Part shown: positions 1-64,000 of the stretch, piece by piece
Numbering within the stretch: position 1 is the first letter of the stretch
Layout: the number at the start of each line of letters is the position of its first letter
Translations under genes and position numbers: made by a program
Notes under the pieces: model-generated
Told to the model about the DNA's origin: nothing
Database searches by the model: none
What the model saw: only the letters and a program-made list of their open reading frames with translations
Assembly: GCA_028283625.1 (NCBI GenBank)
Contig: JAPWKG010000004.1
Location: 62,001-126,000, forward strand
DNA length: 64,000 nucleotides
DNA from: Acidobacteriaceae bacterium
Lineage (GTDB): Bacteria > Acidobacteriota > Terriglobia > Terriglobales > Acidobacteriaceae
Reading direction: 5' to 3'

Positions 1-907
1 CGGTAGAGGAGCGAAGGTGCTGCTCGACACGGATTTCTTCTCCCGGTGGAATGAGCGAGAGTATCTGTGCGATGGCATCGGCGAAGCGTTCACGCGCTGC
101 TTCTTGCTGGGGGCGGTGGATCAGATGGGTACGAAGGTTGCCGGTATCGGCGAGGTCGCGTTCCCTGAGCGTTTCCTCAAGCTCATCGAACTCATAGAGC
201 TGCCAGCTTGCTGCCTGCGAATTGAGCCAGGCCATGCGGGAAAGGGTGAGCATGGCTTTGCCGCGTGGAACGACGACGCGTAGCCCGGCGATGACGCGGC
301 GGCCATTGCCCTGCCTGCGGCAGGCATCCAGCCAGAGAATGCCCGCGGTGAGGATGCCGTCGATGAGTGTTGTGGTCTCGTGCGCGTTGATGCCAATAAC
401 GGCATGCGCTCGCTTGCCGGTGAGCTGCAGCCCGCGGGCATAGGCCGGCCCAAAGCTCTGTTCCAGATCCATGGAGGTGCGAAAGCCGGTCGGAGTTTCG
501 CCCGGAAAGCTGCGTTCGAGAACGCGTTCGAGCAAGGAAACATAAGCGGTGCGTTGCGTCTCCCGGCTGCTGCGCTCGCGCGCCTGCACGCGAGTGGAAA
601 GCTCCAGCAGGCGCGGCTGCGGATAGCCGAGACGCGTTGCGGAGAGCCGCAGGGAGCCGGGACGATGGCTTGCGCTGACGATGGTCCGGACGAGGCTTCG
701 CTCGGGGCTCCATCCGTGCAGGGTGCAGCGGCCATGGTCTTCGCGTAGCTCGATGCGGTCGTTGGGAAGTTGGAAGAGAATCTTCCCACTTTCGCGCAGG
801 ACCGCCTCGGGGTGTGCGTGGAGAAACGCTCGCACGGCAGAGACGATCGCCGCGGGAGCGGTAAGGGGTTCAGAGTCCGCGGAAGTTTCTCGAGGCGGAG
901 GAGGCAT
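1..907 (-). CDS. Conserved hypothetical protein, 3' end outside window
   Basis: The frame is open from ATG 907 down to the left edge with no stop, so at least 302 codons are present and the C-terminus is missing. I do not recognise a family. The product starts MPPPPRETSADSEP and has no signal peptide or membrane segment. A middle stretch reads ITAGILWLDACRR-like and is followed by RRVIAGLRVVVPRGK, with acidic and arginine-rich helices towards the cut end. The start lies 9 bases after the stop of the upstream DinB-like gene on the same strand, so the two are probably co-transcribed. Longer-looking frames on both strands here (for example 121-1017 minus) have compositions unlike a protein and are shadows. 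Coding status is inferred from the even, protein-like composition. Confidence 0.7.
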   Translation of the reverse strand, partial: MPPPPRETSADSEPLTAPAAIVSAVRAFLHAHPEAVLRESGKILFQLPNDRIELREDHGRCTLHGWSPERSLVRTIVSASHRPGSLRLSATRLGYPQPRLLELSTRVQARERSSRETQRTAYVSLLERVLERSFPGETPTGFRTSMDLEQSFGPAYARGLQLTGKRAHAVIGINAHETTTLIDGILTAGILWLDACRRQGNGRRVIAGLRVVVPRGKAMLTLSRMAWLNSQAASWQLYEFDELEETLRERDLADTGNLRTHLIHRPQQEAARERFADAIAQILSLIPPGEEIRVEQHLRSST

Positions 908-916
908 GGAGAAGGT

Positions 917-1447
917 TTACCACCGCTTGCGGCGTCGCAGGTGAGTAATGTGCGCGGTGTGATGACGAGAGTGCCAGCTGTAGAGCAGCGCCATCTGGTC
1001 GAGCGGTTGCAGACCACGCTCCGGGTGCTGTACGGCGCGCTTCCACTGCGCGGCGGTCATGGACTCCATCAGCATGACCCAGCGTGCGTGCGTATTTTCG
1101 AGGATGTCCAGAGACCACTCGACCGGCGCGTTGTAGTCGTCGAGCTTGGCATATTCGGCTTCCTTGTAGGCGAAGACGACGGGATTGTCTTCGGTGAGCG
1201 CTTTCTTGAAGCGGATCAGCGCCATGGCGTGAGAGTCTGCGACGTGGTGTACGACCTGGCGCAGCGTCCATCCGCCATCCCGGTAAGGGGTGTCGAGCTG
1301 GTCGTCGTCGAGGCGGGTGACGGCGGCGCGCAGCTGCTCGGGAAGCTCGGAGATGGTGGCGACGGCGGAAGCGAGATCGTCCGCGGAGACGGTCTCGGGT
1401 TTCTCATGCTGGCCGATGGGGAAGCGGGGATCGAATTCAGAGGTCAT
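917..1447 (-). CDS. DinB/YfiT-like putative metal-dependent hydrolase
   Basis: This 176-residue protein fits the DinB/YfiT four-helix-bundle superfamily in length and layout. It has the metal-ligand histidines in the expected places: HHVADSH at residues 67-73 and HSRHHTAHI at 159-167. An N-terminal FPIGQ-like stretch also resembles the Bacillus YfiT group. Members bind a divalent metal through three histidines; some are bacillithiol or mycothiol transferases, but most have no known substrate. It is probably cytoplasmic. The edge-truncated gene starts 9 bases downstream, which suggests an operon, and the opposite side is divergent from the lipoprotein gene at 1506. The family call is confident; the chemistry is not known. 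Confidence 0.85.
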   Translation of the reverse strand: MTSEFDPRFPIGQHEKPETVSADDLASAVATISELPEQLRAAVTRLDDDQLDTPYRDGGWTLRQVVHHVADSHAMALIRFKKALTEDNPVVFAYKEAEYAKLDDYNAPVEWSLDILENTHARWVMLMESMTAAQWKRAVQHPERGLQPLDQMALLYSWHSRHHTAHITHLRRRKRW

Positions 1448-1505
1448 GTTGTATGAGGAAGCTTCGCTGCGATTGTAGCGTGCGGATCGCGGTACTCTGT
1501 TCGGG

Positions 1506-2438
1506 ATGAAGATGCGCGCGATAGGCGGAGCGGTGGTGATGGCCGGCTTGCTGATGGGATGCTCCCGGCAGAAGGCGGAAGAGCCGGCAAACGAAGTGGG
1601 ATGGGATCAGGTGCAGCGCCCGGCTGCCGGTACATCGCAGTCTGCGGCGGCCAGTGCGGCTACAGCTACGACCGCGGCAGGAGCCGAGCTCGCAGGCTTC
1701 GACCGGAACGAGTACCCGGGAGACAGCACCATGGCCGCGATGCATGGGGAGTTTGCTTTTACAGGGTATTGGCTGACCAATCCTCCGGGAGAGACCTCCA
1801 ATAGCTGGGCAGGCAAGCGGGAGACGCTGCGGGCGCAGGGATGGGGGTTTCTGGTGTTGGCGAACGGACGGCTGGACCACGAGATTCTGAAAGCGCAGAA
1901 GCAGGGCACCTCTCCGGCTGCGCTCGGGCGTAAGGATGCCGCGCAGGCCGTTGCCGCCGCCCAGCGGGAGGGCTTTCCTGCCGGGGCCATACTCTTTCTC
2001 GATCAGGAGGAAGGCGGACGTCTGCTCACGGAGCAGGCCGCGTACCTGTTGGCCTGGACGGAAGCCGTCGCTGCTACGCCGTATAAGCCTGGCGTGTATG
2101 CGAGCGGACAGCCTGTGCCTGACGATGAGAACATTACGACGATTGACGACATCCGCGCACGGGTGAAGGCGCAGCATCTGCACGCTGTGGCGATGTTCTC
2201 CGCGCAGGATCAGTGCCCTCCGGCACCGGGTTGCACCTTGCAGACCAAGCCGCTTGCCGCTTCAGGGGAAACGGACCTGATCGCCTGGCAGTATGCTCAG
2301 TCGCCGCGTCGGCCAGAGATTACGCAGGCTTGCGGGCAGACCTATGCTGCCGATGGCAACTGCTACGCTCCCGGCTTCGGCAAGGTGTATCTGGATATGG
2401 ATGTAGCGGCCAGCGGTGACCCTTCACGCGGCCGCTAG
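1506..2438 (+). CDS. Lipoprotein with DUF1906 glycoside-hydrolase-like domain
   Basis: The 310-residue product begins with a short signal peptide and a lipobox ending LLMGC (Cys19), so it should be a lipid-anchored envelope protein. After an Ala/Thr-rich linker (about residues 30-60), FDRNEYPGDSTM starts a domain resembling the DUF1906 / Rv2525c-like glycoside-hydrolase-like fold, a TIM-barrel relative of GH25 lysozymes. Family-like segments include FAFTGYWL, GWGFLVLANGR, GAILFLDQEEGG and DLIAWQYAQ near the C-terminus, ending in YLDMDVA. This suggests cell-wall or polysaccharide contact, but enzymatic activity is not established for this group. It stands alone between divergent and convergent neighbours. 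Confidence 0.72.
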   Translation: MKMRAIGGAVVMAGLLMGCSRQKAEEPANEVGWDQVQRPAAGTSQSAAASAATATTAAGAELAGFDRNEYPGDSTMAAMHGEFAFTGYWLTNPPGETSNSWAGKRETLRAQGWGFLVLANGRLDHEILKAQKQGTSPAALGRKDAAQAVAAAQREGFPAGAILFLDQEEGGRLLTEQAAYLLAWTEAVAATPYKPGVYASGQPVPDDENITTIDDIRARVKAQHLHAVAMFSAQDQCPPAPGCTLQTKPLAASGETDLIAWQYAQSPRRPEITQACGQTYAADGNCYAPGFGKVYLDMDVAASGDPSRGR

Positions 2439-2450
2439 TGTGCCTGTGGC

Positions 2451-3212
2451 TCAGGCGAAGCTGGCACGTTTGACGGTCTGGCGGAAGTCCTGCCCCTTCA
2501 TCTCCATCACAACGCACATTTCCTGCAGGCGAGAGCGCATCCGTTCTCCGATGCGGTCTCCGAGCGTTTCTTCCCGCATGGCTGTGCGTGCGGAGTTGGC
2601 TTCGGCGACCAGCGGAGCCAGGTTCGGATAGTTGGTGGTGATGATCGTGGTGCGGCGGTCGTTGTAGCGGGTGTTCAGGATGTGCGCGACGGTATCCCAA
2701 ACCCAGTCCGTGGGCTTATTGGCACCCAACTCGTCGAGTACCAGCACCTCGGCCTCGAAGACGGGCTTCAGGATGCCGAGCTCGGTTTCGTCAACGGAGC
2801 GGTTATAGCTGTTCTGGACCTGCTTGAGCAGATCGCGGTAATCGTAGAAAAGCCCTTGGGCTCCGCGTTCTGAGACCAGCGATTGCAGGATGCCTACGGC
2901 AAGGTGCGTTTTGCCGACACCGATGGAGCCGGTCAGCAGAAGGCCGTTGCCGTTGGTATCAAACGGATAGGCTTTGACGAAGTTACGCGCCTGGACAAGT
3001 GCAGCGTTCAGGCTTGGGTTGTTGCCGCCGTAGTTGGGGAAGTAGTCCTCAAGGGTGCAGTGAGCGTACCGCTGCGGAATGCGGGCGGATTCGATCAGGC
3101 GGGCTGCCTTGCGCTGCGCACGGCAGGCGCAGGGTTCTGCAACACGAACCCCGTTTGGACGTTCGACGATCCTCATACCGGCGCCTTCGCAGATAGGGCA
3201 AAGCTCTTGCAT
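2451..3212 (-). CDS. DnaC/DnaI-like AAA+ ATP-binding protein
   Basis: This 253-residue AAA+ protein of the DnaC/IstB group has an N-terminal zinc-finger-like cluster (C5, C8, C28, C30), a Walker A GSIGVGKTH near residue 95, a Walker B VLVLDELGANKP, and a sensor-like TTNYP. Relatives load the replicative helicase (DnaC, DnaI) or assist IS21 transposition (IstB). The N-terminal Cys cluster and the absence of an IstA neighbour favour a replication-type loader or an orphan paralogue. The start ATG at 3212 is divergent from the amidohydrolase gene. It converges with the lipoprotein gene, with only 12 bases between stops. Confidence 0.82.
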   Translation of the reverse strand: MQELCPICEGAGMRIVERPNGVRVAEPCACRAQRKAARLIESARIPQRYAHCTLEDYFPNYGGNNPSLNAALVQARNFVKAYPFDTNGNGLLLTGSIGVGKTHLAVGILQSLVSERGAQGLFYDYRDLLKQVQNSYNRSVDETELGILKPVFEAEVLVLDELGANKPTDWVWDTVAHILNTRYNDRRTTIITTNYPNLAPLVAEANSARTAMREETLGDRIGERMRSRLQEMCVVMEMKGQDFRQTVKRASFA

Positions 3213-3393
3213 GCTGTCGGTTGACCTTCCCCTTCTGCGCAGACGTCTGAGTTTCTCTGCGGCTGCTCTCTTTCTAGTATCTCAACTTCCGCACTTTTTG
3301 CCGCCCGGTTGAAAAGTAGCTGTGTCGGTTGAAATCGCTCCGCGCTCTGCTACTCTCGCAGGACACCCATTCCTGTTTGTGAGAGCTGCCCTT

Positions 3394-4737
3394 ATGCGTC
3401 GTCTGTTGCCGATTGCGCTGCAAAGCCTGTTTTTCTCCGCAACCCTATGTGCTGCGACGGCCTGCGCGCAAAGCACCCCGGTTGCTCTTAGCGGAACGCT
3501 GCTGTTGCCGGGAGGTCCGGTCGAGCAGGGCACGATTGTCTTCCAAAATGGCCGGATCCTGGCCGCCGGGGCCGGGGTCAATATCCCCGCCGGGGCCAGG
3601 CAGGTAAAGACGGATGCCGTGATTGCTCCTGGCTTTGTCGATCTGCACAATCACATGAGCTGGAACGTCTTTCCTCGCTGGAAGCCGACGGAGGAGTTTG
3701 GCTCGCGCTATGACTGGCAGCAGAAGCCGGTGTACAACGTGCTGATTTCCGTACCGCACTATGAGTTGGTGGAGCGAGGTGTGGTCTGCGAGGCGGAACG
3801 CTACAGTGAGCTGAAGGCGTTGGCGCAGGGAGAGACTGCAACCGTCGGAACCGAGCAGGGCTGCACTGGTTTGAAGCTGACGCGTGAGCTTGATGTCGAC
3901 AACCGTTTGGGCGACAGGACGCCTGCAACGATTTACAACGTTTTTCCGTTTCAGATGACCGGGGAGCAGTGGGCGCAGGCTGATGCGGTGCTTTCGGCTA
4001 CGCCGCATGGAGCGTTGCTGATCCACGTTGCGGAGGGTGCTCCCCATGACGCCTCTGCCGCGCGGGAGTGGTCGATGTTCAAAGCGAAAGGGTTGCTGCG
4101 GCCGGGCGTTTCGGTCATTCATGGCGTAGCGATTCCGCCGAGCGGGTTTGCGGAGATGGCCAAGGCGGGTGTCGGCTTCGTCTGGTCGCCGCGCTCCAAC
4201 GTGGAGTTGTACGGCGATACGGCTGCGGTTGCCGCGGCAAAGAATGCAGGGGTGACGTTAGCGCTGGCGCCGGATTGGTCTCCTACAGGCTCCGTGGGGA
4301 CGTTGGGAGAGTTGATGTACGCGTCGCTCTGGAATGGGACGCAGTCGCCGGCCCCGTTTACCGACCGTGAGCTGGTTGCGATGGCCACGGAGAACCCCGC
4401 GAAGCTGGTGGGGCTGCAGATGGAGTTGGGTAGTCTGGCTCCGGGGCATGTGGCGGATTTTGTCCTGCTTCGTCGCACGCTGCCGGATGCCTATGCAACG
4501 CTGACGCACGCTGCGCCGCAGGACGTGCAGCTAACCGTGGTTGGCGGTGCGGCGCTGTACGGCGACCCCAAGCTGCTCGAAGAGCTGGCGGGCGCGCCGG
4601 GTGAGCCGGTTTCGGTCTGTGGGGTTTCCAAGGCGTTTGCCGCCGGAACAGGGTATGGCAAGTCCGTTGCAACGCTGACGCCGGTGTTGCAGCACGCGAA
4701 TCGCGCGCTGGCGCCGCTGACGGAGTGCGGCGACTAG
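3394..4737 (+). CDS. Exported amidohydrolase family protein
   Basis: I place the start at ATG 3394 rather than 3322 because it begins a good signal peptide (MRRLLPIALQSLFFSATL...CAQS), giving 447 residues. The mature protein has the amidohydrolase fold. A beta-sandwich start is followed by GFVDLHNHMSW, which carries the first metal-binding histidines. Later come LLIHVAEGAPHD, VIHGVAIPP and the catalytic-type Asp in LALAPDWSPTG, with a final AVDFVLL-type strand (GHVADFVLL). It resembles the imidazolonepropionase/ATZ-TRZ-like branch. The HxH motif reads HNH, as usual. Export suggests action on a periplasmic amide, cyclic imide or dipeptide, but the substrate cannot be told from sequence. It appears monocistronic and is divergent from the DnaC-like gene. 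Confidence 0.8.
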   Translation: MRRLLPIALQSLFFSATLCAATACAQSTPVALSGTLLLPGGPVEQGTIVFQNGRILAAGAGVNIPAGARQVKTDAVIAPGFVDLHNHMSWNVFPRWKPTEEFGSRYDWQQKPVYNVLISVPHYELVERGVVCEAERYSELKALAQGETATVGTEQGCTGLKLTRELDVDNRLGDRTPATIYNVFPFQMTGEQWAQADAVLSATPHGALLIHVAEGAPHDASAAREWSMFKAKGLLRPGVSVIHGVAIPPSGFAEMAKAGVGFVWSPRSNVELYGDTAAVAAAKNAGVTLALAPDWSPTGSVGTLGELMYASLWNGTQSPAPFTDRELVAMATENPAKLVGLQMELGSLAPGHVADFVLLRRTLPDAYATLTHAAPQDVQLTVVGGAALYGDPKLLEELAGAPGEPVSVCGVSKAFAAGTGYGKSVATLTPVLQHANRALAPLTECGD

Positions 4738-4791
4738 CGCCAAGGCCTTGGTTTTGAAGAGGTTATGGCAGGTAGTCGATGTTGCGCCTCG

Positions 4792-4800
4792 TGATATACT
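4792..4800 (+). promoter_or_regulatory. Extended -10 promoter of rpmE
   Basis: TGATATACT is a TGn extended -10 with hexamer TATACT. No convincing -35 is visible 16-18 bases upstream, which is acceptable for an extended -10 site. It would start transcription near 4807 and give rpmE a leader of about 125 bases. Confidence 0.5.
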
Positions 4801-4932
4801 CGAAAAAGCGCCTAAAGCCCTGGGAGTCAGGGCAGAAGCTCCGAGCGCGACAGGAATACCGATGTCAGCCCCATAAGCGCGTGCTGGCAAGCGGACCGTT
4901 CTCGGGCGGGAAAGCTGGAAGGAAACATACCC
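4801..4932 (+). promoter_or_regulatory. Long structured 5' leader of rpmE
   Basis: About 130 non-coding bases separate the promoter from the rpmE start. They hold a perfect 6-bp hairpin, GCCCTG (4817-4822) with CAGGGC (4828-4833) and a 5-base loop, plus other GC-rich segments. GGAAGGAA near the start codon is the ribosome binding site. L31 mRNAs in several phyla carry autoregulatory leaders; whether this one belongs to that type is inference. Confidence 0.4.
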
Positions 4933-5166
4933 ATGCCTAAGCAGGGAATTCACCCCACCTACGAAGAGACCATCGTTCGCTGCGCTTGCGGCAACAACTT
5001 CACGACTCGTTCGACCCACAAGGGCGACATCGTTCTGGAAATCTGCTCCGCTTGCCATCCGTTCTTTACCGGTAAGCAGAAGCTGGTCGACACCGCAGGC
5101 CGCATCGATCGCTTCCGCCGCAAGTTTGCAGCGACCGAAGCCAAGAAGGCCGCAGCAGCCAAGTAA
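4933..5166 (+). CDS. rpmE: 50S ribosomal protein bL31, zinc-binding type
   Basis: The 77-residue protein matches bL31 along its whole length: IHPTYEE at the start, then [20 protein letters not shown] and [10 protein letters not shown]. The two Cys pairs (CAC and CSAC) mark the zinc-containing C+ form, which stores zinc and is replaced by C- paralogues under zinc starvation in many bacteria. It sits at the periphery of the large subunit. A short Ala/Lys-rich tail extends beyond the E. coli length. It has its own promoter, long leader and terminator, so it is a single-gene unit. Confidence 0.97.
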
Positions 5167-5192
5167 GCGACCGCGAACGAAAACCCGGGAAG

Positions 5193-5214
5193 GCCTCCGT
5201 TCGCGGAGGCTTTC
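5193..5214 (+). terminator. Intrinsic terminator of rpmE
   Basis: GCCTCCG (5193-5199), a TTCG tetraloop and CGGAGGC (5204-5210) form a perfect 7-bp stem followed by TTTCT, 26 bases after the rpmE stop. Confidence 0.85.
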
Positions 5215-5237
5215 TCATTGCTCACGAGGTGGCAAGG

Positions 5238-6539
5238 ATGTCTTCGACGATTGCATCAGTTTCACAGCCCAGCCACGTCGTAAAGCGGGACCTGTACATG
5301 AAGAAGGAATGGACCAACGCGGTGGATCGCTCAATGCCGGCAGAGGCGAGTGTGCCGGCGGAGATGACGATCGGCAACGTGCGCATTGCGCCGGCGACCG
5401 TGCTGGCTCCGATGGCAGGCGTGACCGACACAGTCTTTCGCCGCTTCATCAAGAATGCCAGCCTGTATGCCTCGGATGGCGCGGCGGCAGGCGATGTGGA
5501 TCAAAGCACATCCAACGAGCGCTCCGGCTGCGGACTGATTATGACCGAGTTCACCTCGGCCGATGGTCTTTCGCGCATGCGGGAGTCTAAGCGCAAGCGC
5601 TATCTGACTTACTACGACGACGAGCACCCGATCTCTGCCCAGATCTTCGGTTCAAACCCGGAGACGCTGGCTGAGAGCGCGCAGATCTGCCAGGACGCCG
5701 GCTTTGACCTGGTCGATCTGAATCTTGGCTGCCCGGCCAAGCGTGTCGTTGCCTGTAACGGCGGTTCGGGGCTGTTGCGCGATCTGCCGCTGATTCAGAA
5801 GATTTTTGAACGCGTTCGTTCGAGCGTGACGATTCCGTTCACGGTGAAGTTCCGCCTGGGCTGGAATGAAAGCCAGATAGTTTGCGTGGAGCTGGCGAAG
5901 ATGGCCGAGGACTGCGGTCTGAACGCCTTGGCGCTGCATGCGCGGACGCGGGAGCAGGGCTATGCCGGAGAGGCGCGCTGGGAGTGGATCGCTGCGGTGA
6001 AGGATGCGGTGAAGATTCCCGTGATCGGCAACGGAGACATCCGCACGCCGGAGGATGCCGCGGCGATGGTTGAGGCGACACGCTGCGACGGCGTGATGAT
6101 CGGCCGTGCCGCTCCGGCCAACCCCTGGATCTTCCGCCAGATCGCGGAGTACACCGCGCACCGCACCTACACCAAGCCAACGGAAGCGGATCGTTACCAC
6201 ATGATTCGCGATTACTTCGCGCGCCTGATGGAGGAGCTTGCGGAGCATCCGCAGTTTGAAGGCATCGCGGAAACGGATGCGGAGAAGAAGCAGCGCCGGG
6301 TGCATGAAAGCGCGCAGCGTGAGGCCATTGGCAAGATGAAGCAGTTTGCCAGCTGGTTCACACACGGAGTTCCCGGCGGCGCAACGTTGCGGCGGGAGAT
6401 CTTCGAGTCCAAGCGTGGCGACGAGGTGATGGATCGCGTGGAGCGCTTCTTTGCAGAGCGCGCGAGCCTGCATGAAGTTGCTGATAGCGCGCAGGAAGCC
6501 GATGAAACGCTTGATGCGGCTCCGGCGGCATGGGGCTGA
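5238..6539 (+). CDS. tRNA-dihydrouridine synthase (Dus family, DusB/NifR3-like)
   Basis: This FMN-dependent TIM-barrel enzyme reduces uridine in the tRNA D-loop. Visible motifs are APMAGVTDTVFRR at the first strand, LNLGCPAKRVVACNGG with the catalytic Cys in VVAC, LHARTREQGY with tRNA-contacting residues, and NGDIRTPEDA / DGVMIGRAAPANPW for FMN phosphate binding. At 433 residues it is longer than the usual 320-350, with an insert after FRRFIKN (about residues 70-105) and a longer helical C-terminus. I chose ATG 5238 over GTG 5229 because GAGGT lies 7 bases upstream of it. Its stop is 7 bases from the convergent cupin gene. Confidence 0.93.
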   Translation: MSSTIASVSQPSHVVKRDLYMKKEWTNAVDRSMPAEASVPAEMTIGNVRIAPATVLAPMAGVTDTVFRRFIKNASLYASDGAAAGDVDQSTSNERSGCGLIMTEFTSADGLSRMRESKRKRYLTYYDDEHPISAQIFGSNPETLAESAQICQDAGFDLVDLNLGCPAKRVVACNGGSGLLRDLPLIQKIFERVRSSVTIPFTVKFRLGWNESQIVCVELAKMAEDCGLNALALHARTREQGYAGEARWEWIAAVKDAVKIPVIGNGDIRTPEDAAAMVEATRCDGVMIGRAAPANPWIFRQIAEYTAHRTYTKPTEADRYHMIRDYFARLMEELAEHPQFEGIAETDAEKKQRRVHESAQREAIGKMKQFASWFTHGVPGGATLRREIFESKRGDEVMDRVERFFAERASLHEVADSAQEADETLDAAPAAWG

Positions 6540-6546
6540 GCACGCT

Positions 6547-7062
6547 TCAGCGGATGTAGGCGCTTTCGCTGTGCGTGAGTGCGGTAATGCGTTCGGCTTC
6601 CTGGGGCCAGCGGCTGACGAGCTCAGAGCGTGGAGCGTCCTTGTAATCCTGAAACTCAAAGCCGGGGCTCACGGTGCAGCCCAGAAGGGCAAAGGCTTCC
6701 GGGGCCGGGTGCAGAAGACGTGAGCCTTGCCATACGCCGCGCGGAACCACGAGCTGCGGTGTTTGTCCGGCTGCCAGGTCCTTGCCGATGACGTGTACGG
6801 AGGTACGGCCGTCTTCATGCAGTTGCAGCATCTCTACCGGATCCCCCAGATAGTGGTGGAAGATCTCGTCGCTGCGGAGCGCGTGCATCTCGCTGAAGGT
6901 ATCGGGTTCGAGCAGGTAATAGATTGCGGTACTGGTGTGGCGCGCTCCGTTGTAACGATCGAGCGTGATGGCTTCTCCGGACTCGTAGGTGCGGACGTAC
7001 CAGCCGCCCTCACGGGGGTGTGGTTCCAGACGAAGGAGCTTCTTCACATCTTCAGCGGTCAT
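6547..7062 (-). CDS. DUF985 cupin protein (Cupin_5)
   Basis: The 171-residue cytoplasmic protein is a single-domain cupin of the DUF985 group. It shows LLRLEPHPREGGWYVRTY near the start, then EIFHHYLGDPVEML (candidate metal ligands Glu/His), and VVPRGVWQGSRLL and VSPGFEFQDY late in the fold. Members bind metal ions, but no reaction is generally established. It is a monocistronic unit, divergent from the purine permease. A second, exported member of the same family lies at 36186-36836 and lacks the histidine cluster, so the two probably do not share a function. Confidence 0.85.
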   Translation of the reverse strand: MTAEDVKKLLRLEPHPREGGWYVRTYESGEAITLDRYNGARHTSTAIYYLLEPDTFSEMHALRSDEIFHHYLGDPVEMLQLHEDGRTSVHVIGKDLAAGQTPQLVVPRGVWQGSRLLHPAPEAFALLGCTVSPGFEFQDYKDAPRSELVSRWPQEAERITALTHSESAYIR

Positions 7063-7139
7063 AGGGTACCTCTCACGTTATTCTGAAACGAATCTTCCCT
7101 TGCAACACAATTTGATTCGCGAAGGAGTGACCGCCACGG

Positions 7140-8444
7140 ATGCGCAGCCGCCTCGAACGCTACTTCGGTTTTGCGGAACACGGAACCAACTGGCGCACTG
7201 AAGTGCTTGCTGGTGTGACGACCTTCATCACGATGGCGTACATCATCTTTGTGAACCCGGAGATTTTGTCACAGACCGGGATGCCGCTGGCCGCGGTCAC
7301 AACGGCGACGTGCCTGTGTGCTGCCTTTGGTTCGATCCTGATGGGTGCGCTGGCCAATTATCCTCTCGCGCTGGCTCCTGGCATGGGCTTGAATGCTTAC
7401 TTCACCTACACGGTGGTGAAGGGGATGCATGTGCCGTGGCAGACCGCGTTGGGTGCGGTCTTTCTCTCCGGCATCATTTTTCTGCTGCTGACTCTCGGCG
7501 GAATTCGGCAGCGTCTGGTGGCGGCGATCCCGCATCAGCTGCATGCCGCGGTGGCGGGCGGCATCGGCTTGTTCATTGCGCTGATCGGTCTGCGCAACGC
7601 AGGCATCATCGTACCCAACGAAGCGACTACGGTGTCGCTGGGCAATATGCACAGCCCTTCGGTGCTGCTGGCAATCTTCGGCATCCTGCTCATCGCCGTG
7701 CTGGAGGTGTATCGCGTACGAGCGTCCATGTTGATCGGTGTGCTGGGCACGATGTTGCTCGGAATGCTCTGTCATCAGGTGCACTGGAACCCCAGCACCA
7801 TGAATCCTCTGGCGATTCGAGCCACCGCGTTGCATCTCGATATTCGTGGCGCGCTGGGGATGAATGCGCTGGAGATGATCTTTGTTTTCCTTTTTGTCGA
7901 TCTGTTCGACAACATCGGCACGCTGGTAGCTGTCACCGAGCGCGCCTGCCTGATCGCAGGCGACCATACGATTCCACGACTGAACAGGATCTTCTTTGCC
8001 GATGCTGCTTCGACTGTGGTGGGCTCGCTGGCGGGGACTTCGACGGTCACAAGCTACATTGAAAGCTCATCGGGCGTCGCTGCGGGAGGCCGTACCGGTG
8101 TTACCGCGATCGTGACGGGTCTGCTGTTTTTCGTCGCGCTGTTTGTTGCCCCTCTGGTAGGAGCCTTGCCGGAGTTCGCCACCGCCCCTGCGCTGATTCT
8201 GGTCGGCGCTCTGATGGTTGCCGGCGTTGCGCAAATTGACTGGGAAGAGAAGCGGATATCAATTCCGGCGTTCCTCACGCTCATCGGTATTCCTCTGACG
8301 TACTCCATTGCGACGGGTCTGAGCTTTGGGCTGATCAGCTTTGCGGTGCTGGAGATTGCCATGGGGCGTGCGAGACGTCAGCACTGGGTGCTGTATCTGC
8401 TGGCGGTGCTCTTTGTGGCTCGTTTTGTGTGGATGCATGCCTGA
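7140..8444 (+). CDS. NCS2/AzgA-type purine (adenine/guanine/hypoxanthine) permease
   Basis: This 434-residue inner-membrane carrier has about 12-14 hydrophobic segments and matches the AzgA/GhxP/PbuG branch of nucleobase:cation symporters. Typical features are RYFGFAEHGTNWRTEVLAGVT at the start, FITMAYIIFVNP, LAPGMGLNAYFTYTVV, FLFVDLFDNIGTLV and GTSTVTSYIESSSGVA. It probably imports adenine, guanine or hypoxanthine with protons; the exact base cannot be assigned. The upstream gap of 77 bases is too short for a purine riboswitch and none is seen. A hairpin terminator follows at 8520. Confidence 0.9.
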   Translation: MRSRLERYFGFAEHGTNWRTEVLAGVTTFITMAYIIFVNPEILSQTGMPLAAVTTATCLCAAFGSILMGALANYPLALAPGMGLNAYFTYTVVKGMHVPWQTALGAVFLSGIIFLLLTLGGIRQRLVAAIPHQLHAAVAGGIGLFIALIGLRNAGIIVPNEATTVSLGNMHSPSVLLAIFGILLIAVLEVYRVRASMLIGVLGTMLLGMLCHQVHWNPSTMNPLAIRATALHLDIRGALGMNALEMIFVFLFVDLFDNIGTLVAVTERACLIAGDHTIPRLNRIFFADAASTVVGSLAGTSTVTSYIESSSGVAAGGRTGVTAIVTGLLFFVALFVAPLVGALPEFATAPALILVGALMVAGVAQIDWEEKRISIPAFLTLIGIPLTYSIATGLSFGLISFAVLEIAMGRARRQHWVLYLLAVLFVARFVWMHA

Positions 8445-8519
8445 TGTTCCCCCGCACAAATTGCGACGTGGTGTTTACGCTGCGACTTTGCGAAAGGGTT
8501 TAGCATCTCAGTTCAGGTA

Positions 8520-8550
8520 GCGAATCTGCAGCACGCAGATTCGCAGAAGT
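8520..8550 (+). terminator. Terminator-like hairpin after the purine permease
   Basis: GCGAATCTGC (8520-8529) and GCAGATTCGC (8535-8544) form a perfect 10-bp stem with a 5-base loop. AGAAGTTTTT follows, so the U-run is slightly displaced. It ends the permease transcript and could also lie in the osmC leader. Confidence 0.6.
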
Positions 8551-8591
8551 TTTTCCCTCAACGGTAGTCAAAGAGATCAGGAGACACGATC

Positions 8592-9017
8592 ATGGATCGC
8601 AGCGCATCAGCGGTATGGCAGGGAAGCCTCAAGGAAGGCAAAGGTTCTATCAGCACGCAGAGCACCACGCTCAAAGACGCACAGTACAGCTTTAAGACGC
8701 GTTTTGAAGATGGTGTCGGCACGAACCCTGAAGAGTTGATTGCAGCGGCGCATGCAGGTTGCTACAGCATGGCACTGAGCGCAATGCTGACCGAGGAAGG
8801 ATTTGTGCCGGATGAAGTCGCGACGACGGCTGCGGTGAAGCTGGAGATGCTTGCCGAGGGGCCGACCGTTACAAAGATCAAGCTGACGACGAAGGCGAAG
8901 GTGCCGAACATCGATGCGGCCAAGTTTGATGAGATCTCGAAGAAGGCTAAGGAAGGCTGCCCGATCTCGCGCCTGCTGAAGGCCGCTGAGATCACGCTCG
9001 ACGCCTCGTTGGTCTAA
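8592..9017 (+). CDS. osmC: OsmC-family peroxiredoxin
   Basis: The 141-residue protein has the two redox cysteines of OsmC-type thiol peroxidases: Cys57 in HAGCYSMAL and Cys123 in EGCPISRLL. It also has the family start ([14 protein letters not shown]) and [15 protein letters not shown]. OsmC proteins reduce organic hydroperoxides, commonly using lipoyl-dependent reductants. It belongs to the OsmC rather than the Ohr subgroup by these motifs. AGGAGA lies just upstream of ATG 8592. A bidirectional terminator separates it from the convergent CDF gene. Confidence 0.93.
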
Positions 9018-9068
9018 GGAGCGAAACAACGCAAGGGAGTGCAGCAGAGCAAGCCCGAACGCTTACAG

Positions 9069-9100
9069 CAGAAAGCCCGCCTGAGATGGCGGGCTTTCTG
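9069..9100. terminator. Bidirectional terminator between osmC and the CDF exporter gene
   Basis: CAGAAAGCCCGCC (9069-9081) and GGCGGGCTTTCTG (9088-9100) form a perfect 13-bp stem with a 6-base loop. T-rich arms at both sides serve both converging genes. Confidence 0.88.
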
Positions 9101-9112
9101 TTTGTAACGCGG

Positions 9113-10087
9113 CTAGTGCGCGTGTGCGTGGTGGTGATGTTCGCCGGGGCCGTGGTGATGGTGTGAGTGTCCATCGACGACCTCCAGCTCGGGCGGCTGA
9201 CTGCAGCCATCGACCGTTGGGCAATCACAGACTTCAAGCTGAATGGTGGTGTGATGGATGCCGAAGTGATCGCGCAGCTGGTGGTTGAGCTGATCGATCA
9301 CCTTTTGGCTTTCGGACATCGGCATCTCAGCCACCTGAACGTGTGAGGCCATGGCGTGTGATTTTGAGGTCAGGCTCCAGACGTGAAGATCATGCACGTT
9401 TACCACGCCGGGAACGGCGCGCATCGCTGCACGCACTTCGGCCAGATCGACCGAGCGTGGCGTGCCTTCGAGCAGAATGTGGAGCGACTCGCGCACGATG
9501 CCCCAGGAACTCCAGAGAATCATGACGGCGATCAAGAGCGAGAGCAAAGGGTCGATCCACTCATAGCCGGTGTAGCGGATAACGACGCCGCCCACAATGA
9601 CCGCTGCCGTCGAGATGGTGTCACCGAGCATATGCAGGAAGACGGAGCGAATATTGATGTCGCCTGAGAACTTCCAAAGCAGTGTGGCGATGACGCCGTT
9701 CATCACAACGCCTGCGGCAGCCACGCTCATCATGACATCGGCTTCGACGTTGATGGGCTGCGTAAAGCGATGCAGGGCTTCGAAGGCTATCCAGAGGGAG
9801 AGCAGGAGCAGGGAGAGCGCGTTCACAAAGCCGGCCAGCACGCCTGCGCGTTGATAACCGAAGGTGCGCGAGTCAGAGGCTGGCCGCGTCTGCAGCCATA
9901 CGGCCACAAAGCTGAGCGCCAGGGCAAGAAAGTCCGAGACGTTATGGCCGGCCTCGGAGATCAGCGCCAGCGAGTGCGCTCGTATGCCGTAATAAAGCGT
10001 TGCCAGAATGTAGGCGAGCGTCAGGGCAAGGGAAAACTTCAAAATGCGCTGAACGGCGTTGGGTGCGGCTTTCGCGGTAGAAGCCAT
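9113..10087 (-). CDS. Cation diffusion facilitator metal exporter (CzcD/ZitB-like)
   Basis: The 324-residue protein has the CDF layout of six membrane helices followed by a cytoplasmic ferredoxin-like domain. The transport-site residues are HNVSD in helix 2 and LGDTISTAAV in helix 5, the HxxxD/DxxxT pattern of Zn2+ exporters. The C-terminus carries the CxC cluster CDCPTVDGC and ends in a His-rich tail (HHHHGPGEHHHHAHAH), likely metal-sensing or metal-buffering. It probably exports Zn2+, or Co2+/Cd2+, in exchange for protons. The start at ATG 10087 is divergent from the MBL hydrolase gene. Confidence 0.93.
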   Translation of the reverse strand: MASTAKAAPNAVQRILKFSLALTLAYILATLYYGIRAHSLALISEAGHNVSDFLALALSFVAVWLQTRPASDSRTFGYQRAGVLAGFVNALSLLLLSLWIAFEALHRFTQPINVEADVMMSVAAAGVVMNGVIATLLWKFSGDINIRSVFLHMLGDTISTAAVIVGGVVIRYTGYEWIDPLLSLLIAVMILWSSWGIVRESLHILLEGTPRSVDLAEVRAAMRAVPGVVNVHDLHVWSLTSKSHAMASHVQVAEMPMSESQKVIDQLNHQLRDHFGIHHTTIQLEVCDCPTVDGCSQPPELEVVDGHSHHHHGPGEHHHHAHAH

Positions 10088-10156
10088 GGTACCATTCTAC
10101 GCTTTCGGCCGCGTCTTCACCCCCTGCAGCGCATCTCATGAAGACGGAGCGATGGA

Positions 10157-10873
10157 ATGACGAAAACGCCGTTGGGCACCTTTGGAGTGAAGCTGACACA
10201 GTGGGGCCTGGTGAACAGCTATCTGGTTCGAGAGCAGGATGGCTACACTCTGGTGGATTGCAACGTGGCCGGGCAGGAGAAAGCGATTCTGGACGCAGCG
10301 CGGGCGCTCGGCGGTGGCAAAATTCGCCGCATTCTGCTCACCCATCCGCATGTGGATCATATCGGTTCACTGGATGCCTTGAAGAAGGAACTCGGTGAGG
10401 TTGAGGTGGCGGTGAGCCGTCGCGATGGCCGATGGCTTCCCAAGCCTCCGGTGCAGGACCTGTCGATTGATCCGGCGGAGCCACAGTTTCCGATTCGTGG
10501 TGGCACGCCCGGCTGCGGGACCCACGCAACGCACTTTGTCGAAGAAGGGGAGTTGTATGGTTCGCTGCGTTGTCTTGCCACCCCGGGACATACGCCAGGG
10601 CATTTCAGTTTCTTCGATGAGCGCGATCAGACGCTCTACGCCGGCGACGCGATCGGCACATTGCGCGGAACGACGACAGTGAGCGGATGGGCGCCGTGGT
10701 GGTTCCCGGTACGCGCTACGTGGCATCTGCCTACCGCGCTGGAAAGCGCGCGCAAGCTGGCGGAGCTTCCGATTGCACGGTTGTGCGCAGGCCATGGCCG
10801 CGTGGTGGAAGACCGGGGCTCCCTGCTGCGCGCCATTGAAGCGGCAGAGCGCAAACCTCAGGGCGGATTCTAA
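10157..10873 (+). CDS. MBL-fold metallo-hydrolase
   Basis: The 238-residue product carries the metallo-beta-lactamase signature HPHVDHIG (HxHxDH), the second-metal histidine in CLATPGHTPGHFSF, the bridging Asp in LYAGDAIG, and a final His in LCAGHGR. It is closest in layout to glyoxalase-II/quinol-type soluble hydrolases without a signal peptide. GGAG lies about 8 bases before ATG 10157. Its stop overlaps by 4 bases the 3' end of the convergent Rieske gene. The substrate is unknown. Confidence 0.87.
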   Translation: MTKTPLGTFGVKLTQWGLVNSYLVREQDGYTLVDCNVAGQEKAILDAARALGGGKIRRILLTHPHVDHIGSLDALKKELGEVEVAVSRRDGRWLPKPPVQDLSIDPAEPQFPIRGGTPGCGTHATHFVEEGELYGSLRCLATPGHTPGHFSFFDERDQTLYAGDAIGTLRGTTTVSGWAPWWFPVRATWHLPTALESARKLAELPIARLCAGHGRVVEDRGSLLRAIEAAERKPQGGF

Positions 10874-12000
10874 CTTCTCCAGTGAAGTTCGACGGGGCCG
10901 GAGAGCGGGTGCTCGCCGGTACCTTTCAGGCGTCGTTGCTTGAGTGCGAAATACCACTTGGCAGGCTTGTCTGCATCGTCGATGAGCATGAGTGCTGGGT
11001 TCGAGCGGAGCCCTTGTGCCTGTTCGACCATGGTCTGCTGGTCCTGCTGGACGAAGCGCGTGCCGAAGTAGCGCGCGATGGGCAGCACAAAGGGCAGATG
11101 GTAGGCGATGTCCCATGCCGCCAGCACGTCGATGCGGCAGGTGCTGGGTGTAACCGGCGTAACGGTGGTGAGGGACGAGAACCAGCGCAGCTTGCCGTTC
11201 TTTTCTGCCTTGATGGTTTCGTAGCGCCGGTTCGGCAGCACAAAGTCAATGGTGGTCGTGGGCTTGCCCAGCAGCTTATACGGTGCGGAGTTTGAGCTGG
11301 GAGAGTGCGGACTCATCCGGAAGCCGTCGGCAATAGGCTCGAACTTCTTGGTCTTTTCGTGAATGCTGGCTTCCGAGCGCCACCACCAGGCGCGGTGCAC
11401 GAAGGGACCATGCGCGGGGTCCATCAGACCGATGATGCCGTGATCCACGTTGCAGGGCAGGTCTGCGGTGATGTGGGCGGAGCGATAGCGGTTGCTGAAC
11501 TTGGGCAGCTCCGGTACAGGAGGCAGGGAGTCGAGCGAGCCGATGCGTCCTGCACCCGGCTCCGGGACATAGATCCAGGCGTAGCCGTCCTGCTCGACAG
11601 CCGGGAACGAGTTGGCGAAGATCTTGGTTGGCTCCAGAGAGTCAAACGAGGTCAGCGAGGGAATCTCTTCGCAGCGTCCGGAGCAGGGCTCGAAGCGCCA
11701 GCCGTGGTACTTGCACTGCACGGTTTGGCCGTCGAACCAGCCTGCGGAAAGCGGAATGCCGCGGTGTGGGCAGAGATCGCGCAGAGCAAAAAGCGTGCCA
11801 TCAGTTTTTCGGCCGATCAACATCGGAATGCCCAGCAGAGTCGTAAGCGCGGTACCGCCCGGCTTGAGCAGAGAGGTGCGCAGAGCTGGATACCACTCGC
11901 CGAAGATCATCTCTGCGGGGGGGCCTGGTTTGTGTTCGGCGGCCAGCTGCACCAGGGGGCTGGTGGCGTTTACCGGTCGTATAGGGCGCATCGAACTCAT
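10870..12000 (-). CDS. Rieske-type aromatic ring-hydroxylating oxygenase, alpha subunit-like
   Basis: I start this 376-residue protein at ATG 12000 (MSSMRPIRP). The longer frame to 12261 would overlap the divergent glycosyltransferase gene and its N-terminus is not protein-like. Residues about 50-150 are a Rieske [2Fe-2S] domain with CPHRG and CKYHG supplying the CxH/CxxH ligands. The rest resembles the catalytic domain of PaO/VanA-like non-haem iron oxygenases, with DHGIIGLMDPAHGPFVH giving the HxxxD/H iron site. It could hydroxylate or demethylate an aromatic or macrocyclic substrate. No reductase gene is adjacent. Confidence 0.83.
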   Translation of the reverse strand: MSSMRPIRPVNATSPLVQLAAEHKPGPPAEMIFGEWYPALRTSLLKPGGTALTTLLGIPMLIGRKTDGTLFALRDLCPHRGIPLSAGWFDGQTVQCKYHGWRFEPCSGRCEEIPSLTSFDSLEPTKIFANSFPAVEQDGYAWIYVPEPGAGRIGSLDSLPPVPELPKFSNRYRSAHITADLPCNVDHGIIGLMDPAHGPFVHRAWWWRSEASIHEKTKKFEPIADGFRMSPHSPSSNSAPYKLLGKPTTTIDFVLPNRRYETIKAEKNGKLRWFSSLTTVTPVTPSTCRIDVLAAWDIAYHLPFVLPIARYFGTRFVQQDQQTMVEQAQGLRSNPALMLIDDADKPAKWYFALKQRRLKGTGEHPLSGPVELHWRS

Positions 12001-12079
12001 CGTGCTTGAGTCTACGCGAAGTGAACGTGCAACTGCGTGTCGACGATCACAGCGCAAAACGCATCTACACTGCATAGGA

Positions 12080-13996
12080 ATGTCTGCATCTGTCTCACCG
12101 CGTTCACGTTGGAACCTGCTTGCCCTGGTGCTGGTCTGGGCTGCGTTGTATGCCAGCTTTGCGCTCTGGCACCCGGCCCTGCTCGATGACGCCGATTCCG
12201 TACATGCGGAGGTGGCGCGCGAGATGCTGCAGCGGCACGATTTTGTGACGTTGTACGCCAACGGTATCCGTTATCTGGAAAAAGCTCCGCTGATGTACTG
12301 GTCGATGGCGCTCTCCATGAAGCTTGCCTCGTGGCTTGGAGCCCAGACGCCGGAGGCGATGGCGGCAGCGGCTCGTTTTCCTCTGGCACTTGCGGTACTG
12401 GGGCTGGCGCTTGTGGTGGAAAGGTTGGCATGGTGGCTCTACGGCAATGCGCGTGCCGGCGTCTATGCCGGGCTGATGACACTCTCCAGCGCAGGCATCT
12501 TTCTCTTCTCGCGTATCACGCTGCCGGATGTGTTCGTCTGTCTTTGGCTGGGGCTGGCCATGCTTGCGGTACTGGGGCTTGAAGCGACGCAGGCGATGGT
12601 GCCCCGGCCGGTTGCGCGTGAGCGCGGCTATGCGGCTGTCTTTGGGCTGGCATGTGCGCTGGGTGTGCTCTCCAAAGGCCTGATCGGCATGGTCTTTCCT
12701 CTGGCGATCAGTGGCTTGTACCTGCTGGTTACGCGCGGCTGGCGCTGTGGGCTTCGACGCCTGGCGGAGCTGCCCTGGTGGACAGCGCTGCTGGTGTTCT
12801 TTGCGGTTGCCGCTCCGTGGCATGTTCTGGCAGGTGCTGCGAACCCTGCGGTGGGACATCCGGAGCCGTTTCGCTTCGTGCAGGGGCACTGGCGCGTCCC
12901 GTTGCCGACGGACGGCAATGTCCGTGGCTGGTGGTGGTTCTACTTCATGAACGAGCACGTGCTGCGGTATCTGAATCTTCGCGTGCCGCGAGATTACGAT
13001 ACCTCGCCGCTGTGGCTCTTCTGGGGTCTGTGCTTTGTGTGGATCATGCCGTGGTCGGCGTTTGTCTTCAAGGCATCGGCGGCTGCGCTGCGTTCGGTGC
13101 GTCGTGGCGAACAAACCCTGCGCGAGCGTGGAGAGCTGCTGGTCCTGCTGTGGGCTACGGTGGTGCTGGGATTCTTTACGCTCTCTACGCGACAGGAGTA
13201 CTACGTGCTTCCCGCGTTGCCGGCGCTTTCGTTGCTGATCGCAGGATGGCTTGCGCAGGAGCGTGACGGTTCCGCGCAGCAGCGCGCGGCGCAACGTTGC
13301 ACGCTGGTGCTTGTGGTCCTGGGCGCGCTCTTTGCTGCAGCGGCAGCATTTTTTCTGCTCGTGGCCAAGGCGCCGCCCGCGGGCACGGATCTGGCTTCTT
13401 TGCTGCGCCAGAACCCGGGCGACTATGCGTTGAGCATGGGGCACTTTCTCGACCTCGATACGCGAGCGATGGGGATGTTCCGCTGGCCGTTGTTCCTGGC
13501 CGCACTGAGTTTGTTGGGCGGTCCACTGGTGTCGTATCGGTTACGTGCTCGCGGGCGAAGCCATGGGGCGAACCTGGCACTGGCAACAGGGGCCTGCGGT
13601 TTTCTGGTGGCGGCGCATCTCGGCTTGCAGACGTTTGCGCCGGTTCTTTCCTCCGCGCAGCTGGCTGAGCAGATCGCCCCGCTGGTTGCTCCCGGAGATC
13701 TGGTCGTGATTCATGGGGAGTATGAGTCGGGTTCGACGCTGGGGTTCTACCTGCGTCGTGCGAATCTGCATATCCTTGAAGGACGCAGCTCGAATCTTTG
13801 GTACGGGAGTTTTTTCCCGGATTCTCCAAAGATTTTTGAAACACCGTCTACGATTGCGTCAAAGTGGAACGGACCGACACGAATTTTTTTGTGGCAGAGT
13901 ATTACCGATCCGCCGAACGTGCTGCCGGTGTTACCGGGCCCTGTGTTTGTGATCGCACAGAGTGGCGGCAAAGAGATCGTCAGTAATCGCAGGTAA
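12080..13996 (+). CDS. GT39-family membrane glycosyltransferase (ArnT/PMT-like)
   Basis: ATG 12080 opens a 638-residue protein; the frame continues upstream but there overlaps the Rieske gene. The first membrane helix is followed by DDADSVHAEVAREM, the acidic periplasmic loop typical of polyisoprenyl-phosphate-sugar transferases, and then YLEKAPLMYWSMALS. About 11-12 hydrophobic helices follow, with FYFMNEHVLRYL between them, and a soluble C-terminal part (about residues 545-638). ArnT-like enzymes move a sugar from undecaprenyl phosphate to lipid A or protein. The acceptor here is unknown. The next gene starts 17 bases downstream. Confidence 0.85.
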   Translation: MSASVSPRSRWNLLALVLVWAALYASFALWHPALLDDADSVHAEVAREMLQRHDFVTLYANGIRYLEKAPLMYWSMALSMKLASWLGAQTPEAMAAAARFPLALAVLGLALVVERLAWWLYGNARAGVYAGLMTLSSAGIFLFSRITLPDVFVCLWLGLAMLAVLGLEATQAMVPRPVARERGYAAVFGLACALGVLSKGLIGMVFPLAISGLYLLVTRGWRCGLRRLAELPWWTALLVFFAVAAPWHVLAGAANPAVGHPEPFRFVQGHWRVPLPTDGNVRGWWWFYFMNEHVLRYLNLRVPRDYDTSPLWLFWGLCFVWIMPWSAFVFKASAAALRSVRRGEQTLRERGELLVLLWATVVLGFFTLSTRQEYYVLPALPALSLLIAGWLAQERDGSAQQRAAQRCTLVLVVLGALFAAAAAFFLLVAKAPPAGTDLASLLRQNPGDYALSMGHFLDLDTRAMGMFRWPLFLAALSLLGGPLVSYRLRARGRSHGANLALATGACGFLVAAHLGLQTFAPVLSSAQLAEQIAPLVAPGDLVVIHGEYESGSTLGFYLRRANLHILEGRSSNLWYGSFFPDSPKIFETPSTIASKWNGPTRIFLWQSITDPPNVLPVLPGPVFVIAQSGGKEIVSNRR

Positions 13997-14012
13997 GAGG
14001 GAGTTTTAGCCA

Positions 14013-14873
14013 ATGGCGTGCAATCTGGAAGAGCTGCGGCATGTGCCGCTGTTTTCGCTGCTCGACGACGAAGAACTTGCGGTGCTGGCCACTCAGGTTG
14101 AGGTGCGCGAGTTCGCGGCCAGGCAGCGTATTTACAAGTTGGGAGAGGTCTCCGGGAGAGCCTACGTGATGCTCTCCGGCTCGGTACGGGTAGTGCTGCT
14201 CGACGACGACGGGCAGGAGGTGGTTTTCTCTGAGCCACGGCACGGCGATATCTTCGGGTTCGCCTCGATGCTGGATAACACCGAGCACAAGACCAGCGCC
14301 TATGCGATGGAAGCCAGCTCCTGCCTGGAGATCGATCGCAACGATCTTTCCGTGCTGCTGAGCCGCAAGCCGATGGCCGGGCTCGATATGCTGACCGTGC
14401 TCGCGCGCGAGATCCATCAGGCGCAACAGATTGTGCGCGAGCGCTCGGCCAAGAGCCCGAACGAGATCATTGATGAAAAGGAGACCTTCGGCGCCCGCAT
14501 TGCCGACCGGGTGGCACGTTTCGGTGGTTCGTGGACCTTCATCATCACCTTCATCGTTGTGCTGGTGAGTTATACCGCAATCAACGTCATTCTGCGTGGC
14601 CGTGCCTGGGACCCATATCCGTTTATTCTGCTGAACCTCTTCCTTTCCATGCTGGCCGCAATTCAGGCTCCGGTCATCATGATGAGCCAGAACCGCCAGG
14701 ATACGAAGGATCGTGTGCGCTCGGAACTGGACTTTGATGTGAACCGCCGTGCAGAGCTTGAGATCAAGGAGATTAGCCGCAGACTGAGCGTGCTGACCGA
14801 TCAGGTGGGGGATGTCGAAGAACGGTTGCGTATGGAAGACCAGGAGCGAAGGGCCGGTGGATTACGTTCGTAA
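14013..14873 (+). CDS. Cyclic-nucleotide-binding domain fused to DUF1003 membrane domain
   Basis: Residues about 15-125 form a CRP-type cyclic-nucleotide-binding beta-roll (LFSLLDDEELAVLA, GRAYVMLSGSVRVVLLDDDG, GDIFGFASML). The fold includes no DNA-binding helix-turn-helix. Residues about 150-270 match DUF1003: GSWTFIITFIVVLVSYTAIN and FILLNLFLSMLAAIQAPVIM are two membrane helices, followed by SQNRQDTKDR and a basic helix. The 286-residue protein is probably an inner-membrane protein with a cytoplasmic sensor domain. The phosphate-binding region lacks the clear RxS core of cAMP binders, so the ligand is uncertain. It sits 17 bases after the GT39 gene and 36 before the HpnI-like gene. Confidence 0.85.
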   Translation: MACNLEELRHVPLFSLLDDEELAVLATQVEVREFAARQRIYKLGEVSGRAYVMLSGSVRVVLLDDDGQEVVFSEPRHGDIFGFASMLDNTEHKTSAYAMEASSCLEIDRNDLSVLLSRKPMAGLDMLTVLAREIHQAQQIVRERSAKSPNEIIDEKETFGARIADRVARFGGSWTFIITFIVVLVSYTAINVILRGRAWDPYPFILLNLFLSMLAAIQAPVIMMSQNRQDTKDRVRSELDFDVNRRAELEIKEISRRLSVLTDQVGDVEERLRMEDQERRAGGLRS

Positions 14874-14908
14874 GTTGTTCTTCTGAGAGCTCCTCGTACA
14901 CTGTTGGT

Positions 14909-16066
14909 ATGCATGGGTTGGCTGTAACCGTAGAGACGGTCTGTGCGTTGCTGACGTTGTCGGGCATCGCATACGCGTTGATTGCGCTGTGGGGCGCTCG
15001 TTCCTTTCTGCGCGATCTGCGCAAGGCGCGCGAGCCGTTTGCGCCGCCTGTCTCGGTGTTGAAACCGCTCAAAGGTGTAGATCCTCGCATGTATGCGAGT
15101 TTTGTCAGCCACTGCGACCAGCGCTATACAGGCGAGTTTGAGCTGGTGTTTGGGGTCAACTCGCTGGACGACCCGGCTGTGGCTGAGGTGGCACGTCTGC
15201 GTGTCGAGTTTCCGGATGTGGCGATCAAGCTGGTGGAATGCCCGGAGCGTCTGGGCAACAGTGGAAAGGTTTCAAACCTGATCCAGATGCTGCCGCACGC
15301 CCGCTATGAGCATGTTGTCGTCAACGATGCGGATATCCTGGTCGGCCCAAAGTACCTGACCGGGGTGATGCAGTGGTTTGCCGAAGAGCGCGTGGGGTTG
15401 GTGACCGCACCGTACATCGGCCGCGCGGAGGGTACGATCCCGAGCCGTATTGAAGCGATGGGAATCTCCACAGAGTTTTTCCCCGGCGTACTGACCGCGC
15501 GCAGCCTTGAGGGCGGTATCCGCTTTGGGCTCGGTTCAACCCTTGCGACAACCCGCACGGCGCTGTCGGCGATCGGCGGTTTTGAGTCGCTGGTCGGTCA
15601 GCTTGCGGACGATTATGAGCTCGGAGCACGATTGGCCGCGAAGGGGTATCGCGTGGAGCTCGCCGGACAGGTGGTGGAGACTTCAGTGCCAGCCTATGGC
15701 TGGAAGGGCCTGCTGGAGCATCAGCTGCGCTGGGCACGTTCTACGCGTGATTCGCGCCGCGGCGGCTATATCGGTTTGGGCGTTACGTATGTGCTGCCGT
15801 GGGCGTTCGCTACGGTAATTGCCAGCGGAGGAGCGTTGTGGTCCTGGGCGCTGTTCAGCATTGCGGTGCTGGCGCGTGTGACGGTTGCGCTCGTCATCGG
15901 CGTCGGCATGCTCAATGACGGACAGGTGCTGCGCGACCTTTGGCTGCTGCCGCTGCGTGATTTCTTCGGGCTGTTTCTCTGGGCCTGGAGCTATGCGGGG
16001 AACACGATTGTTTGGCGCGGGGAGCGTTTTCGGTTGCAGCGTGGCGCATTGGAACGGGTTCGCTAA
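14909..16066 (+). CDS. hpnI: HpnI-like/ceramide-glucosyltransferase-like GT (GT21)
   Basis: This 385-residue glycosyltransferase has an N-terminal membrane helix, then VSVLKPLKGVD and FVFGVNSLDD-like early GT-A motifs. The metal-binding acidic residues are in VVNDADILVG, GGFESLVGQLADDYELG supplies the third Asp, and HQLRWARSTR is the (Q/R)xxRW acceptor motif. Two or three C-terminal membrane helices follow. The closest named type is HpnI, which transfers N-acetylglucosamine in bacteriohopanetetrol glycoside synthesis; ceramide-type substrates are the alternative. Hopanoids are common in Acidobacteriota, but no other hpn gene is in the window, so the pathway is inferred. Confidence 0.72.
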   Translation: MHGLAVTVETVCALLTLSGIAYALIALWGARSFLRDLRKAREPFAPPVSVLKPLKGVDPRMYASFVSHCDQRYTGEFELVFGVNSLDDPAVAEVARLRVEFPDVAIKLVECPERLGNSGKVSNLIQMLPHARYEHVVVNDADILVGPKYLTGVMQWFAEERVGLVTAPYIGRAEGTIPSRIEAMGISTEFFPGVLTARSLEGGIRFGLGSTLATTRTALSAIGGFESLVGQLADDYELGARLAAKGYRVELAGQVVETSVPAYGWKGLLEHQLRWARSTRDSRRGGYIGLGVTYVLPWAFATVIASGGALWSWALFSIAVLARVTVALVIGVGMLNDGQVLRDLWLLPLRDFFGLFLWAWSYAGNTIVWRGERFRLQRGALERVR

Positions 16067-16070
16067 ACGC

Positions 16071-17318
16071 TTATTCGTAACGCAGTGCTTCAATCGGGTC
16101 TAGGTTCGCAGCCTTCCATGCGGGATAAATGCCAAAGACCAGTCCGATGGCGCAGGACGCCATAAAGGCAAAGCTGATCCAAAGCAAAGAGACCTCGCTG
16201 GACATGACCAGTCGGATGGCGAAGGCGATTACGCTGCCAAACAGAATTCCGAGGATGCCGCCGAGCGCGCAGAGCACGATGGCTTCGAGCGTGAACTGCA
16301 GCAGGATCGTTTTCTTGGTGGCACCGATGGCTTTGCGTATACCGATCTCACGCGTGCGTTCGGTAACAGAGACCAGCATGATATTCATCACGCCGACGCC
16401 GCCGACCATAAGGCCAACCGCGGAGAGGCCAAACATCAGCAGGAAGAGCGAGCTGGTGATCTGGGTCCAGAGTCGCGTGATGGAGTCAGATCCGAAGATG
16501 GCAAAGTTGTCGTCGGCTTCGTTGCGTACCTTACGTCGTCGGCGCAGCAGGTCGCGTATCTCGTCTTCCACAACAGGCTTGAACTTCTGTTGGTCGAACT
16601 TTGCGGAAATCCAGTAATCCAGCACCTCGGGGTGCAGTTTGTGAAAGGTCGTGATGGGGAAGTAGGCGAAGCTGTCGTCCGGGTTTTTGCCTCCTCCAAA
16701 CGCATTCTTCTGCTTGTCGAGTACGCCGACGACGGTGAAGGTGCGGCCTTCGATCTGAACCTCTTTGCCCAGAGGCGCTTCGCCGCGGAAGAGATCCTCG
16801 GCCGTGTCGTGGCCCAGCACGGTGACATCGGCTGCGCGGTCCTGTTCGTTCTGCGTGAAGTAGCGGCCGGACTGAATTGCCCAGTCGTAGACCTGCTGCG
16901 AACTTACGGTGTCGCCTTCGAGTGAAAGATTTTCAACTTTGTGGCCGTTGTACTTTCCCGTAGACGAGCCGGCGTTGAAGTTGAAGTCCTGGTAGCGCAG
17001 AGAGGCCGAGGAGGCGACGATGTGCGGCAACTCGGAGATAGCCATCATGTCGTCATAGGTGAGCTGCTTGCGGGCCAGCATCTCCGCGGTGGGGCGCACT
17101 CCGATCACGGGGAAACGGAAGACCCAGACGACGTTGGTTCCGAGCGATTGCACGATGCCGGAGACGCTGTTGTTCAGGCCGTTGATGACCGAAGAGATGG
17201 CGATCACCGTCATGACGCCGATGACGATACCGAGGATCGTCAGGCTGCTGCGTAGCTTGTTGGAGCGCAGCGTGTCGAGCGCCATTTTGATGGCTTCGCG
17301 TTGATTGCCTGCAGCCAT
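16071..17318 (-). CDS. MacB-like ABC transporter permease, second of pair
   Basis: The 415-residue protein has the MacB layout: a first membrane helix (LTILGIVIGVMTVIAISSV), a large periplasmic MacB_PCD-type domain (about residues 45-270), and three C-terminal helices of the FtsX type. The FtsX part includes VGVMNIMLVSVTERTREIGIRKAIGA and IYPAWKAANLDPIEALRYE. Its start codon shares one base with the stop of the upstream permease (TAATG), so the two are translationally coupled and may form a heterodimer. No ATP-binding protein is next to them, so an unlinked LolD/MacB-type ATPase must drive them. The cargo is unknown. Confidence 0.88.
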   Translation of the reverse strand: MAAGNQREAIKMALDTLRSNKLRSSLTILGIVIGVMTVIAISSVINGLNNSVSGIVQSLGTNVVWVFRFPVIGVRPTAEMLARKQLTYDDMMAISELPHIVASSASLRYQDFNFNAGSSTGKYNGHKVENLSLEGDTVSSQQVYDWAIQSGRYFTQNEQDRAADVTVLGHDTAEDLFRGEAPLGKEVQIEGRTFTVVGVLDKQKNAFGGGKNPDDSFAYFPITTFHKLHPEVLDYWISAKFDQQKFKPVVEDEIRDLLRRRRKVRNEADDNFAIFGSDSITRLWTQITSSLFLLMFGLSAVGLMVGGVGVMNIMLVSVTERTREIGIRKAIGATKKTILLQFTLEAIVLCALGGILGILFGSVIAFAIRLVMSSEVSLLWISFAFMASCAIGLVFGIYPAWKAANLDPIEALRYE

Positions 17319-18544
17319 TAGAACTCGCTCCTGAGCGCGACGATAGGATCAAGGTCGGCTGCTTTGCGTGCCGGGTATACGCCGAAGAAGATGCCGACGC
17401 TGGCCGCAACCAGCAGCCCGGCAAAGACGCTCCAGAGAGCGATGCTGGAAGGGAAGTTCAAAAGAACGGTGACCGCTTTGGCGACGCCAACACCGCTCAG
17501 CACGCCGATCGCTCCTCCGATCAGAGCCATGGCCCCGCTTTCAAAGAGGAACTGCTGCAGAATATCCTGTCGCTTGGCTCCGAGGGCTTTGCGGACACCG
17601 ATCTCGCGCGTGCGCTCCGTTACCGAGACGAGCATGATGTTCATGATGACAATGCCGCCGACGACCAGAGAGATAGCGGCGATGGCTACGGCTACAGCTT
17701 CAAAGGAGCCGGAGATCTGCTTCCACAAGCCGACCAGCGTGTCGGAGTTTTCAAGCGTGAAGCTGTCGTCTTCTCCGGGACGATCATGACGCAGGCCGCG
17801 CATGAGCACACGTGCCTCGTCGCTGGCGGCTTCCATTGCACCGGGGCCGTTACCTGCCTTGGCGTAGATGGTGACGGATTTGGCCGTCCCGTAGGTCTTC
17901 TGGTACGCGGTCAGAGGTACGGCAACCCAGTTGTCCTGTGAGACACCAAGGGTTTCTCCCTGCTTGTCGGCCAGTCCGATTACGGTGTACGGCACGCCGT
18001 CGACGCGAATCTCCTTGCCAAGGGGGTCGCCGTCCTTGATCAGGTTTTCCGCGATATCGGAGCCGATGATGGCAACGCGCGCGGCGTGGTCTTCATCGGC
18101 CTGCGTCAGATCCCGGCCTTCCACGATCTCAAGGTTCTGCATGCTGGCCATCAGGGAGGTGTAGCCGCGAATCGTCGTGTCCGTAGAGCTTTGTGTCTTG
18201 TAAACGATCTTGCCGGTGGTGGACTGCAGTGCGCCGACCTGCAGGCAGTGGCTGCACTCCTGCTGGATGGCACGGTACTGCTCCAGCGAAATGACCTTGC
18301 GTTTGGAGTAACGGATGTAGTCCTGATAGCTCGTGGTGAACGCAGGCTGCTTGGAGAGCGTGAACACATCGGCACCGTAGCGATTGATCTTGGTGGCGAC
18401 GTAGATGTTGGCTCCGTTGACCAGTGTGACGACGGCGATCACGGAGGCAACGCCGATCACCACGCCGAGCAGCGTGAGGACGGTGCGGAGCTTATTTGCC
18501 CAGAGCGCCTGCAGCGCCATGCGAAGTGCGTCGCGAAGTTCCAT
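17318..18544 (-). CDS. MacB-like ABC transporter permease, first of pair
   Basis: This 408-residue paralogue of the next gene has the same arrangement: LTLLGVVIGVASVIAVVTLV as the first helix, a periplasmic domain with paired cysteines (QECSHCLQ), and a C-terminal FtsX domain with GIVIMNIMLVSVTERTREIGVRKALGA and VYPARKAADLDPIVALRSE. The periplasmic domain is likely to move in response to ATP hydrolysis, as in MacB mechanotransmission. It heads the two-gene unit; the promoter must lie in the 138 bases shared with the divergent alpha/beta hydrolase gene. Confidence 0.88.
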   Translation of the reverse strand: MELRDALRMALQALWANKLRTVLTLLGVVIGVASVIAVVTLVNGANIYVATKINRYGADVFTLSKQPAFTTSYQDYIRYSKRKVISLEQYRAIQQECSHCLQVGALQSTTGKIVYKTQSSTDTTIRGYTSLMASMQNLEIVEGRDLTQADEDHAARVAIIGSDIAENLIKDGDPLGKEIRVDGVPYTVIGLADKQGETLGVSQDNWVAVPLTAYQKTYGTAKSVTIYAKAGNGPGAMEAASDEARVLMRGLRHDRPGEDDSFTLENSDTLVGLWKQISGSFEAVAVAIAAISLVVGGIVIMNIMLVSVTERTREIGVRKALGAKRQDILQQFLFESGAMALIGGAIGVLSGVGVAKAVTVLLNFPSSIALWSVFAGLLVAASVGIFFGVYPARKAADLDPIVALRSEF

Positions 18545-18682
18545 GGAGTCCGGTTCTCAGTGTATGCCGCAAAGGCTTCGGTTTGAAGGGTTTCCCGAGG
18601 GAGAGCGGCTGAGATGGCCGTCTTCTTTTGATTCGGGCAGGGCTGGCCTACACTGTGGGAAATTCCTTACGAGGTGTGCTCC

Positions 18683-19594
18683 ATGTTTCGCGTGAGATTT
18701 ACGCTCGCTGCCCTGTTGCTGGCTGCCTCCGGGGCCGTTGCCCCCTTGGCGGTATCCGCCCAGATCCCTTCGGCGCTGGTGCCGGAGATGAAGGACCTTC
18801 CTCCGCTGCAAACCGCTGAGGTCTTCGGACGTCACATCGCTTATTACGAAGCCGGGACAGGGCCGACGCTTGTGTTGGTGCACGGGTTTGCCAGCCAGGC
18901 CCGTTTTGACTGGGGGCGCGTTCTCGGTCCGCTTGCGCAGCACCACCACGTTATCGCGCTTGACCAGATTGGTTTCGGTCACTCGGATAAGCCGGTGATT
19001 GACTACCGCGTGCAGACCTTCGTGGACTTTTTGGGCGAGTTCCTGCGCGTGAAGGGAATCACTCGCTTTGATCTTGCCGGAGAATCGCTCGGTGGATGGA
19101 TTGTCACCAACTACACGCTGCAGGCGCTCTCCCCGGAGAATCATGGACCGTACGCTGTGCCGGTTCCCCGAAGACTGATTCTGGAGGATGCCGCGGGGCA
19201 TAAGGCGATCAGCGGAAGGGTGACGGTCGCCGGTTCGCTTGAGGAAGCTCACGGAGTTGCGATTGTCTTTCATGACAAATCGCTGGTGACCGATGCGTTC
19301 GCGCGCCAGACCTGGGAGATGAAGCTGGAGGCCAACGACGGACTTACCGAACAGATGCTGACCAGTAACCCAAAGCTGGCGCAGGAGACGGTGCAGGGAA
19401 AGCTGCAGAACCTCTCGATCCCGACGCTTGTGGTTTGGGGAGAGAAGGATGAGATTGTCCCGGTTGCCGATGGACACGATTACGCCGAAAAAATCCCGCA
19501 CGCTCAGCTCGTTCTGGTACCGGAGTGCGGGCACGCACCGTCGATTGAAAAGCCGCAGGCATTCCTGGACGCGGTTGAGTCGTTTCTGCGGTGA
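18683..19594 (+). CDS. Exported alpha/beta hydrolase
   Basis: ATG 18683 is preferred over GTG 18674 because GAGG sits about 8 bases before it and the signal peptide (MFRVRFTLAALLLAASG...VSAQ) then starts cleanly, giving 303 residues. The mature enzyme has HGFASQARFDW around the oxyanion hole, the nucleophile elbow AGESLGGW, the acid in WGEKDEIVP and the catalytic His in PECGHAPSIE. This is a full Ser-Asp-His triad of the epoxide-hydrolase/esterase type. The function is probably ester or C-C hydrolysis outside the cytoplasm; the substrate is unknown. Confidence 0.88.
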   Translation: MFRVRFTLAALLLAASGAVAPLAVSAQIPSALVPEMKDLPPLQTAEVFGRHIAYYEAGTGPTLVLVHGFASQARFDWGRVLGPLAQHHHVIALDQIGFGHSDKPVIDYRVQTFVDFLGEFLRVKGITRFDLAGESLGGWIVTNYTLQALSPENHGPYAVPVPRRLILEDAAGHKAISGRVTVAGSLEEAHGVAIVFHDKSLVTDAFARQTWEMKLEANDGLTEQMLTSNPKLAQETVQGKLQNLSIPTLVVWGEKDEIVPVADGHDYAEKIPHAQLVLVPECGHAPSIEKPQAFLDAVESFLR

Positions 19595-19656
19595 CGGCAA
19601 AGCTTGAAGGTGCACCTTTATCTATACGCAAAGGGAGATGGAATGTTCCCGTAAAC

Positions 19657-19698
19657 GGAAAAGCAAACGCCCCGCAGAAACGGGGCGTTTGCTTTTCC
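19657..19698. terminator. Bidirectional terminator, hydrolase and beta-propeller genes
   Basis: The 18-base arms at 19657-19674 and 19681-19698 (core AACGCCCCG / CGGGGCGTT) pair perfectly around a CAGAAA loop. A/T-rich flanks fit termination on both strands. Confidence 0.9.
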
Positions 19699-19714
19699 GG
19701 GCGTTCGGGCGTGC

Positions 19715-21610
19715 TTACGGCCGGGCGCCTAGCTGATTGGGCAGGATCGGCGTAGCGACGGGAGTCGCAAGGCCGAGAAATTGCACGATGACACCGTTAT
19801 AGGAGTCTCCCCAGACATTTCCCGAGCCATCGATGGCGGCATTATCGAGCGTATCGCCATCGCTTGAATCCAGAGGCGCAAGAATCCCGGAGGAAGGCGT
19901 GAGCACATTCCCAGAGGAATCAATGGAGACCAAAGCTGTATTGCCGGTGTTTCCGATCCAGGCATTCCCGGCTCCATCAATTGCCAGGGTCAAGGGGCTG
20001 TTTACGGCTGCGGGGGTGACCGTGAATTTCAGAACGCCGCTGTTGTTCAGCATGCCAACGGTATTCGTGCTTTGGTCGGTAAACCATGCGTTGTTGGAAG
20101 CATCGAGCGCAACGGCGTTGATGTAGACCAGGCTGCTGTTGCCGAATCCACTGCCGGAGAGAGTGCTTCCGGTCGAGCTGAGCTCGGTAATGGTGCTATT
20201 GCCGTTTGCGATCCACAGGTTGCTATTGGAATCAATCGCATTCCAGCTTCCCAGTTTCTGTCCGCCGCCGGTAAAGGGGCCACTGAGTAAGGCTCCACTT
20301 GCATTGAGCTTGTAGCTACTGCCCTGCTGGGTGGAGACCCACAAGTTGCCGCCTGTATCAAAGGACAGGCCGTTTGCGCTTGTGGGAGCCGAACTGCTAA
20401 CCGTCAAAGCGTTGCCCTGAGAGTCGAACTCGGAGAGAGATGCGTTCTGCCCGTTCGTGACCCAGACATTCCCACCAGGACCGATGGCGATCAGGTTTCC
20501 TGAATTGAGATTGCTTCCAGTGAAGCCTCCGTTGGAAAGATCTACCCCCTGGGGAGAGAGCTTGAGTAGAGCGGATACGCCGGGGATCCAAACGTTTCCG
20601 GACGCGTCCAGCGCCAGGTTGACGGGGTTCTCCTGTACCGGAGTGGTGCTGTAGGTTACGGCCAGCGAAAAGTCGTTGGGCGCGGAGTTCACACTGGTCA
20701 CGTAAGGCGGCGTGCTGGTTTGCAGGCCGAAGAGCGCGCTAACCGCATTGGCGGGGTAATGCGCGATGTTGATTGCAGCCGTGGCTGTATCTGTGGGAGC
20801 GCTGCCCGTGGAGCCGCTTGCGAGCGCATTGTTGAGCAGAACGGTGCAGGCTTCGGAGGACCATGAGATGGAGTTGATGCACGAGGCAATGATGTCGGCC
20901 AGCAGATTCATCTTGTCTGCTGGGACAGTGCCGTTGCCGTTTGGAGTCTTGCTGAGCGCTGTGCCGGTAGCGATATCAAGAATGTTGGGCACATTGAGAA
21001 ACGCGTTATGCAGCCCGGTGGTTGCCAGCGTTGAGCTGGCCGTGGGGGCGGAGATGTGAGTCGAGTCGGTGGCAAAGCCTGCAAGAGCGTAGGCTGCGGC
21101 GATGGTGGAGACCTCATCCACATAAACGAAGGGGACCTGCGTTGCCAGGGTGCCGCTTGAGGGGCAGATACCGAGCGCGGCCAGCTCTCCGATGCCGGGG
21201 TTTTCTCCTGCTCCGGAGTTGCCTCCCTGTGCGTAGAGGTAGAGGCTCTGTCCGGCGGTGCAGGTGTAGTCGTCTGTGATGGAGAACTGGCCATAAGAGC
21301 CGGACAGTACGTAGGCACCGACGGAGTCCGAGAAGCCGGTTGCAGAGGCTTTCAGCAGAGACTGTGAGGCGTTTGAGGTGGATGCGGCAATGCCTTTTCC
21401 AGCGTAGCTGCTCGTGCCGGCAGCAAACAGGTAAACATGAGCTCCGACGATAGCCTGCTGGCCCCCGTGAAGAATGCCTTTGATCTCTCCGACACTTTGC
21501 GTGTCTGTTGTTGAGATGGCTTGAGAGCCCATACCGCATCCTGCGAGAACCAGAGATGAGAGCAGGCCGGTGATAGTCGCCGCAGCAAAACGAGCGGCAA
21601 GGTTACGCAT
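19715..21610 (-). CDS. Lipoprotein with NHL/Vgb-like beta-propeller repeats
   Basis: I start at ATG 21610 (MRNLAARFAAATI) because AAGGAG lies 7 bases upstream and a lipobox (LVLAGC) follows. The frame upstream to 21844 is non-coding. The 631-residue protein has an N-terminal region with a SpaA-like or Ig-like strand set (IVGAHVYLFAAG) and a Ser/Thr/Ala-rich middle. From about residue 380 on it has at least six repeats of the kind LALDASGNVWIPG, IAIGPGGNVWVTN, AIDGAGNAWIGN and AIDGSGNVWGDS. Those repeats are typical of NHL/virginiamycin-lyase-like propellers. It probably sits in the envelope. No catalytic residues are evident; it may bind polymer or protein. Confidence 0.82.
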   Translation of the reverse strand: MRNLAARFAAATITGLLSSLVLAGCGMGSQAISTTDTQSVGEIKGILHGGQQAIVGAHVYLFAAGTSSYAGKGIAASTSNASQSLLKASATGFSDSVGAYVLSGSYGQFSITDDYTCTAGQSLYLYAQGGNSGAGENPGIGELAALGICPSSGTLATQVPFVYVDEVSTIAAAYALAGFATDSTHISAPTASSTLATTGLHNAFLNVPNILDIATGTALSKTPNGNGTVPADKMNLLADIIASCINSISWSSEACTVLLNNALASGSTGSAPTDTATAAINIAHYPANAVSALFGLQTSTPPYVTSVNSAPNDFSLAVTYSTTPVQENPVNLALDASGNVWIPGVSALLKLSPQGVDLSNGGFTGSNLNSGNLIAIGPGGNVWVTNGQNASLSEFDSQGNALTVSSSAPTSANGLSFDTGGNLWVSTQQGSSYKLNASGALLSGPFTGGGQKLGSWNAIDSNSNLWIANGNSTITELSSTGSTLSGSGFGNSSLVYINAVALDASNNAWFTDQSTNTVGMLNNSGVLKFTVTPAAVNSPLTLAIDGAGNAWIGNTGNTALVSIDSSGNVLTPSSGILAPLDSSDGDTLDNAAIDGSGNVWGDSYNGVIVQFLGLATPVATPILPNQLGARP

Positions 21611-21777
21611 GGTAACTCCTTTGATAACTGCTGAATAAATGCAAGATCTCTGTCCGTATCTTCTCAGGGGAGAGGAAGGATAAGTACGGATGGTTCTGAC
21701 AATCTTGAAAAGCTTTTGTGAAAAAGGTGATGACTGAAGCGACGGGAGATTGTGGGAGAGACGCGGCTGGTGGATGC

Positions 21778-21783
21778 GATAAT
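21778..21783 (+). promoter_or_regulatory. Candidate -10 element of rnpB
   Basis: GATAAT ends 7 bases before the predicted first base of RNase P RNA, the right place for a -10 box. A clear -35 at 16-18 bases is not visible. Confidence 0.45.
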
Positions 21784-21790
21784 AGGACCT

Positions 21791-22238
21791 AGTGCAGGCG
21801 GCCGGGTGATCGCTGCTGCGTGGGGCTCTTGTTCCTTGGAACATTGGCCGTTGCGCAGGGGAGGAAAGTCCGAACTCCGCAGGGCAGTGTGCCGGATAAC
21901 GTCCGGGACGCGAGCGTCAAGGCTCGTGGACGGCCAGTGCAACAGAAAGCAAACCGCCCGGGGTAACCCGGGTAAGGGTGAAAGGGTGGGGTAAGAGCCC
22001 ACCGCGTCCGCAGTAATGCGTACGGCACGGTAAACCCCACACGGAGCAAGACCAAATAGGCAGGGAGATCGAGTGCCACTCTTCAAGGCGCGATCGCGTG
22101 GCGGCCCGTCACGTCCAGGCGAAGAGATGCCGCAAGGCGAGCCGGAACCTGCGGGTAGGTTGCTTGAGCCAGTCAGTAATGGCTGGCCTAGAGGAATGAT
22201 CGCCTAGAACAAAATTCGGCTTACGGGCCGCCTGCACT
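21791..22238 (+). ncRNA. rnpB: RNase P RNA component (type A)
   Basis: The catalytic RNA of ribonuclease P removes tRNA 5' leaders. The ends pair as helix P1: AGTGCAGGCGGCC (21791-21803) with GGCCGCCTGCACT (22226-22238). Conserved-region hallmarks are present in order: GAGGAAAGTCCGAACTCC from 21861, ACAGAAAGCAAACCGCC near 21942, a GGTAAACCCC element near 22030, AGAGGAATGATCGCC near 22190 and ACAAAATTCGGCTTAC ending P4/P2. The length of about 448 bases is normal for a type A RNA with extended peripheral helices. Open frames over it are accidental. Confidence 0.96.
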
Positions 22239-22285
22239 GTTCTTCTTTTGCTGCGAAAACAGAAGCGCGGGGCTAAGCTGAAGAT

Positions 22286-22975
22286 ATGCGAGTCTTTGGC
22301 GCCAGCCTCGTTTTTTTCATTGCCATGAGCTGTTGCGCACAGCAGGCTCCGCGCTCGTTTGAGCTGCGGACGCACCGCATGGATGTGGACGTCGATGGAG
22401 CGCCCCGTGCCTATGGACCGCCCGGCTTTGCCACGCTGGACGTTCTGCGCGATGCGCATCGCGGTGGCCGGCTGGACGGTGAAGTGGTCGGCTACCTGCT
22501 CGATAAGCACGGACACGCGGTGGTGCAGGGGCCGAACGATCCAGCGCCGGGCTTCTATGTTTCCCAGACCACCTTCGAAGATGAGCGCTATGCAGAGCGT
22601 GACCCGCGGCGTTATGTCGATGCCACACGCATCAATTACGTTGTGCTGGGGGACGTGGCGCGTCGCCGAGGGGCACGTATCGGGGATCTGGTCGCGGTGC
22701 ATTCGCAGCGGACGGGGCGCTGCGTGTTCGGTGTTGTTGCGGACTCGGGAAACCCTTCGGGCGATGAGGGTTCGTTGCATCTTATGCAGGAGTTAGGCTA
22801 CCCGTTTCACGATGGCCGTCAGGAATCCATCGAAGAGCCCGATGTAACCGTTCGCTTTTACCCTCATTCAAACCCGCATGGAGTATTCTTTCGCGAGCAG
22901 GGAACGCTCAATAATTTTGCGCGTGCACAGGGATTGCGTTGTGACTTTTCCGGCGCTCCTGCATCGAAGCAGTAG
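22286..22975 (+). CDS. Secreted GH75-like (chitosanase family) protein
   Basis: The 229-residue product starts with a signal peptide (MRVFGASLVFFIAMSCCAQQ). The body resembles the GH75 fungal-type chitosanase family. It has a MDVDVDGAPRAYGP start, FYVSQTTFED, YVDATRINYVVLGD, GDLVAVHSQRTGRCVFGVVAD and a GDEGSLHLMQELG stretch of the kind that carries the acidic catalytic residues. If active it would cut chitosan-like glucosamine polymers, perhaps of fungal walls, in soil. The match is from motif memory and could instead be a non-catalytic relative. It stands alone 48 bases after rnpB. Confidence 0.62.
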   Translation: MRVFGASLVFFIAMSCCAQQAPRSFELRTHRMDVDVDGAPRAYGPPGFATLDVLRDAHRGGRLDGEVVGYLLDKHGHAVVQGPNDPAPGFYVSQTTFEDERYAERDPRRYVDATRINYVVLGDVARRRGARIGDLVAVHSQRTGRCVFGVVADSGNPSGDEGSLHLMQELGYPFHDGRQESIEEPDVTVRFYPHSNPHGVFFREQGTLNNFARAQGLRCDFSGAPASKQ

Positions 22976-23084
22976 AAACAAGGGCTGGTTGTGGCAACGT
23001 CCGCGAGCGGTTGTATGAGGTCGCAAGAACGCACGTTGCGGAGTCTGAATCCAAAACCACTAACGACCAAGGGGAGTACAGCGT

Positions 23085-24131
23085 ATGGAATATCGTCAGC
23101 TTGGGCGATCAGGATTGGTAGTACCGGAGCTTTGCTTTGGCACGGGAACCTTCGGCGGTTCGAATGAGTTTTTCAAGGCATGGGGGGCAACGCAGGACAA
23201 GGAAGCGGCGCACCTGATCGACATCTGCATGGAAGCCGGTTGCAATTTCTTTGACACCGCAGATGGATACTCTTCGGGCGATAGCGAAATCGTGCTTGGC
23301 AAGGCTATTTCGCATCTGAAGCGCGAAGATGTGCTGCTTTCGACGAAGGCCACTTTCCGCCAGGGTCCGGAAGCCAATAACGTTGGTAGCTCGCGTTATC
23401 ACCTGATTGAGTCGTTGAATAAGTCGCTGAAGCGACTGAATACCGACTACGTCGACGTGTATCACATGCATGCGTTCGACGCGATGACGCCGCCGGATGA
23501 GATGCTCTCGACGCTGAACCAGTTTGTGCAGTCGGGCAAGGTGCGCTACATCGCCTGCTCAAACTACTCGGGCTGGCACCTGATGCGTTCGCTGAGTGTG
23601 AGTGAGCGTTATGGCTGGTCGAAGTTTGTCGGCCATCAGGTGTACTACTCGATGGTCGGTCGCGACTACGAGTGGGAGTTGATGCCGCTGGCGCAGGCAG
23701 AAGGCGTGGGCGCGCTCGTATGGTCGCCGCTTGGCTGGGGCCGCCTTACCGGCAAGATTCGCCGTGGGCAGCCGCTGCCGGAGAACAGCCGTCTGCAGAG
23801 CAAGATGGCGCACGACGCAGGTCCGACACCGGATTGGGAACTGGTCTACCGTGTTGTCGATGCCATTGAGGACGTGGCGAAGGAGACCGGAAAGACCGTG
23901 CCGCAGATCGCCCTCAACTGGCTGCTGCGCAAGCCGACGATCTCGACCCTGATCATTGGTGCACGAAACGAAGAGCAGCTGAAGGCCAACCTTGCTTCGA
24001 CCGGATGGAAGCTGACTCCGGAACAGGTGGAGAAGCTCGATACGGCCAGCCGCACGCCGTTGCCCTATCCCTACTGGCACCAGATCCAGTTTGAGGAGCG
24101 TAACCCGTTCCCGGTCAAGCAGTACCTCTAA
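23085..24131 (+). CDS. Aldo/keto reductase
   Basis: This 348-residue NADPH-dependent TIM-barrel oxidoreductase begins MEYRQLGRSGLVVPELCFG as is typical of the AKR superfamily. It has the tetrad: Asp in FFDTADGYSSG, Tyr in the same segment, Lys in LLSTKATF and His in YHMHAFD. NADPH-binding features are IACSNYSGWH, YYSMVGRDYE and IIGARNEEQL near the end. It is most like the YajO/Tas-type group acting on small aldehydes or sugars. It is a single-gene unit with a strong terminator 14 bases after its stop. Confidence 0.92.
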   Translation: MEYRQLGRSGLVVPELCFGTGTFGGSNEFFKAWGATQDKEAAHLIDICMEAGCNFFDTADGYSSGDSEIVLGKAISHLKREDVLLSTKATFRQGPEANNVGSSRYHLIESLNKSLKRLNTDYVDVYHMHAFDAMTPPDEMLSTLNQFVQSGKVRYIACSNYSGWHLMRSLSVSERYGWSKFVGHQVYYSMVGRDYEWELMPLAQAEGVGALVWSPLGWGRLTGKIRRGQPLPENSRLQSKMAHDAGPTPDWELVYRVVDAIEDVAKETGKTVPQIALNWLLRKPTISTLIIGARNEEQLKANLASTGWKLTPEQVEKLDTASRTPLPYPYWHQIQFEERNPFPVKQYL

Positions 24132-24145
24132 ACATCAGGAAGACA

Positions 24146-24187
24146 CAACAGACGAGGCCCGGCAAGTTTGCCGGGCCTCGTCTGTTG
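24146..24187. terminator. Bidirectional terminator, aldo/keto reductase and MFS genes
   Basis: A perfect inverted repeat has 20-base arms at 24146-24165 and 24168-24187 (core GACGAGGCCCGG / CCGGGCCTCGTC). It lies between two converging genes. Confidence 0.85.
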
Positions 24188-24196
24188 CAGGTGCGT

Positions 24197-25444
24197 TTAG
24201 GTGTTGGCGTGATGGAAGTCTTTGCCGTGGTTCTCCGGGCCAAAGAGCATGAGCACGGTAAGCGTTGCAATGACGCACAGCTCAAAGGCAGCCAGCGCCC
24301 AGGAGTAGCCGAGTTGCTTGCGCAGCCAGTTCTGCAACGGCGATACGGGGGAGGAGATCAGTACGCCCAACTGATACACAAAGCCCGGGAAGAGGCCTCG
24401 AATCGCTTGCGGCGAAAGCTCGTTCAGATGCGCGGGGATTACGCCAAAGGCGCCCTGCACGCCTGCCTGCATGATGGTTGAGCCGAGGGTGATGGCCACA
24501 ACGGTAGTGCCGAAGGCCCACCAGTGCATGGAGATCAGGCTAAGGCCAAGCGCGACAAGGATGGCATAACGCCGTCCCAGATTTTGCGAAAGCTGACCGA
24601 TCAGCAGAGCGCCTACGATCGCACCGATGTTATAGAGCACGGGGATGCCAAGCGATGCCTTCATGCCCAGTACGGTTGCGCCGTGCATGAAGGGCAAGGT
24701 CATCAGGAAGTCTGGATACAGGTCCTGCGTGCCGTGCGAGAGCGAGGTCATGGCCGCCATCAGAACCAGGAGATAACAGAAGATTCCCATGTGCTTGAAA
24801 AGAGCACTAAAAATGGTGCCGAGTCCTGGCATGCGTGTCTGCTGCCAGGCTTTTGACTCCGGCGCAAAGGTCGTCATGAGCACGATGAGCAGGGCAAGCA
24901 CGGAGCCCACATAAAACATGGCATGCCAGCCGAACCGTGGTGCAACCGTCTGCATGGCCACGGCCGCGCAGAGATAGCCGAAGGGATAGCCGGCCTGCAT
25001 CATGCCGCTGAGGACGCCGCGCATGCGCGCGGGCGCAGACTCCATGGCGTAGGAGGCTCCTATGCCCCAGTAGCCTCCCATGCCGATGCCATAGAGGCAG
25101 CGGCAGAGGAAGAAGAGCCAGTAGGTCGGGGCGAGACCGGAGCAGATTGTCACGCTGGAGAAGTACAAAACGCAGGCGATTAACGGTCCTTTGCGGCCCA
25201 TCTTGTCGGCGAGTGCGCCGAAGAGCAGTGCGCCTATGGGACGGAAGGCCAGGGTCATGGTCATCGTCCACAAGATGGCAGATTTCTGGACGGAGTAGCG
25301 TGCAGCTAACTCATTGAAGAGGAAGACAACGGCGAAGAAATCGAAGGCATCGAGAATCCAGCCGAGAATTCCGGATGCGACGGCAAAGTGCCAGCCAGGT
25401 GTATCGGGTGCATTCGCAGCACCGGGTGCCGTCTCAATATGCAT
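24197..25444 (-). CDS. MFS transporter, sialate/lactate (SHS)-like
   Basis: ATG 25444 (MHIETAPG) gives 415 residues and 12 membrane helices; the frame above it is not protein-like. The first helix, ILGWILDAFDFFAVVFLF, is the signature of the SHS/NanT/JEN-type carriers. It is followed by the MFS loop GALADKMGRKGPL and CLYGIGMGGYWGIG in helix 4-5. These carriers symport monocarboxylates such as lactate or pyruvate, or sialic acid, with protons. The substrate here is open. It is divergent from the GH13-like gene, with 189 bases between. Confidence 0.83.
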   Translation of the reverse strand: MHIETAPGAANAPDTPGWHFAVASGILGWILDAFDFFAVVFLFNELAARYSVQKSAILWTMTMTLAFRPIGALLFGALADKMGRKGPLIACVLYFSSVTICSGLAPTYWLFFLCRCLYGIGMGGYWGIGASYAMESAPARMRGVLSGMMQAGYPFGYLCAAVAMQTVAPRFGWHAMFYVGSVLALLIVLMTTFAPESKAWQQTRMPGLGTIFSALFKHMGIFCYLLVLMAAMTSLSHGTQDLYPDFLMTLPFMHGATVLGMKASLGIPVLYNIGAIVGALLIGQLSQNLGRRYAILVALGLSLISMHWWAFGTTVVAITLGSTIMQAGVQGAFGVIPAHLNELSPQAIRGLFPGFVYQLGVLISSPVSPLQNWLRKQLGYSWALAAFELCVIATLTVLMLFGPENHGKDFHHANT

Positions 25445-25633
25445 GGCCGAAAGAGTACACGGACGCACATACGATTGTGGAGTGCTCGGCCGTAGCGCTC
25501 TAGGTGCGGGGGAGGCATCCCCGGCGTCCCGGTTCGGCTCAAACATGAGTGGGGAAACTGTGGCACGGCAAGGGGCTGTGCCCGGTCCGCTAGGATAAGA
25601 CAAAGAAAACAGACGCTCAAAGAGACGAGACTC

Positions 25634-28600
25634 ATGGAATTTCACATCCGCCGGGATTTGCGCGACAAGCTGGAGCTTGACGACCTGTTGTTCAGCTACA
25701 CGGGCAATATTGTTTTTGCGAACGTAGCTGCAAGCCGCAAGTTGGCGGAGGGCTTGAACAAAGCGCGACAGGTGGAGAAGGAACCGGATCGCATGATTCA
25801 TGGCGGTGCGTTGTATGCCATGGGCATGATCGATGAGTTGAGCCACGCCTTGATTGCGAAGTATCGTCGTGAGGTCGATCCTGCAGTTCTGCGTGAGGCT
25901 GTGCCCTGGTTGGTAAAGCAGTTGGAGCAGAGCTCGCCAAAGGCATTGAATACTCTGCTGCTGCGCTTCACAGAACTCTTCCCCAACACGGCAATTTACC
26001 GCGGTGAGATGAGCGCTGCGGAGTGGCTGCAGGCGAATACCGAGTCCATGCCGAACCGTGAAGCGGCGTTAGAAGAGCTGCTTCTGCTCTGGCTGGCGAA
26101 TCAGAACCCAGCCTTTGCAAAGTTCAAGGATCTCTTTGGCGATGCGGAGTTGCAACGGGAAACGGTGTATCCGCAGGTCGCAGATAGCCTTCCGCTTTAC
26201 TTCAAGACGCGCCCCGCAGTTTCTCCAGAGCTTGGCTCCCTGCTGGACGTCTTGCGCGCGCCGATGATGGCTTCGCCGGACTCTCTTACAGGGCAGCTCG
26301 ATTACATCCGGACGCACTGGTCTGCGGTGTTGGGGGATGAGCTGCGGCGTGTGCTGCTCGCCATCGACACGCTGCGCGAGGAAGACCTTGCTATCTGGAT
26401 GCGCTTCAACCCTGCACGCCCTGACTGGTACAGACACGGGCAGCCCGGCAGAGGGGATGAAGGCTTCTCCGGGGATGAGTTCGTGGGGTTTGAGGACGAA
26501 TGGACCACCGATGCACAGGGGCGTCGTGTTCGACGATACGCGCAGGGCTACCAGGCTCCGCTACACGAGTACGAGGCGTTTTCTGCCGATCAGGCGTGGA
26601 TGCCCAATGTCGTCATGATCGCCAAGAGCACGTATGTGTGGCTTGAGCAGCTTTCCAAGAAGTATCAGCGGCACATTCATCGGCTTGATCAGGTTCCTGA
26701 AGAGGAGTTGTCTCTCCTTGCCGATCGAGGCATCACGGCTCTGTGGTTGATTGGCTTGTGGGAGCGTTCGGTGGCTTCGCGCACGATCAAGCACCTGCGA
26801 GGTCATAGTGATGCGGTCGCCAGCGCCTACTCGTTGAAGGATTATTCGATCTCGGCGGACCTTGGCGGCTACGAGGCATATGAGCATCTGCGCAGCGCGG
26901 CGGCTCGTTTTGGTGTGCGCCTTGCGAGCGATATGGTGCCGAACCATATGGGCATAGACTCTCCCTGGCTGATTGAAAATCCGGATGCTTTTTTGTATCG
27001 CTGGGAGTCGCCGTATCCGAGCTATACCTTCGAGGGGCCGGACCTTTCCACCGATCCGCGTGTCGAGATCAAGCTCGAAGATCATTACTACGATCAGACC
27101 GATGCTGCTGTTGTGTTTCGTCTGCGCCATTACTCGGAAAACAAGACACGCTACGTCTATCACGGCAACGATGGAACAACCTTTGCGTGGAACGATACCG
27201 CGCAGCTTGATTACTCCAAAGCCTGGGTGCGCGAGCAGGTCATGCAGGCCATTTTGCATGTAGCGCGCATGTTCCCGATCATCCGTTTTGATGCGGCTAT
27301 GGTGCTTGCAAAGCGGCATGTACAGCGGTTGTGGTTCCCACTTCCAGGGGCTGGGGGATCGATCCCATCGCGTGCTGAGAGCGCGATGAGCCAGGAAGAG
27401 TTTGATGCTCTGATGCCGCATGAGTTCTGGCGCGAAGTCGTGGACCGGGTAGCGCAGGAGGTTCCGGGAACGCTTTTGCTGGCAGAAGCGTTCTGGCTGC
27501 TTGAAGGTTACTTCGTGCGTACGCTGGGCATGCATCGCGTCTATAACTCCGCTTTCATGAATATGCTCCGCGATGAAGAGAACGCCAAATACCGTTCTTA
27601 TTTGAAGAAAACGATTGAGTTCGACCCAGACATTCTGAAGCGGTATGTGAATTTCATGTCGAACCCTGATGAGCGAACCACGATCGATCAGTTCGGTTCA
27701 GGAGACAAGTGCTTCGGCGTGGCGACGTTGCTCGCAACGTTGCCGGGCCTGCCGATGTTTGGCCATGGGCAGATTGAAGGCTATACCGAACGCTACGGCA
27801 TGGAGTTTAAGCAGGCGCGCATGGATGAGTGGCCGAATGAGGGGCTTGTCGCGCGTCACATGCATGAGATTGCTCCGCTATTGAAGCGTCGACACATCTT
27901 TGCTGAGAGCGCGAACTTTGTTCTGTACGACTTCTGGAACGAATATGGCGCGGTGGATGAAAATGTTTTTGCGTACTCCAATTGCTTTCATGGCGACCGC
28001 TCGTTGGTGCTTTACAACAACAGCTATGAAACGCGCCGAGGAACGATCCATCACTCTGCAGTCTCGATGGAAAAAGCGAGCGGAGAATTACGTCACCGTT
28101 CGTTAGCGCAGGCTCTGGATCTTGTATGGGACGATCAGCTCTTTATCGGCTATCGGGACCATGTGCGCGGGCTTGAGTATCTTCGTCGTGCAAACGATTT
28201 TCATCGTAATGGTTTTTCGCAGGAACTACGTGGATACCAGTACGTTGTACTTTTGGATTGGCGTGAACTGCGCGCAACAGAGGGGCAGCCCTGGCACGAG
28301 CTCTGTGATGCTCTGCATGGTGCAGGAGTGCACTCACTGGATGCTGCGTTGCGTAAGCTGCGTCTGCGTCCCTTGCATGATGCCCTGCATGTGGTGCTGG
28401 CGGAGTCGGCAACCCTTGCTTTGCTTGCGGAGAGCTCTGCAGCGGTGGTGTCGGAAACTCCTGTCGCTCGCGGAAGAAAGAAGCCTTCGCTGGAGCCTTC
28501 AGCGCTTCAGCAGCACGAGCAGCTCGAACGCTTTGAGCAACATGCAGAGGATTTTTACCGCGTTGCCGCAGAGTTTTTACCGGGAAACGGGAGCTCAACT

Positions 28601-29371
28601 CGATCCGCTTCCTTGACGCCGCACCTGGCCTCTGTCCTGCGTCTTCCTGCCTTGGAGCGCGAGTTCAGTGCTGCATGGCCGCCGGTCGTGCGAAATGTGA
28701 TCCCTCCGGTAGAAGCGCCGGTTGCGCAGTGGATTCCTGTGTTGGCGTGGGTGTTGCTTGCAAATCTTCCTCTGAAGGACGATGCCGCATCGGTCTTCGA
28801 TCGACTGGCGCTGCGTGAAGCGTTGGCGGAAATTTTTTCTGCTGCAGGGCTTGAAGGTGAGAGCGCTTGGAGAGCGGCTGCACGCGTTCGCGTGGCGTTA
28901 GCCTTTGAGCCAAACGCGATGACCACATCCGATTTTTGGCAGGATGGCGATGTCCGTTGGCTTGCGGGCGTGAATGTTCACGAAGAGGTGATGTATGCCA
29001 ACAAGGAAGCTTTTGAGGAGCTGCTTTGCTGGCTACAAATCACTTCGTTGGCCGTTGTGCCGGAGCTTTCCTCCAAAGCGTTGCAAAGCGTCGAGAAGCA
29101 CGTCTCTGCAACGATGAAGGCGATGGAGGTTGCGCAGTATCGCATCACTGATTTCCTTGCCCCTGCAAAAAAGAAAAGAGCCACTACTACGGCTACAAGG
29201 GAGAAGGCGTCAGCTTCAGCGAAAGCTACGTCGAAGAAAGCGATCGCTGGAAGAACTTCCGCAAGAAAGAGCGGCACGGCCAAGGGACAGCCATCACTCC
29301 CTCCGGTGAGTTCCTCGGATACGCCAGAAGCGAAGCTTTCAGAAAAGAAAAACGTCGAAAAGAAAAAGTGA
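25634..29371 (+). CDS. Large GH13 alpha-amylase-like protein with Lys/Ala-rich tail
   Basis: At 1245 residues this is far longer than a plain amylase. Residues about 1-400 are helical and not a known domain to me. The GH13 barrel follows. Region I is ASDMVPNHMG (about 430-440), region II is IRFDAAMVLAKRH with the nucleophile-type Asp (about 550), and region III is LLAEAFW with the Glu acid/base (about 615). Region IV reads NFMSNPDERT (about 672-680), so the usual His-Asp pair is Pro-Asp. Residues about 1178-1245 are an Ala/Lys/Ser/Thr-rich, probably disordered basic tail. No signal peptide is seen, so it is likely cytoplasmic, in glycogen or maltodextrin metabolism. The exact reaction is unknown. 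Confidence 0.8.
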   Translation: MEFHIRRDLRDKLELDDLLFSYTGNIVFANVAASRKLAEGLNKARQVEKEPDRMIHGGALYAMGMIDELSHALIAKYRREVDPAVLREAVPWLVKQLEQSSPKALNTLLLRFTELFPNTAIYRGEMSAAEWLQANTESMPNREAALEELLLLWLANQNPAFAKFKDLFGDAELQRETVYPQVADSLPLYFKTRPAVSPELGSLLDVLRAPMMASPDSLTGQLDYIRTHWSAVLGDELRRVLLAIDTLREEDLAIWMRFNPARPDWYRHGQPGRGDEGFSGDEFVGFEDEWTTDAQGRRVRRYAQGYQAPLHEYEAFSADQAWMPNVVMIAKSTYVWLEQLSKKYQRHIHRLDQVPEEELSLLADRGITALWLIGLWERSVASRTIKHLRGHSDAVASAYSLKDYSISADLGGYEAYEHLRSAAARFGVRLASDMVPNHMGIDSPWLIENPDAFLYRWESPYPSYTFEGPDLSTDPRVEIKLEDHYYDQTDAAVVFRLRHYSENKTRYVYHGNDGTTFAWNDTAQLDYSKAWVREQVMQAILHVARMFPIIRFDAAMVLAKRHVQRLWFPLPGAGGSIPSRAESAMSQEEFDALMPHEFWREVVDRVAQEVPGTLLLAEAFWLLEGYFVRTLGMHRVYNSAFMNMLRDEENAKYRSYLKKTIEFDPDILKRYVNFMSNPDERTTIDQFGSGDKCFGVATLLATLPGLPMFGHGQIEGYTERYGMEFKQARMDEWPNEGLVARHMHEIAPLLKRRHIFAESANFVLYDFWNEYGAVDENVFAYSNCFHGDRSLVLYNNSYETRRGTIHHSAVSMEKASGELRHRSLAQALDLVWDDQLFIGYRDHVRGLEYLRRANDFHRNGFSQELRGYQYVVLLDWRELRATEGQPWHELCDALHGAGVHSLDAALRKLRLRPLHDALHVVLAESATLALLAESSAAVVSETPVARGRKKPSLEPSALQQHEQLERFEQHAEDFYRVAAEFLPGNGSSTRSASLTPHLASVLRLPALEREFSAAWPPVVRNVIPPVEAPVAQWIPVLAWVLLANLPLKDDAASVFDRLALREALAEIFSAAGLEGESAWRAAARVRVALAFEPNAMTTSDFWQDGDVRWLAGVNVHEEVMYANKEAFEELLCWLQITSLAVVPELSSKALQSVEKHVSATMKAMEVAQYRITDFLAPAKKKRATTTATREKASASAKATSKKAIAGRTSARKSGTAKGQPSLPPVSSSDTPEAKLSEKKNVEKKK

Positions 29372-29465
29372 TCACTGTCGTTTTTTGCGCTTGTGTTGCA
29401 GGACACTCTCGGAGTTGCATTTTCTGCTGCGGTACGTGAGCGTTGGCTGGATTAGAGCGTTGTTG

Positions 29466-29517
29466 CTATGCCGCAGAGGCGAGGATGCATTGTCTGCATC
29501 CGGCCTCTGAGGCATAG
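29466..29517. terminator. Long two-step hairpin between converging genes
   Basis: CTATGCCgCAGAGGC (29466-29480) pairs with GCCTCTGaGGCATAG (29503-29517). A smaller GATGCA/TGCATC hairpin lies inside the loop. There is no good U-run on either side, so it may be a Rho-assisted terminator or a 3'-end stabilising structure. Confidence 0.45.
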
Positions 29518-29520
29518 CGG

Positions 29521-30273
29521 TTAGTCGATTGCAAAGACCGCTGAAACGGTTGCGGTGGTCTCGATCTGCCGTGGGTTGATGGCGAGCGGTTTCGTAGCGG
29601 GCGCTGCATCTGCCTTCATGGCAAAGATGCGCCCCACGGCGGCTACAGGGCGAACAGGTTCTGACTCGACGCTATTGCTTGCATTGAGTAGAACCCCGAG
29701 ATGTACGTTCAGGCCAGCAGCCATTGCCTGTGCTTGCGATTGTGCAAGCTGCAGAGCTTTTGTTGCGGCTGCTGCGTTGGCTTTGTTCGGGTCCTGCAGG
29801 CTCCAGTCGATCTGGCCGTTCTGGTTAGCTCCTGATTTTGTTGCAAGATCAAGCGTGCGTGCGCCTTCTGCCGCGGAGACGCGCACGGTCCACTGCTGCG
29901 ATACCTGCCAGGCGCGTGCGACCTTTTCGGTTGGTGAGAGCTTCTCCAGCTGATAAGGCTGAGTGGCTTGAATCTCTTCGGACTGGCTTTCAATGGAGTC
30001 CGCGGGGATGCCCGCTTTTTTGAGAGCCTCGATGATGCTGTTGGAGAGCTGCGAGCCGTTTGCGTAGGCCGTGTCCTTATCCGGCCCGTAGGCGATGTAG
30101 CCGATATGTACAGTTGCAACGTCGGCACCATTACTGACGCGTGCGGTCGCGGTAATGGAGATCGAGCGGGGAGTGGGGTCCTGTTTGAATGCTTGCTGCT
30201 GAGCCGAAAGCCGAATGGGAGCAAGGCAAAGGGCAGTGGTTGCCAGCAATAGGCAGGAGCGGGTTGGCTTCAT
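29521..30273 (-). CDS. Exported SIMPL-domain (DUF541, YggE-like) protein
   Basis: The 250-residue protein begins with a signal peptide (MKPTRSCLLLATTALCLAPI...LSAQQ). It is then filled by a SIMPL/DUF541 domain: ISITATARVSNGADVATVHIGYIA, the paired alpha/beta repeats, IESQSEEIQATQPY, and AAAATKALQLAQSQAQAMAAGL. YggE-type proteins form periplasmic oligomers of unclear function, linked in E. coli to oxidative-stress resistance. GAGGAC lies about 8 bases before ATG 30273. The 61-residue gene upstream ends only 4 bases before this start, so the two are likely one unit. Confidence 0.87.
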   Translation of the reverse strand: MKPTRSCLLLATTALCLAPIRLSAQQQAFKQDPTPRSISITATARVSNGADVATVHIGYIAYGPDKDTAYANGSQLSNSIIEALKKAGIPADSIESQSEEIQATQPYQLEKLSPTEKVARAWQVSQQWTVRVSAAEGARTLDLATKSGANQNGQIDWSLQDPNKANAAAATKALQLAQSQAQAMAAGLNVHLGVLLNASNSVESEPVRPVAAVGRIFAMKADAAPATKPLAINPRQIETTATVSAVFAID

Positions 30274-30277
30274 TGTT

Positions 30278-30463
30278 CTAGTCCTCTCGACTCGCCTGCT
30301 CGAGAATTCGGGCGAGCGTTTCCTTGTGCTTCGATTTTTGAGACGCTTGTTCCCGCGTGTTGGGAAGCACGCGTTCCGGAGGTGGAGTGCCGAGACGCTC
30401 CCGGGCGTTGGCTTTCACCGCTTTGGTTGCGGTAAAGACGGTAGGGCGTTTACGCTTCGCCAT
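30278..30463 (-). CDS. Small basic hypothetical protein (61 aa)
   Basis: ATG 30463 opens MAKRKRPTVFTATKAVKANA and ends LARILEQASRED. It is a highly charged soluble protein (rich in Lys/Arg, then Gln/Glu) with no membrane segment. A longer frame reaches 30529 but its extra start is hydrophobic, unlike the rest, and overlaps the promoter of the divergent gene. I do not recognise the family. The basic start suggests nucleic-acid or ribosome contact, which is only inference. It precedes the SIMPL gene by 4 bases. Confidence 0.6.
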   Translation of the reverse strand: MAKRKRPTVFTATKAVKANARERLGTPPPERVLPNTREQASQKSKHKETLARILEQASRED

Positions 30464-30570
30464 AGCCGCAAGGGTATAGGGAGCCTGGCTGAGCACGATA
30501 GCGAAATGTGCTCCTGAGAGTAAGCGCAAAAGCGTATTCTGAGACTTCTAGGGCAGGAGAGCGGGCCACG

Positions 30571-30921
30571 ATGAACGAAATAAACGAACGCGGTTTTTAT
30601 GATGAGAAAGTGCTTCCCAAGAAGCATGTGTTGCTGTGTCCGCACTGCCGGCAGTCGGAAGAGTATGAACTGACTTGGTTGGTTCGTCGCAAACGAGCAC
30701 GCCCGCCCCAGGGCGCGGATGCGGCGACGTTGGCTAAATTCGCCCGTGCTCAGAGTTATATGGTGCGCCGCGAGGACGTCATTGCCTGCCAAAACGTTCG
30801 CTGCCGCAAACGGTTTGAGGTTGAAGGAATTCAGTCCGTTGCTTATATGCAGGAGAGTGCGACAGGATCGATCGAAGATCGTGCGGCGCGCCTTAAAGCG
30901 GCTTTTGGGCGTAAGGTATAG
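30571..30921 (+). CDS. Small zinc-ribbon-like hypothetical protein
   Basis: I start at ATG 30571 (MNEINERGFYDEKVL), after an AGGAG about 11 bases upstream. The longer frame from 30508 would overlap the divergent gene. The 116-residue protein has CPHC (LLCPHCRQSEEYEL) and a second pair in IACQNVRCRKRFEVEG, the arrangement of a four-Cys zinc ribbon, separated by a basic, Ala-rich loop. A C-terminal helix follows. It may bind RNA, DNA or a protein partner. Family not recognised. Confidence 0.68.
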   Translation: MNEINERGFYDEKVLPKKHVLLCPHCRQSEEYELTWLVRRKRARPPQGADAATLAKFARAQSYMVRREDVIACQNVRCRKRFEVEGIQSVAYMQESATGSIEDRAARLKAAFGRKV

Positions 30922-30934
30922 AAAATAAGCACGT

Positions 30935-30952
30935 TATCTTGGGACCAAGATA
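30935..30952. promoter_or_regulatory. 18-base operator-like dyad
   Basis: TATCTTGG-GA-CCAAGATA is a perfect inverted repeat with 8-base arms and a 2-base centre, in the 197 bases between the zinc-ribbon gene and the small membrane protein gene. No U-run follows, so it looks like a dimeric regulator site rather than a terminator. The rest of this gap shows no gene. Confidence 0.4.
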
Positions 30953-31118
30953 GTTAACCCTCCCGTCAAGTGTTCCTTGAAGTGTTGGTAAGTAGTAAAC
31001 AGCGCGCCTGGCATCTGGCCGCTCTTGCTGGGGTTGGTGTATAAGAGAGGCCTGATCTGCGCCGGGCCTTCGGAACGCGGCTTGGCGGTAGCTGAAGCAC
31101 GCGAGAGGAGATTCTCCT

Positions 31119-31403
31119 ATGCCGGATACGATTGCGCCGCAGAGTGAACAAAGGTTATCGCCTGATGACGTTGCGCTGCTGGACCGTCGCAGGCGCCGCG
31201 GGCAACTTCTTCTAGTGCTTGGGTTTCAATTTGGCTTGATGGCTCTCTTTGTTTCGTTGTGGAGCGGCCAGGATCTGACCTACTCGCCCGGCTGGGTGCG
31301 TCCTATGTTTTATTGGGATGCCCTGCTGGCTCTGGCCTCTGTGTTGTGCCTCGGGTGGGGGCTGCAACTGCGTCGGGGCCTGAACGAATTTTTCTCCTAC
31401 TAA
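31119..31403 (+). CDS. Small membrane protein with two helices (94 aa)
   Basis: The product has a soluble N-terminus (MPDTIAPQSEQRLSPDDVA), an arginine-rich stop-transfer stretch (DRRRRRGQ) and two predicted membrane helices, LLLVLGFQFGLMALFVSLW and FYWDALLALASVLCLGWGL. It ends LQLRRGLNEFFSY. The positive-inside rule places both termini in the cytoplasm. AGGAG lies upstream of ATG 31119 (GAGGAGATTCTCCTATG). The family is not recognised. A strong terminator follows 23 bases after its stop. Confidence 0.7.
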   Translation: MPDTIAPQSEQRLSPDDVALLDRRRRRGQLLLVLGFQFGLMALFVSLWSGQDLTYSPGWVRPMFYWDALLALASVLCLGWGLQLRRGLNEFFSY

Positions 31404-31426
31404 AACAGTTGTCCCGAGGAAAAAAA

Positions 31427-31461
31427 GCAAACAAGCCCGCCTTGAAGGCGGGCTTGTTTGC
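31427..31461 (+). terminator. Intrinsic terminator
   Basis: GCAAACAAGCCCGCC (31427-31441) and GGCGGGCTTGTTTGC (31447-31461) form a 15-bp stem around TTGAA. An A-tract lies before it and T-rich sequence sits in the 3' arm. Confidence 0.82.
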
Positions 31462-31487
31462 TGGTGCAATAGGCGTGGGTGTGCTTT

Positions 31488-31515
31488 TTAAGAAAATTTA
31501 GCGACTTTTTCTTAA
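31488..31515. promoter_or_regulatory. AT-rich dyad upstream of Cys/His protein and TonB receptor
   Basis: TTAAGAAAA (31488-31496) and TTTTCTTAA (31507-31515) are perfect 9-base arms separated by 10 bases, about 30 bases before ATG 31544. Position and symmetry suggest an operator for the metal-like pair of genes that follows. Confidence 0.4.
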
Positions 31516-31543
31516 GGGTGCGCGTCCATATGAGTTGAACTTC

Positions 31544-31915
31544 ATGAAGCAGCAGCAATATCTCAGGGACGGTCTGGCCGCCCCGCGTACTCCGGTACAG
31601 CGGTGGCTTGCGCTTGTCTGCTTGCTGCTGGCCGCGGTTGTAGGAACGGCGCAAGCTGTTCATATCCACGGTGAGTGGCTGCCAAGCACCAAGCACACGG
31701 TGCACGAGCAGGCCACGGCTGCGCAATTGCTGGGGGGCGAAGAACGCTGCCCACTGTGCGTGGCTATGCATTCGGCGCTTCCGCCTGCGACGGTCATGTA
31801 TGTCGCGGTTGAGGTGCTCGAGCCTGCTCTGATTGCCGAGCGTGCAGAACTTGCGGGAGAGCCCCGCTGGCATTTCGCCTGGTTTAGCCGTCCTCCCCCG
31901 ACCTTCGTTCTTTAG
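31544..31915 (+). CDS. Small exported Cys/His protein, DUF2946-like
   Basis: ATG 31544 (MKQQQYLRD) is chosen over TTG 31535; the product is 123 residues. A hydrophobic segment, WLALVCLLLAAVVGTAQA, acts as signal or anchor. It is followed by VHIHGEW, several more His, and a CPLC pair (ERCPLCVAMHSALPP). The end is Pro/Phe-rich (WFSRPPPTFVL). The His and CxxC layout recalls DUF2946-type periplasmic proteins found near copper and TonB genes, but the resemblance is weak. The TonB receptor starts 128 bases downstream on the same strand, suggesting co-expression. Confidence 0.6.
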   Translation: MKQQQYLRDGLAAPRTPVQRWLALVCLLLAAVVGTAQAVHIHGEWLPSTKHTVHEQATAAQLLGGEERCPLCVAMHSALPPATVMYVAVEVLEPALIAERAELAGEPRWHFAWFSRPPPTFVL

Positions 31916-32043
31916 CGTGGAGAAGAAGCGCAGCCATTTGTTTTCAGGCTGCGGAAAAGAGCCGTCTGGCGGAGCTGCATCTTGATGCATCCCCGGTCGT
32001 GGCGGATCAGTATGTTTCTGCAAAAAAAGAACAGGAGTTCGTG

Positions 32044-34800
32044 ATGCCAGGAAGAACTGGAATCCGAGGGATGTGGCTGTGTGTTACAGCCTTTTTGATG
32101 GTGGTATTTGCTGCGCTTCCTCTGTCTGCACAGAGCAACAGCGGTAGCATCGGTGGCACGGTAAGTGATGCTTCGCATGCCGTAATTCCCGGTGCGAACG
32201 TTACCATCCAGAACGTAGTGAGCGGGTACAAGCGCACCGTCGTTTCTGACAGCAGCGGTAGCTATCAGTTACCGAACCTGCCGTTCAATACGTATGTCGT
32301 GATTGCAACGGCTGCGGGTTTTTCCCCTACACGCCTTGAGACGAACGTGCATTCTGCGGTACCGCAGACTCTGCCGATAACGCTCTCGGTGGCCTCAAGC
32401 TCAACAACCGTAACGGTAGATGCGCCGGTCGATCTGGTTGAGAACGACGCGACGATGCATACCGACATCGACCGATCGACGATCGACCGTATGCCGATCG
32501 AAAGCTCGACGAGCGGTTTGAGCGCGATTGTTACGCAGGCGTCTCCGGGCGTTGCTGCGGACTCCAATGGCCTGATGCATGGCCTGGGGGATCATGCGGA
32601 AAACTCGTTCTCGATTGATGGTCAGCCCATTACCGATCAGCAGAGCAAGGTCTTCTCCAACCAGGTGCCTGCAGCGGCGATTCAGTCGCTGGAGGTGATC
32701 GACGGAGCTCCGCCGGCCGAGTACGGCGACAAGACTTCGCTGGTCGTAAAGGTAACAACACGCTCTGGGCAGGGGGTAACGAAGCCTACGGGCAGCGTAA
32801 ACGCGGACTACGGTTCCTTCGGCTCATCGAACGTGGGGTTCGATCTTTCCTACGGCGGCCGTAAGTGGGGCGAGTTTATCGCTGCAAGCGGACAGAATAC
32901 GGGGCGCTTTCTTGATGCTCCGGAGTTTGCTGTGATGCACGACAAGGGCAACGAAGAAAATTTCTTCGATCGCTTCGACTGGCAGTTCAACAGCAAGGAC
33001 ACCTTGCATATGAACCTTCAGTACACGCGCTCCTGGTTTCAGACACCGAACACGTTTGCGAACATTGGCGTGCTCGACCAGGACGGCAACAACGTAGGAA
33101 ATACGGATCAGCGCTCGAAGATCGGCACCATTGACTTCTCGCCGACCTGGACGCACATCATCAACAACGACGCGGTGGCAAACTTCGGCGTGTATGTGCG
33201 CCGCGATAGCTACGACTATTATCCGAGCAATGATCCGCTCGCGGATTGGATTCCGGATCAGCAGCAGGAGACGGTCGGGCAGTCTCGCTCGCTGCTCAAC
33301 ACCGGTGTGCACGCAGATGTTTCCTACGCGCGCGGCATTCACAACGCGAAGATTGGCGGCATGTATGCGCAAACGTTTTTGGACGAAAACGATCGCATCG
33401 GCGTAGTCGATCCGACATTGAACGCACCGTGTCTGGATGCGGATGGCAACCCGGTCAATCATGTAGCCGATACCACCTGCCCCGGATTGACCCAGAACCC
33501 GAACTATAACTCCGCGCTTGCCCCATATGACCTGACCCGCAAGGGAACCACGTACCTGTGGCAGGGCCATACGGATGTTAAGCAACTGGCTCTCTACGCG
33601 CAGGACCAGATCACCTGGAAGGGATGGCTGGTGAACTTCGGTATGCGTGGCGACTTCTACAACGGCATGACGATTCAGCGTCAGGCTGAGCCTCGTGCGG
33701 GTGTGAGCTATACCTTCAAAAAGACGGGAACCGTTCTGCGCGCAAGCTATGCCCGCACGCAGGAGACACCGTTCAACGAGAACCTTGTGCTTTCTTCCAC
33801 GGGTTGCGCTGATCCGGTCATCTACGGCATCTTCGAATCAATCAGTGGATGTTCCTCGCGGGGTGTGACGCCGTTCAATCCTGGATTCCGCAATGAGTTC
33901 CACGCCGGCTTCCAGCAGGCGATCGGCCGGCATCTGGTCGTGAATGGAGAGTACATCTGGAAGTACACGCATAACGCCTATGACTTCAGCGTGCTGGGAA
34001 CGACGCCGATCACCTTCCCGATCGAGTGGCATAACTCCAAGATCCCGGGCTATGCGTTGAGCGCTACGCTGATGGATCTGCACGGAGTGAGCGTTCGCTT
34101 CAACGCTTCAAGCGTGAGCGCACGCTTCTTCAATCCGCAGATCGGTGGCGTAGGTGCTGTTCCTGCAAGCACGGTGTCCTCAAGCGGATATCTTCCTTTC
34201 CGCATTGACCATGATGAGCGCTTCAACGAAACGACGAACGTTCAGTACAACATGCCTTTCCGTAAGAGCATGTGGTACTCGATGAACTGGAAGTATGACT
34301 CGGGTCTGGTTGCAGGCGCTGCGCCCTGCTACAACTCGAACTCGGATGCGAACACGGACTGCCTTGGCTTCTCACAGGATGCTAATGGCAACCCGCTTTT
34401 GCAGAACGGTCAGCCGCTGATCAATCTGAGCGGCCTGTCGTACGATCAGCAGTTTCAGGCCGGCCTGGTATGCAACGGCGTGAAGGCTACGCCGACCGCG
34501 GGCTTTGATTCCTGCGTGGCTTCAGAGTTGAAGTCCAACCTGTTGCAGATTCCCGCGGTCGGAACGGAAGATGCTGACCGCAACCCGACGCGCATTGCTC
34601 CGCGCAATCTCTTCGATATGTCTTTTGGAGATGATGACGTGGTGCACTTCGGTGAGCAGGAGCACTATAAGCTCGCCGCCCGTGTAACGGCGATCAACAT
34701 CACAGACAAGTATGCGTTGTACAACTTCCTCTCTACGTTCTCGGGTACGCACTATGTAACACCGCGAACGGTGACCGGAAGCCTGTCGCTTCGCTTCTAA
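32044..34800 (+). CDS. TonB-dependent receptor with carboxypeptidase-regulatory-like domain
   Basis: Starting at ATG 32044 (AGGAG 6 bases upstream), the 918-residue protein has a signal peptide ending PLSAQ. It then has a carboxypeptidase-D regulatory-like (CnaB-type) domain of about residues 18-105 (GSIGGTVSDASHAVIPGANV, SGSYQLPNLPFNTY). A plug follows, with FSIDGQPITDQQS and VIDGAPPAEYGDKTSLVV, and then a 22-strand-type barrel from about residue 250. It ends TGSLSLRF with the C-terminal Phe of outer-membrane barrels. Such receptors import chelated metals or oligosaccharides in an energy-dependent way. The preceding Cys/His protein hints at a metal, which is inference only. Confidence 0.9.
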   Translation: MPGRTGIRGMWLCVTAFLMVVFAALPLSAQSNSGSIGGTVSDASHAVIPGANVTIQNVVSGYKRTVVSDSSGSYQLPNLPFNTYVVIATAAGFSPTRLETNVHSAVPQTLPITLSVASSSTTVTVDAPVDLVENDATMHTDIDRSTIDRMPIESSTSGLSAIVTQASPGVAADSNGLMHGLGDHAENSFSIDGQPITDQQSKVFSNQVPAAAIQSLEVIDGAPPAEYGDKTSLVVKVTTRSGQGVTKPTGSVNADYGSFGSSNVGFDLSYGGRKWGEFIAASGQNTGRFLDAPEFAVMHDKGNEENFFDRFDWQFNSKDTLHMNLQYTRSWFQTPNTFANIGVLDQDGNNVGNTDQRSKIGTIDFSPTWTHIINNDAVANFGVYVRRDSYDYYPSNDPLADWIPDQQQETVGQSRSLLNTGVHADVSYARGIHNAKIGGMYAQTFLDENDRIGVVDPTLNAPCLDADGNPVNHVADTTCPGLTQNPNYNSALAPYDLTRKGTTYLWQGHTDVKQLALYAQDQITWKGWLVNFGMRGDFYNGMTIQRQAEPRAGVSYTFKKTGTVLRASYARTQETPFNENLVLSSTGCADPVIYGIFESISGCSSRGVTPFNPGFRNEFHAGFQQAIGRHLVVNGEYIWKYTHNAYDFSVLGTTPITFPIEWHNSKIPGYALSATLMDLHGVSVRFNASSVSARFFNPQIGGVGAVPASTVSSSGYLPFRIDHDERFNETTNVQYNMPFRKSMWYSMNWKYDSGLVAGAAPCYNSNSDANTDCLGFSQDANGNPLLQNGQPLINLSGLSYDQQFQAGLVCNGVKATPTAGFDSCVASELKSNLLQIPAVGTEDADRNPTRIAPRNLFDMSFGDDDVVHFGEQEHYKLAARVTAINITDKYALYNFLSTFSGTHYVTPRTVTGSLSLRF

Positions 34801-34815
34801 CCGCAGTCCTATTCA

Positions 34816-34854
34816 ACGCACGAAACCCCGCTCCAGTGGCGGGGTTTCGTGCGT
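34816..34854. terminator. Terminator after TonB receptor gene
   Basis: Arms of 16 bases at 34816-34831 and 34839-34854 (core GAAACCCCGC / GCGGGGTTTC) pair around a 7-base loop. It lies between two converging genes and can serve both. Confidence 0.85.
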
Positions 34855-34860
34855 CTATAC

Positions 34861-36075
34861 TCAACGCGAAATTTTCTCGTAGACGTCCTGCGGTACAAGC
34901 GGTGTGCCCAATCCAGAGCCCAGTACGAGCGAGCCTTGCGCGAGCGTATGCAGGTCTTCGGCAGAGGTGGAGACCATCTGCCAGCAATACGTATCGCCCG
35001 CGAGGTTGGCGCACACATCCAGCGTGTGGAGCGTGTGATCCTTCGAGGTCAGTCGTCCACCCAATGCAAGAAACGCAACGCCCTGCGCGCTGAATGGGAT
35101 GGTTCTGGAGGTTTTGAGCTTGCTCCCTTTGCTGATGCCTTTTACCAGACCTTTGGCGATCTGTTCTGTGTGTTTCTCATCGTTATGAGAGCCGTTGCAG
35201 CTGAGGTCAAAATCAATGATCGAGAGGTTGGATCGTTCGTCCTCTTCAAAGGCGTAAGCAGCGAGCTTGATCTTGGTGCAAGCGACTAACGCTTTTGCCT
35301 TGCCTCTGAGCGTTGCGGATTGTTGGGTGAGCGTATCGTCGGCAAGCTGCTGCGCATCGGCATAGGTGCCGGGATAGAGAAACTCCACGTGCTTACTGTC
35401 ATCGTGGAAGGTGTTCGTGGGGAGCAGGGCGAGCTTGCTTTCTTCTTCCGGCACAACGGGCATAGGTGGCAGCTGATCGATGTGTACGGTCAGTGCTGCA
35501 AGCCTGCGTGCTCTGCTGATGGTGTTCTCGGTGAATTGCCAGCAGAGAACATCCTTGTGGATGCGGTTGCAGGATAGTTCGGAGAACAGGATGCCCTTGC
35601 TCTCCCGGGAGTACACCGTTCCCGTGAGGACTGCGGCCGGCAGGGTTCCCATCTCGTAATCGAGCGGAGAGCTAAGGTGTTCCTTCCCTTGGGCGTGCAG
35701 CGTGCTTTGCAGCACCTTCAGTGCCATCGACCGGAGTTTGTCCCGGCCGACCGGTTGATCGAGGCAGTCGCCGTTATAGTGCCACAGCAGAACGCCGCTG
35801 ACGCCCTGGCTGGCGTAGGCGATCAACGGGATTGTGACGCACGGCTTACCGCTGGGAGATCTGTGGGTGAACTTTGTCTCGGCTTTCTTTGCGTCTTCAG
35901 AATGTACGGCAAGCTCCGCCGGAAGATCGAGTCGGATACCAAGGTCGGGCAGGGCAACAGCGGTGGAGGAAGGTGTTGTCGAAGAGGCTGTGGCGGTTTG
36001 TGCGAGCCCGGCCGAGGCGCACAGCAGCAGGCACAAGCCGACGAGCCGAAGAGAGCTGAGAGAGAAAACAGTCAT
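34861..36075 (-). CDS. Secreted hypothetical protein with internal duplication
   Basis: I start at ATG 36075 (MTVFSLSSLRLVGLCLLLC), which begins a signal peptide ending GLAQ, and reject the TTG at 36099; the product is 404 residues. Two halves look alike. LTGTVYSRESKGILFSELSC... ending VLCWQF in the first matches LALGGRLTSKDHTLHTLDVC... ending TYCWQM in the second. In each, two Cys about 10 residues apart precede Trp-Gln, and each half probably has its own disulfide. I know no family for it. The 110-base gap above it holds a divergent promoter region shared with the exported cupin. Confidence 0.72.
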   Translation of the reverse strand: MTVFSLSSLRLVGLCLLLCASAGLAQTATASSTTPSSTAVALPDLGIRLDLPAELAVHSEDAKKAETKFTHRSPSGKPCVTIPLIAYASQGVSGVLLWHYNGDCLDQPVGRDKLRSMALKVLQSTLHAQGKEHLSSPLDYEMGTLPAAVLTGTVYSRESKGILFSELSCNRIHKDVLCWQFTENTISRARRLAALTVHIDQLPPMPVVPEEESKLALLPTNTFHDDSKHVEFLYPGTYADAQQLADDTLTQQSATLRGKAKALVACTKIKLAAYAFEEDERSNLSIIDFDLSCNGSHNDEKHTEQIAKGLVKGISKGSKLKTSRTIPFSAQGVAFLALGGRLTSKDHTLHTLDVCANLAGDTYCWQMVSTSAEDLHTLAQGSLVLGSGLGTPLVPQDVYEKISR

Positions 36076-36185
36076 CGCTGGATAAATGCTTCGTGGCAAA
36101 GAGTTTGATTCGGTTTCATGCTACACCGCCCCATCTGTAGCTTCCTGCCGTGGATCGGCCGCGGCGGTGCTACTCTCAGGGGGAT

Positions 36186-36836
36186 ATGTTGTTCCTTGGA
36201 CGAGTGGCCGCCCTATTGATGGCGATGACAATAACGCTTCACGCACAGGCTCCGCAGAAGAGCGGGGAGACTGCTGCAACAAATTCTGTGGCGGTAAAGC
36301 CAAAGATCAAGCTGGACTCCGACGACCGCGCTGAGCAGATTATTGAAGCGCTGGATATGAAGGTGCTCGTTGGAGAGAGTGGCTACCTGGGTATTTACGG
36401 GCGTACGCCGCTGGAAATTACGCTGAACCACCGTTCCCTTGCCGTGCAGAATCAGGTGTACTACCTGCTCACGCGCGACCGGCCGATGAACTACCTGCAT
36501 TGGCTGGAACCTGCCGATACGCAGGTCCTCATCGAGGGCGGACCGGTGGATTACTACATCTTCCACCCGGACGGTTCCGTGGAGATGCGAACACTCGGGA
36601 TGAACTTCGGCTCCGGACAGGAGCCCATGGTTGCCGTGCCGCCAGGGTGCTGGAAGGCTTTAGTGCTGCATCCGGAGGCGCGTTATGCCTTGATGGCCAA
36701 CGTGCTTTCTCCGGAGTTCACAACCGACCGTGTACGCATCGGTGCCGGGCAGGACTGGATCGCGCGTTATGCGGGCAAGGCTTCCTGGGCCACGCCCGAG
36801 CGATTACGTGAGTTTATTGGGCCGAACTGGAGATAA
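36186..36836 (+). CDS. Exported DUF985-like cupin protein
   Basis: ATG 36186 follows AGGGGG directly and starts a signal peptide (MLFLGRVAALLMAMTITLHAQA), giving 216 residues; the GTG at 36150 is rejected. The mature part aligns with DUF985 cupins: AEQIIEALDMK, GIYGRTPLEI, VDYYIFHPDGSVEM, VAVPPGCWKALVLHP and NVLSPEF. Compared with the cytoplasmic paralogue at 6547-7062, the EIFHHYLG metal-ligand stretch is replaced by TQVLIEGG, so the histidines are lost. It may be a non-metal, ligand-binding or structural relative. It converges with cysS, 7 bases between stops. Confidence 0.75.
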   Translation: MLFLGRVAALLMAMTITLHAQAPQKSGETAATNSVAVKPKIKLDSDDRAEQIIEALDMKVLVGESGYLGIYGRTPLEITLNHRSLAVQNQVYYLLTRDRPMNYLHWLEPADTQVLIEGGPVDYYIFHPDGSVEMRTLGMNFGSGQEPMVAVPPGCWKALVLHPEARYALMANVLSPEFTTDRVRIGAGQDWIARYAGKASWATPERLREFIGPNWR

Positions 36837-36843
36837 GGCCGGC

Positions 36844-38346
36844 TTACTTGCGCTTCCAGCGCACACCGTCTTTGGAGTCTTCCAGCAGAATCCCTTTTTC
36901 GAGTAGCTCGTTGCGAATCGCATCGGCGCGTGCAAAGTTGCGTTGCTTCTTGGCCTGCGTACGCTCTGCGATCAGTGCATCGATGTCGGCATCGGTCAGC
37001 GAGCCCGCGCCGTACTGGGCAAGCACCTCGGGCGATGCCTCTGCGAGACGGCCTTCTGCCTCGGCCCAGGCCAGCGCCGCCTTGGTCAGCTCGGCGTCCT
37101 TGTCTTCCAAAACCGCGAAGATGGAGTCGAACTTCGTCAGCAGAGCCAGCGTTGCATCGGCTTCGACGCGCGTCAGGCGGGCTTGATCGGCCGCGGCGTT
37201 GACCGTGCGGAGCACGTCAAAGATGGCGGCGCGAGCTTCGGCGGTGTTCAGATCATTGGCAAGAGCGGCAAGGAAGGCTGCTTCTCCAGCGGCGATCGCC
37301 TCTGCGACGGTGTTCTCCGCCGACGCGCTCTCCTGCCAGGTTCCCTTGGCGATTCGCTGATGGAACGTGCGCAGGCGCTCAATCGCGTTCGTGGATTCGG
37401 TAAGCCCGTCAAAGGTGAAGTTGAGCTGATGGCGGTACGGCACCGAAAGCAGTAGGAAGCGGATCGCTGCGGCGCGGTATCCCTTCAGCAGCAGATCGCG
37501 CAGGGTGTAGAAGTTGCCCTCGCTCTTGGACATTTTGCGGCCTTCTACCAGGAGAAAGCGCACATGGAACCAGTGGCGGGCAAATGGCTTGTGCGAGGCG
37601 CACTCGCTTTGGGCAATCTCGTTTTCGTGGTGCGGGAACATCAGGTCTTCGCCGCCCGCGTGCAAGTCGAAACTGTCGCCGAGAAACTTCATCGCCATTG
37701 CCGAGCACTCGATGTGCCAGCCGGGGCGGCCTTCGCCGAGCGAGGTCTGCCAGCTGGTTTCGCCTGGCTTGACGGCCTTCCAGAGCGCGAAGTCGCGTGC
37801 CGCGTCCTTGTCGTACTCGTCTACGTCAACGCGAGCGCCGTCTTCAATGCCTTCGAAATCTTTCTTGGAAAGCTTGCCGTACTCCGGGAATTTTGCGATG
37901 CGGAAGTACCAGGAGCCATCGGGGCCTTTGTAGGCGATGTCTTCGCTGGCCAGCTTTTCAATCAGCGCCACCATGTCCGGAATATTTTCCGTAGCGCGGG
38001 CAATCGCCTCGGGACGCTCGACGCCCAGCGAGGTCATGTCTTCAAAGAAGGCATCTTCAAACTTGCGGGAGAACTCCGCGATGGAGAGCCCGGCAGCCGA
38101 AGCATTGCGAATGATCTTGTCGTCAACGTCGGTGACGTTCATGACGTGTTTTACGGCGAAATCATTCAGCTTCAGCACGCGCCGCAGCACGTCCACATGC
38201 AGGAACGTGCGGAAGTTGCCGATGTGGCCATAGTCGTACACGGTTGGGCCACAACAATAAAAACGGAATGTCTGGCCATCGGCGGCAAAAAGCGGCTCGA
38301 TTTTGCCGGAAAGAGTGTTGAACAGTTCGAGAGCTGGCAAGGTCAA
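36844..38346 (-). CDS. cysS: Cysteinyl-tRNA synthetase
   Basis: The 500-residue class I synthetase joins cysteine to tRNA-Cys. It shows the HIGH motif as YDYGHIGNFRTF, KMSKSEGNFYTL as the KMSKS loop, zinc ligands beginning with CCGPTVYDYG and continuing with GWHIECSAM and GGEDLMFPHHENE, and the helical anticodon-binding C-terminus. The start appears to be TTG 38346 (TTGACCTTGCCA), since no ATG or GTG is in frame near the conserved N-terminus LELFNTL. It follows tsaD on the same strand after 90 bases, probably in one transcript. Confidence 0.96.
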   Translation of the reverse strand: MTLPALELFNTLSGKIEPLFAADGQTFRFYCCGPTVYDYGHIGNFRTFLHVDVLRRVLKLNDFAVKHVMNVTDVDDKIIRNASAAGLSIAEFSRKFEDAFFEDMTSLGVERPEAIARATENIPDMVALIEKLASEDIAYKGPDGSWYFRIAKFPEYGKLSKKDFEGIEDGARVDVDEYDKDAARDFALWKAVKPGETSWQTSLGEGRPGWHIECSAMAMKFLGDSFDLHAGGEDLMFPHHENEIAQSECASHKPFARHWFHVRFLLVEGRKMSKSEGNFYTLRDLLLKGYRAAAIRFLLLSVPYRHQLNFTFDGLTESTNAIERLRTFHQRIAKGTWQESASAENTVAEAIAAGEAAFLAALANDLNTAEARAAIFDVLRTVNAAADQARLTRVEADATLALLTKFDSIFAVLEDKDAELTKAALAWAEAEGRLAEASPEVLAQYGAGSLTDADIDALIAERTQAKKQRNFARADAIRNELLEKGILLEDSKDGVRWKRK

Positions 38347-38436
38347 AAATCTTTCGCTGCGTGGTTCGCTGCTGCGTTTATTGTATCGGCTGCGGCGGAA
38401 GAGGGAAGCCGCGGTGGAGGGCTAAGATGTGCTGGC

Positions 38437-39609
38437 TCAGCCTAATCGTAGTTGTGGGGTCGGCTCCAGGGTCTCCGGCGCAAAGCTCCGGGTCAGCAGC
38501 TTGGGCCAGGCGGCGGCGGCGATCATGGCGGCGTTATCGGTCGAAAGAGCGATCTGGGGGAAGGCGATCGGCAGTTTTGCCTTGTCTGCGGCCTCGGTCA
38601 AGCGCGTGCGTAGCTCGCGATTGGCGGCGACTCCGCCCGAAACAACGATGGCCTGTGCGCCGAAGTGAGCGGCGGCGGCGAGCGTGTTGCGCGTCAGGTT
38701 GCCGGTAACCGAGTGTTGAAAGCTGGCAATCAGGTCCAGCGTTTGCGTGTCGAACGTTGCCAGCACGGCGGCAAAGGCTTCCGCGTCGGAGGGTTTTGCG
38801 GTCAGCAGGCCGCGCGCGCGCAGGCTTTGTTCGCGTTCGGCGATACGCGAACCCATGTGATGGACCTCGGTATACCGGCGCACCGCCGTTTTAATGCCGG
38901 AGAAGCTGAAGTCGAAGCGCTGTTCCTGCTCCACGCCCGCCAGCTTGGGAGCAATCTTGCCTGTGACCTTCTGCTTGATTTGAGCGAAGGCGAAGGGCAC
39001 CGCGCGTGGATCGCCGTGTGAGGCGAGCGCGTCCATCCAGGGGCCGCCCGGGTAGGGCAGGCCGAGCAGTTTGGCAGCCTTATCGTAGGCTTCGCCTGCG
39101 GCGTCGTCCACGGTGCGGCCTACATTGCGGTATCGCCAAACGCCGTTCTGGTTCTCTGCCAGATACAGATGCGTATGGCCGCCGGAGACAACAAGTGCCA
39201 GCAGGGGCGAGGCTTCAGCAAACTGCGCTCCTGCTTCCATCAGCACGGCGTGGATGTGGCCTTCCAGGTGGTTGACGGCAATCAACGGAAGCTGACGCGC
39301 CCAGGCCAGAGTTTTGGCAAAGGTGATGCCGACGAGCAGGGCACCTGCCAGGCCGGGGCCTTCGGTAACGGCGACTGCGTCGAGCTGGTCATACGTTACC
39401 CCGGCACGTTGCATGGCTTCTCGCACCACCGGCAGGATCGCGCGCAGGTGCTCGCGACTGGCCAGCTCCGGCACCACACCTCCGTAGTTCACGTGAACGA
39501 GCTGCGAGGCGACAACGTTGGAGAGAACGCCGGTACCGGCGCGCACCACTGCCGCGCTGGTTTCGTCGCAGGAGCTTTCAATACCGAGGATGAGTTTCTC
39601 TGAGGCCAC
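38437..39609 (-). CDS. tsaD: tRNA N6-adenosine threonylcarbamoyltransferase
   Basis: TsaD transfers the threonylcarbamoyl group from TC-AMP to A37 of ANN-decoding tRNAs, working with TsaB, TsaE and TsaC. The protein has the ASKHA start LILGIESSCDETSAAVV, the metal-ligand motif NHLEGHIHAV, LALVVSGGHTHL, FDFSFSGIKTAV and the late AIVVSGGVAANREL. I choose GTG 39609 because the conserved motif begins right after it; the frame continues to 39930 but that stretch overlaps cca and is not protein-like. The product is then 390 residues, about 40 longer than usual at the C-terminus. cysS lies downstream. Confidence 0.95.
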   Translation of the reverse strand: MASEKLILGIESSCDETSAAVVRAGTGVLSNVVASQLVHVNYGGVVPELASREHLRAILPVVREAMQRAGVTYDQLDAVAVTEGPGLAGALLVGITFAKTLAWARQLPLIAVNHLEGHIHAVLMEAGAQFAEASPLLALVVSGGHTHLYLAENQNGVWRYRNVGRTVDDAAGEAYDKAAKLLGLPYPGGPWMDALASHGDPRAVPFAFAQIKQKVTGKIAPKLAGVEQEQRFDFSFSGIKTAVRRYTEVHHMGSRIAEREQSLRARGLLTAKPSDAEAFAAVLATFDTQTLDLIASFQHSVTGNLTRNTLAAAAHFGAQAIVVSGGVAANRELRTRLTEAADKAKLPIAFPQIALSTDNAAMIAAAAWPKLLTRSFAPETLEPTPQLRLG

Positions 39610-39662
39610 CTGATCTATCGTAGCGGTTGCAGGCGTCTGAAGACAGAAGAGGGGGAAGAGGG

Positions 39663-41078
39663 ATGTTCCGCGTCGAAAATACGGGATACCGGGCGGCGCT
39701 GGAAGTCGTGCAGCGGCTGCATCGGGCTGGTTTTCAGGCAGTGCTGGCCGGCGGTTGCGTGCGCGATCTTCTTCTGGGAGTCGCCGCCAAAGACTGGGAT
39801 GTGGCCACCAGTGCGCTGCCCGGACAGGTGCAGGCATTGTTTGCGAACAGCCAGGCCATCGGAGCGCACTTTGGCGTGATTCAGGTCGTTGCGGAGGTGG
39901 AGGGCGAGCGCGTGTCCACGGAGGTGGCAACGTTTCGTCAGGATGGCAGCTATAGCGACGGCCGCCGACCGGATGCGGTGCAGTACTCCACCAGCGCGCA
40001 GGAAGATGTTGCTCGCCGTGACTTTACGCTCAACGGGCTGTTGCTCGATATCGCGCCGTTTGAGGCCGGTCAGCGGCTTGAGGCCTGCGTGCTCGACTAC
40101 TGTGGCGGAGTTGCCGACCTTCGCGCAGGCGTTGTGCGGGCGATCGGGGACCCCTCACGGCGGTTTGCCGAAGACAAGCTGCGCTTGCTGCGTGCTGTGC
40201 GATTTGCTGCGCGTTTCGACTTCCGGATTGAATCTGCAACCTTTGCCGCCATGCAGCAGGCCGCTGCGAGTATCGATGCGGTTTCAAGCGAACGGGTACG
40301 CGAAGAGCTGACGCGGATTCTTACGCAGGGCAACGCGCGGCGCGGCTTCGAACTGCTGGAGTCTTCCGGGTTGTTGCGGCATGTGCTGCCGGAGGTGGCT
40401 GCACTGCGCGGTGTCGCGCAGCCGCCACAGTTCCACCCGGAAGGAGATGTGTGGACACATACCCTGATGCTGCTTGAGCATCTTCCTGCCGGAGCAAGCG
40501 CTACGCTGGCCTGGGGAATGCTGCTGCATGATGTCGGTAAGCCCCTTACCTTTACGCCTGCCGACCCGCGGAAACCGGGCGACCGGATCCGCTTCAACGG
40601 CCATGCGGAGCGCGGGGTCGAGCTTGCCCGTGCAATCTGTAACCGGTTGAAGTTCTCCAACGAAGACAAGGAGCAGGTGCTTGCCCTGATCGCGCATCAC
40701 ATGCAGTTTGCGGATGTGCCGCGTATGAAGCAGTCCACGTTGAAGCGCTTTTTACGCCTGCCTCACTTTGAGGAGCATCTGGCGCTACATTACGCGGATG
40801 TGCGCAGCTCCAACGGGATGCTCGGCGCCTATGAGTACGCGCGGCAACACTTTGAGCAGATGGGGAAGGATGAGGTGCGGCCGCCGCTGCTGCTGACAGG
40901 ATCCGATCTGATCGCAGCCGGATATCGCCCCGGGTCGGAGTTTCGCTTCATGCTCGAAGCCGCGGAAGACGCGCAGCTGGAAGGCCGCGTGCACTCTACA
41001 GAAGAGGCGCTGGCGTTGGTGAAGAAGCGCTTCGGCGACGCTAAACGCGCCGTGTCGCAAAGTAAGACAACCGCTTAG
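39663..41078 (+). CDS. cca: CCA tRNA nucleotidyltransferase with HD domain
   Basis: ATG 39663 (MFRVENTGY), after an AAGAGGG-type site, gives 471 residues; the earlier in-frame start at 39627 is less likely. Residues about 20-160 are the class II nucleotidyltransferase head with LAGGCVRDLLLG, KDWDVATSA (the DxD acid pair) and ARRDFTLNGLLLD. The RNA-binding helices RLLRAVRFAARFDF follow. A C-terminal HD domain (about 260-400) carries HTLMLLEHL, MLLHDVGKP and HAERGVE. It adds or repairs the 3'-CCA of tRNAs, and the HD domain suggests phosphohydrolase activity as in E. coli Cca. It is divergent from tsaD by 53 bases. Confidence 0.94.
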   Translation: MFRVENTGYRAALEVVQRLHRAGFQAVLAGGCVRDLLLGVAAKDWDVATSALPGQVQALFANSQAIGAHFGVIQVVAEVEGERVSTEVATFRQDGSYSDGRRPDAVQYSTSAQEDVARRDFTLNGLLLDIAPFEAGQRLEACVLDYCGGVADLRAGVVRAIGDPSRRFAEDKLRLLRAVRFAARFDFRIESATFAAMQQAAASIDAVSSERVREELTRILTQGNARRGFELLESSGLLRHVLPEVAALRGVAQPPQFHPEGDVWTHTLMLLEHLPAGASATLAWGMLLHDVGKPLTFTPADPRKPGDRIRFNGHAERGVELARAICNRLKFSNEDKEQVLALIAHHMQFADVPRMKQSTLKRFLRLPHFEEHLALHYADVRSSNGMLGAYEYARQHFEQMGKDEVRPPLLLTGSDLIAAGYRPGSEFRFMLEAAEDAQLEGRVHSTEEALALVKKRFGDAKRAVSQSKTTA

Positions 41079-41113
41079 CGCACAGATGTTTGGAGTAGGT
41101 GTGAGAAAGCCTG

Positions 41114-41123
41114 GGAGCGCTCC
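41114..41123. promoter_or_regulatory. Palindrome in the formate dehydrogenase leader
   Basis: GGAGCGCTCC is a perfect 10-base palindrome in the 172-base gap before the formate dehydrogenase gene. GCACAGA (near 41080) and TCTGTGC (near 41125) flank it as a longer inverted repeat. It may be an operator or part of a structured leader; no molybdopterin riboswitch pattern is recognised. Confidence 0.3.
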
Positions 41124-41250
41124 TCTGTGCTGTGCTAACGTCTTCGCAGAAGTGGTCGCTAGCCCGTTGGCGCAGCCCTGTGCCGTCAGCGAGAGTTTGT
41201 TCCTTGCGCGGACCCCCTTGGTTCGCTCCACGAGCATCTGAAGGATAGGT

Positions 41251-44200
41251 ATGGCAAACATCACAAAACCTCTGATGAATACGCCCCGGGCATTTGCTCC
41301 GGATACGACGTTGCACATTGACGGAATGAGCGTGGCTGCGGAGGTTGGCGAGCCACTGATTGAGGCCATCAATCGTGCCTCTGCGATGCGGGAAGCTACT
41401 CCGATACCACAGGTCTGTTATCTGAAGCCGATGGGGTCTATCGGTTCGTGTGACACCTGTATGGTGGAGCTGAACGGAGAGCTGGTTCGCGCCTGCGAGA
41501 CACCGGTACCCGCCTCCGCTACGGTGCTCACCACCAGCGAGCGTGCCGATGTTGCGCAGCGCGTTGCCTTCGATCGCCTGCTGTACAACCACGATCTCTA
41601 CTGCACGGTTTGCGATAACAACAATCAGAACTGCACGGTGCACAATACGGTCTCGCAGATGCACGTCAAGCATCAGACCGTTCCGTTTACACCAAAGCCT
41701 TACGAGCAGGATCATTCGAATCCGTTTTACCGTTACGATCCGAGCCAGTGCATTGCGTGCGGCCGTTGTGTGGAAGCCTGCCAGAACGTGCAGGTCAATG
41801 AGACGCTCACAATTGACTGGAGTCGCGAACGCCCGCGTGTGATGTGGGATGGGGGCGAAAAGATTGAGGGTTCCAGTTGTGTGAGCTGTGGGCACTGCGT
41901 TACGGTTTGCCCGTGCAATGCACTGATGGAGAAGAGCATGTTGGGCAAGGCCGGTTATCTGACCGATCTTCCCTCCGGTGCGTTGGACGATATGATCGCC
42001 GCGGTGAAGGGGGTTGAACCCTCGATGGGATATCCGCCGATTCTGGCGCTGAGCGAGATTGAGTCGCATCTTCGTCCGCAGCGCGTCAAGCGCACCAAGA
42101 CCGTTTGCACTTACTGTGGCGTTGGTTGCTCGTTCGACATCTGGACGCGCGATCGCCACATTCTGAAGGTGGAGCCGATGCATGGTGCGGCGAATGCGAT
42201 CTCCACCTGCGTCAAGGGCAAGTTCGGTTGGGACTTTGTGAACTCGAAGGAGCGTCTGCATAAGCCGCTCAAGCGCGTCGGCGAGACCTTTGTCGAGATC
42301 GAGTGGGATGAGGCTGTTCAGCTGGTTGCCGACAAATTCACCAGGATCAAAGACGAGCATGGGCCCGATGCGCTGGGGTTCATCGCCAGCTCCAAGTGCA
42401 CCAACGAAGAGAGCTATCTGATGATGAAGCTGGCTCGCGCGGTCATCGGCACGAACAATGTCGATAACTGCTCTCGCTATTGCCAGACTCCGGCTTCGAA
42501 GGGACTAAGCCGCACGATGGGGATCGGCGGCGATACTGGTTCGATTGCGGATATCGAGAAGGCCGATCTCGTTCTGATCATCGGTTCGAATACTTCTGAG
42601 AGCCATCCGGTGCTGGCTACGCGCGTGAAGCGTTCTCACAAGCATCGCGGGCAGCGGCTGATTGTTGCGGACATCCGTCGCCATGAGATGGCCGATCGTG
42701 CTGACCTTTTCTTCCAGCCGAATCCGTCGACGGACGAGGTCTGGCTGCAGGCGGTAACCAAGCACATCATCGACACAGGCCGCCACGATCAGGCGTTCAT
42801 TGAGAAGTGGGTGGAGAAGTGGCCGGAGTATCAGAAGTCGCTTGAAGGGCTCACGCTGGAGTATGCCGAGAAGGTTACCGGTATCTCGGTGGAGACGCTC
42901 AAGCATCTGGCCGATGAGATTGTGGCGGCAAAGAACGGCGTTTGCGTTCTGTGGGCGATGGGCGTGACGCAGCACTGCGGCGGCTCGGATACCTCGAGCG
43001 CAATCTGCAACATGCTGCTGGCTACGGGGAACGTGAAGAAGCCGGGCGCGGGCGCGTATCCTTTGCGCGGTCATAACAACGTACAGGGCGCCAGCGATAT
43101 GGGCTCCATGCCGGATGTGTACTCCGGCTATCAAAAGGCTTCCGATCCCGCGGTACGCGCAAAGTTCGAGGCGGACTGGGAGGTCACGTTGCCGACCTCG
43201 ACCGGATTGGACAATCGCCAGATGATTCATGCCATCTTCGAAGGCAAGTTGAAGGGCATGTATATCAAGGGAGAAGATACGATCACTTCGGATTCGAATG
43301 CGAATGAAGTGGGCGAGGCTTTTTCCAAGCTTGATTTCCTCGTCGTGCAGGACATCTTCTTCTCGGAGACCTGCAAGTTCGCAGACCTAGTGCTGCCTGC
43401 CTCGCCGTCGCTTGAGAAGGACGGAACCTTTACCAACACGGAGCGCCGCATCCAGCGTATCTACCAGGTCTTCGAGCCGCTTGGAGACTCGAAGCCTGAC
43501 TGGCAGATTCTGCAGTTGATTGCGCAGAAGCTGGGTGGCGCAGGTGGTTGGGCGTACACGCATCCGTCCGAGATCATGGATGAAGTTGCGCGTCTGACGC
43601 CGCACTTTGCAGGGGTCAGCTACGATCGCCTGAAGGACTACAACACTCTGCAGTGGCCTGTTGCTGCCGACGGCACAGGAACGCCGATTCTCTATGAGGG
43701 AGAGAAACCCTTCGCGCTGGAAAACGGTAAAGCGACCTTCTGGCCCATGGAGTACGTTCCGCCTTCAGAGCAGATGGATGATGTCTACGATCTGCACCTG
43801 AATAACGGACGCGCGCTGGAACACTTCCAGCAAGGCAATATGACCTACCAGTCCAAGGGCATCTCGTCGATCACGCCCGATACCTGGGTTGAGATCTCGC
43901 CGGATCTGGCTGAAGAGCGTGGCCTGACAACCGGACGCTACGTGGAGCTGGAAAGTCCGTATGGCCAGATTCGGGCTCAGGTGCTGGTAACGCACCGTGT
44001 GAGCGGACGCCAGATGTACATGCCGATGATCTCGGTGGAGGCTCCGGTGAATCGCCTGACCAGCTCGTTTGTAGACCGCACTACCCATACTCCGGCGTAC
44101 AAGGAACTCTCGGTCAAGATGACGGTGCTCCCGGAGCAAGGGGAGTCTCCGTTGCCGCGCCGTAACTTCCGCTTCGGAACACGCACGCCGACAACCGGCG

Positions 44201-44298
44201 TGGAGGTTGAGCGAAAGCGTGCTCGTGCCGACTACTACCAGCCGGGAACAGGCCGCCAGGACAAGCTGATTCAGATTGAAACCATAAAGACGGTGTAA
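41251..44298 (+). CDS. fdhA: Formate dehydrogenase alpha subunit, Cys type
   Basis: The 1015-residue soluble molybdopterin enzyme oxidises formate. In order it has an N-terminal [2Fe-2S] domain (CYLK...SCDTC...RAC, residues about 50-85) and an HxxxCxxC...C cluster (HDLYCTVCDNNNQNC). Two [4Fe-4S] ferredoxin motifs come next (CIACGRCVEAC and CVSCGHCVTVC), then the MopB core starting CTYCGVGCSFD, and the C-terminal molydopterin-dinucleotide-binding domain. The active-site position is Cys411 (NCSRYCQTPA, codon TGC), so this is not a selenoenzyme. It resembles the FdsA/YrhE NAD-linked or orphan type; no NAD-binding subunits are nearby. A DUF1641 gene follows 15 bases later. Confidence 0.9.
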   Translation: MANITKPLMNTPRAFAPDTTLHIDGMSVAAEVGEPLIEAINRASAMREATPIPQVCYLKPMGSIGSCDTCMVELNGELVRACETPVPASATVLTTSERADVAQRVAFDRLLYNHDLYCTVCDNNNQNCTVHNTVSQMHVKHQTVPFTPKPYEQDHSNPFYRYDPSQCIACGRCVEACQNVQVNETLTIDWSRERPRVMWDGGEKIEGSSCVSCGHCVTVCPCNALMEKSMLGKAGYLTDLPSGALDDMIAAVKGVEPSMGYPPILALSEIESHLRPQRVKRTKTVCTYCGVGCSFDIWTRDRHILKVEPMHGAANAISTCVKGKFGWDFVNSKERLHKPLKRVGETFVEIEWDEAVQLVADKFTRIKDEHGPDALGFIASSKCTNEESYLMMKLARAVIGTNNVDNCSRYCQTPASKGLSRTMGIGGDTGSIADIEKADLVLIIGSNTSESHPVLATRVKRSHKHRGQRLIVADIRRHEMADRADLFFQPNPSTDEVWLQAVTKHIIDTGRHDQAFIEKWVEKWPEYQKSLEGLTLEYAEKVTGISVETLKHLADEIVAAKNGVCVLWAMGVTQHCGGSDTSSAICNMLLATGNVKKPGAGAYPLRGHNNVQGASDMGSMPDVYSGYQKASDPAVRAKFEADWEVTLPTSTGLDNRQMIHAIFEGKLKGMYIKGEDTITSDSNANEVGEAFSKLDFLVVQDIFFSETCKFADLVLPASPSLEKDGTFTNTERRIQRIYQVFEPLGDSKPDWQILQLIAQKLGGAGGWAYTHPSEIMDEVARLTPHFAGVSYDRLKDYNTLQWPVAADGTGTPILYEGEKPFALENGKATFWPMEYVPPSEQMDDVYDLHLNNGRALEHFQQGNMTYQSKGISSITPDTWVEISPDLAEERGLTTGRYVELESPYGQIRAQVLVTHRVSGRQMYMPMISVEAPVNRLTSSFVDRTTHTPAYKELSVKMTVLPEQGESPLPRRNFRFGTRTPTTGVEVERKRARADYYQPGTGRQDKLIQIETIKTV

Positions 44299-44313
44299 GG
44301 GAGAACACAGACG

Positions 44314-44772
44314 ATGGCAGTTCCTATCTCATTCAAGCCTGCACCGGTCGATCCACGCCTGGAGTTGATGAAGCAGCTCGAAGCGGCTCCGAAGGAGCAC
44401 GCCGAAGCGCTGCTGGAGCTATTCCGCACGCTGCAGACCGCGCACGACAAGGGTATTCTCGGCCTCGCGCACGGGTTGATCGGCGGTAAAGATGTGATTG
44501 CCGCCGAGCTGGGCAAAGGGATGAAGTCGGAGGAGGGCATCGCTGGCATTCGCAATGCGATTGCGATGGCGCGTATCCTCGGCTCACTCGATCCGGATGT
44601 GTTGCAGAAGATCGCCGATGGTTTTGGCGAGACAGTTGCAGCAGCTTCCGCGGAGAAAGAGCCTCCGGGAATGTGGGAGATCTTCAAGCGTGCAACGTCG
44701 AAGGATGCACGTCGCGGTATGAGTTTCGGGCTCAGAATGTTGTCGGCGCTGGGACGGGCTACACAGAAGTAG
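44314..44772 (+). CDS. DUF1641 protein, formate dehydrogenase partner
   Basis: The 152-residue protein is predicted all-helical, without a membrane segment, and matches DUF1641 (AHGLIGGKDVIAAELGKGM, RNAIAMARILGSLDP). In Bacillus a DUF1641 gene (yrhD) lies beside the formate dehydrogenase yrhE, the same arrangement as here. The function is not known; a role in assembly or in holding a redox partner is inferred only from this neighbourhood. It starts 15 bases after the fdhA stop, so it is co-transcribed. Confidence 0.85.
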   Translation: MAVPISFKPAPVDPRLELMKQLEAAPKEHAEALLELFRTLQTAHDKGILGLAHGLIGGKDVIAAELGKGMKSEEGIAGIRNAIAMARILGSLDPDVLQKIADGFGETVAAASAEKEPPGMWEIFKRATSKDARRGMSFGLRMLSALGRATQK

Positions 44773-44798
44773 CAGGCAATCGGATGGAGGTCGGCCGT

Positions 44799-46418
44799 TT
44801 AGTGGTCGATCTCCATCGTCTTCCATGGGCTGAGAACAATCACGCCTCCCACGCCCAGGCTCCAGACGCGCCAGCGGTAGGTGCCGAGATCGGTTGCGAA
44901 GTCCGCGGTGACACGTGTGCGCAGGTGCGGGTCGCGATCGGGTACGAAGAAGAGCCGTGCCGCAGCCCAGCGATCGTCCTCGTTTCCGGTGCCGCGTTGC
45001 CATTCGACGAGCTCGAGGCCTGCTCCACCGTTGTTATCCCACCACAGCTCTGGCCGGGTTCCAACCGCGTCATCATCGGCGGGGGCGGCCTGGCGTATGC
45101 CGCCTACCTTTGCTGGATGGGGGGCAGGGGCCGTAAAGTCGTCGAGCATGCTGATCGCCTCGCGCCCCATGCCGATCGGCAGATCGGGCGTTAGGTGGAG
45201 CACGCGCCAGTGACCGGTGCTTTGATCTTTCCGCAGCAGCACTAAAGAGTGCAGTGTGCCGAATCCCTGTGTGGCGCGCACGGTCGTGCGTACCTGAACC
45301 AGAGCAAAACGATCGTTCGCACTGGCTTCCATCACATCGGAGTGGAGCTGCATGCCTTCAAGGGGGATCACATGCAGACCCTGCAGCGCGCCGGTGCGCG
45401 TCCAGTCCGCGTCGGCGCGAGCAAACTCCGGGTCTACGCTGCTGTCCGGCGAACCTGTGGTGAGCACGCTGCGCACTGCGGCCAGCGCGATCTGTGTAAT
45501 CGGGGCCAGAGTGGGGCTGACCGGTGTCGCGCATCCGGCGCAGGGGCCACCGTCTGAGATCCAGACCGCGAAGGCCTTGGCCTGCTGCATGTGGTTTGCA
45601 TGGGCCAGGATTGCGACCTGCGGCGACCACGGATATTGCGAGGGCATCGTCATCCCGGCATCTTCCACCTGTACCGGGAACGCGACGGCTCCAAGAGAGG
45701 CCAGGACGAGTCGCCAGCCCGAGCCGTTTTCCGTCTTGGTTTTGGTCCAGGTCCAGGGCAGAGGAGAACCGAGGAGGACATCGGGGGAGTCGGTCGAGCC
45801 AGCGACATCGCGCAGTGCCGGAGCCAGATCCTCTTCCCGTACGTCGGAAAGCTTGATCTCTAAACCGGGAAAGACACCACGCAGGCTGACCACGATGGTG
45901 TCCCACTGCGAGGTGTGGCGCTGGTACAGCCTGGAGGCCGATGGGTGGTCCGTCGCCTGGGCGATGGTGGAGAGGGACTCTCCGAAAGAGCCTGCGGTTT
46001 GTCCGTAGCTTCCGGCGGTCTGGCCTACGTTTGAGGAGTCCTGTCCAAAGCCCTGCGGCCCCTGCCCGACGCTGCCTGCGGTTTGCCCCACATTGGATGC
46101 GGCTGTGCCCACTTCGCTGGGCGAAGCTCCGAAGCTTCCCGCGGTTTGTCCAAAGTCGCTTGACGGCTGTCCGAAGCTGCCGGAAGTTTGCTCCTGCACG
46201 GTTTTTGGCAGTTGGATCGGCGATTGCACGGAATTGTTTTCCGGCGTCCAGCTATGGGACGCAGGGTGCACAATCCAGATCACAAGCCGGCCATGCGCCA
46301 GAGGAGCGGTTACCGGGTCGGAAACAGGTTGTGTCTTCTGGGACAAAATTCCGAGAGGGAGCAGCCCGGTTGTCGTGGCTAAAGCAAGCCTGAGGAACAA
46401 GTTGATGTGCGCCGTCAT
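44799..46418 (-). CDS. Secreted protein with ten tandem heptad repeats
   Basis: The 539-residue product starts with a signal peptide (MTAHINLFLRLALATTTGLLP). Residues 78-147 are ten contiguous 7-residue repeats of the kind TAGSFGQ, with Gly fixed at position 6 and Phe, Val or Tyr at position 5. Residues about 150-539 form a folded domain with a CxxC pair (GGPCAGCATP) and many Trp residues; I do not recognise it. Segments such as GLEIKLSDVREEDL and ILAHANHMQQAKAF are not enough to assign a fold. It may be a surface or matrix protein with a flexible Gly/Ser linker. It converges with the DUF1641 gene. Confidence 0.7.
   Translation of the reverse strand: MTAHINLFLRLALATTTGLLPLGILSQKTQPVSDPVTAPLAHGRLVIWIVHPASHSWTPENNSVQSPIQLPKTVQEQTSGSFGQPSSDFGQTAGSFGASPSEVGTAASNVGQTAGSVGQGPQGFGQDSSNVGQTAGSYGQTAGSFGESLSTIAQATDHPSASRLYQRHTSQWDTIVVSLRGVFPGLEIKLSDVREEDLAPALRDVAGSTDSPDVLLGSPLPWTWTKTKTENGSGWRLVLASLGAVAFPVQVEDAGMTMPSQYPWSPQVAILAHANHMQQAKAFAVWISDGGPCAGCATPVSPTLAPITQIALAAVRSVLTTGSPDSSVDPEFARADADWTRTGALQGLHVIPLEGMQLHSDVMEASANDRFALVQVRTTVRATQGFGTLHSLVLLRKDQSTGHWRVLHLTPDLPIGMGREAISMLDDFTAPAPHPAKVGGIRQAAPADDDAVGTRPELWWDNNGGAGLELVEWQRGTGNEDDRWAAARLFFVPDRDPHLRTRVTADFATDLGTYRWRVWSLGVGGVIVLSPWKTMEIDH
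45978..46187 (-). repeat. Ten in-frame heptapeptide repeats
   Basis: Units of 21 bases code for TSGSFGQ, PSSDFGQ, TAGSFGA, SPSEVGT, AASNVGQ, TAGSVGQ, GPQGFGQ, DSSNVGQ, TAGSYGQ and TAGSFGE. The reading frame is kept with no gap; DNA copies have diverged more than the protein pattern. Confidence 0.85.
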
Positions 46419-46507
46419 GGATCCCTCGTAAGCTTCTATGGTCTATGGACGAGGCAAAGCTTGGGAAGTAGCACCCTTGGAGCCTTTTCACGAATCCAAT
46501 CGCTGTG

Positions 46508-47587
46508 ATGGCTCAAGGGTTGCGTTTATCGGTATTGGATCAGGTCCCGGTTCCGGAGGGGTTTACGCCTCGTCAGGCACTTGAAAACTCGCTGGATCTG
46601 GCACAGCATGTGGACCGGCTGGGGTATACGCGGCTCTGGTACTCCGAGCACCATGCGATGGAGATGCTGGCGGGAACCGCGCCGGAGATTCTGATCGCCC
46701 GTTCCGGGGCGGTGACGCAACGCATTCGTCTGGGTTCGGGCGGCATCATGTTGCCGCATTATTCGTCTCTCAAAATGGCGGAGGTCTTTCGGATGCTGGA
46801 TGCGATGTATCCGGGCCGGATCGATCTGGGCGTGGGACGTGCTCCCGGAGGGGGGCAGTTGGAGGCGTTTGCGCTGAAGCGGGATCGTGACGCTCCTTCG
46901 CGCGATGACTTTCCCCAGCAGCTGGAAGAGCTGCAGGCGTTTCTTGACCGCACCCGCTGGGAGAAGCATCGCGATGCCCGCGGGCCACATCCGTTTGCGC
47001 GCATTCGCGTCATGCCGGAGTCTGCTACCAGTGCGCCGCGCCTGTGGCTTCTTGGCTCCTCCATGTGGTCCAGCGTGATGGCCGCGCAGCAGGGCCTTCC
47101 CTATGCCTATGCTCACTTCTTCTTCGGGCAGGGGACGCGTGAGGCGATCTCGCACTACCAGCGCAACTTTCAGCCGAGCGATGCGCTGCAGACGCCCGAG
47201 GCTACGATTGCCATCGGCGCGATTGTGGCCGATACGCAGGACGAAGCGGAGCATCTGCATGCCTCCGTGCGGTTGCTTCAGCGACGCATCCGACAGGATG
47301 ACCGCCGCCCTGTGGCCCGGCCCGAGGATGCTTTGCGCGAGCTTGCTGAGACCGCTGCCCCGCAACAACAGCCCTGGCCGGTAGTGACTGGGCCGTTCGA
47401 TCAGCCGGAAGGCGAGTTTCCGCGTTACGTGGTGGGAACGCCAGAGAGGGTACGTGAGCGGCTGCTGCAGGTGGCCCGGGAGCTGGAGATCGGTGAATTG
47501 ATCGTGAATACGATCACGCACTCCCATGAGGCGCGCAAGCGCAGCTACACGCTACTGGCGGAGGCCTTCGAGCTTCCTTCGGCCTAG
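46508..47587 (+). CDS. LLM-class flavin-dependent oxidoreductase
   Basis: This 359-residue luciferase-like monooxygenase has a single-domain TIM barrel: LSVLDQVPVPEGFTP at the start, LGYTRLWYSEHHAMEMLAGT, IRLGSGGIMLPHYSSLKMAE, RIDLGVGRAPGG and the late VVGTPERVRERL. These are typical of the MsnO8/YhbW-like subgroup that uses FMNH2 or F420-type reduced flavin to oxidise small carbon substrates. I start at ATG 46508 (MAQGLRLSVL) rather than the adjacent ATG at 46505. The substrate is unknown. The flavoprotein gene follows 43 bases later. Confidence 0.88.
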   Translation: MAQGLRLSVLDQVPVPEGFTPRQALENSLDLAQHVDRLGYTRLWYSEHHAMEMLAGTAPEILIARSGAVTQRIRLGSGGIMLPHYSSLKMAEVFRMLDAMYPGRIDLGVGRAPGGGQLEAFALKRDRDAPSRDDFPQQLEELQAFLDRTRWEKHRDARGPHPFARIRVMPESATSAPRLWLLGSSMWSSVMAAQQGLPYAYAHFFFGQGTREAISHYQRNFQPSDALQTPEATIAIGAIVADTQDEAEHLHASVRLLQRRIRQDDRRPVARPEDALRELAETAAPQQQPWPVVTGPFDQPEGEFPRYVVGTPERVRERLLQVARELEIGELIVNTITHSHEARKRSYTLLAEAFELPSA

Positions 47588-47630
47588 GCTCCCGGTTTCT
47601 GCCTCGTTTGGCTACACTGGGTAGGAACGA

Positions 47631-48851
47631 ATGCCTCACGATTACGATGTTCTGATCGCCGGTGCTGGACCGGCCGGTTGCGCCGCTGCGTTTGATCTTG
47701 CAGAGGCCGGCCGGCGCGTCTTGCTGTTGGATAAACGCCATTTCCCTCGTCACAAAGCCTGTGCCTGTGGTCTTACCCGCAAAACGCTGGCTGCGCTGCG
47801 TTACCCGGTCGATGCGATTACGGAACGTGTCTGCGAAGAAATTGTGTTGCAGCGCGCCTCTGGAGCGCAGACCGTAGCCGATAAGACAAAGGAGCTCCGC
47901 GTGCGCTCTGACCAGCCCATCGCGGCGATGGCGGTGCGCGAGCGTTTCGACGCGTACTGCCTGGAGCAAACGCTTCGGGCCGGGCACAAGGGTGGCAGCG
48001 TTGCGCTGCGAAAGATCGAAAATATTCTGAAGCTGGAGGAGCGAGCTGATTCGGTCTCGCTGACGGTGATGACCGGCGAGGGGCCCATTACGCTGGAGGC
48101 CCCCGTTGTGATCGGAGCCGATGGCTCGAACGGCCAGATGCGGCGACTATCAACCGGCAGCGCCTCCGTAACGGGCCAGGAGCCGGAGTGGTACACCCGC
48201 GGCTTTGCGCTGGAGGCGATGGTGCCCTACGCTTCGCTGCCCGCGGAGCTTCCGCAGGGAGACGCTCCGCTCGACTTGGTGTTTGACTTTGCTCCGATCC
48301 CCGGCGGCTATGGCTGGCTCTTCCCCAAGGGGGACCATATCAACATCGGTGTCGGGGCTTTTGCGCCCTCTGAGACCGATAGCACCGACAACCTCGGCCT
48401 GGTAACGCGCCGTTTGCTGGCGGAGTATACGCAGTGCAAACTGGGTGTCGATCTCACCGCGCTTGGCGCTGAGATTACCGGGCAGTATCTGGGCATGGGC
48501 GGTGATCGCTACCAGCCCAAGGGCCGCGTGCTGCTGGTGGGCGATGCTGCTGGCCTGGTCGATCCGTTGACGGGCGAAGGGATTCACTCGGCGCTGGTCA
48601 GCGGGCAGGCGGCAGCGGCGGCGATCCTTGGAGCTCCGCATGCCATTGCGGAGGCATACGCGCATCACCTGGAGCCGCTTCAGCAGACGCTGCGCTTCTC
48701 ACGCCGCGCGGCAAAGGCGTTTTATCGCGAGCCGGAGCGTGGCTTCCGTGTCATGCGCTGGCCGATGCTGCGGCGCATGGTGCTGAAAACCTATGCTGAC
48801 GGTCTGGGGGGCACGGGGCTACTCGCGAAATTTGCCAAGCTAGCGTCCTAG
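47631..48851 (+). CDS. Geranylgeranyl-reductase-family FAD-dependent oxidoreductase
   Basis: The 406-residue flavoprotein opens with YDVLIAGAGPAGCAAAFDLA (GxGxxG FAD-binding fold). It continues with VLLLDKRHFPRHKACACGLT, the Pxxx-C-GG-like segment of this family, and GRVLLVGDAAGLVDPLTGEGI for the second FAD motif. Members saturate polyprenyl chains of isoprenoid quinones, chlorophyll side chains or archaeal-type lipids. In a non-phototroph, a role in menaquinone or isoprenoid reduction is plausible but inferred. Residues KACACG carry a Cys pair seen in this branch. It sits behind the LLM oxidoreductase on the same strand. Confidence 0.82.
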   Translation: MPHDYDVLIAGAGPAGCAAAFDLAEAGRRVLLLDKRHFPRHKACACGLTRKTLAALRYPVDAITERVCEEIVLQRASGAQTVADKTKELRVRSDQPIAAMAVRERFDAYCLEQTLRAGHKGGSVALRKIENILKLEERADSVSLTVMTGEGPITLEAPVVIGADGSNGQMRRLSTGSASVTGQEPEWYTRGFALEAMVPYASLPAELPQGDAPLDLVFDFAPIPGGYGWLFPKGDHINIGVGAFAPSETDSTDNLGLVTRRLLAEYTQCKLGVDLTALGAEITGQYLGMGGDRYQPKGRVLLVGDAAGLVDPLTGEGIHSALVSGQAAAAAILGAPHAIAEAYAHHLEPLQQTLRFSRRAAKAFYREPERGFRVMRWPMLRRMVLKTYADGLGGTGLLAKFAKLAS

Positions 48852-48852
48852 A

Positions 48853-48880
48853 TGCGTTCCTGCGCGGTGAGCGCAACGCA
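48853..48880. terminator. Bulged hairpin between converging genes
   Basis: TGCGTT (48853-48858) pairs with AACGCA (48875-48880). GCGC/GCGC inside extends the stem, with a CCT bulge. CTTCTTTT lies 10 bases later on the + strand. Confidence 0.4.
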
Positions 48881-48898
48881 CGATGCGCTTCTTTTACG

Positions 48899-49888
48899 CT
48901 ACTCATCAAAGCGGGGAAGATGTTCGACATCGGTTGCAGGAACCGGTTCGAGCGGCCCTCCGGCTTTGATCCATGCTTTGAGGCCGCCGCGGATCACATG
49001 CGTGTGACAGTTCTCCTCGGCCAGCAGACGCGCAACGCGCAGGCTTGTGGCATCTCTCGCACAGGAGCAGTACAGGTAGACGTCGCACTCCGGAGCCATG
49101 AACTCGCGCAGCGCAGAGAGCTCTTCACGGATACGATTCGGTTCGACGCGGATCGAGTTCTTGATGCGTTGCGCCTTGGGGTCGTAGTAGCCGTGTGAGC
49201 GAACGTCGGCGATAACGACGACCCGGTCCTGATCCTGATACTCCTGCATGCGACGGTGCAGATCGGCCGCGGCGATGTTGTCAATGCGGCTAAAGCGGGT
49301 ATCCCGCACCCAGTGCACCACCATGTACAGAAAGTAAGCCGCTATCACCAACAGAAGCGTGCCCCCGGCAATGTTGCCGATGCTCGCAACCCACAGGATC
49401 GCTGTGCGCAGGACCGGCGCGACGAGATAACCTGCAATGCTCCAGGTGGCGGCGTAGAGCAGTGCTCCGGTGGCATTGAACCGCAAAAAACGCAGAAGGC
49501 GCATGTTCAGGCTACCTGCCAGCGGAGCGGCCACGGTTGCGAGTCCCGGAATGAACTTTGCAAAGAGAAGGGTGCGGGGGCCGCGGCGGTAGAAGGAGTG
49601 CGCCGAGCCGAAGACGCAGGTTTCAGGGTTCAGGCTGAGCCGGCAGATACCGGCCAGAAGCCACCAGCCGGTAAAACGGCCCCCGAGAAAAGTGATGGTG
49701 TCGCCCAGAACCGATGCTGCGGTGGAGCAGAGCAAAACCAGAGGAAGCCAGAGAGAGCCGCCATGCGCTGCGGCTCCCGCCGTCATGCCGATGAGGGCCA
49801 GCGGTAGCGGCAGACCGCAGGAGGCGAGAAAGAAAAACGCAGCAATCGCCGTATAGCCGTGACGGGTAATGGCGTCGAGCAGGTGCAT
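48899..49888 (-). CDS. DedA-family membrane protein fused to rhodanese domain
   Basis: Residues about 1-195 are a DedA/VTT membrane domain (GYTAIAAFFFLASCGLPLPLA, FTGWWLLAGICRLSLNP with the amphipathic re-entrant segments, KFIPGLATVAAPLAGSLNM). Residues about 205-320 are a rhodanese domain with the active-site loop CSCARDATS and IRGGLKAWIKAGGPLE. DedA proteins are linked to undecaprenyl-phosphate or phospholipid flipping and membrane homeostasis. The cytosolic rhodanese part could sense or relay sulfane sulfur. The gene is single and converges with the flavoprotein gene; it is also co-oriented with the receptor gene upstream. Confidence 0.88.
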   Translation of the reverse strand: MHLLDAITRHGYTAIAAFFFLASCGLPLPLALIGMTAGAAAHGGSLWLPLVLLCSTAASVLGDTITFLGGRFTGWWLLAGICRLSLNPETCVFGSAHSFYRRGPRTLLFAKFIPGLATVAAPLAGSLNMRLLRFLRFNATGALLYAATWSIAGYLVAPVLRTAILWVASIGNIAGGTLLLVIAAYFLYMVVHWVRDTRFSRIDNIAAADLHRRMQEYQDQDRVVVIADVRSHGYYDPKAQRIKNSIRVEPNRIREELSALREFMAPECDVYLYCSCARDATSLRVARLLAEENCHTHVIRGGLKAWIKAGGPLEPVPATDVEHLPRFDE

Positions 49889-49978
49889 GGCGCTGGAGGA
49901 GTCTCCCGGGGTAAATGTAGGCTGCGTGCTGGTTGGATGCGGGTTTCGGGTGAAGCGTCACTCTGCACCATCTCTGGT

Positions 49979-52900
49979 TCAAAACGAAAGCCGTAAGCCT
50001 GCTTCGAGCTGGCGCTCCCGGGCAAGCCCGGAGGTGGAGGAGAGCGGTGTTCCGAAGGCCGGTGTGGTGATGCCCTCGGCGGCGACCGTCGCCGCGTTCT
50101 GAAAGAGGAGCGGTGTTATTCCGTTCGCTGCGTCGCCAACGAGAAAAGCTCTTGTTTCTACACGCGTGAGGTTGCGGCTGTTGAACGCGTTGAAGGCTTC
50201 GGCGAAGAGCTCTCCCCGCCAGCGTCTCCCGGCATGCAGCTGACGGGTGAGCCGCAGGTCCATCCGTCCGCGCGGCGGCAGGCGCAGGGTATTGCGCCCG
50301 ACGCTGGGCAGGTAAGTGGCTCCGCCGGCGCCGTTCAGGGTAATGTGTCCTCCGCTGAGATTGCTTCCGCCGTAGACGCCGTAGGAGTAGGGCGCACCGC
50401 TCCCGGCCACGCCGATCGCGGAGATCTGCCAGCTGTTCAACAGCATCTGCTGCCAGGGCGTGGCGTGCGGCCAGGCAGAGCTCGCGGTAAGGCTCCCTGC
50501 AAAGTGGTGAGGATAGTCGAGCGTGCCGCGGCCTTTGTCGTAGCCGTTCACGAAGGGATCGAGCTGCGTCATGGTGCGCGGTGACGCGCCGAGCGAAGGG
50601 GCGTAGTCAATGGCATGGGACCACGCGTAGGCCGCATGGAGATCCATCGTTCTCCAGCGCTCCTGCAGCTCCGCGGTGAGCGCGTGATACGTCGCGTTCG
50701 CTGAGGAGGTGACTGCGGTGATTGGACCGTAGCTGCTGAGGCGCCGTGAGGTGTAGAGAGGCAGAGCAAAGGTGGAGCCCGGACGGAGCCCGGGAGAGTC
50801 GGAGTTGGCGCTGAGCTGGAAGCGGATGGAACGGGTGGACGGTGCGATGTTCAGGTCGGCGCTGCCGGGCAGCTGGGTTGCGAGCGAGCCGTTGTAACCC
50901 AGGCGCAGGCTGGCATGGGCCCCGAGCGAATGTTGCAGCTCAAGTCCAAAACGCTGCACACTCGGCAGGCGGAAGTTCTTTGCAAAAAGCACCGCGCTAC
51001 TGGTTTGCGCTGCGGCGCTGGAAGGGCCGTTCAGGAAGGCGCACGGATAGCCGAAGCTGACCGTAGGCTGTTGCGGACAAAGCGTCTCCGTCGAAGGAGT
51101 GATGCGAATGCGCTCGGTGGTTGTGGGCAGAGCGGTTTCTGCCAGCGCGGAACGAATCGTAGCTCCGGGAACACGGCCGAAGTACAGCCCGTAGCCAAGC
51201 CTTGCGGTAAAGCCTTGGGGAGCGTCCCAGAGCAGCGAGATGCGCGGGCCAAAGTTATTTCTATCTTCCGGAAAGCTTGCGGTGCTTCCCCTGCGCGGGG
51301 CTTCCACGAGGGTTTGCAGGGCGCTGTCGAGCGCGGCATTCGGTGTCTGCGGCAAAGGCAGCAGAAGGTACTCGCTGCGCACGCCAAGGCTAAGCCGCAG
51401 CGAGCGCGTGGGCTGAAGTGACCAGGAAAGAAAGCCCTCCAGCTCATGCGTATTAAACAAGGTGGATGTACTGCCGAAGCTTTGCGTGAAGCTCTGGAAA
51501 CAGAAGCGGTGCAGGGTGGCTGCAAGGCTTGGGCAAGCAGCGTTGGGATAAGTGTTGACGCCGTAGGTGTAGTCCGTGATCCAGTCCACCAATCCGCCTG
51601 CATGGCCTCCGGTTGTACCGCTTGAGTAGGTGAACGTGCCGTTTGTGTTGGTCTGCGAGGCGATGCGGTCGTGAATCCTGCTCCAGCCAGCACCAAGCTG
51701 GAGCTGCGAGTGTCGTCCGCTACGCCTCGCCTGGACAGCAAGCTGCACGCGCTGCTCCGCCGGATAGGCGATGCGGCCAAGGCTGGCGGGAGTGCCGTAG
51801 GTAAAGCCTTCCGGCTCGATGCGGACCTCCGGGGCATAGCCACCCGGCGAGATGGCTGGTTCCTGGGCGGCGGGAGCGTTGGGTGTTTCGTACTCCAGAT
51901 CCTGCACCCATTGGCCATGAACCTGGAGCAGCCAATGGGGGCTGAGAGGACGGCTCCAGCCGAGAGCTACAGCGTCTACATCGGCGTTCGCGTTGCCGAT
52001 GCTGTGCACACCCCGCTGTTGCACGGCATCGGAGCGGCTGGCGAAGCCAGCTCCGGTGGGCGCGGCGTAGCGGTTGCGTGTCCAGTCCAGGTGTAGCGCG
52101 TCGTGCGTGCCGGGCTGTGCGTCGAGCCGCAGGAAAATGAGTGTGCGCCAGGAGTGACGGTCAGTTTCTCCTGCCAGCCCATCGAGATAGCGCAGCGCGG
52201 CGTCGATCTGCGGCGCGGTAACACCCCGCGTCCCCAGCAGCGCGCGCTGGGTTTCGGTCAGCGAGAAGAAGCTGGCGGAGAGCGGCGAAGATACGACCGG
52301 ATTGTCACGCGACTGCGCCTCAAGCGAAGCAAAGCCCTGTGCCAGCTTGCCCAGCGGCGCGCCCACGTTGCCGCCAAACTGTGTCAGCGTGTCGCGAGGC
52401 CGCACCAGAGTGCTCGTTACATTGCCTGCGTTGTAGCGCGTCGCCACAGAGTATGGGTTGGTCGCTGCCCATCCGCTTTCGCGCTGCAGCAGAAAGAGCT
52501 GGCCGTGCAGCTCCGGGCTGCCTGCGCTCGTCTCGGCGGCGCTCCAGCCCCCCGCGCCCGGCTGGTCAGCGCGGTAGCTGCTCTGCGCCCGGCTGCTGTA
52601 GCTGCGTAAGGACGTGAGACCGAAGAGCGTTCCGGAGCGGACACCCCCTGCTGTAGCGCCGCGCGGGCCTCCGCGAAAGCTCTGCCATGCGCTCAGGCCG
52701 TCGACGGTGGTGGAGCTCGTGGAGCTGACCGGAAGCCCGGAGGAGGAGAGCCCCGCTGAGGCGGGAACGGCGTTTCCTCGGCGTGAGGAGCGCTCCTCCG
52801 CCTCGTCTTCTCCCAATGACGCGCTCGTGGCGTCGTGCATTTGCGGATCAAGTTCCGCTAAGCTTTCTACAGTACGGTCCCGCAGAGGGAGTTCGTGCAA

Positions 52901-53116
52901 CGCGTTGTCCGCCAGCGGTTCCGGCGCGTTCTGTGGCGTGGCACAGCCCTGCACGAGCAACGCTGTGAGCATAGCCCAGCCCAGCACGGTTCCCCTTACC
53001 CATCCCGTGGAACGCAATGGATCACTCCACCTCGCGTAGGCGAGGCCCTTTAGTTCGCAGCTGAAGTTTGATCCCACCGTACCTTGACCAGCCCGAATTG
53101 GGAAGGGGGAGTTCAT
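49979..53116 (-). CDS. Oar-like TonB-dependent receptor without regulatory-like domain
   Basis: The 1045-residue protein ends RERQLEAGLRLSF, as outer-membrane barrels do. A hydrophobic segment with a possible lipobox-like Cys (LTALLVQGCATP, about residues 50-61) follows an unusual 45-residue lead. HELPLRDRTVESL and ELHGQLFLLQRESGWAATNPYS resemble the plug of Oar-type receptors (LPLNGR... / FHG...). Beta-barrel repeats such as TLEGFLSWSL-like and LRLSLGVRSEYLLLPLP follow. The carboxypeptidase-regulatory-like domain typical of the group is absent. The correct start is uncertain; an internal GTG could give a normal signal. Cargo unknown. It is divergent from obg by 82 bases. Confidence 0.72.
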   Translation of the reverse strand: MNSPFPIRAGQGTVGSNFSCELKGLAYARWSDPLRSTGWVRGTVLGWAMLTALLVQGCATPQNAPEPLADNALHELPLRDRTVESLAELDPQMHDATSASLGEDEAEERSSRRGNAVPASAGLSSSGLPVSSTSSTTVDGLSAWQSFRGGPRGATAGGVRSGTLFGLTSLRSYSSRAQSSYRADQPGAGGWSAAETSAGSPELHGQLFLLQRESGWAATNPYSVATRYNAGNVTSTLVRPRDTLTQFGGNVGAPLGKLAQGFASLEAQSRDNPVVSSPLSASFFSLTETQRALLGTRGVTAPQIDAALRYLDGLAGETDRHSWRTLIFLRLDAQPGTHDALHLDWTRNRYAAPTGAGFASRSDAVQQRGVHSIGNANADVDAVALGWSRPLSPHWLLQVHGQWVQDLEYETPNAPAAQEPAISPGGYAPEVRIEPEGFTYGTPASLGRIAYPAEQRVQLAVQARRSGRHSQLQLGAGWSRIHDRIASQTNTNGTFTYSSGTTGGHAGGLVDWITDYTYGVNTYPNAACPSLAATLHRFCFQSFTQSFGSTSTLFNTHELEGFLSWSLQPTRSLRLSLGVRSEYLLLPLPQTPNAALDSALQTLVEAPRRGSTASFPEDRNNFGPRISLLWDAPQGFTARLGYGLYFGRVPGATIRSALAETALPTTTERIRITPSTETLCPQQPTVSFGYPCAFLNGPSSAAAQTSSAVLFAKNFRLPSVQRFGLELQHSLGAHASLRLGYNGSLATQLPGSADLNIAPSTRSIRFQLSANSDSPGLRPGSTFALPLYTSRRLSSYGPITAVTSSANATYHALTAELQERWRTMDLHAAYAWSHAIDYAPSLGASPRTMTQLDPFVNGYDKGRGTLDYPHHFAGSLTASSAWPHATPWQQMLLNSWQISAIGVAGSGAPYSYGVYGGSNLSGGHITLNGAGGATYLPSVGRNTLRLPPRGRMDLRLTRQLHAGRRWRGELFAEAFNAFNSRNLTRVETRAFLVGDAANGITPLLFQNAATVAAEGITTPAFGTPLSSTSGLARERQLEAGLRLSF

Positions 53117-53198
53117 GGGGCGGGAGTAATTCCCGAAATGGAATTAGCGCGTCCCGGCAGGCGAACCAGCTAAACTGAAATAGGAGCAAGAAAGAACG

Positions 53199-54344
53199 AT
53201 GTTTATTGACGAGGCACGAATCCGCATCAAAGCCGGGGACGGCGGCAATGGTTGTATGGCCTTCCGGCGCGAGAAGTTTGTGCCGCGTGGAGGTCCGTCC
53301 GGGGGAGATGGTGGCCACGGAGGCGATATCCTGCTCCGTTCCTCCGCCATGCACAACACGCTGGTGCACTTCCGGTTTTATCCGGAGCACAAGAGCGAGC
53401 GCGGCGAGCATGGTCTGGGTTCGAACATGAGCGGACGCTCAGGCGAGCCGCTGGTGTTGCAGGTTCCCGTTGGCACGGTGGTTTACGACGAAGAGACCGG
53501 TGCGCAGGTTCATGATTTCCAAACGGTAGGCGAAGAGGTTGTGATTGCTCGTGGTGGCCGTGGTGGCCGTGGCAATCAGCACTTTGCCACGAGCACGCAC
53601 CAGGCGCCGCGTGAGCACGAACTCGGGCGTCCGGGTGAGGCACGCAACCTGCGTCTTGAGCTGCGCCTGCTGGCTGATGCGGGGCTGGTCGGGTTTCCGA
53701 ACGTCGGCAAGTCCACGCTGATCTCTCGCATCTCGGCAGCGAAGCCCAAGATTGCCAACTATGCTTTCACCACGCTGGAGCCGAACCTTGGCGTAGTGCA
53801 GATCGGCGATTACCCGTATGTGCAGTCCTTTACCGTGGCCGACGTGCCTGGGTTGATTGAGGGAGCGCATCTGGGAGCAGGGCTTGGCGTGCAGTTCCTC
53901 AAGCACATTGAGCGCACCTCGGTCTTGGTGCATTTGGTGGACGTCTCCGATACGGCGATTACTCCAGAGAGCCTGGCGCCGGGGGAGACGGCTGATCCGG
54001 TGGAGAACTTCAACATCATCACGGCGGAACTGAAGTCGTTTGATCCAACGCTGGTGGCTAAGCCCACGTTGTTGGTAGCGACGAAGATCGACGCGGCGAA
54101 CCCGGACAAACTGAAGAAGCTTGCTACCTTTGCCAAGCGGAAGAAGCTGCCGTTCTATCAGATCTCGGCGGTAACGGGTGAGGGAATTGAGAAGTTGAAG
54201 TATGCGATGGCTGAGGCGGTGGAAACGCATCGCACGATCAACCTCACCTCGCCCCCGAAGTCGGAGACGGTTGTGAAGGCGGGCAAGCATAAGTCCGCAT
54301 ATCCGCCGCCGGCGCCGAACGCACGTGGCTCGCGAACGCACTAA
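53199..54344 (+). CDS. obg: Obg GTPase
   Basis: Obg is an essential GTPase that binds the large ribosomal subunit and links assembly to growth and (p)ppGpp. The 381-residue protein has the N-terminal glycine-rich Obg domain ([49 protein letters not shown]). The G domain follows, with G1 [11 protein letters not shown] at about residue 165, G3 [16 protein letters not shown] and G4 VATKID. There is no separate C-terminal OCT domain, only a short basic tail. It starts at ATG 53199 after a GGAG-type site. A strong terminator follows its stop. Confidence 0.95.
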
Positions 54345-54363
54345 GCCGTGCTGAGCAGAAAAA

Positions 54364-54403
54364 GCCGGAAGGGACGAGGAGATTTTCTCTCGTCCCTTCC
54401 GGC
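54364..54403 (+). terminator. Terminator after obg
   Basis: GCCGGAAGGGACGAG (54364-54378) and CTCGTCCCTTCCGGC (54389-54403) pair perfectly over 15 bp. AAAA before and TTTT after allow use on both strands. Confidence 0.9.
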
Positions 54404-54427
54404 TTTTCTGGTCTGGATGATGGGCGT

Positions 54428-54541
54428 CTACCAGCGCGCGGTATAGCAGGCAACGAAGAAGATACACGCTACGCCAAAGGCGATGAGGGCTACCGGCCAG
54501 TATCGATCGATGAGGTGCTCGTCGTTGTGGTGCTCTTCCAT
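54428..54541 (-). CDS. 37-residue single-helix membrane protein
   Basis: ATG 54541 is preceded by GGAGG at a good distance, and the product MEEHHNDEHLIDRYWPVALI continues into IAFGVACIFFVACYTARW. It has an acidic, His-rich N-terminus and one membrane helix. The longer frame from 54682 overlaps tyrA and is rejected. The gene sits 37 bases after the tyrA stop on the same strand and is likely the last member of the proB-proA-tyrA transcript. The strong ribosome binding site is the main evidence that it is real. Function unknown. Confidence 0.6.
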   Translation of the reverse strand: MEEHHNDEHLIDRYWPVALIAFGVACIFFVACYTARW

Positions 54542-54578
54542 CGTGGGTTTCCTCCGGCCTACGATGCTAGCACCGGTC

Positions 54579-55451
54579 TTACGGCCTGGGCTGCTGCGCA
54601 CGAAAGCGATTTGCCGTGCGGAACTCTTCGCGCAGCTCCGGGGTGCGCAGGTTTTCGCGCAGGTGCTGCAGTCTTTGTTCAAGCGCCAGCAGCGTCGCGG
54701 CGATCGGCTCGGTGTTGGTCAGCGCGATATCGCGCCACATGCTGTAGGGACTGGAGCCAAGACGCGTGGTTTCACGCAGGGCTCTACCGCCGACGGCCTG
54801 AACCTCGGCCACGGCATCTCCGGGGAAGGTATCTTCCAGCAGTGCAGCGAGTGCGGTTGAAAGCATCTGCGGTAGATGCGAAACCCACGCGCAAAGCTCA
54901 TCGTGCCGCGTTGCATCGATCTCACGCACATTTGCGCCGAAGTCTTCTACCCATGCCTGCCATTGCAGCGCGAGCGGCGATGCGGGGATGGGCGGAGTGA
55001 AGAGCCACGTAGCGCCGTGGAAAAGCTCCGCGTCCGCCAGGGCTGCGCCACCGGCTTCTTTCCCTGCCATGGGATGGCCGGCGAGGAACGAGGCTTTGCC
55101 TGCCCCGTTGTACAGCCGTGCCGCCGCATCGCAGATCGTTCGCTTCGTGCTTCCTGCATCGGTTACCAGCTGGTGTGGGCCGAGCACGGGAGCAAGTCGC
55201 TCCATCCAATCCAGAATCGGCAGCACAGGAGCGGCCAGCACATAGATATCGGCCACATCGCGTTCGAAGACGTCTTCGATATTGGGCAGAACACGATGCA
55301 GCGCGCCGCTGGCCAGCGCGGTTGCGGACTCCTGCACATGAGGATCCCAGCCGAGGACCTCACCGTCGAAGCGCTCGCCGAGCGACCGCAACGCCAGTCC
55401 GATCGAAGCCCCGATCAGGCCGGTTCCGACGATCAGGACGCGTGTGCTCAT
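54579..55451 (-). CDS. tyrA: Prephenate dehydrogenase
   Basis: The 290-residue enzyme oxidatively decarboxylates prephenate to 4-hydroxyphenylpyruvate in tyrosine synthesis. The Rossmann start is LIVGTGLIGASIGLALRSLG. Other features are VTDAGSTKRTICDAA (prephenate-binding), HPMAGKEAGGAA with the catalytic His, and WVSHLPQMLSTALAAL in the helical C-terminal domain. There is no ACT or chorismate-mutase domain, so it is the monofunctional type; the mutase is the separate aroQ at 59740. Its ATG overlaps the proA stop by 4 bases (ATGA). Confidence 0.93.
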   Translation of the reverse strand: MSTRVLIVGTGLIGASIGLALRSLGERFDGEVLGWDPHVQESATALASGALHRVLPNIEDVFERDVADIYVLAAPVLPILDWMERLAPVLGPHQLVTDAGSTKRTICDAAARLYNGAGKASFLAGHPMAGKEAGGAALADAELFHGATWLFTPPIPASPLALQWQAWVEDFGANVREIDATRHDELCAWVSHLPQMLSTALAALLEDTFPGDAVAEVQAVGGRALRETTRLGSSPYSMWRDIALTNTEPIAATLLALEQRLQHLRENLRTPELREEFRTANRFRAQQPRP

Positions 55452-56779
55452 TTTGGTTCTCGTCTGTGGGTGAAGGTGCGTGCTGCGGCGCCGCGATAAT
55501 CTCCGGCTACGTGGCCTCGCCCACGTAGTACGTACTTGTAGGTGGTCAGTCCGTCGAGCCCTACCGGTCCGCGTGCATGAAATTTGCTGGTGCTGATACC
55601 GACCTCGGCGCCAAAGCCATAGCGGAAGCCATCGGCAAACCGTGTGCTGGCATTGTGATAAACACCCGCTGCATCCACCTCGCGTAGAAAGCGTTCGGCT
55701 GCGGCCCGGTCTTCGGTAAGAATGCTTTCCGTATGCGAAGAGCCGTGGTGATGAATGTGCGCAATCGCATCCTCGATGGAGTCAACCACTCCGAGCGCAA
55801 CCTCAGGCTCGCCATACTCGTGCGACCAAGAGCCGACCGCGTTGATGCCCTGCGCGAGCTCACGCACGCGGGCATCGCCGTGCAGCGCAACGCCGCGCCG
55901 TGCCAGGTGTTCGGCGAGCTTTGGCACAAACGAAGACGCGATCTCCTTGTGGACCAACACTGTTTCCACCGCATTGCAGGCTGCAGGGTAGTCCAGCTTG
56001 GAGTCGTCGATCACGCGCAGCGCCAGCTGCTGGTCTGCCGCGAGATCGACATAGATATGGCAGATGCCCTCTGCGTGTCCCAGCACAGGAATGCGCGTGT
56101 TCGCTTGTACGTGCTCTACAAGTTTTTTGGAGCCGCGCGGGATCACCATGTCGATCGCATCATGCATGGCCAGCAGCTCATTGGCCTGTTCACGGCCCAG
56201 CACAAGTGCAAGAAGATCTTCCGGAAGGCCGGCAGCAACCAGAGCGCCGCGCAGGACCCTGACCAGCGCGAGAGCTGTGCGCTCCACCTCTTTGCCCGGC
56301 TTCAGGATCACAGCGTTGCCGCTCTTCAGAGCAAGGGCAGCGATCTGTGTGACCGCATCGGGACGAGCCTCGAAGATGACGGCAAGAACGCCGAGCGGCA
56401 CGCTGATCTTTTCCAGATGAAGCCCGACCGGTGTTTCGCCTTCGAGCGGATCTTCGTTGTCCAGCTCAATTGCATCGAGCCTGCGCCCCAGCGGATCAGG
56501 CAGCGCAATCACCGAGCGAATCTGCTCGATCATCTCGTGCAACTTTGCTTCGCTTAGCTTCAAACGAGAAAGAGTCGAGGGGGAGAGATGGTCCTCGCCG
56601 GTCAACGCATCGGCTGCGGCAAGATCTTCTGCATTCGCGGCAAAGAGCTCTGCGGAGGACGCCTGAACCGCAGCGGCCATGGATGCAAGCGCCTGGTTGC
56701 GTGCTTCTTCCTGAAGCGGAGCAAGAAGGCGCGAAGCTGCCTTGGCGCGCCGTGCGAGTGCACGCACATCCGTACTCAT
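55448..56779 (-). CDS. proA: Glutamate-5-semialdehyde dehydrogenase
   Basis: The 443-residue ALDH-fold enzyme reduces glutamyl-5-phosphate to the semialdehyde in proline synthesis. It has RPDAVTQIAALALKSGNAVILKPGKE, IPRGSKKLVEHVQANTRIPVLGHAEGICHIYVD, the catalytic Cys in PAACNAVETVLVH, and ASTRFADGFRYGFGAEVGISTSK near the end, all typical of ProA. Start and stop overlap the neighbours by 4 bases each (proB upstream, tyrA downstream), so the three are translationally coupled. Confidence 0.96.
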   Translation of the reverse strand: MSTDVRALARRAKAASRLLAPLQEEARNQALASMAAAVQASSAELFAANAEDLAAADALTGEDHLSPSTLSRLKLSEAKLHEMIEQIRSVIALPDPLGRRLDAIELDNEDPLEGETPVGLHLEKISVPLGVLAVIFEARPDAVTQIAALALKSGNAVILKPGKEVERTALALVRVLRGALVAAGLPEDLLALVLGREQANELLAMHDAIDMVIPRGSKKLVEHVQANTRIPVLGHAEGICHIYVDLAADQQLALRVIDDSKLDYPAACNAVETVLVHKEIASSFVPKLAEHLARRGVALHGDARVRELAQGINAVGSWSHEYGEPEVALGVVDSIEDAIAHIHHHGSSHTESILTEDRAAAERFLREVDAAGVYHNASTRFADGFRYGFGAEVGISTSKFHARGPVGLDGLTTYKYVLRGRGHVAGDYRGAAARTFTHRREPK

Positions 56780-57591
56780 CGCCAGCTCCCGGCAAGCACA
56801 GGGCTAAACCGTGTTCCTAGATCTTCGCCTGCCACAATGCGTTCGAGTACCTGCGGCGTGCGGCCGTTGGCGATGATGACCTGCTTGCCGGCGCGCATCG
56901 CTATCTGAGCGCTTTCCAGTTTGGAGATCATGCCGCCGCGTCCACGTCCGTTGCCGCCCTGCGCGAGCTGCAGCACGCTCTCGTCGATGGTTTCGATGCG
57001 CGGCAGCAAGATAGCGCCGGGGTCCTGCGGGTTACGGTCGTAAAGACCGTCGACATCGGAGAGCAACACCAGCAGATCCGCATTGATGTGCTTGACCAGC
57101 AGGGCTGAGAGCTTGTCGTTATCGCCGAAGATGCGTTCCTTCTTGGGCGCGCCGTCGAGCGGGCGTTCCAGCTCAATGGTCGAGACCGTATCGTTTTCAT
57201 TCACGATAGGGATCACGCCGAGCGTGAGCAACGCATCCAGCGTTGCGCGCAGGTTGGAGTGGCGCATTGGGTCGCGGAAGTCATCTTCCGTCAGCAGCAC
57301 CTGAGCGATCGGGCAGTTCAAGCGATCAAAGGCATCGCCATAGAGCGACATCAGGCGAGATTGGCCGATGGCTGCGCAGGCCTGCACCTGTGCCAGTACG
57401 GTAGGTCGTGTCGTTAGCCCAAGGCGTTCTACTCCCAGACCGACAGCGCCGGAGGAGACCAGAAGCACTTCCAGTCCCTGATCGCGGATAGCGGCAACCT
57501 GCTCCATCAGACTGCAGAGCAGACCGAGAGCAACCTTACCGTCCTGGCGCATGATGACGTTCGTACCAAGCTTGACAACGATGCGATGCAT
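56776..57591 (-). CDS. proB: Glutamate 5-kinase, short form without PUA
   Basis: ATG 57591 (MHRIVVKLGTNV), with AAGGAAG about 7 bases upstream, starts a 271-residue kinase; the frame continues to 57651 but not in a protein-like way. It phosphorylates the gamma-carboxyl of glutamate, the first step of proline synthesis. It has the amino-acid-kinase motifs VVKLGTNVI, VLLVSSGAVGLG, PIVNENDTVS, FGDNDKLSALL and LLSDVDGLYDRNP. The PUA domain of the E. coli enzyme (about 370 residues) is missing, so this is the short type. It leads the proB-proA-tyrA unit. Confidence 0.95.
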   Translation of the reverse strand: MHRIVVKLGTNVIMRQDGKVALGLLCSLMEQVAAIRDQGLEVLLVSSGAVGLGVERLGLTTRPTVLAQVQACAAIGQSRLMSLYGDAFDRLNCPIAQVLLTEDDFRDPMRHSNLRATLDALLTLGVIPIVNENDTVSTIELERPLDGAPKKERIFGDNDKLSALLVKHINADLLVLLSDVDGLYDRNPQDPGAILLPRIETIDESVLQLAQGGNGRGRGGMISKLESAQIAMRAGKQVIIANGRTPQVLERIVAGEDLGTRFSPVLAGSWR

Positions 57592-57715
57592 ACAACACTT
57601 CCTTGCAAATACTGGCTTCACCTTTGATGGTAGCAAGCAGCAGCGCGCCATTGTGAGCTCAGATTAGACTCGAAACAGATTTTCCGAGCATTTCACCGTT
57701 AGATGAGGAGCTTTC

Positions 57716-58576
57716 ATGGTGCATCGTGCTTTTGTAGTCGGAATGTTTTTGTTGGGGACTGCGGGTTCACTCTCCGCGCAGCAGGCTGACCCGGCTGCCA
57801 TTCGTCAGGAAATTTCAGGGCTCCGTTCCGTACCCGAGAAGGAGCGCGGTGCTCGCACCGGGGCGATCGCTCATGAGATTGCGGCTCTGCCGGCGGGTAG
57901 GCCTAAGCTCGGGCTGGCGCTGGGGCTTGCGTCTCTTTCTACAGAAGGCGATCCGGGGAGAGACAACCTGCAAGCGGTGACCGATGCCCTGAGCGTTGCG
58001 CTGGCGACAACGCCTGTGCCGGCGAGCAAGAACGGTGAGCCAAGCCAGCCGTATATGGAGCTGGCAACCCTGGCGCGCTATGAGGACATGAAGGTGAGTG
58101 GCGCTGCGACAGAAAATGCGCAGTTCTCGGCCGCAATCAAGCTACTCGCCAGCCAGGATGAGGAGGCGGAAAAGGCGGACTTCACCCTGAAGGATTTCAA
58201 CGGCAAGAAGTGGACGATGAGCCAGCTGCGCGGCAAGATTGTGGTGCTGAACTTCTGGGCAACATGGTGCCCGCCATGCCGTCAGGAGCTGCCAAACCTT
58301 GACGCACTTGAGCAGCATTACGCTTCGCAGGGGCTCGTTGTGCTCGCGCTTACCTCTGAAAATGCTGCTACTGTCGGGGGCCTTTTCCGTGGATTCAAGC
58401 CGCACTTTACCGTGTTGTATGACACCGGCGGCGAGGTGGCGCAGAAGTATCACGTCAATAGTTTGCCGAGGACCTATGTTTTCAATCGCGAAGGCAAGCT
58501 CGCGGCGGTGGCTATGGATGGGCGTACGCAGCAGCAGTTTTTGCAGATGCTGCAAAAGGCCGGCCTGCAGCCTTAG
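57716..58576 (+). CDS. Exported TlpA-like thioredoxin-fold protein
   Basis: A signal peptide (MVHRAFVVGMFLLGTAGSLSAQQ) and about 110 residues of helical N-terminal region precede a TlpA/ResA-type thioredoxin domain (about residues 150-280). That domain has the active site NFWATWCPPCRQE, the cis-Pro loop (VNSLPRTYVFN) and the AHP/TSA-like FTLKDFNGKKW start. It likely reduces or shuffles disulfides in the periplasm, for example for cytochrome c maturation. GAGGAG lies before ATG 57716. It is divergent from proB, with 124 bases between. Confidence 0.87.
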   Translation: MVHRAFVVGMFLLGTAGSLSAQQADPAAIRQEISGLRSVPEKERGARTGAIAHEIAALPAGRPKLGLALGLASLSTEGDPGRDNLQAVTDALSVALATTPVPASKNGEPSQPYMELATLARYEDMKVSGAATENAQFSAAIKLLASQDEEAEKADFTLKDFNGKKWTMSQLRGKIVVLNFWATWCPPCRQELPNLDALEQHYASQGLVVLALTSENAATVGGLFRGFKPHFTVLYDTGGEVAQKYHVNSLPRTYVFNREGKLAAVAMDGRTQQQFLQMLQKAGLQP

Positions 58577-58590
58577 GGTGGGGCTGAAAC

Positions 58591-58628
58591 GCATGAAGGG
58601 CGGCTATCACTGTGGCCGCCCTTCATGC
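58591..58628. terminator. Terminator between TlpA-like gene and aroF
   Basis: GCATGAAGGGCGG (58591-58603) pairs with CCGCCCTTCATGC (58616-58628). The loop is 12 bases. It lies between converging genes. Confidence 0.75.
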
Positions 58629-58661
58629 ATTTGCGATTCCTGTGTCTGCGGGAGGCTCGCG

Positions 58662-59705
58662 TTATGCGTGGACTGCGGCAACCGCCGGAGCGACGCGGCG
58701 ATCCACCACCGGCGCCAGCAGACGCAGCTTGGCAACCAGCTCGTTCAACTGCTCCGGCGTGAGGGATTGTGCACCGTCGCTCATCGCCTTATCCGGATTG
58801 GGATGCATCTCCATCAACAAACCATCGCCCCCTGCAGCGACCGTGGCCATCGCCATGGCCGGCACGAACGAACGCTTGCCTACGCCGTGCGAAGGATCGC
58901 CAAAGACCGGAAGATGGGTCAGCGATTTGAGCACCGGAATCGCCGAGATATCCATCGTGTTGCGTGTTGCGGTTTCGAAGGTGCGAATGCCGCGTTCGCA
59001 GAGCATCAGGTCGTAGTTGCCGCCGCTCAGAATGTACTCTGCGCTGAGCAAGACCTCTTCGATGGTGGCAGAGATGCCACGCTTCATCAGCACCGGTTTA
59101 CGCACCTTGCCGAGCTCACGCAGAAGGTTGAAGTTCTGCATGTTGCGTGCGCCCACCTGGAAACAGTCGATGTAGGGCAGCATCGTTTCGATCTGCGAAA
59201 TCTCCATCACTTCGGTGATGACCAGGAGGCCGTTTTCGTCTGCGGCTTCGCGCATCAGCTTCAGGCCTTCAACCCCCATGCCCTGGAAGGAGTAGGGCGA
59301 AGAGCGGGGCTTGAACGCGCCGCCGCGCAGGAACTGTCCGCCTGCCTCCGCAACCTGCTTCGCGCTCAGACGAATCTGATCCCGGCTCTCTACCGAGCAA
59401 GGGCCAGCCATGATCACCACGTCTTCGCCACCGACGAGAACGCCGTTGGGGAACGTAATGCGCGTGCCTTCAGGACGGAAGCCGCGGCCTGCCAGCTTGT
59501 ACTGCGACGAGATACGGTACGCCTGCGAGACGCCGGGCAGAACCTGGAATTCGGTAACTTCAAAGTGCGAAGGCGCGCCAACGCCGGCGAGAATCGTCTG
59601 CGTCTGGCCTGTTGTGCGGTGCACGTTGAAGCCAAGCTCCTCCATGCGTTCGATGACTGCTTCAATCTGTTCTGTACTTGCCTGGTCCTGCATGGCAACG
59701 ATCAT
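58662..59705 (-). CDS. aroF: 3-deoxy-7-phosphoheptulonate synthase (AroF type)
   Basis: The 347-residue protein is the Bacillus/Thermotoga-type type I DAHP synthase, committing enzyme of the shikimate pathway. An N-terminal ferredoxin-like regulatory domain (residues about 1-70, [17 protein letters not shown]) precedes the barrel. The barrel has [44 protein letters not shown] and [15 protein letters not shown]. It is the fourth gene of trpB-trpA-aroQ-aroF, following the chorismate mutase by 34 bases. Expression would fall under the aromatic attenuator before trpB. The ferredoxin-like domain suggests feedback control, commonly by Tyr or Phe. Confidence 0.95.
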
Positions 59706-59739
59706 TGCACTATCCTCTTGGTCTTTCTCGTAGCGCGAG

Positions 59740-60000
59740 TTACTTGACTCGCTGCTTAGCGCGCATCACGTCCATAATGCGCTGGTAGATGTCATCGAGC
59801 TCTGCGTTGGTGAGCGGGCCGGGGTTGATCGCAGTGACGTGCTCATAGACCTTCTGCTCGCGTTGCGGTTCATACACCGCAGCAGCGTTTGCCTGCTTGA
59901 GCTTGCCAATCTCGACCGCACAAGCGGCACGCTTGTTCAGCAGGAAAGTAATCTGCTCGTCGAGTTCATCAATCTGCTTACGCCAGTCCGCGATTTCCAT
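59740..60000 (-). CDS. aroQ: Chorismate mutase (AroQ class)
   Basis: ATG 60000 (MEIADWRKQID), with GGAG 8 bases upstream, gives an 86-residue all-helical protein; the longer frame to 60252 overlaps trpA. It carries the AroQ layout WRKQIDELDEQITFLLNKRA, VEIGKLKQ and the C-terminal IYQRIMDVMRAKQ, with the conserved Arg/Lys/Gln residues that hold chorismate. It converts chorismate to prephenate, the branch to Phe and Tyr. Pairing with DAHP synthase next door recalls AroQ-regulated DAHP synthases of some bacteria. Confidence 0.93.
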   Translation of the reverse strand: MEIADWRKQIDELDEQITFLLNKRAACAVEIGKLKQANAAAVYEPQREQKVYEHVTAINPGPLTNAELDDIYQRIMDVMRAKQRVK

Positions 60001-60055
60001 CGTTCGTCTCCGTACCAATCTTTGTAAGTCGTGTGTGTTTGTTGATGATAAGCGC

Positions 60056-60835
60056 TTAGGTTGAAGGCTGGCCCCCTTCCTTGAGCTGGCGAACGAACTC
60101 GCCAACTGCGCGTGGAGCTTCAGCTGCTGGGGTTTTCTCCACCAGAGCAACGAGAGCAGAACCCACGACGGCGGCATCGGCAAAGCCGGCCACCGTCTTG
60201 ACATGCTCCGGTGTAGAAATGCCGAAACCAAGCGCAACCGGGATTTGCGCAAACTGCTTGAGACGCTTCACCAGCGTTTCCGCATCGGCGGCAAGCTCTG
60301 TCTGTGTCCCCGTAATGCCGACGCGCGAGATCGCGTAGACAAAGCCGCGCGAGTTTTCTGCAATGGCTTTCAAGCGTTCATCGGGCGAAGTGGGCGCTGC
60401 GAGGAAGACCGGCGCAAGATCATTCGCGCGCATCGCTTCCAGATACTCACCCGCTTCTTCGACAATCATGTCGGTGAGCAACACGCCGTCCGCACCCGCG
60501 TCTTTCGCGGCTTTTGCGAAGGCGGTCATGCCGTAGCGCACGACCGGATTCAGATAGCTGAAGAGAATGATGCCAGCGTTCGCGCGTGCATTGCGAATCT
60601 CACGGCAGGTCTTCAGCACATCTTCCAACCGCGTACCTTTAGCGACAGCGCGCTCACTCGCACGTTGAATGACAGGGCCATCGGCCAGCGGATCGCTGAA
60701 CGGCACACCCAGCTCGATGACATCCGCACCCGCGTCAACTGCGGCGATTGCCATATCGCGCGTGGTGGCAAGATCGGGATCGCCTGCGGTGAGGTAGATT
60801 ACGAGGCCGGGCTTCTTTTCAAACTTAATCGACAT
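60056..60835 (-). CDS. trpA: Tryptophan synthase alpha chain
   Basis: The 259-residue barrel cleaves indole-3-glycerol phosphate to indole. It shows PGLVIYLTAGDPDLATT, the catalytic Glu in ADVIELGVPFSDPLADGP and the catalytic Asp in GADGVLLTDMIVEE. Phosphate is bound by ISRVGITGTQTE, VALGFGISTPEHV and AAVVGSALV. Its ATG shares one base with the trpB stop (TAATG), coupling the two chains of the alpha2beta2 complex. Confidence 0.96.
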   Translation of the reverse strand: MSIKFEKKPGLVIYLTAGDPDLATTRDMAIAAVDAGADVIELGVPFSDPLADGPVIQRASERAVAKGTRLEDVLKTCREIRNARANAGIILFSYLNPVVRYGMTAFAKAAKDAGADGVLLTDMIVEEAGEYLEAMRANDLAPVFLAAPTSPDERLKAIAENSRGFVYAISRVGITGTQTELAADAETLVKRLKQFAQIPVALGFGISTPEHVKTVAGFADAAVVGSALVALVEKTPAAEAPRAVGEFVRQLKEGGQPST

Positions 60836-62076
60836 TACTTCTTTGCCTCCGAACCTTCCAGGCTCATCTCGTTGCGCAGAATGCCGATGTCCTTGTCGCC
60901 ACGGCCGCTGACGTTCACCATCAGAATCTTGTCTTTGCCCATCTTCGGCGCAAGCTTGATCGCCTCAGCGATTGCGTGTGCTGACTCAAGCGCCGGGATG
61001 ATGCCTTCCGTGCGGCTCAGTACCTTCACCGCTTCAAGCGCTTCGTGATCCATCGCGTAGGTGTAGGTCGCGCGGCCTGAGTCGTGCAACATGGCGTGCT
61101 CCGGTCCAACGCTTGCGTAGTCGAGACCCGCGCTGACAGAGTGCGTCGAAGAGACCTGGCCAGCGTCATCCTGCAGCACGTAGCTGTAGGTGCCCTGCAG
61201 TACGCCCGGGATGCCGCCGTGAAAGCGCGCAGCGTGCTCCCCAAGAGCTGTGCCGCGTCCGCCAGCTTCTACGCCGACCAGCGCCACGCTCGCGTCGTTG
61301 AGGTACTCATAGAACGCGCCGATGGCATTCGAGCCGCCGCCGACACAAGCCACGACGGTGTCCGGCAGCTTATCTTCAGCGGCAAGAATCTGCTCGCGCG
61401 ATTCACGCGAGATGACGCGTTGAAAGTCGCGCACAATCGTCGGATACGGATGCGAGCCGAGCGCCGAGCCGAGAATGTAGAAGGTATTCCGCACATTCGT
61501 AACCCAGTCGCGCATCGCTTCGTTAATGGCGTCCTTCAGCGTGGCCGAACCCGCGCTCACGCCGCGTACCTCCGCACCGAGCAGCCGCATGCGGTAGACG
61601 TTCGGCTCCTGACGGCGCATATCTTCTTCGCCCATATAGACGACGCATTCAAGACCGAAGAGTGCGCATACCGTTGCGGTGGCTACACCATGTTGGCCTG
61701 CGCCCGTCTCCGCGATGATGCGTGTCTTACCCATGCGCTTGGCAAGCAGTGCCTGGCCGAGCGCGTTGTTGATCTTGTGTGCACCGGTGTGCAGCAGGTC
61801 TTCGCGTTTCAGATAAATCTTTGCGCCACCGAGTTGTTCGCTCAGGCGCTTGGCGAAGTAGAGCGGTGTGGGACGTCCGCAGTAGGTTTGCAGCAGCGCG
61901 TTGAGCTCAGCGTGGAATGCGGGGTCGGCTTGCGCTTCGGCGTAGCACTGGTCAAGTTCAAGTAGTGCGGCCATCAGCGTTTCTGGAACGTAGCGTCCAC
62001 CGTAAGCGCCAAAACGTCCGGGCGCCGAACTCTTCGGCGCGGGGGCTGGGCGGTTGATCGTCTCCACTGGGCTCAT
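60835..62076 (-). CDS. trpB: Tryptophan synthase beta chain
   Basis: ATG 62076 (MSPVETINR) follows GGAG by about 8 bases and gives 413 residues; the upstream in-frame start at 62115 lies inside the terminator leader. The PLP enzyme condenses indole with serine. It has [17 protein letters not shown], the PLP lysine in [14 protein letters not shown], the [17 protein letters not shown] loop, [18 protein letters not shown] for the phosphate, and [13 protein letters not shown]. It is the TrpB1 type. It heads the trpB-trpA-aroQ-aroF unit and is preceded by an attenuator. Confidence 0.96.
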
Positions 62077-62102
62077 GTCATCTCCGGTTTGAGGTACAGA
62101 AA

Positions 62103-62131
62103 GCAAAAGCCGCAACCTTTAGGGTCGCGGC
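62103..62131 (-). terminator. Intrinsic attenuator terminator upstream of trpB
   Basis: On the minus strand GCCGCGACC (62131-62123), loop CTAAA and GGTTGCGGC (62117-62109) form a 9-bp stem with one G-U pair, then TTTTGCTTTCT. It ends about 33 bases before the trpB start, so it must be bypassed for the operon to be transcribed. Confidence 0.82.
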
Positions 62132-62229
62132 TCAGGGGGTCTTTGAACTTGGCTTGAAGCTGGTACTTCGTGTTACTTCGCTTCTCGCAGGCTCAGTCCG
62201 CCGTCGCCGCTACCGGGTGCCAGTAGCGG
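62109..62229 (-). promoter_or_regulatory. Aromatic-amino-acid attenuator of trpB-trpA-aroQ-aroF
   Basis: Four minus-strand segments can pair in mutually exclusive ways. Segment 1 is CCGCTAC (62229-62223), inside the leader-peptide codons Phe-Arg-Tyr. Segment 2 is GGTAGCGGC (62214-62206), segment 3 GCCGCGACC (62131-62123) and segment 4 GGTTGCGGC (62117-62109). Segments 1:2 (7 bp) and 3:4 (terminator) form together. Segments 2:3 (8 of 9 positions, one A-G mismatch) form the antiterminator. A ribosome stalled at the Phe/Tyr/Trp codons blocks segment 1 and favours 2:3; a ribosome at the stop codon (62193) covers segment 2 and favours termination. Confidence 0.78.
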
Positions 62230-62267
62230 AACGGAAAGAAGAAAAACGGGCTGGCAAAGTTCTGCAT
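62193..62267 (-). CDS. Leader peptide of the trpB attenuator
   Basis: ATG 62267 opens a 24-codon frame, MQNFASPFFFFPFRYWHP then VAATAD, stop TGA at 62193. It has six Phe (four in a row), one Tyr and one Trp. The Tyr and Trp codons and the last Phe codon lie in or next to pairing segment 1. There is no clear ribosome binding site. A possible promoter (TTGCAC at 62305-62300, TACGCT at 62281-62276) would start the RNA only a few bases before the ATG, so translation may be leaderless. Peptide function is regulatory, not catalytic. Confidence 0.72.
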   Translation of the reverse strand: MQNFASPFFFFPFRYWHPVAATAD

Positions 62268-62485
62268 CGAGAAAAAGCGTAACCCGCGACAAGGCTCCAG
62301 TGCAAGCGCTCTATTCCAGAACGGCCGATTTCAGTACGGAAAAGAAGACGCAGGTATCTCATTCTGCACGGCCACGATATTCGACCGGATTGTCACAGTG
62401 ACGTGAATCGAATGCCCGGTTCGTACATCTTTTCTTGTGTAACGCTCGATCCGACTATGACGGACCGACCAAACAGGAGAGCCGC
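62268..62485. promoter_or_regulatory. Divergent promoter region between attenuator and 50-aa peptide gene
   Basis: These 218 bases hold no gene I can support. On the minus strand TTGCAC-18-TACGCT (62305-62276) is a candidate promoter for the attenuator RNA. On the plus strand the promoter of the small secreted peptide must lie here. No riboswitch or T-box consensus is visible. Confidence 0.4.
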
Positions 62486-62638
62486 ATGAAGAACGCACGC
62501 TATGTGCTTGCTGCGGCCTTGATCCTAGCACCCGCGATTGCGTCTGCTCATCCGATCATCGCCGCCCACCCGCAAACGATTTCTGTACACGACCGCACGC
62601 CGAAGCCGCATATGCACACCATCAGTGCACACCGCTAA
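62486..62638 (+). CDS. Small secreted His-rich peptide (50 aa)
   Basis: ATG 62486 has AGGAGA directly upstream (62475-62480). The product starts with a clear signal peptide, MKNARYVLAAALILAPAIASA, and the mature part of about 29 residues has seven His (HPIIAAHPQTISVHDRTPKPH then MHTISAHR) and no Cys. It might bind a metal in the periplasm; that is inference. It is transcribed against the trp genes, between trpF and the trpB leader, and ends at a bidirectional terminator. Family not recognised. Confidence 0.7.
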   Translation: MKNARYVLAAALILAPAIASAHPIIAAHPQTISVHDRTPKPHMHTISAHR

Positions 62639-62684
62639 AACTGCAGTTCGTTGTTGGTCGCAGCATTCAGTGATCACCTAAAAA

Positions 62685-62732
62685 AGAAAAGAGCCCGCAT
62701 CGCCAAACTGGCAGAGCGGGCTTTTCTCTTTT
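62685..62732. terminator. Bidirectional terminator, small peptide gene and trpF
   Basis: AGCCCGC (62692-62698) pairs with GCGGGCT (62716-62722). A-rich sequence before and TTTTCTCTTTTT after give U-runs on both strands. Confidence 0.85.
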
Positions 62733-62746
62733 TACCGGCTGCACTT

Positions 62747-63418
62747 CTAGGGATTGCTTCTAGCGGCGGTAAGGAAGGCTTGTACGCGCGCGGGGTCTTT
62801 CCTGCCCGCAGAGGCTTCCGTGCCGCTGGCAACATCGACTCCGTCCGGCTGGAAGATTGCAATTGCTTCTGCAACGTTGTCTGCGTGCAGTCCGCCGGCA
62901 ACGATGAGTTTTGTCTGGCTACGTGTTTGTTCGTAGAGTCGCCTTACGATCTGCGCGGCGCTGCTCCAATCGAACGTCACGCCCAACCCGCCGGAGACGC
63001 CGGACTTTACCGTATCCAACAGGACAGCATCGATACCGGGATGCCTGAGCGCCTGCTCAAGGGCCGCGGCAAACTCCGCTTCCTTCCCTCTCTCAAAACC
63101 CACTACCTGCACCAGCCGCAGGTTGCTTCCGCCTGCAGCCCGTAACGTCTCGATCAGTGCTGGGTCGGTGTGGCCATGCAGCTGAACGCCCGTGAGGCGT
63201 GCGGCCTGAGCGGCTGCCAGAATCTCGGCGGCGTTACCGCTGGTGAAGACGCCGATCGTTTCGATTCCAGCGGGCAGCTTCGACGTGATGGCGGCTACCT
63301 GTTCGACGTTCACCTGCCGTTTCGACGGGGCAAAGACGAAGCCTATGGCATCGGCTCCCAGCTCACTGGCCAGCAGCGCGTCTTCCAGATTGGTGTTCGC
63401 GCAGATTTTGACCCACAT
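62747..63418 (-). CDS. trpF: Phosphoribosylanthranilate isomerase
   Basis: ATG 63418 shares one base with the trpC stop (TGATG), giving 223 residues; a longer frame to 63649 overlaps trpC. The barrel enzyme converts PRA to CdRP in tryptophan synthesis. It has VKICANTNLEDALLA with the catalytic Cys, GADAIGFVFAPSKRQV, GVQLHGHTD, VLLDTVKSGVSGGLG with the catalytic Asp, IVAGGLHADNV and VDVASGTEASAGRKD. It ends at a strong terminator, so the trpC-trpF unit stops here and the trpB unit is separate. Confidence 0.96.
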   Translation of the reverse strand: MWVKICANTNLEDALLASELGADAIGFVFAPSKRQVNVEQVAAITSKLPAGIETIGVFTSGNAAEILAAAQAARLTGVQLHGHTDPALIETLRAAGGSNLRLVQVVGFERGKEAEFAAALEQALRHPGIDAVLLDTVKSGVSGGLGVTFDWSSAAQIVRRLYEQTRSQTKLIVAGGLHADNVAEAIAIFQPDGVDVASGTEASAGRKDPARVQAFLTAARSNP

Positions 63419-64000
63419 CAGCCGATCAGCTCCTGTAGCGCTTTTCCGGGGCGTTCGGCACGCATCAGTGACTCGCCGATAAGAAAGGCGTGGAAGCCCG
63501 CTGCGCGCAAGCGATCGACATCGGCGCGTGTGCCAATGCCGCTTTCGGCAACACGAATCACATCGGGTGGAAGCTGGGCGGCGAGCTCCATGGCGCGCTC
63601 CAGAGAGACGTGGAAGGTCTTCAGATCGCGGCTGTTGACGCCGACGCACTCGCAGTCGAGCGATTGCGCGCGATCCAGCTCTTGCTGATCGTGCACCTCG
63701 CAGAGAACGTCCATCTCCATGCGGCGCGCCTCTGCACGGAGCAGCTTCAGCTCGACGTCGGTGAGCGAAGCCACAATGAGCAGGATGGCGTCGGCCTTGT
63801 TGGCGCGGGCCTCTACGATCTGGAATGGATCGACGATAAAGTCCTTCCGCAGTAAGGGAAGCTGGACCGCGTTGTGGGCCAGTCGCAGGTTTTCAAGGGA
63901 GCCCTGGAAGAACGGCTCATCGGTAAGCACGGAGAGCACGGTTGCACCCGCCTGCTCCAGCTCCACGGCAAGCTCTGCGGGGTGAAACTCCGGACGAATG
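63418..64000 (-). CDS. trpC: Indole-3-glycerol phosphate synthase, N-terminus outside window
   Basis: The frame is open from the right edge to the stop at 63418; at least 194 residues are present and the N-terminal 60 or so are cut off. The product has IRPEFHPAELAVELEQAGA, VLSVLTDEPFFQGSLENL, PLLRKDFIVDPFQI with a catalytic Lys, CECVGVNSRDLKTF and VAESGIGTRADVDRL. It closes CdRP to indole-3-glycerol phosphate. The start of trpF overlaps its stop by one base. The rest of the operon (probably trpD, trpE, trpG) lies beyond the window. Confidence 0.95.
   Translation of the reverse strand, partial: IRPEFHPAELAVELEQAGATVLSVLTDEPFFQGSLENLRLAHNAVQLPLLRKDFIVDPFQIVEARANKADAILLIVASLTDVELKLLRAEARRMEMDVLCEVHDQQELDRAQSLDCECVGVNSRDLKTFHVSLERAMELAAQLPPDVIRVAESGIGTRADVDRLRAAGFHAFLIGESLMRAERPGKALQELIG

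Follow-up and report, generated by a model that had tools for sequence, protein, structure and literature searches.

An attenuator-like element precedes the tryptophan synthase gene trpB in the window (the whole 64,000-nt stretch of an Acidobacteriaceae genome analyzed here), confirming an observation first made in a sequence-only reading of this DNA. It is very likely a ribosome-mediated transcription attenuator that controls trpB-trpA-aroQ-aroF and responds to charged Phe-, Tyr-, and Trp-tRNA. The parts of the element, their conservation, their coevolution across the family, and the fit of the codons to a modelled stall geometry all back this reading. By sequence comparison, the window element is one of a family-wide set of related putative attenuators that precede aroK, aroF, aroQ (with or without pheA), and trpB.

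The leader is a 24-codon ORF on the minus strand (62267–62193) with the translation MQNFASPFFFFPFRYWHPVAATAD*, ending in UGA at 62195–62193 and holding six Phe, one Tyr, and one Trp, just as the sequence-only reading had described it. The two strands of the window together hold 578 ATG-started ORFs of 12–45 aa, of which this is the sole one with more than four aromatic residues per nine codons (its densest nine codons hold seven), and its control codons are for products of the pathway that follows. Four segments on the same strand make up the remainder of the element: segment 1 (CCGCUACUGG; 62220–62229), which overlaps the Arg-Tyr-Trp codons and is placed by covariation and folding; segment 2 (CCGGUAGCGGCGACGGCGG; 62198–62216), placed by covariation, duplex energies, and folding, with 1 or 3 as its partner; segment 3 (CCCCCUGAGCCGCGACC; 62123–62139), which pairs with 2 as the antiterminator and with 4 as the terminator; and segment 4 (GGUUGCGGCUU; 62107–62117), the terminator 3' arm, placed by covariation and folding. 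The U-rich tract UUUUGCUUUCU (62098–62108, minus strand) is interrupted, and U-runs, often interrupted as well, also follow the stem in the alignment of relatives (A3). Hairpin and U tract thus lie upstream of a structural gene, with 30 nt between segment 4 and the trpB ATG at 62076. One genome of the genus has an additional GC-rich hairpin (GGGGC TTTC GCCCC; L004:1457–1470) after the terminator and before the start of trpB.

The element sits in the trpF-trpB gap, with a trpC-trpF unit upstream. Downstream, all on the minus strand, follow trpB (tryptophan synthase beta, 60835–62076; Pfam PALP), trpA (tryptophan synthase alpha, 60056–60835; Trp_syntA), aroQ (chorismate mutase type II, 59740–60000; CM_2), and aroF (DAHP synthase, 58662–59705; DAHP_synth_1 and DAHP_snth_FXD). 

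Folding bears out the predicted stems and lengthens two of them. The 1:2 stem, previously given as 7 bp, spans 10 bp in the window (CCGCUACUGG/CCGGUAGCGG, -16.1 kcal/mol), the 7 bp being the part kept in relatives, and the terminator, previously given as 9 bp with a U-run, comes to 11 bp (62133–62123 with 62117–62107, -18.9 kcal/mol). The 8-of-9 core of the antiterminator (62214–62206 with 62131–62123) can be read off the sequence as claimed, and duplex prediction extends it. The naked RNA of the region folds into 1:2 and 3:4 without 2:3, as expected for RNA lacking a stalled ribosome, and this fold beats those of shuffled sequences (z -3.13; 1 of 200 shuffles equally good).

A TrpB search recovered 22 loci of the same genus (L001–L022), and the element precedes trpB in every one of them. 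The leader is readable in 21 (L011 is N-masked), and the indels in its aligned ORF are of 3 or 6 nt; alignment A1 omits L011 and also L021, which is the same element as L020. The sequence-only reading had named relatives lacking the peptide as evidence against it, and here the outcome is mixed: eight relatives outside the genus (L023–L030) have no element before trpB, but three of the genomes without it there (G030, G031, and G033) carry it before aroF, which we read as a move between operons. At the family level, the comparison with relatives that had been proposed as a check came out favourably, since leader, arms, and aromatic codons recur and the pairings covary or coevolve.

We further traced the element with covariance models, which are blind to gene context. 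Model R1, built from 20 genus elements, matches 27 of 28 genomes of the genus and 150 of 300 genomes of the family (37 of 79 genera), the other 150 having no match. Model R2, built from 70 elements, matches 43 of 396 genomes across the phylum, 35 of them in the same family. Six of the eight genomes outside it (G359, G371, G400, G514, G583, and G612, from families f26 and f30) have the match before pheA or aroQ-pheA; an aromatic leader can be read in five of these, and the sequence of the sixth, G359, is cut on the upstream side. The matches in G647 and G683 look like chance. In family f26 (L184 and L188), a leader ..RSRFYFYFYFPPSRGRGSMRAD lies before the prephenate dehydratase gene and the terminator core differs (GCCCCGAAGCGATTCGGGGC), possibly marking an independent origin. 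Genus g48 (L189 and L198; G226 and G145) has a GTG-started leader VRSVYFWRFTFRYGATPAAPMEHAL before a trpB in addition to other R2 matches, and perhaps has two attenuated trpB loci.

Among 86 model matches examined, picked by score and genus spread rather than randomly, 78 precede genes for TrpB, shikimate kinase, DAHP synthase, chorismate mutase, or prephenate dehydratase. The remaining eight (L116, L120, L121, L122, L183, L185, L191, and L192) were dropped as chance: none has such a leader, although longer ORFs occur in L116 (6 aromatic residues in 45 codons) and L121 (7 in 39). Blastx detected no aromatic gene downstream of seven of the eight, and downstream of L185 it gave a weak match to AroF (E 3e-4, at 445 nt). 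Together with the 20 genus trpB elements, the 78 form the set of 98 elements used below, which is therefore partly set by choice, and 78 of 86 is the fair figure. Left outside the 98 are L188 (a twin of L184 with its upstream part cut, followed by PheA), L198 (a near-twin of L189, followed by TrpB), and L064, L066, L068, and L069, each with TrpB next; the counts also exclude L031–L054 (repeats of known places), L161–L179, and L124. The genes after the 98 elements were identified by blastx, with ten proteins from these loci as references, nine of which were also scanned with Pfam. The first gene recognized is TrpB in 36, AroK in 32, AroF in 18, AroQ in 11, and PheA in one; its start is estimated to lie no more than 150 nt from the element in 96 cases, and 168 and 279 nt away in the other two.

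This spread bears on a simpler account, in which the terminator does no more than close the trpC-trpF unit upstream and an aromatic ORF is present by chance. The position of the element in the trpF-trpB gap suits that account, for which a bare hairpin with a U tract would suffice. However, in 62 of the 98 cases a related element, sharing the leader frame and segment 1, stands before a gene that is not trpB, and an end-of-unit terminator has no need of the segment 2/3 coevolution described below, making this explanation highly improbable.

An exact-pattern scan over contigs of 84,980 species returned 33 stretches, 32 of them titled Acidobacteriaceae, Acidobacteriales, Acidobacteria, or genera of that family. 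The 33rd (L140), titled Verrucomicrobia bacterium Tous-C9LFEB, matches G017 of the window's genus and probably stems from a mislabelled genome bin. The order trpB-trpA-aroQ-aroF lies downstream in 21 of the 33; L128 has no aroQ-aroF within 3.2 kb downstream, and the other 11 stretches end within 2.4 kb.

Across the 98 elements, the leader frame carries a clear coding signal. Frame 0 is open over 20 codons in 96 elements (43 and 54 in the other frames), has an upstream in-frame ATG in 93 (10 and 3), and encodes 6.0 aromatic residues per 20 codons (1.1 and 1.7). Because the sequences are related and not independent, we attach no probability to these counts.

Arms within the genus are nearly invariant, so covariation there is uninformative and the signal comes from family-wide elements only. 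The 1:2 stem was assessed on 62 distinct elements (64 of 84; alignment A2), A2 omitting beforehand 20 aroK elements (18 from the genus, L106, and L125), of which the genus ones have a different hairpin. By eye, genus aroK leaders (e.g. L055–L060) seem to use a CUGG/CCAG hairpin instead of CCGCUAC/GUAGCGG and to retain the GCGGC-GCCGC antiterminator core. The 1:2 positions are 91.7% paired, with a covariation score of 0.145 (0.116 shuffled, 0/500) and 12 double-change cells (3.4 shuffled, 0/500). The stem is weak in two of five measures, namely pairs with double changes (2) and pair types, which 81 of 500 shuffles reached. Controls slid by -1 and -3 columns gave 18 and 13 double-change cells, yet were 25 and 53% paired. 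The main change is C-G to U-A: the Tyr codon goes synonymously from UAC to UAU, and the opposite arm changes to match.

The terminator 3:4 is the best covarying helix, being 97.3% paired in 82 distinct elements with 43 double-change cells (13.3 shuffled, 0/500; at most 7 in slid controls). For 2:3, we compared the duplex energy of segments 2 and 3 taken from the same element with that of segments permuted within gene class (83 distinct elements), obtaining -21.24 for matched segments and -19.81 (sd 0.23) for permuted ones, with 0 of 20000 permutations as good. Taken by class, the corresponding counts of 20000 were 0 for aroF, 2 for aroK, 1075 for trpB, and 923 for aroQ, and within the genus 2:3 did not exceed shuffles. 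Predicted from sequence coevolution, the 2:3 antiterminator is well supported across the family and weakly so from trpB elements alone. The element thus combines mutually exclusive 1:2, 2:3, and 3:4 pairings, with 2:3 weak in the trpB and aroQ classes singly. Family-level covariation, coevolution of segments 2 and 3, and the conserved aromatic codons together support the earlier proposal of an attenuator of the pheL/trpL type.

The same switch could in principle act on trpB translation initiation, or via Rho, instead of through an intrinsic terminator, and both the interrupted U tract and the trpB start 30 nt past segment 4 would fit such a mode. Set against this, the covariation of 3:4 is the strongest found, U-runs follow it, and the trpB ribosome site lies outside the 3:4 helix, so that we regard this mode of action as very unlikely and favour transcription attenuation.

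We modelled ribosome stalling with an assumed ribosome edge 12 nt past the first A-site base. In the window, folding of the RNA up to segment 3 gave 2:3 without 1:2 for A-site codons 11–17, mixed pairing for 9 and 10, and, with the A-site at codon 19 or later, no 2:3, predicting a stall window of F11, F13, Y15, and W16, and in part F9 and F10. Over 87 elements, 2:3 forms in all in the model from codon -3 to +3 and in 73–98% further upstream, where 1:2 competes; its share drops to 0.31 at +6 and 0.03 at +8, then to 0 by +11. The aromatic share, taken over 92 in-frame leaders, is 0.73 at -2, 0.91 at 0, 0.97 at +2, and 0.92 at +3; it then falls to 0.55 at +4 and 0.14 at +5 and does not exceed 0.03 between +6 and +11. 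This edge is partly forced, since the codons past +5 belong to segment 2, whose GC-rich sequence can hardly encode aromatics. Given the assumed 12-nt edge, the control codons are placed such that a stalled ribosome covers segment 1 and not segment 2.

From these data we infer how the attenuator would start, be translated, and respond to starvation. RNA polymerase would start at or just before the leader ATG, and a ribosome would load on the RNA 5' end without a Shine-Dalgarno sequence. With all three amino acids ample, it would reach the UGA at 62195–62193 and cover segment 2, and 3:4 would terminate transcription. A ribosome waiting at F11, F13, Y15, or W16 (partly at F9 or F10) would cover segment 1 and leave the core of segment 2 free; 2:3 would then form before segment 4 is made, and transcription would read on. 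If no translation took place, 1:2 and 3:4 would form and transcription would terminate.

Codon choice varies with the gene downstream. At least one Trp codon is present in 36 of 36 trpB leaders, 32 of 32 aroK leaders, 15 of 16 aroF leaders, and one of seven aroQ leaders of this Acidobacteriaceae family, as well as in two of four aroQ-pheA leaders of f30, none of one f26 pheA leader, and none of one further leader (L193, before aroF, listed apart). Trp-bearing leaders thus make up 36/36 for trpB versus 3/12 for aroQ/pheA. The Trp codon sits in the loop of the conserved 7-bp stem, and the seven family aroQ leaders have Tyr, Phe, or Ser at the position where trpB leaders have Trp.

These patterns weigh against a ligand- or protein-binding leader (a riboswitch, a TRAP-like system, or a tRNA-sensing T-box) with a bystander ORF. 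Aromatic genes of other phyla are T-box or TRAP targets, and the hairpin core is strongly conserved. Trp codon content, however, tracks the gene, which decoding explains most simply, and the region has no Rfam match at gathering score. The only family reaching that score in the whole window is bacterial class A RNase P RNA (21794–22239), and a scan of the region down to E 10 listed three unrelated weak families; T-boxes appeared in neither scan. Such a binding leader is, in our estimate, very improbable.

Which amino acids the attenuator reports is a related question, since the sequence-only reading had it sensing mainly Phe. This holds at most for the window species, with its six Phe codons; in relatives, the Phe count varies even among genus leaders, and the best conserved aromatic codons are the Tyr and Trp beside the hairpin. 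In its strictest form, the idea is that the attenuator reports Phe only and that the Tyr and Trp codons are letters demanded by the hairpin. The six Phe codons suit this, as does Corynebacterium glutamicum aroR, whose Phe-Tyr-Phe leader answers to Phe and not Tyr in the part of the source consulted (PMC11802643). A Trp codon kept in the stem loop of all 36 trpB leaders, replaced in the seven family aroQ leaders, and accompanied by a changing number of Phe codons argues the other way. We consider Phe-only sensing unlikely and prefer a response to Phe, Tyr, and Trp.

The start of the leader was examined by comparison of leaders. In agreement with the claim that the peptide lacks a clear ribosome binding site, no Shine-Dalgarno sequence was seen before the window leader ATG, and a Shine-Dalgarno core occurs in 5 of 97 leaders, a figure that stands without a yardstick from ordinary genes. 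(L102 has no ATG- or GTG-started leader, hence 97 leaders from 98 elements.) On the minus strand, a predicted -10 hexamer TACGCT (TANNNT; 62276–62281) lies 8 nt before the ATG, and a predicted -35 hexamer TTGCAC (62300–62305) lies 18 nt before the -10. TANNNT ends 6–10 nt before the ATG in 75 of 97 leaders (shuffled mean 7.4, sd 2.7), a range chosen after inspection of the histogram, the first range of 5–9 nt having given 52 of 97; neighbouring windows of the same width hold it in 1–8 leaders. Of the 75, 70 have TTG 17–18 nt before the -10 (shuffled mean 3.3). By class, the 6–10 nt spacing is found in 34/36 trpB, 29/32 aroK, 6/16 aroF, 3/7 aroQ, and 3/6 other leaders. A consensus promoter scan predicted 0 promoters in the region, so it is the comparison that carries the promoter reading. 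From the hexamer spacing, we infer that transcription starts at the ATG or a few bases away. With hexamers at this distance in 75 of 97 leaders, the leader is probably translated leaderless or nearly so, and the earlier suggestion of a leaderless peptide is strengthened.

The classical mechanism of attenuation is known; what is new here is the phylum, the mixed Phe, Tyr, and Trp leaders, and the related attenuators across one pathway. In Escherichia coli, pheL and trpL follow the same 1:2/2:3/3:4 logic as the window element, and their leaders, unlike it, have a Shine-Dalgarno sequence. Parts of one source describe them as sharing a control-codon leader peptide, termination set by charged tRNA, and a position before biosynthetic genes (PMC11802643). 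They differ in serving one amino acid each, in phylum, and in operon make-up. An attenuator at aroR-aroF of C. glutamicum has reportedly been described by Neshat in 2014. It too has an aromatic leader, with Phe-Tyr-Phe, ahead of a DAHP synthase operon (PMC11802643; PMC4046766), but it belongs to Actinobacteria, Tyr availability is without effect, and no Trp codon is named in the portions of these sources consulted. Excerpts of PMC8632094 likewise describe the Acholeplasma uORFC-13-1 motif, with a Phe-coding uORF and terminator before aroF, which differs in having an RBS, in being restricted to Acholeplasma and environmental DNA, and in serving aroF only. By analogy, the window attenuator would work like pheL/trpL and appears closest to C. 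glutamicum aroR-aroF and the Acholeplasma aroF uORF motif.

Its probably leaderless start is a further difference from known systems. Sections of two sources offer parallels: the Sinorhizobium meliloti trpL attenuator RNA (rnTrpL) has its 5' end at the leader ATG (PMC7298713), and C. glutamicum has leaderless small mRNAs (PMC4046766). The S. meliloti attenuator differs from the window element in responding to Trp only and in preceding trpE(G), and its RNA and peptide also act in trans. No description of such an attenuator in Acidobacteria was found in the open-access literature searched, subscription papers being mostly outside this coverage. As stated in part of a 2010 survey, almost none of its predicted Acidobacteria attenuators had an associated function, and to its authors' knowledge leader-peptide systems were unshown outside Proteobacteria and Actinobacteria (PMC2965389).

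The window species itself (G000; 3.0 Mb, 84.8% complete) has no second match to its TrpB protein, and no second copy of the element was found, the next R2 match having E 0.08. The aroK genes of G000, G006, G024, G017, and G018 have no such leader. With no further R2 match below that value and aroK without a leader, the species seems to keep a single attenuator copy, as far as a genome that is 85% complete can show. For the family-wide set, a common history is conceivable, if slightly short of an even prospect: a single leaderless aromatic attenuator in an ancestor, located at first perhaps upstream of aroQ-pheA-aroF (an arrangement seen in the window's family and in f30), may have been duplicated within Acidobacteriota, its paralogous copies now forming a regulon of shikimate, Phe/Tyr, and Trp genes, with codon sets tuned per branch and with terminated RNAs or peptides that might act in trans.

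For a soil phylum, the elements provide a defined and testable collection of attenuators. The natural exchange of control codons from one gene to another could reveal the rules by which ribosomes sense amino acid supply, and leaderless translation is indicated as a possible route by which short leaders are read in Acidobacteria.
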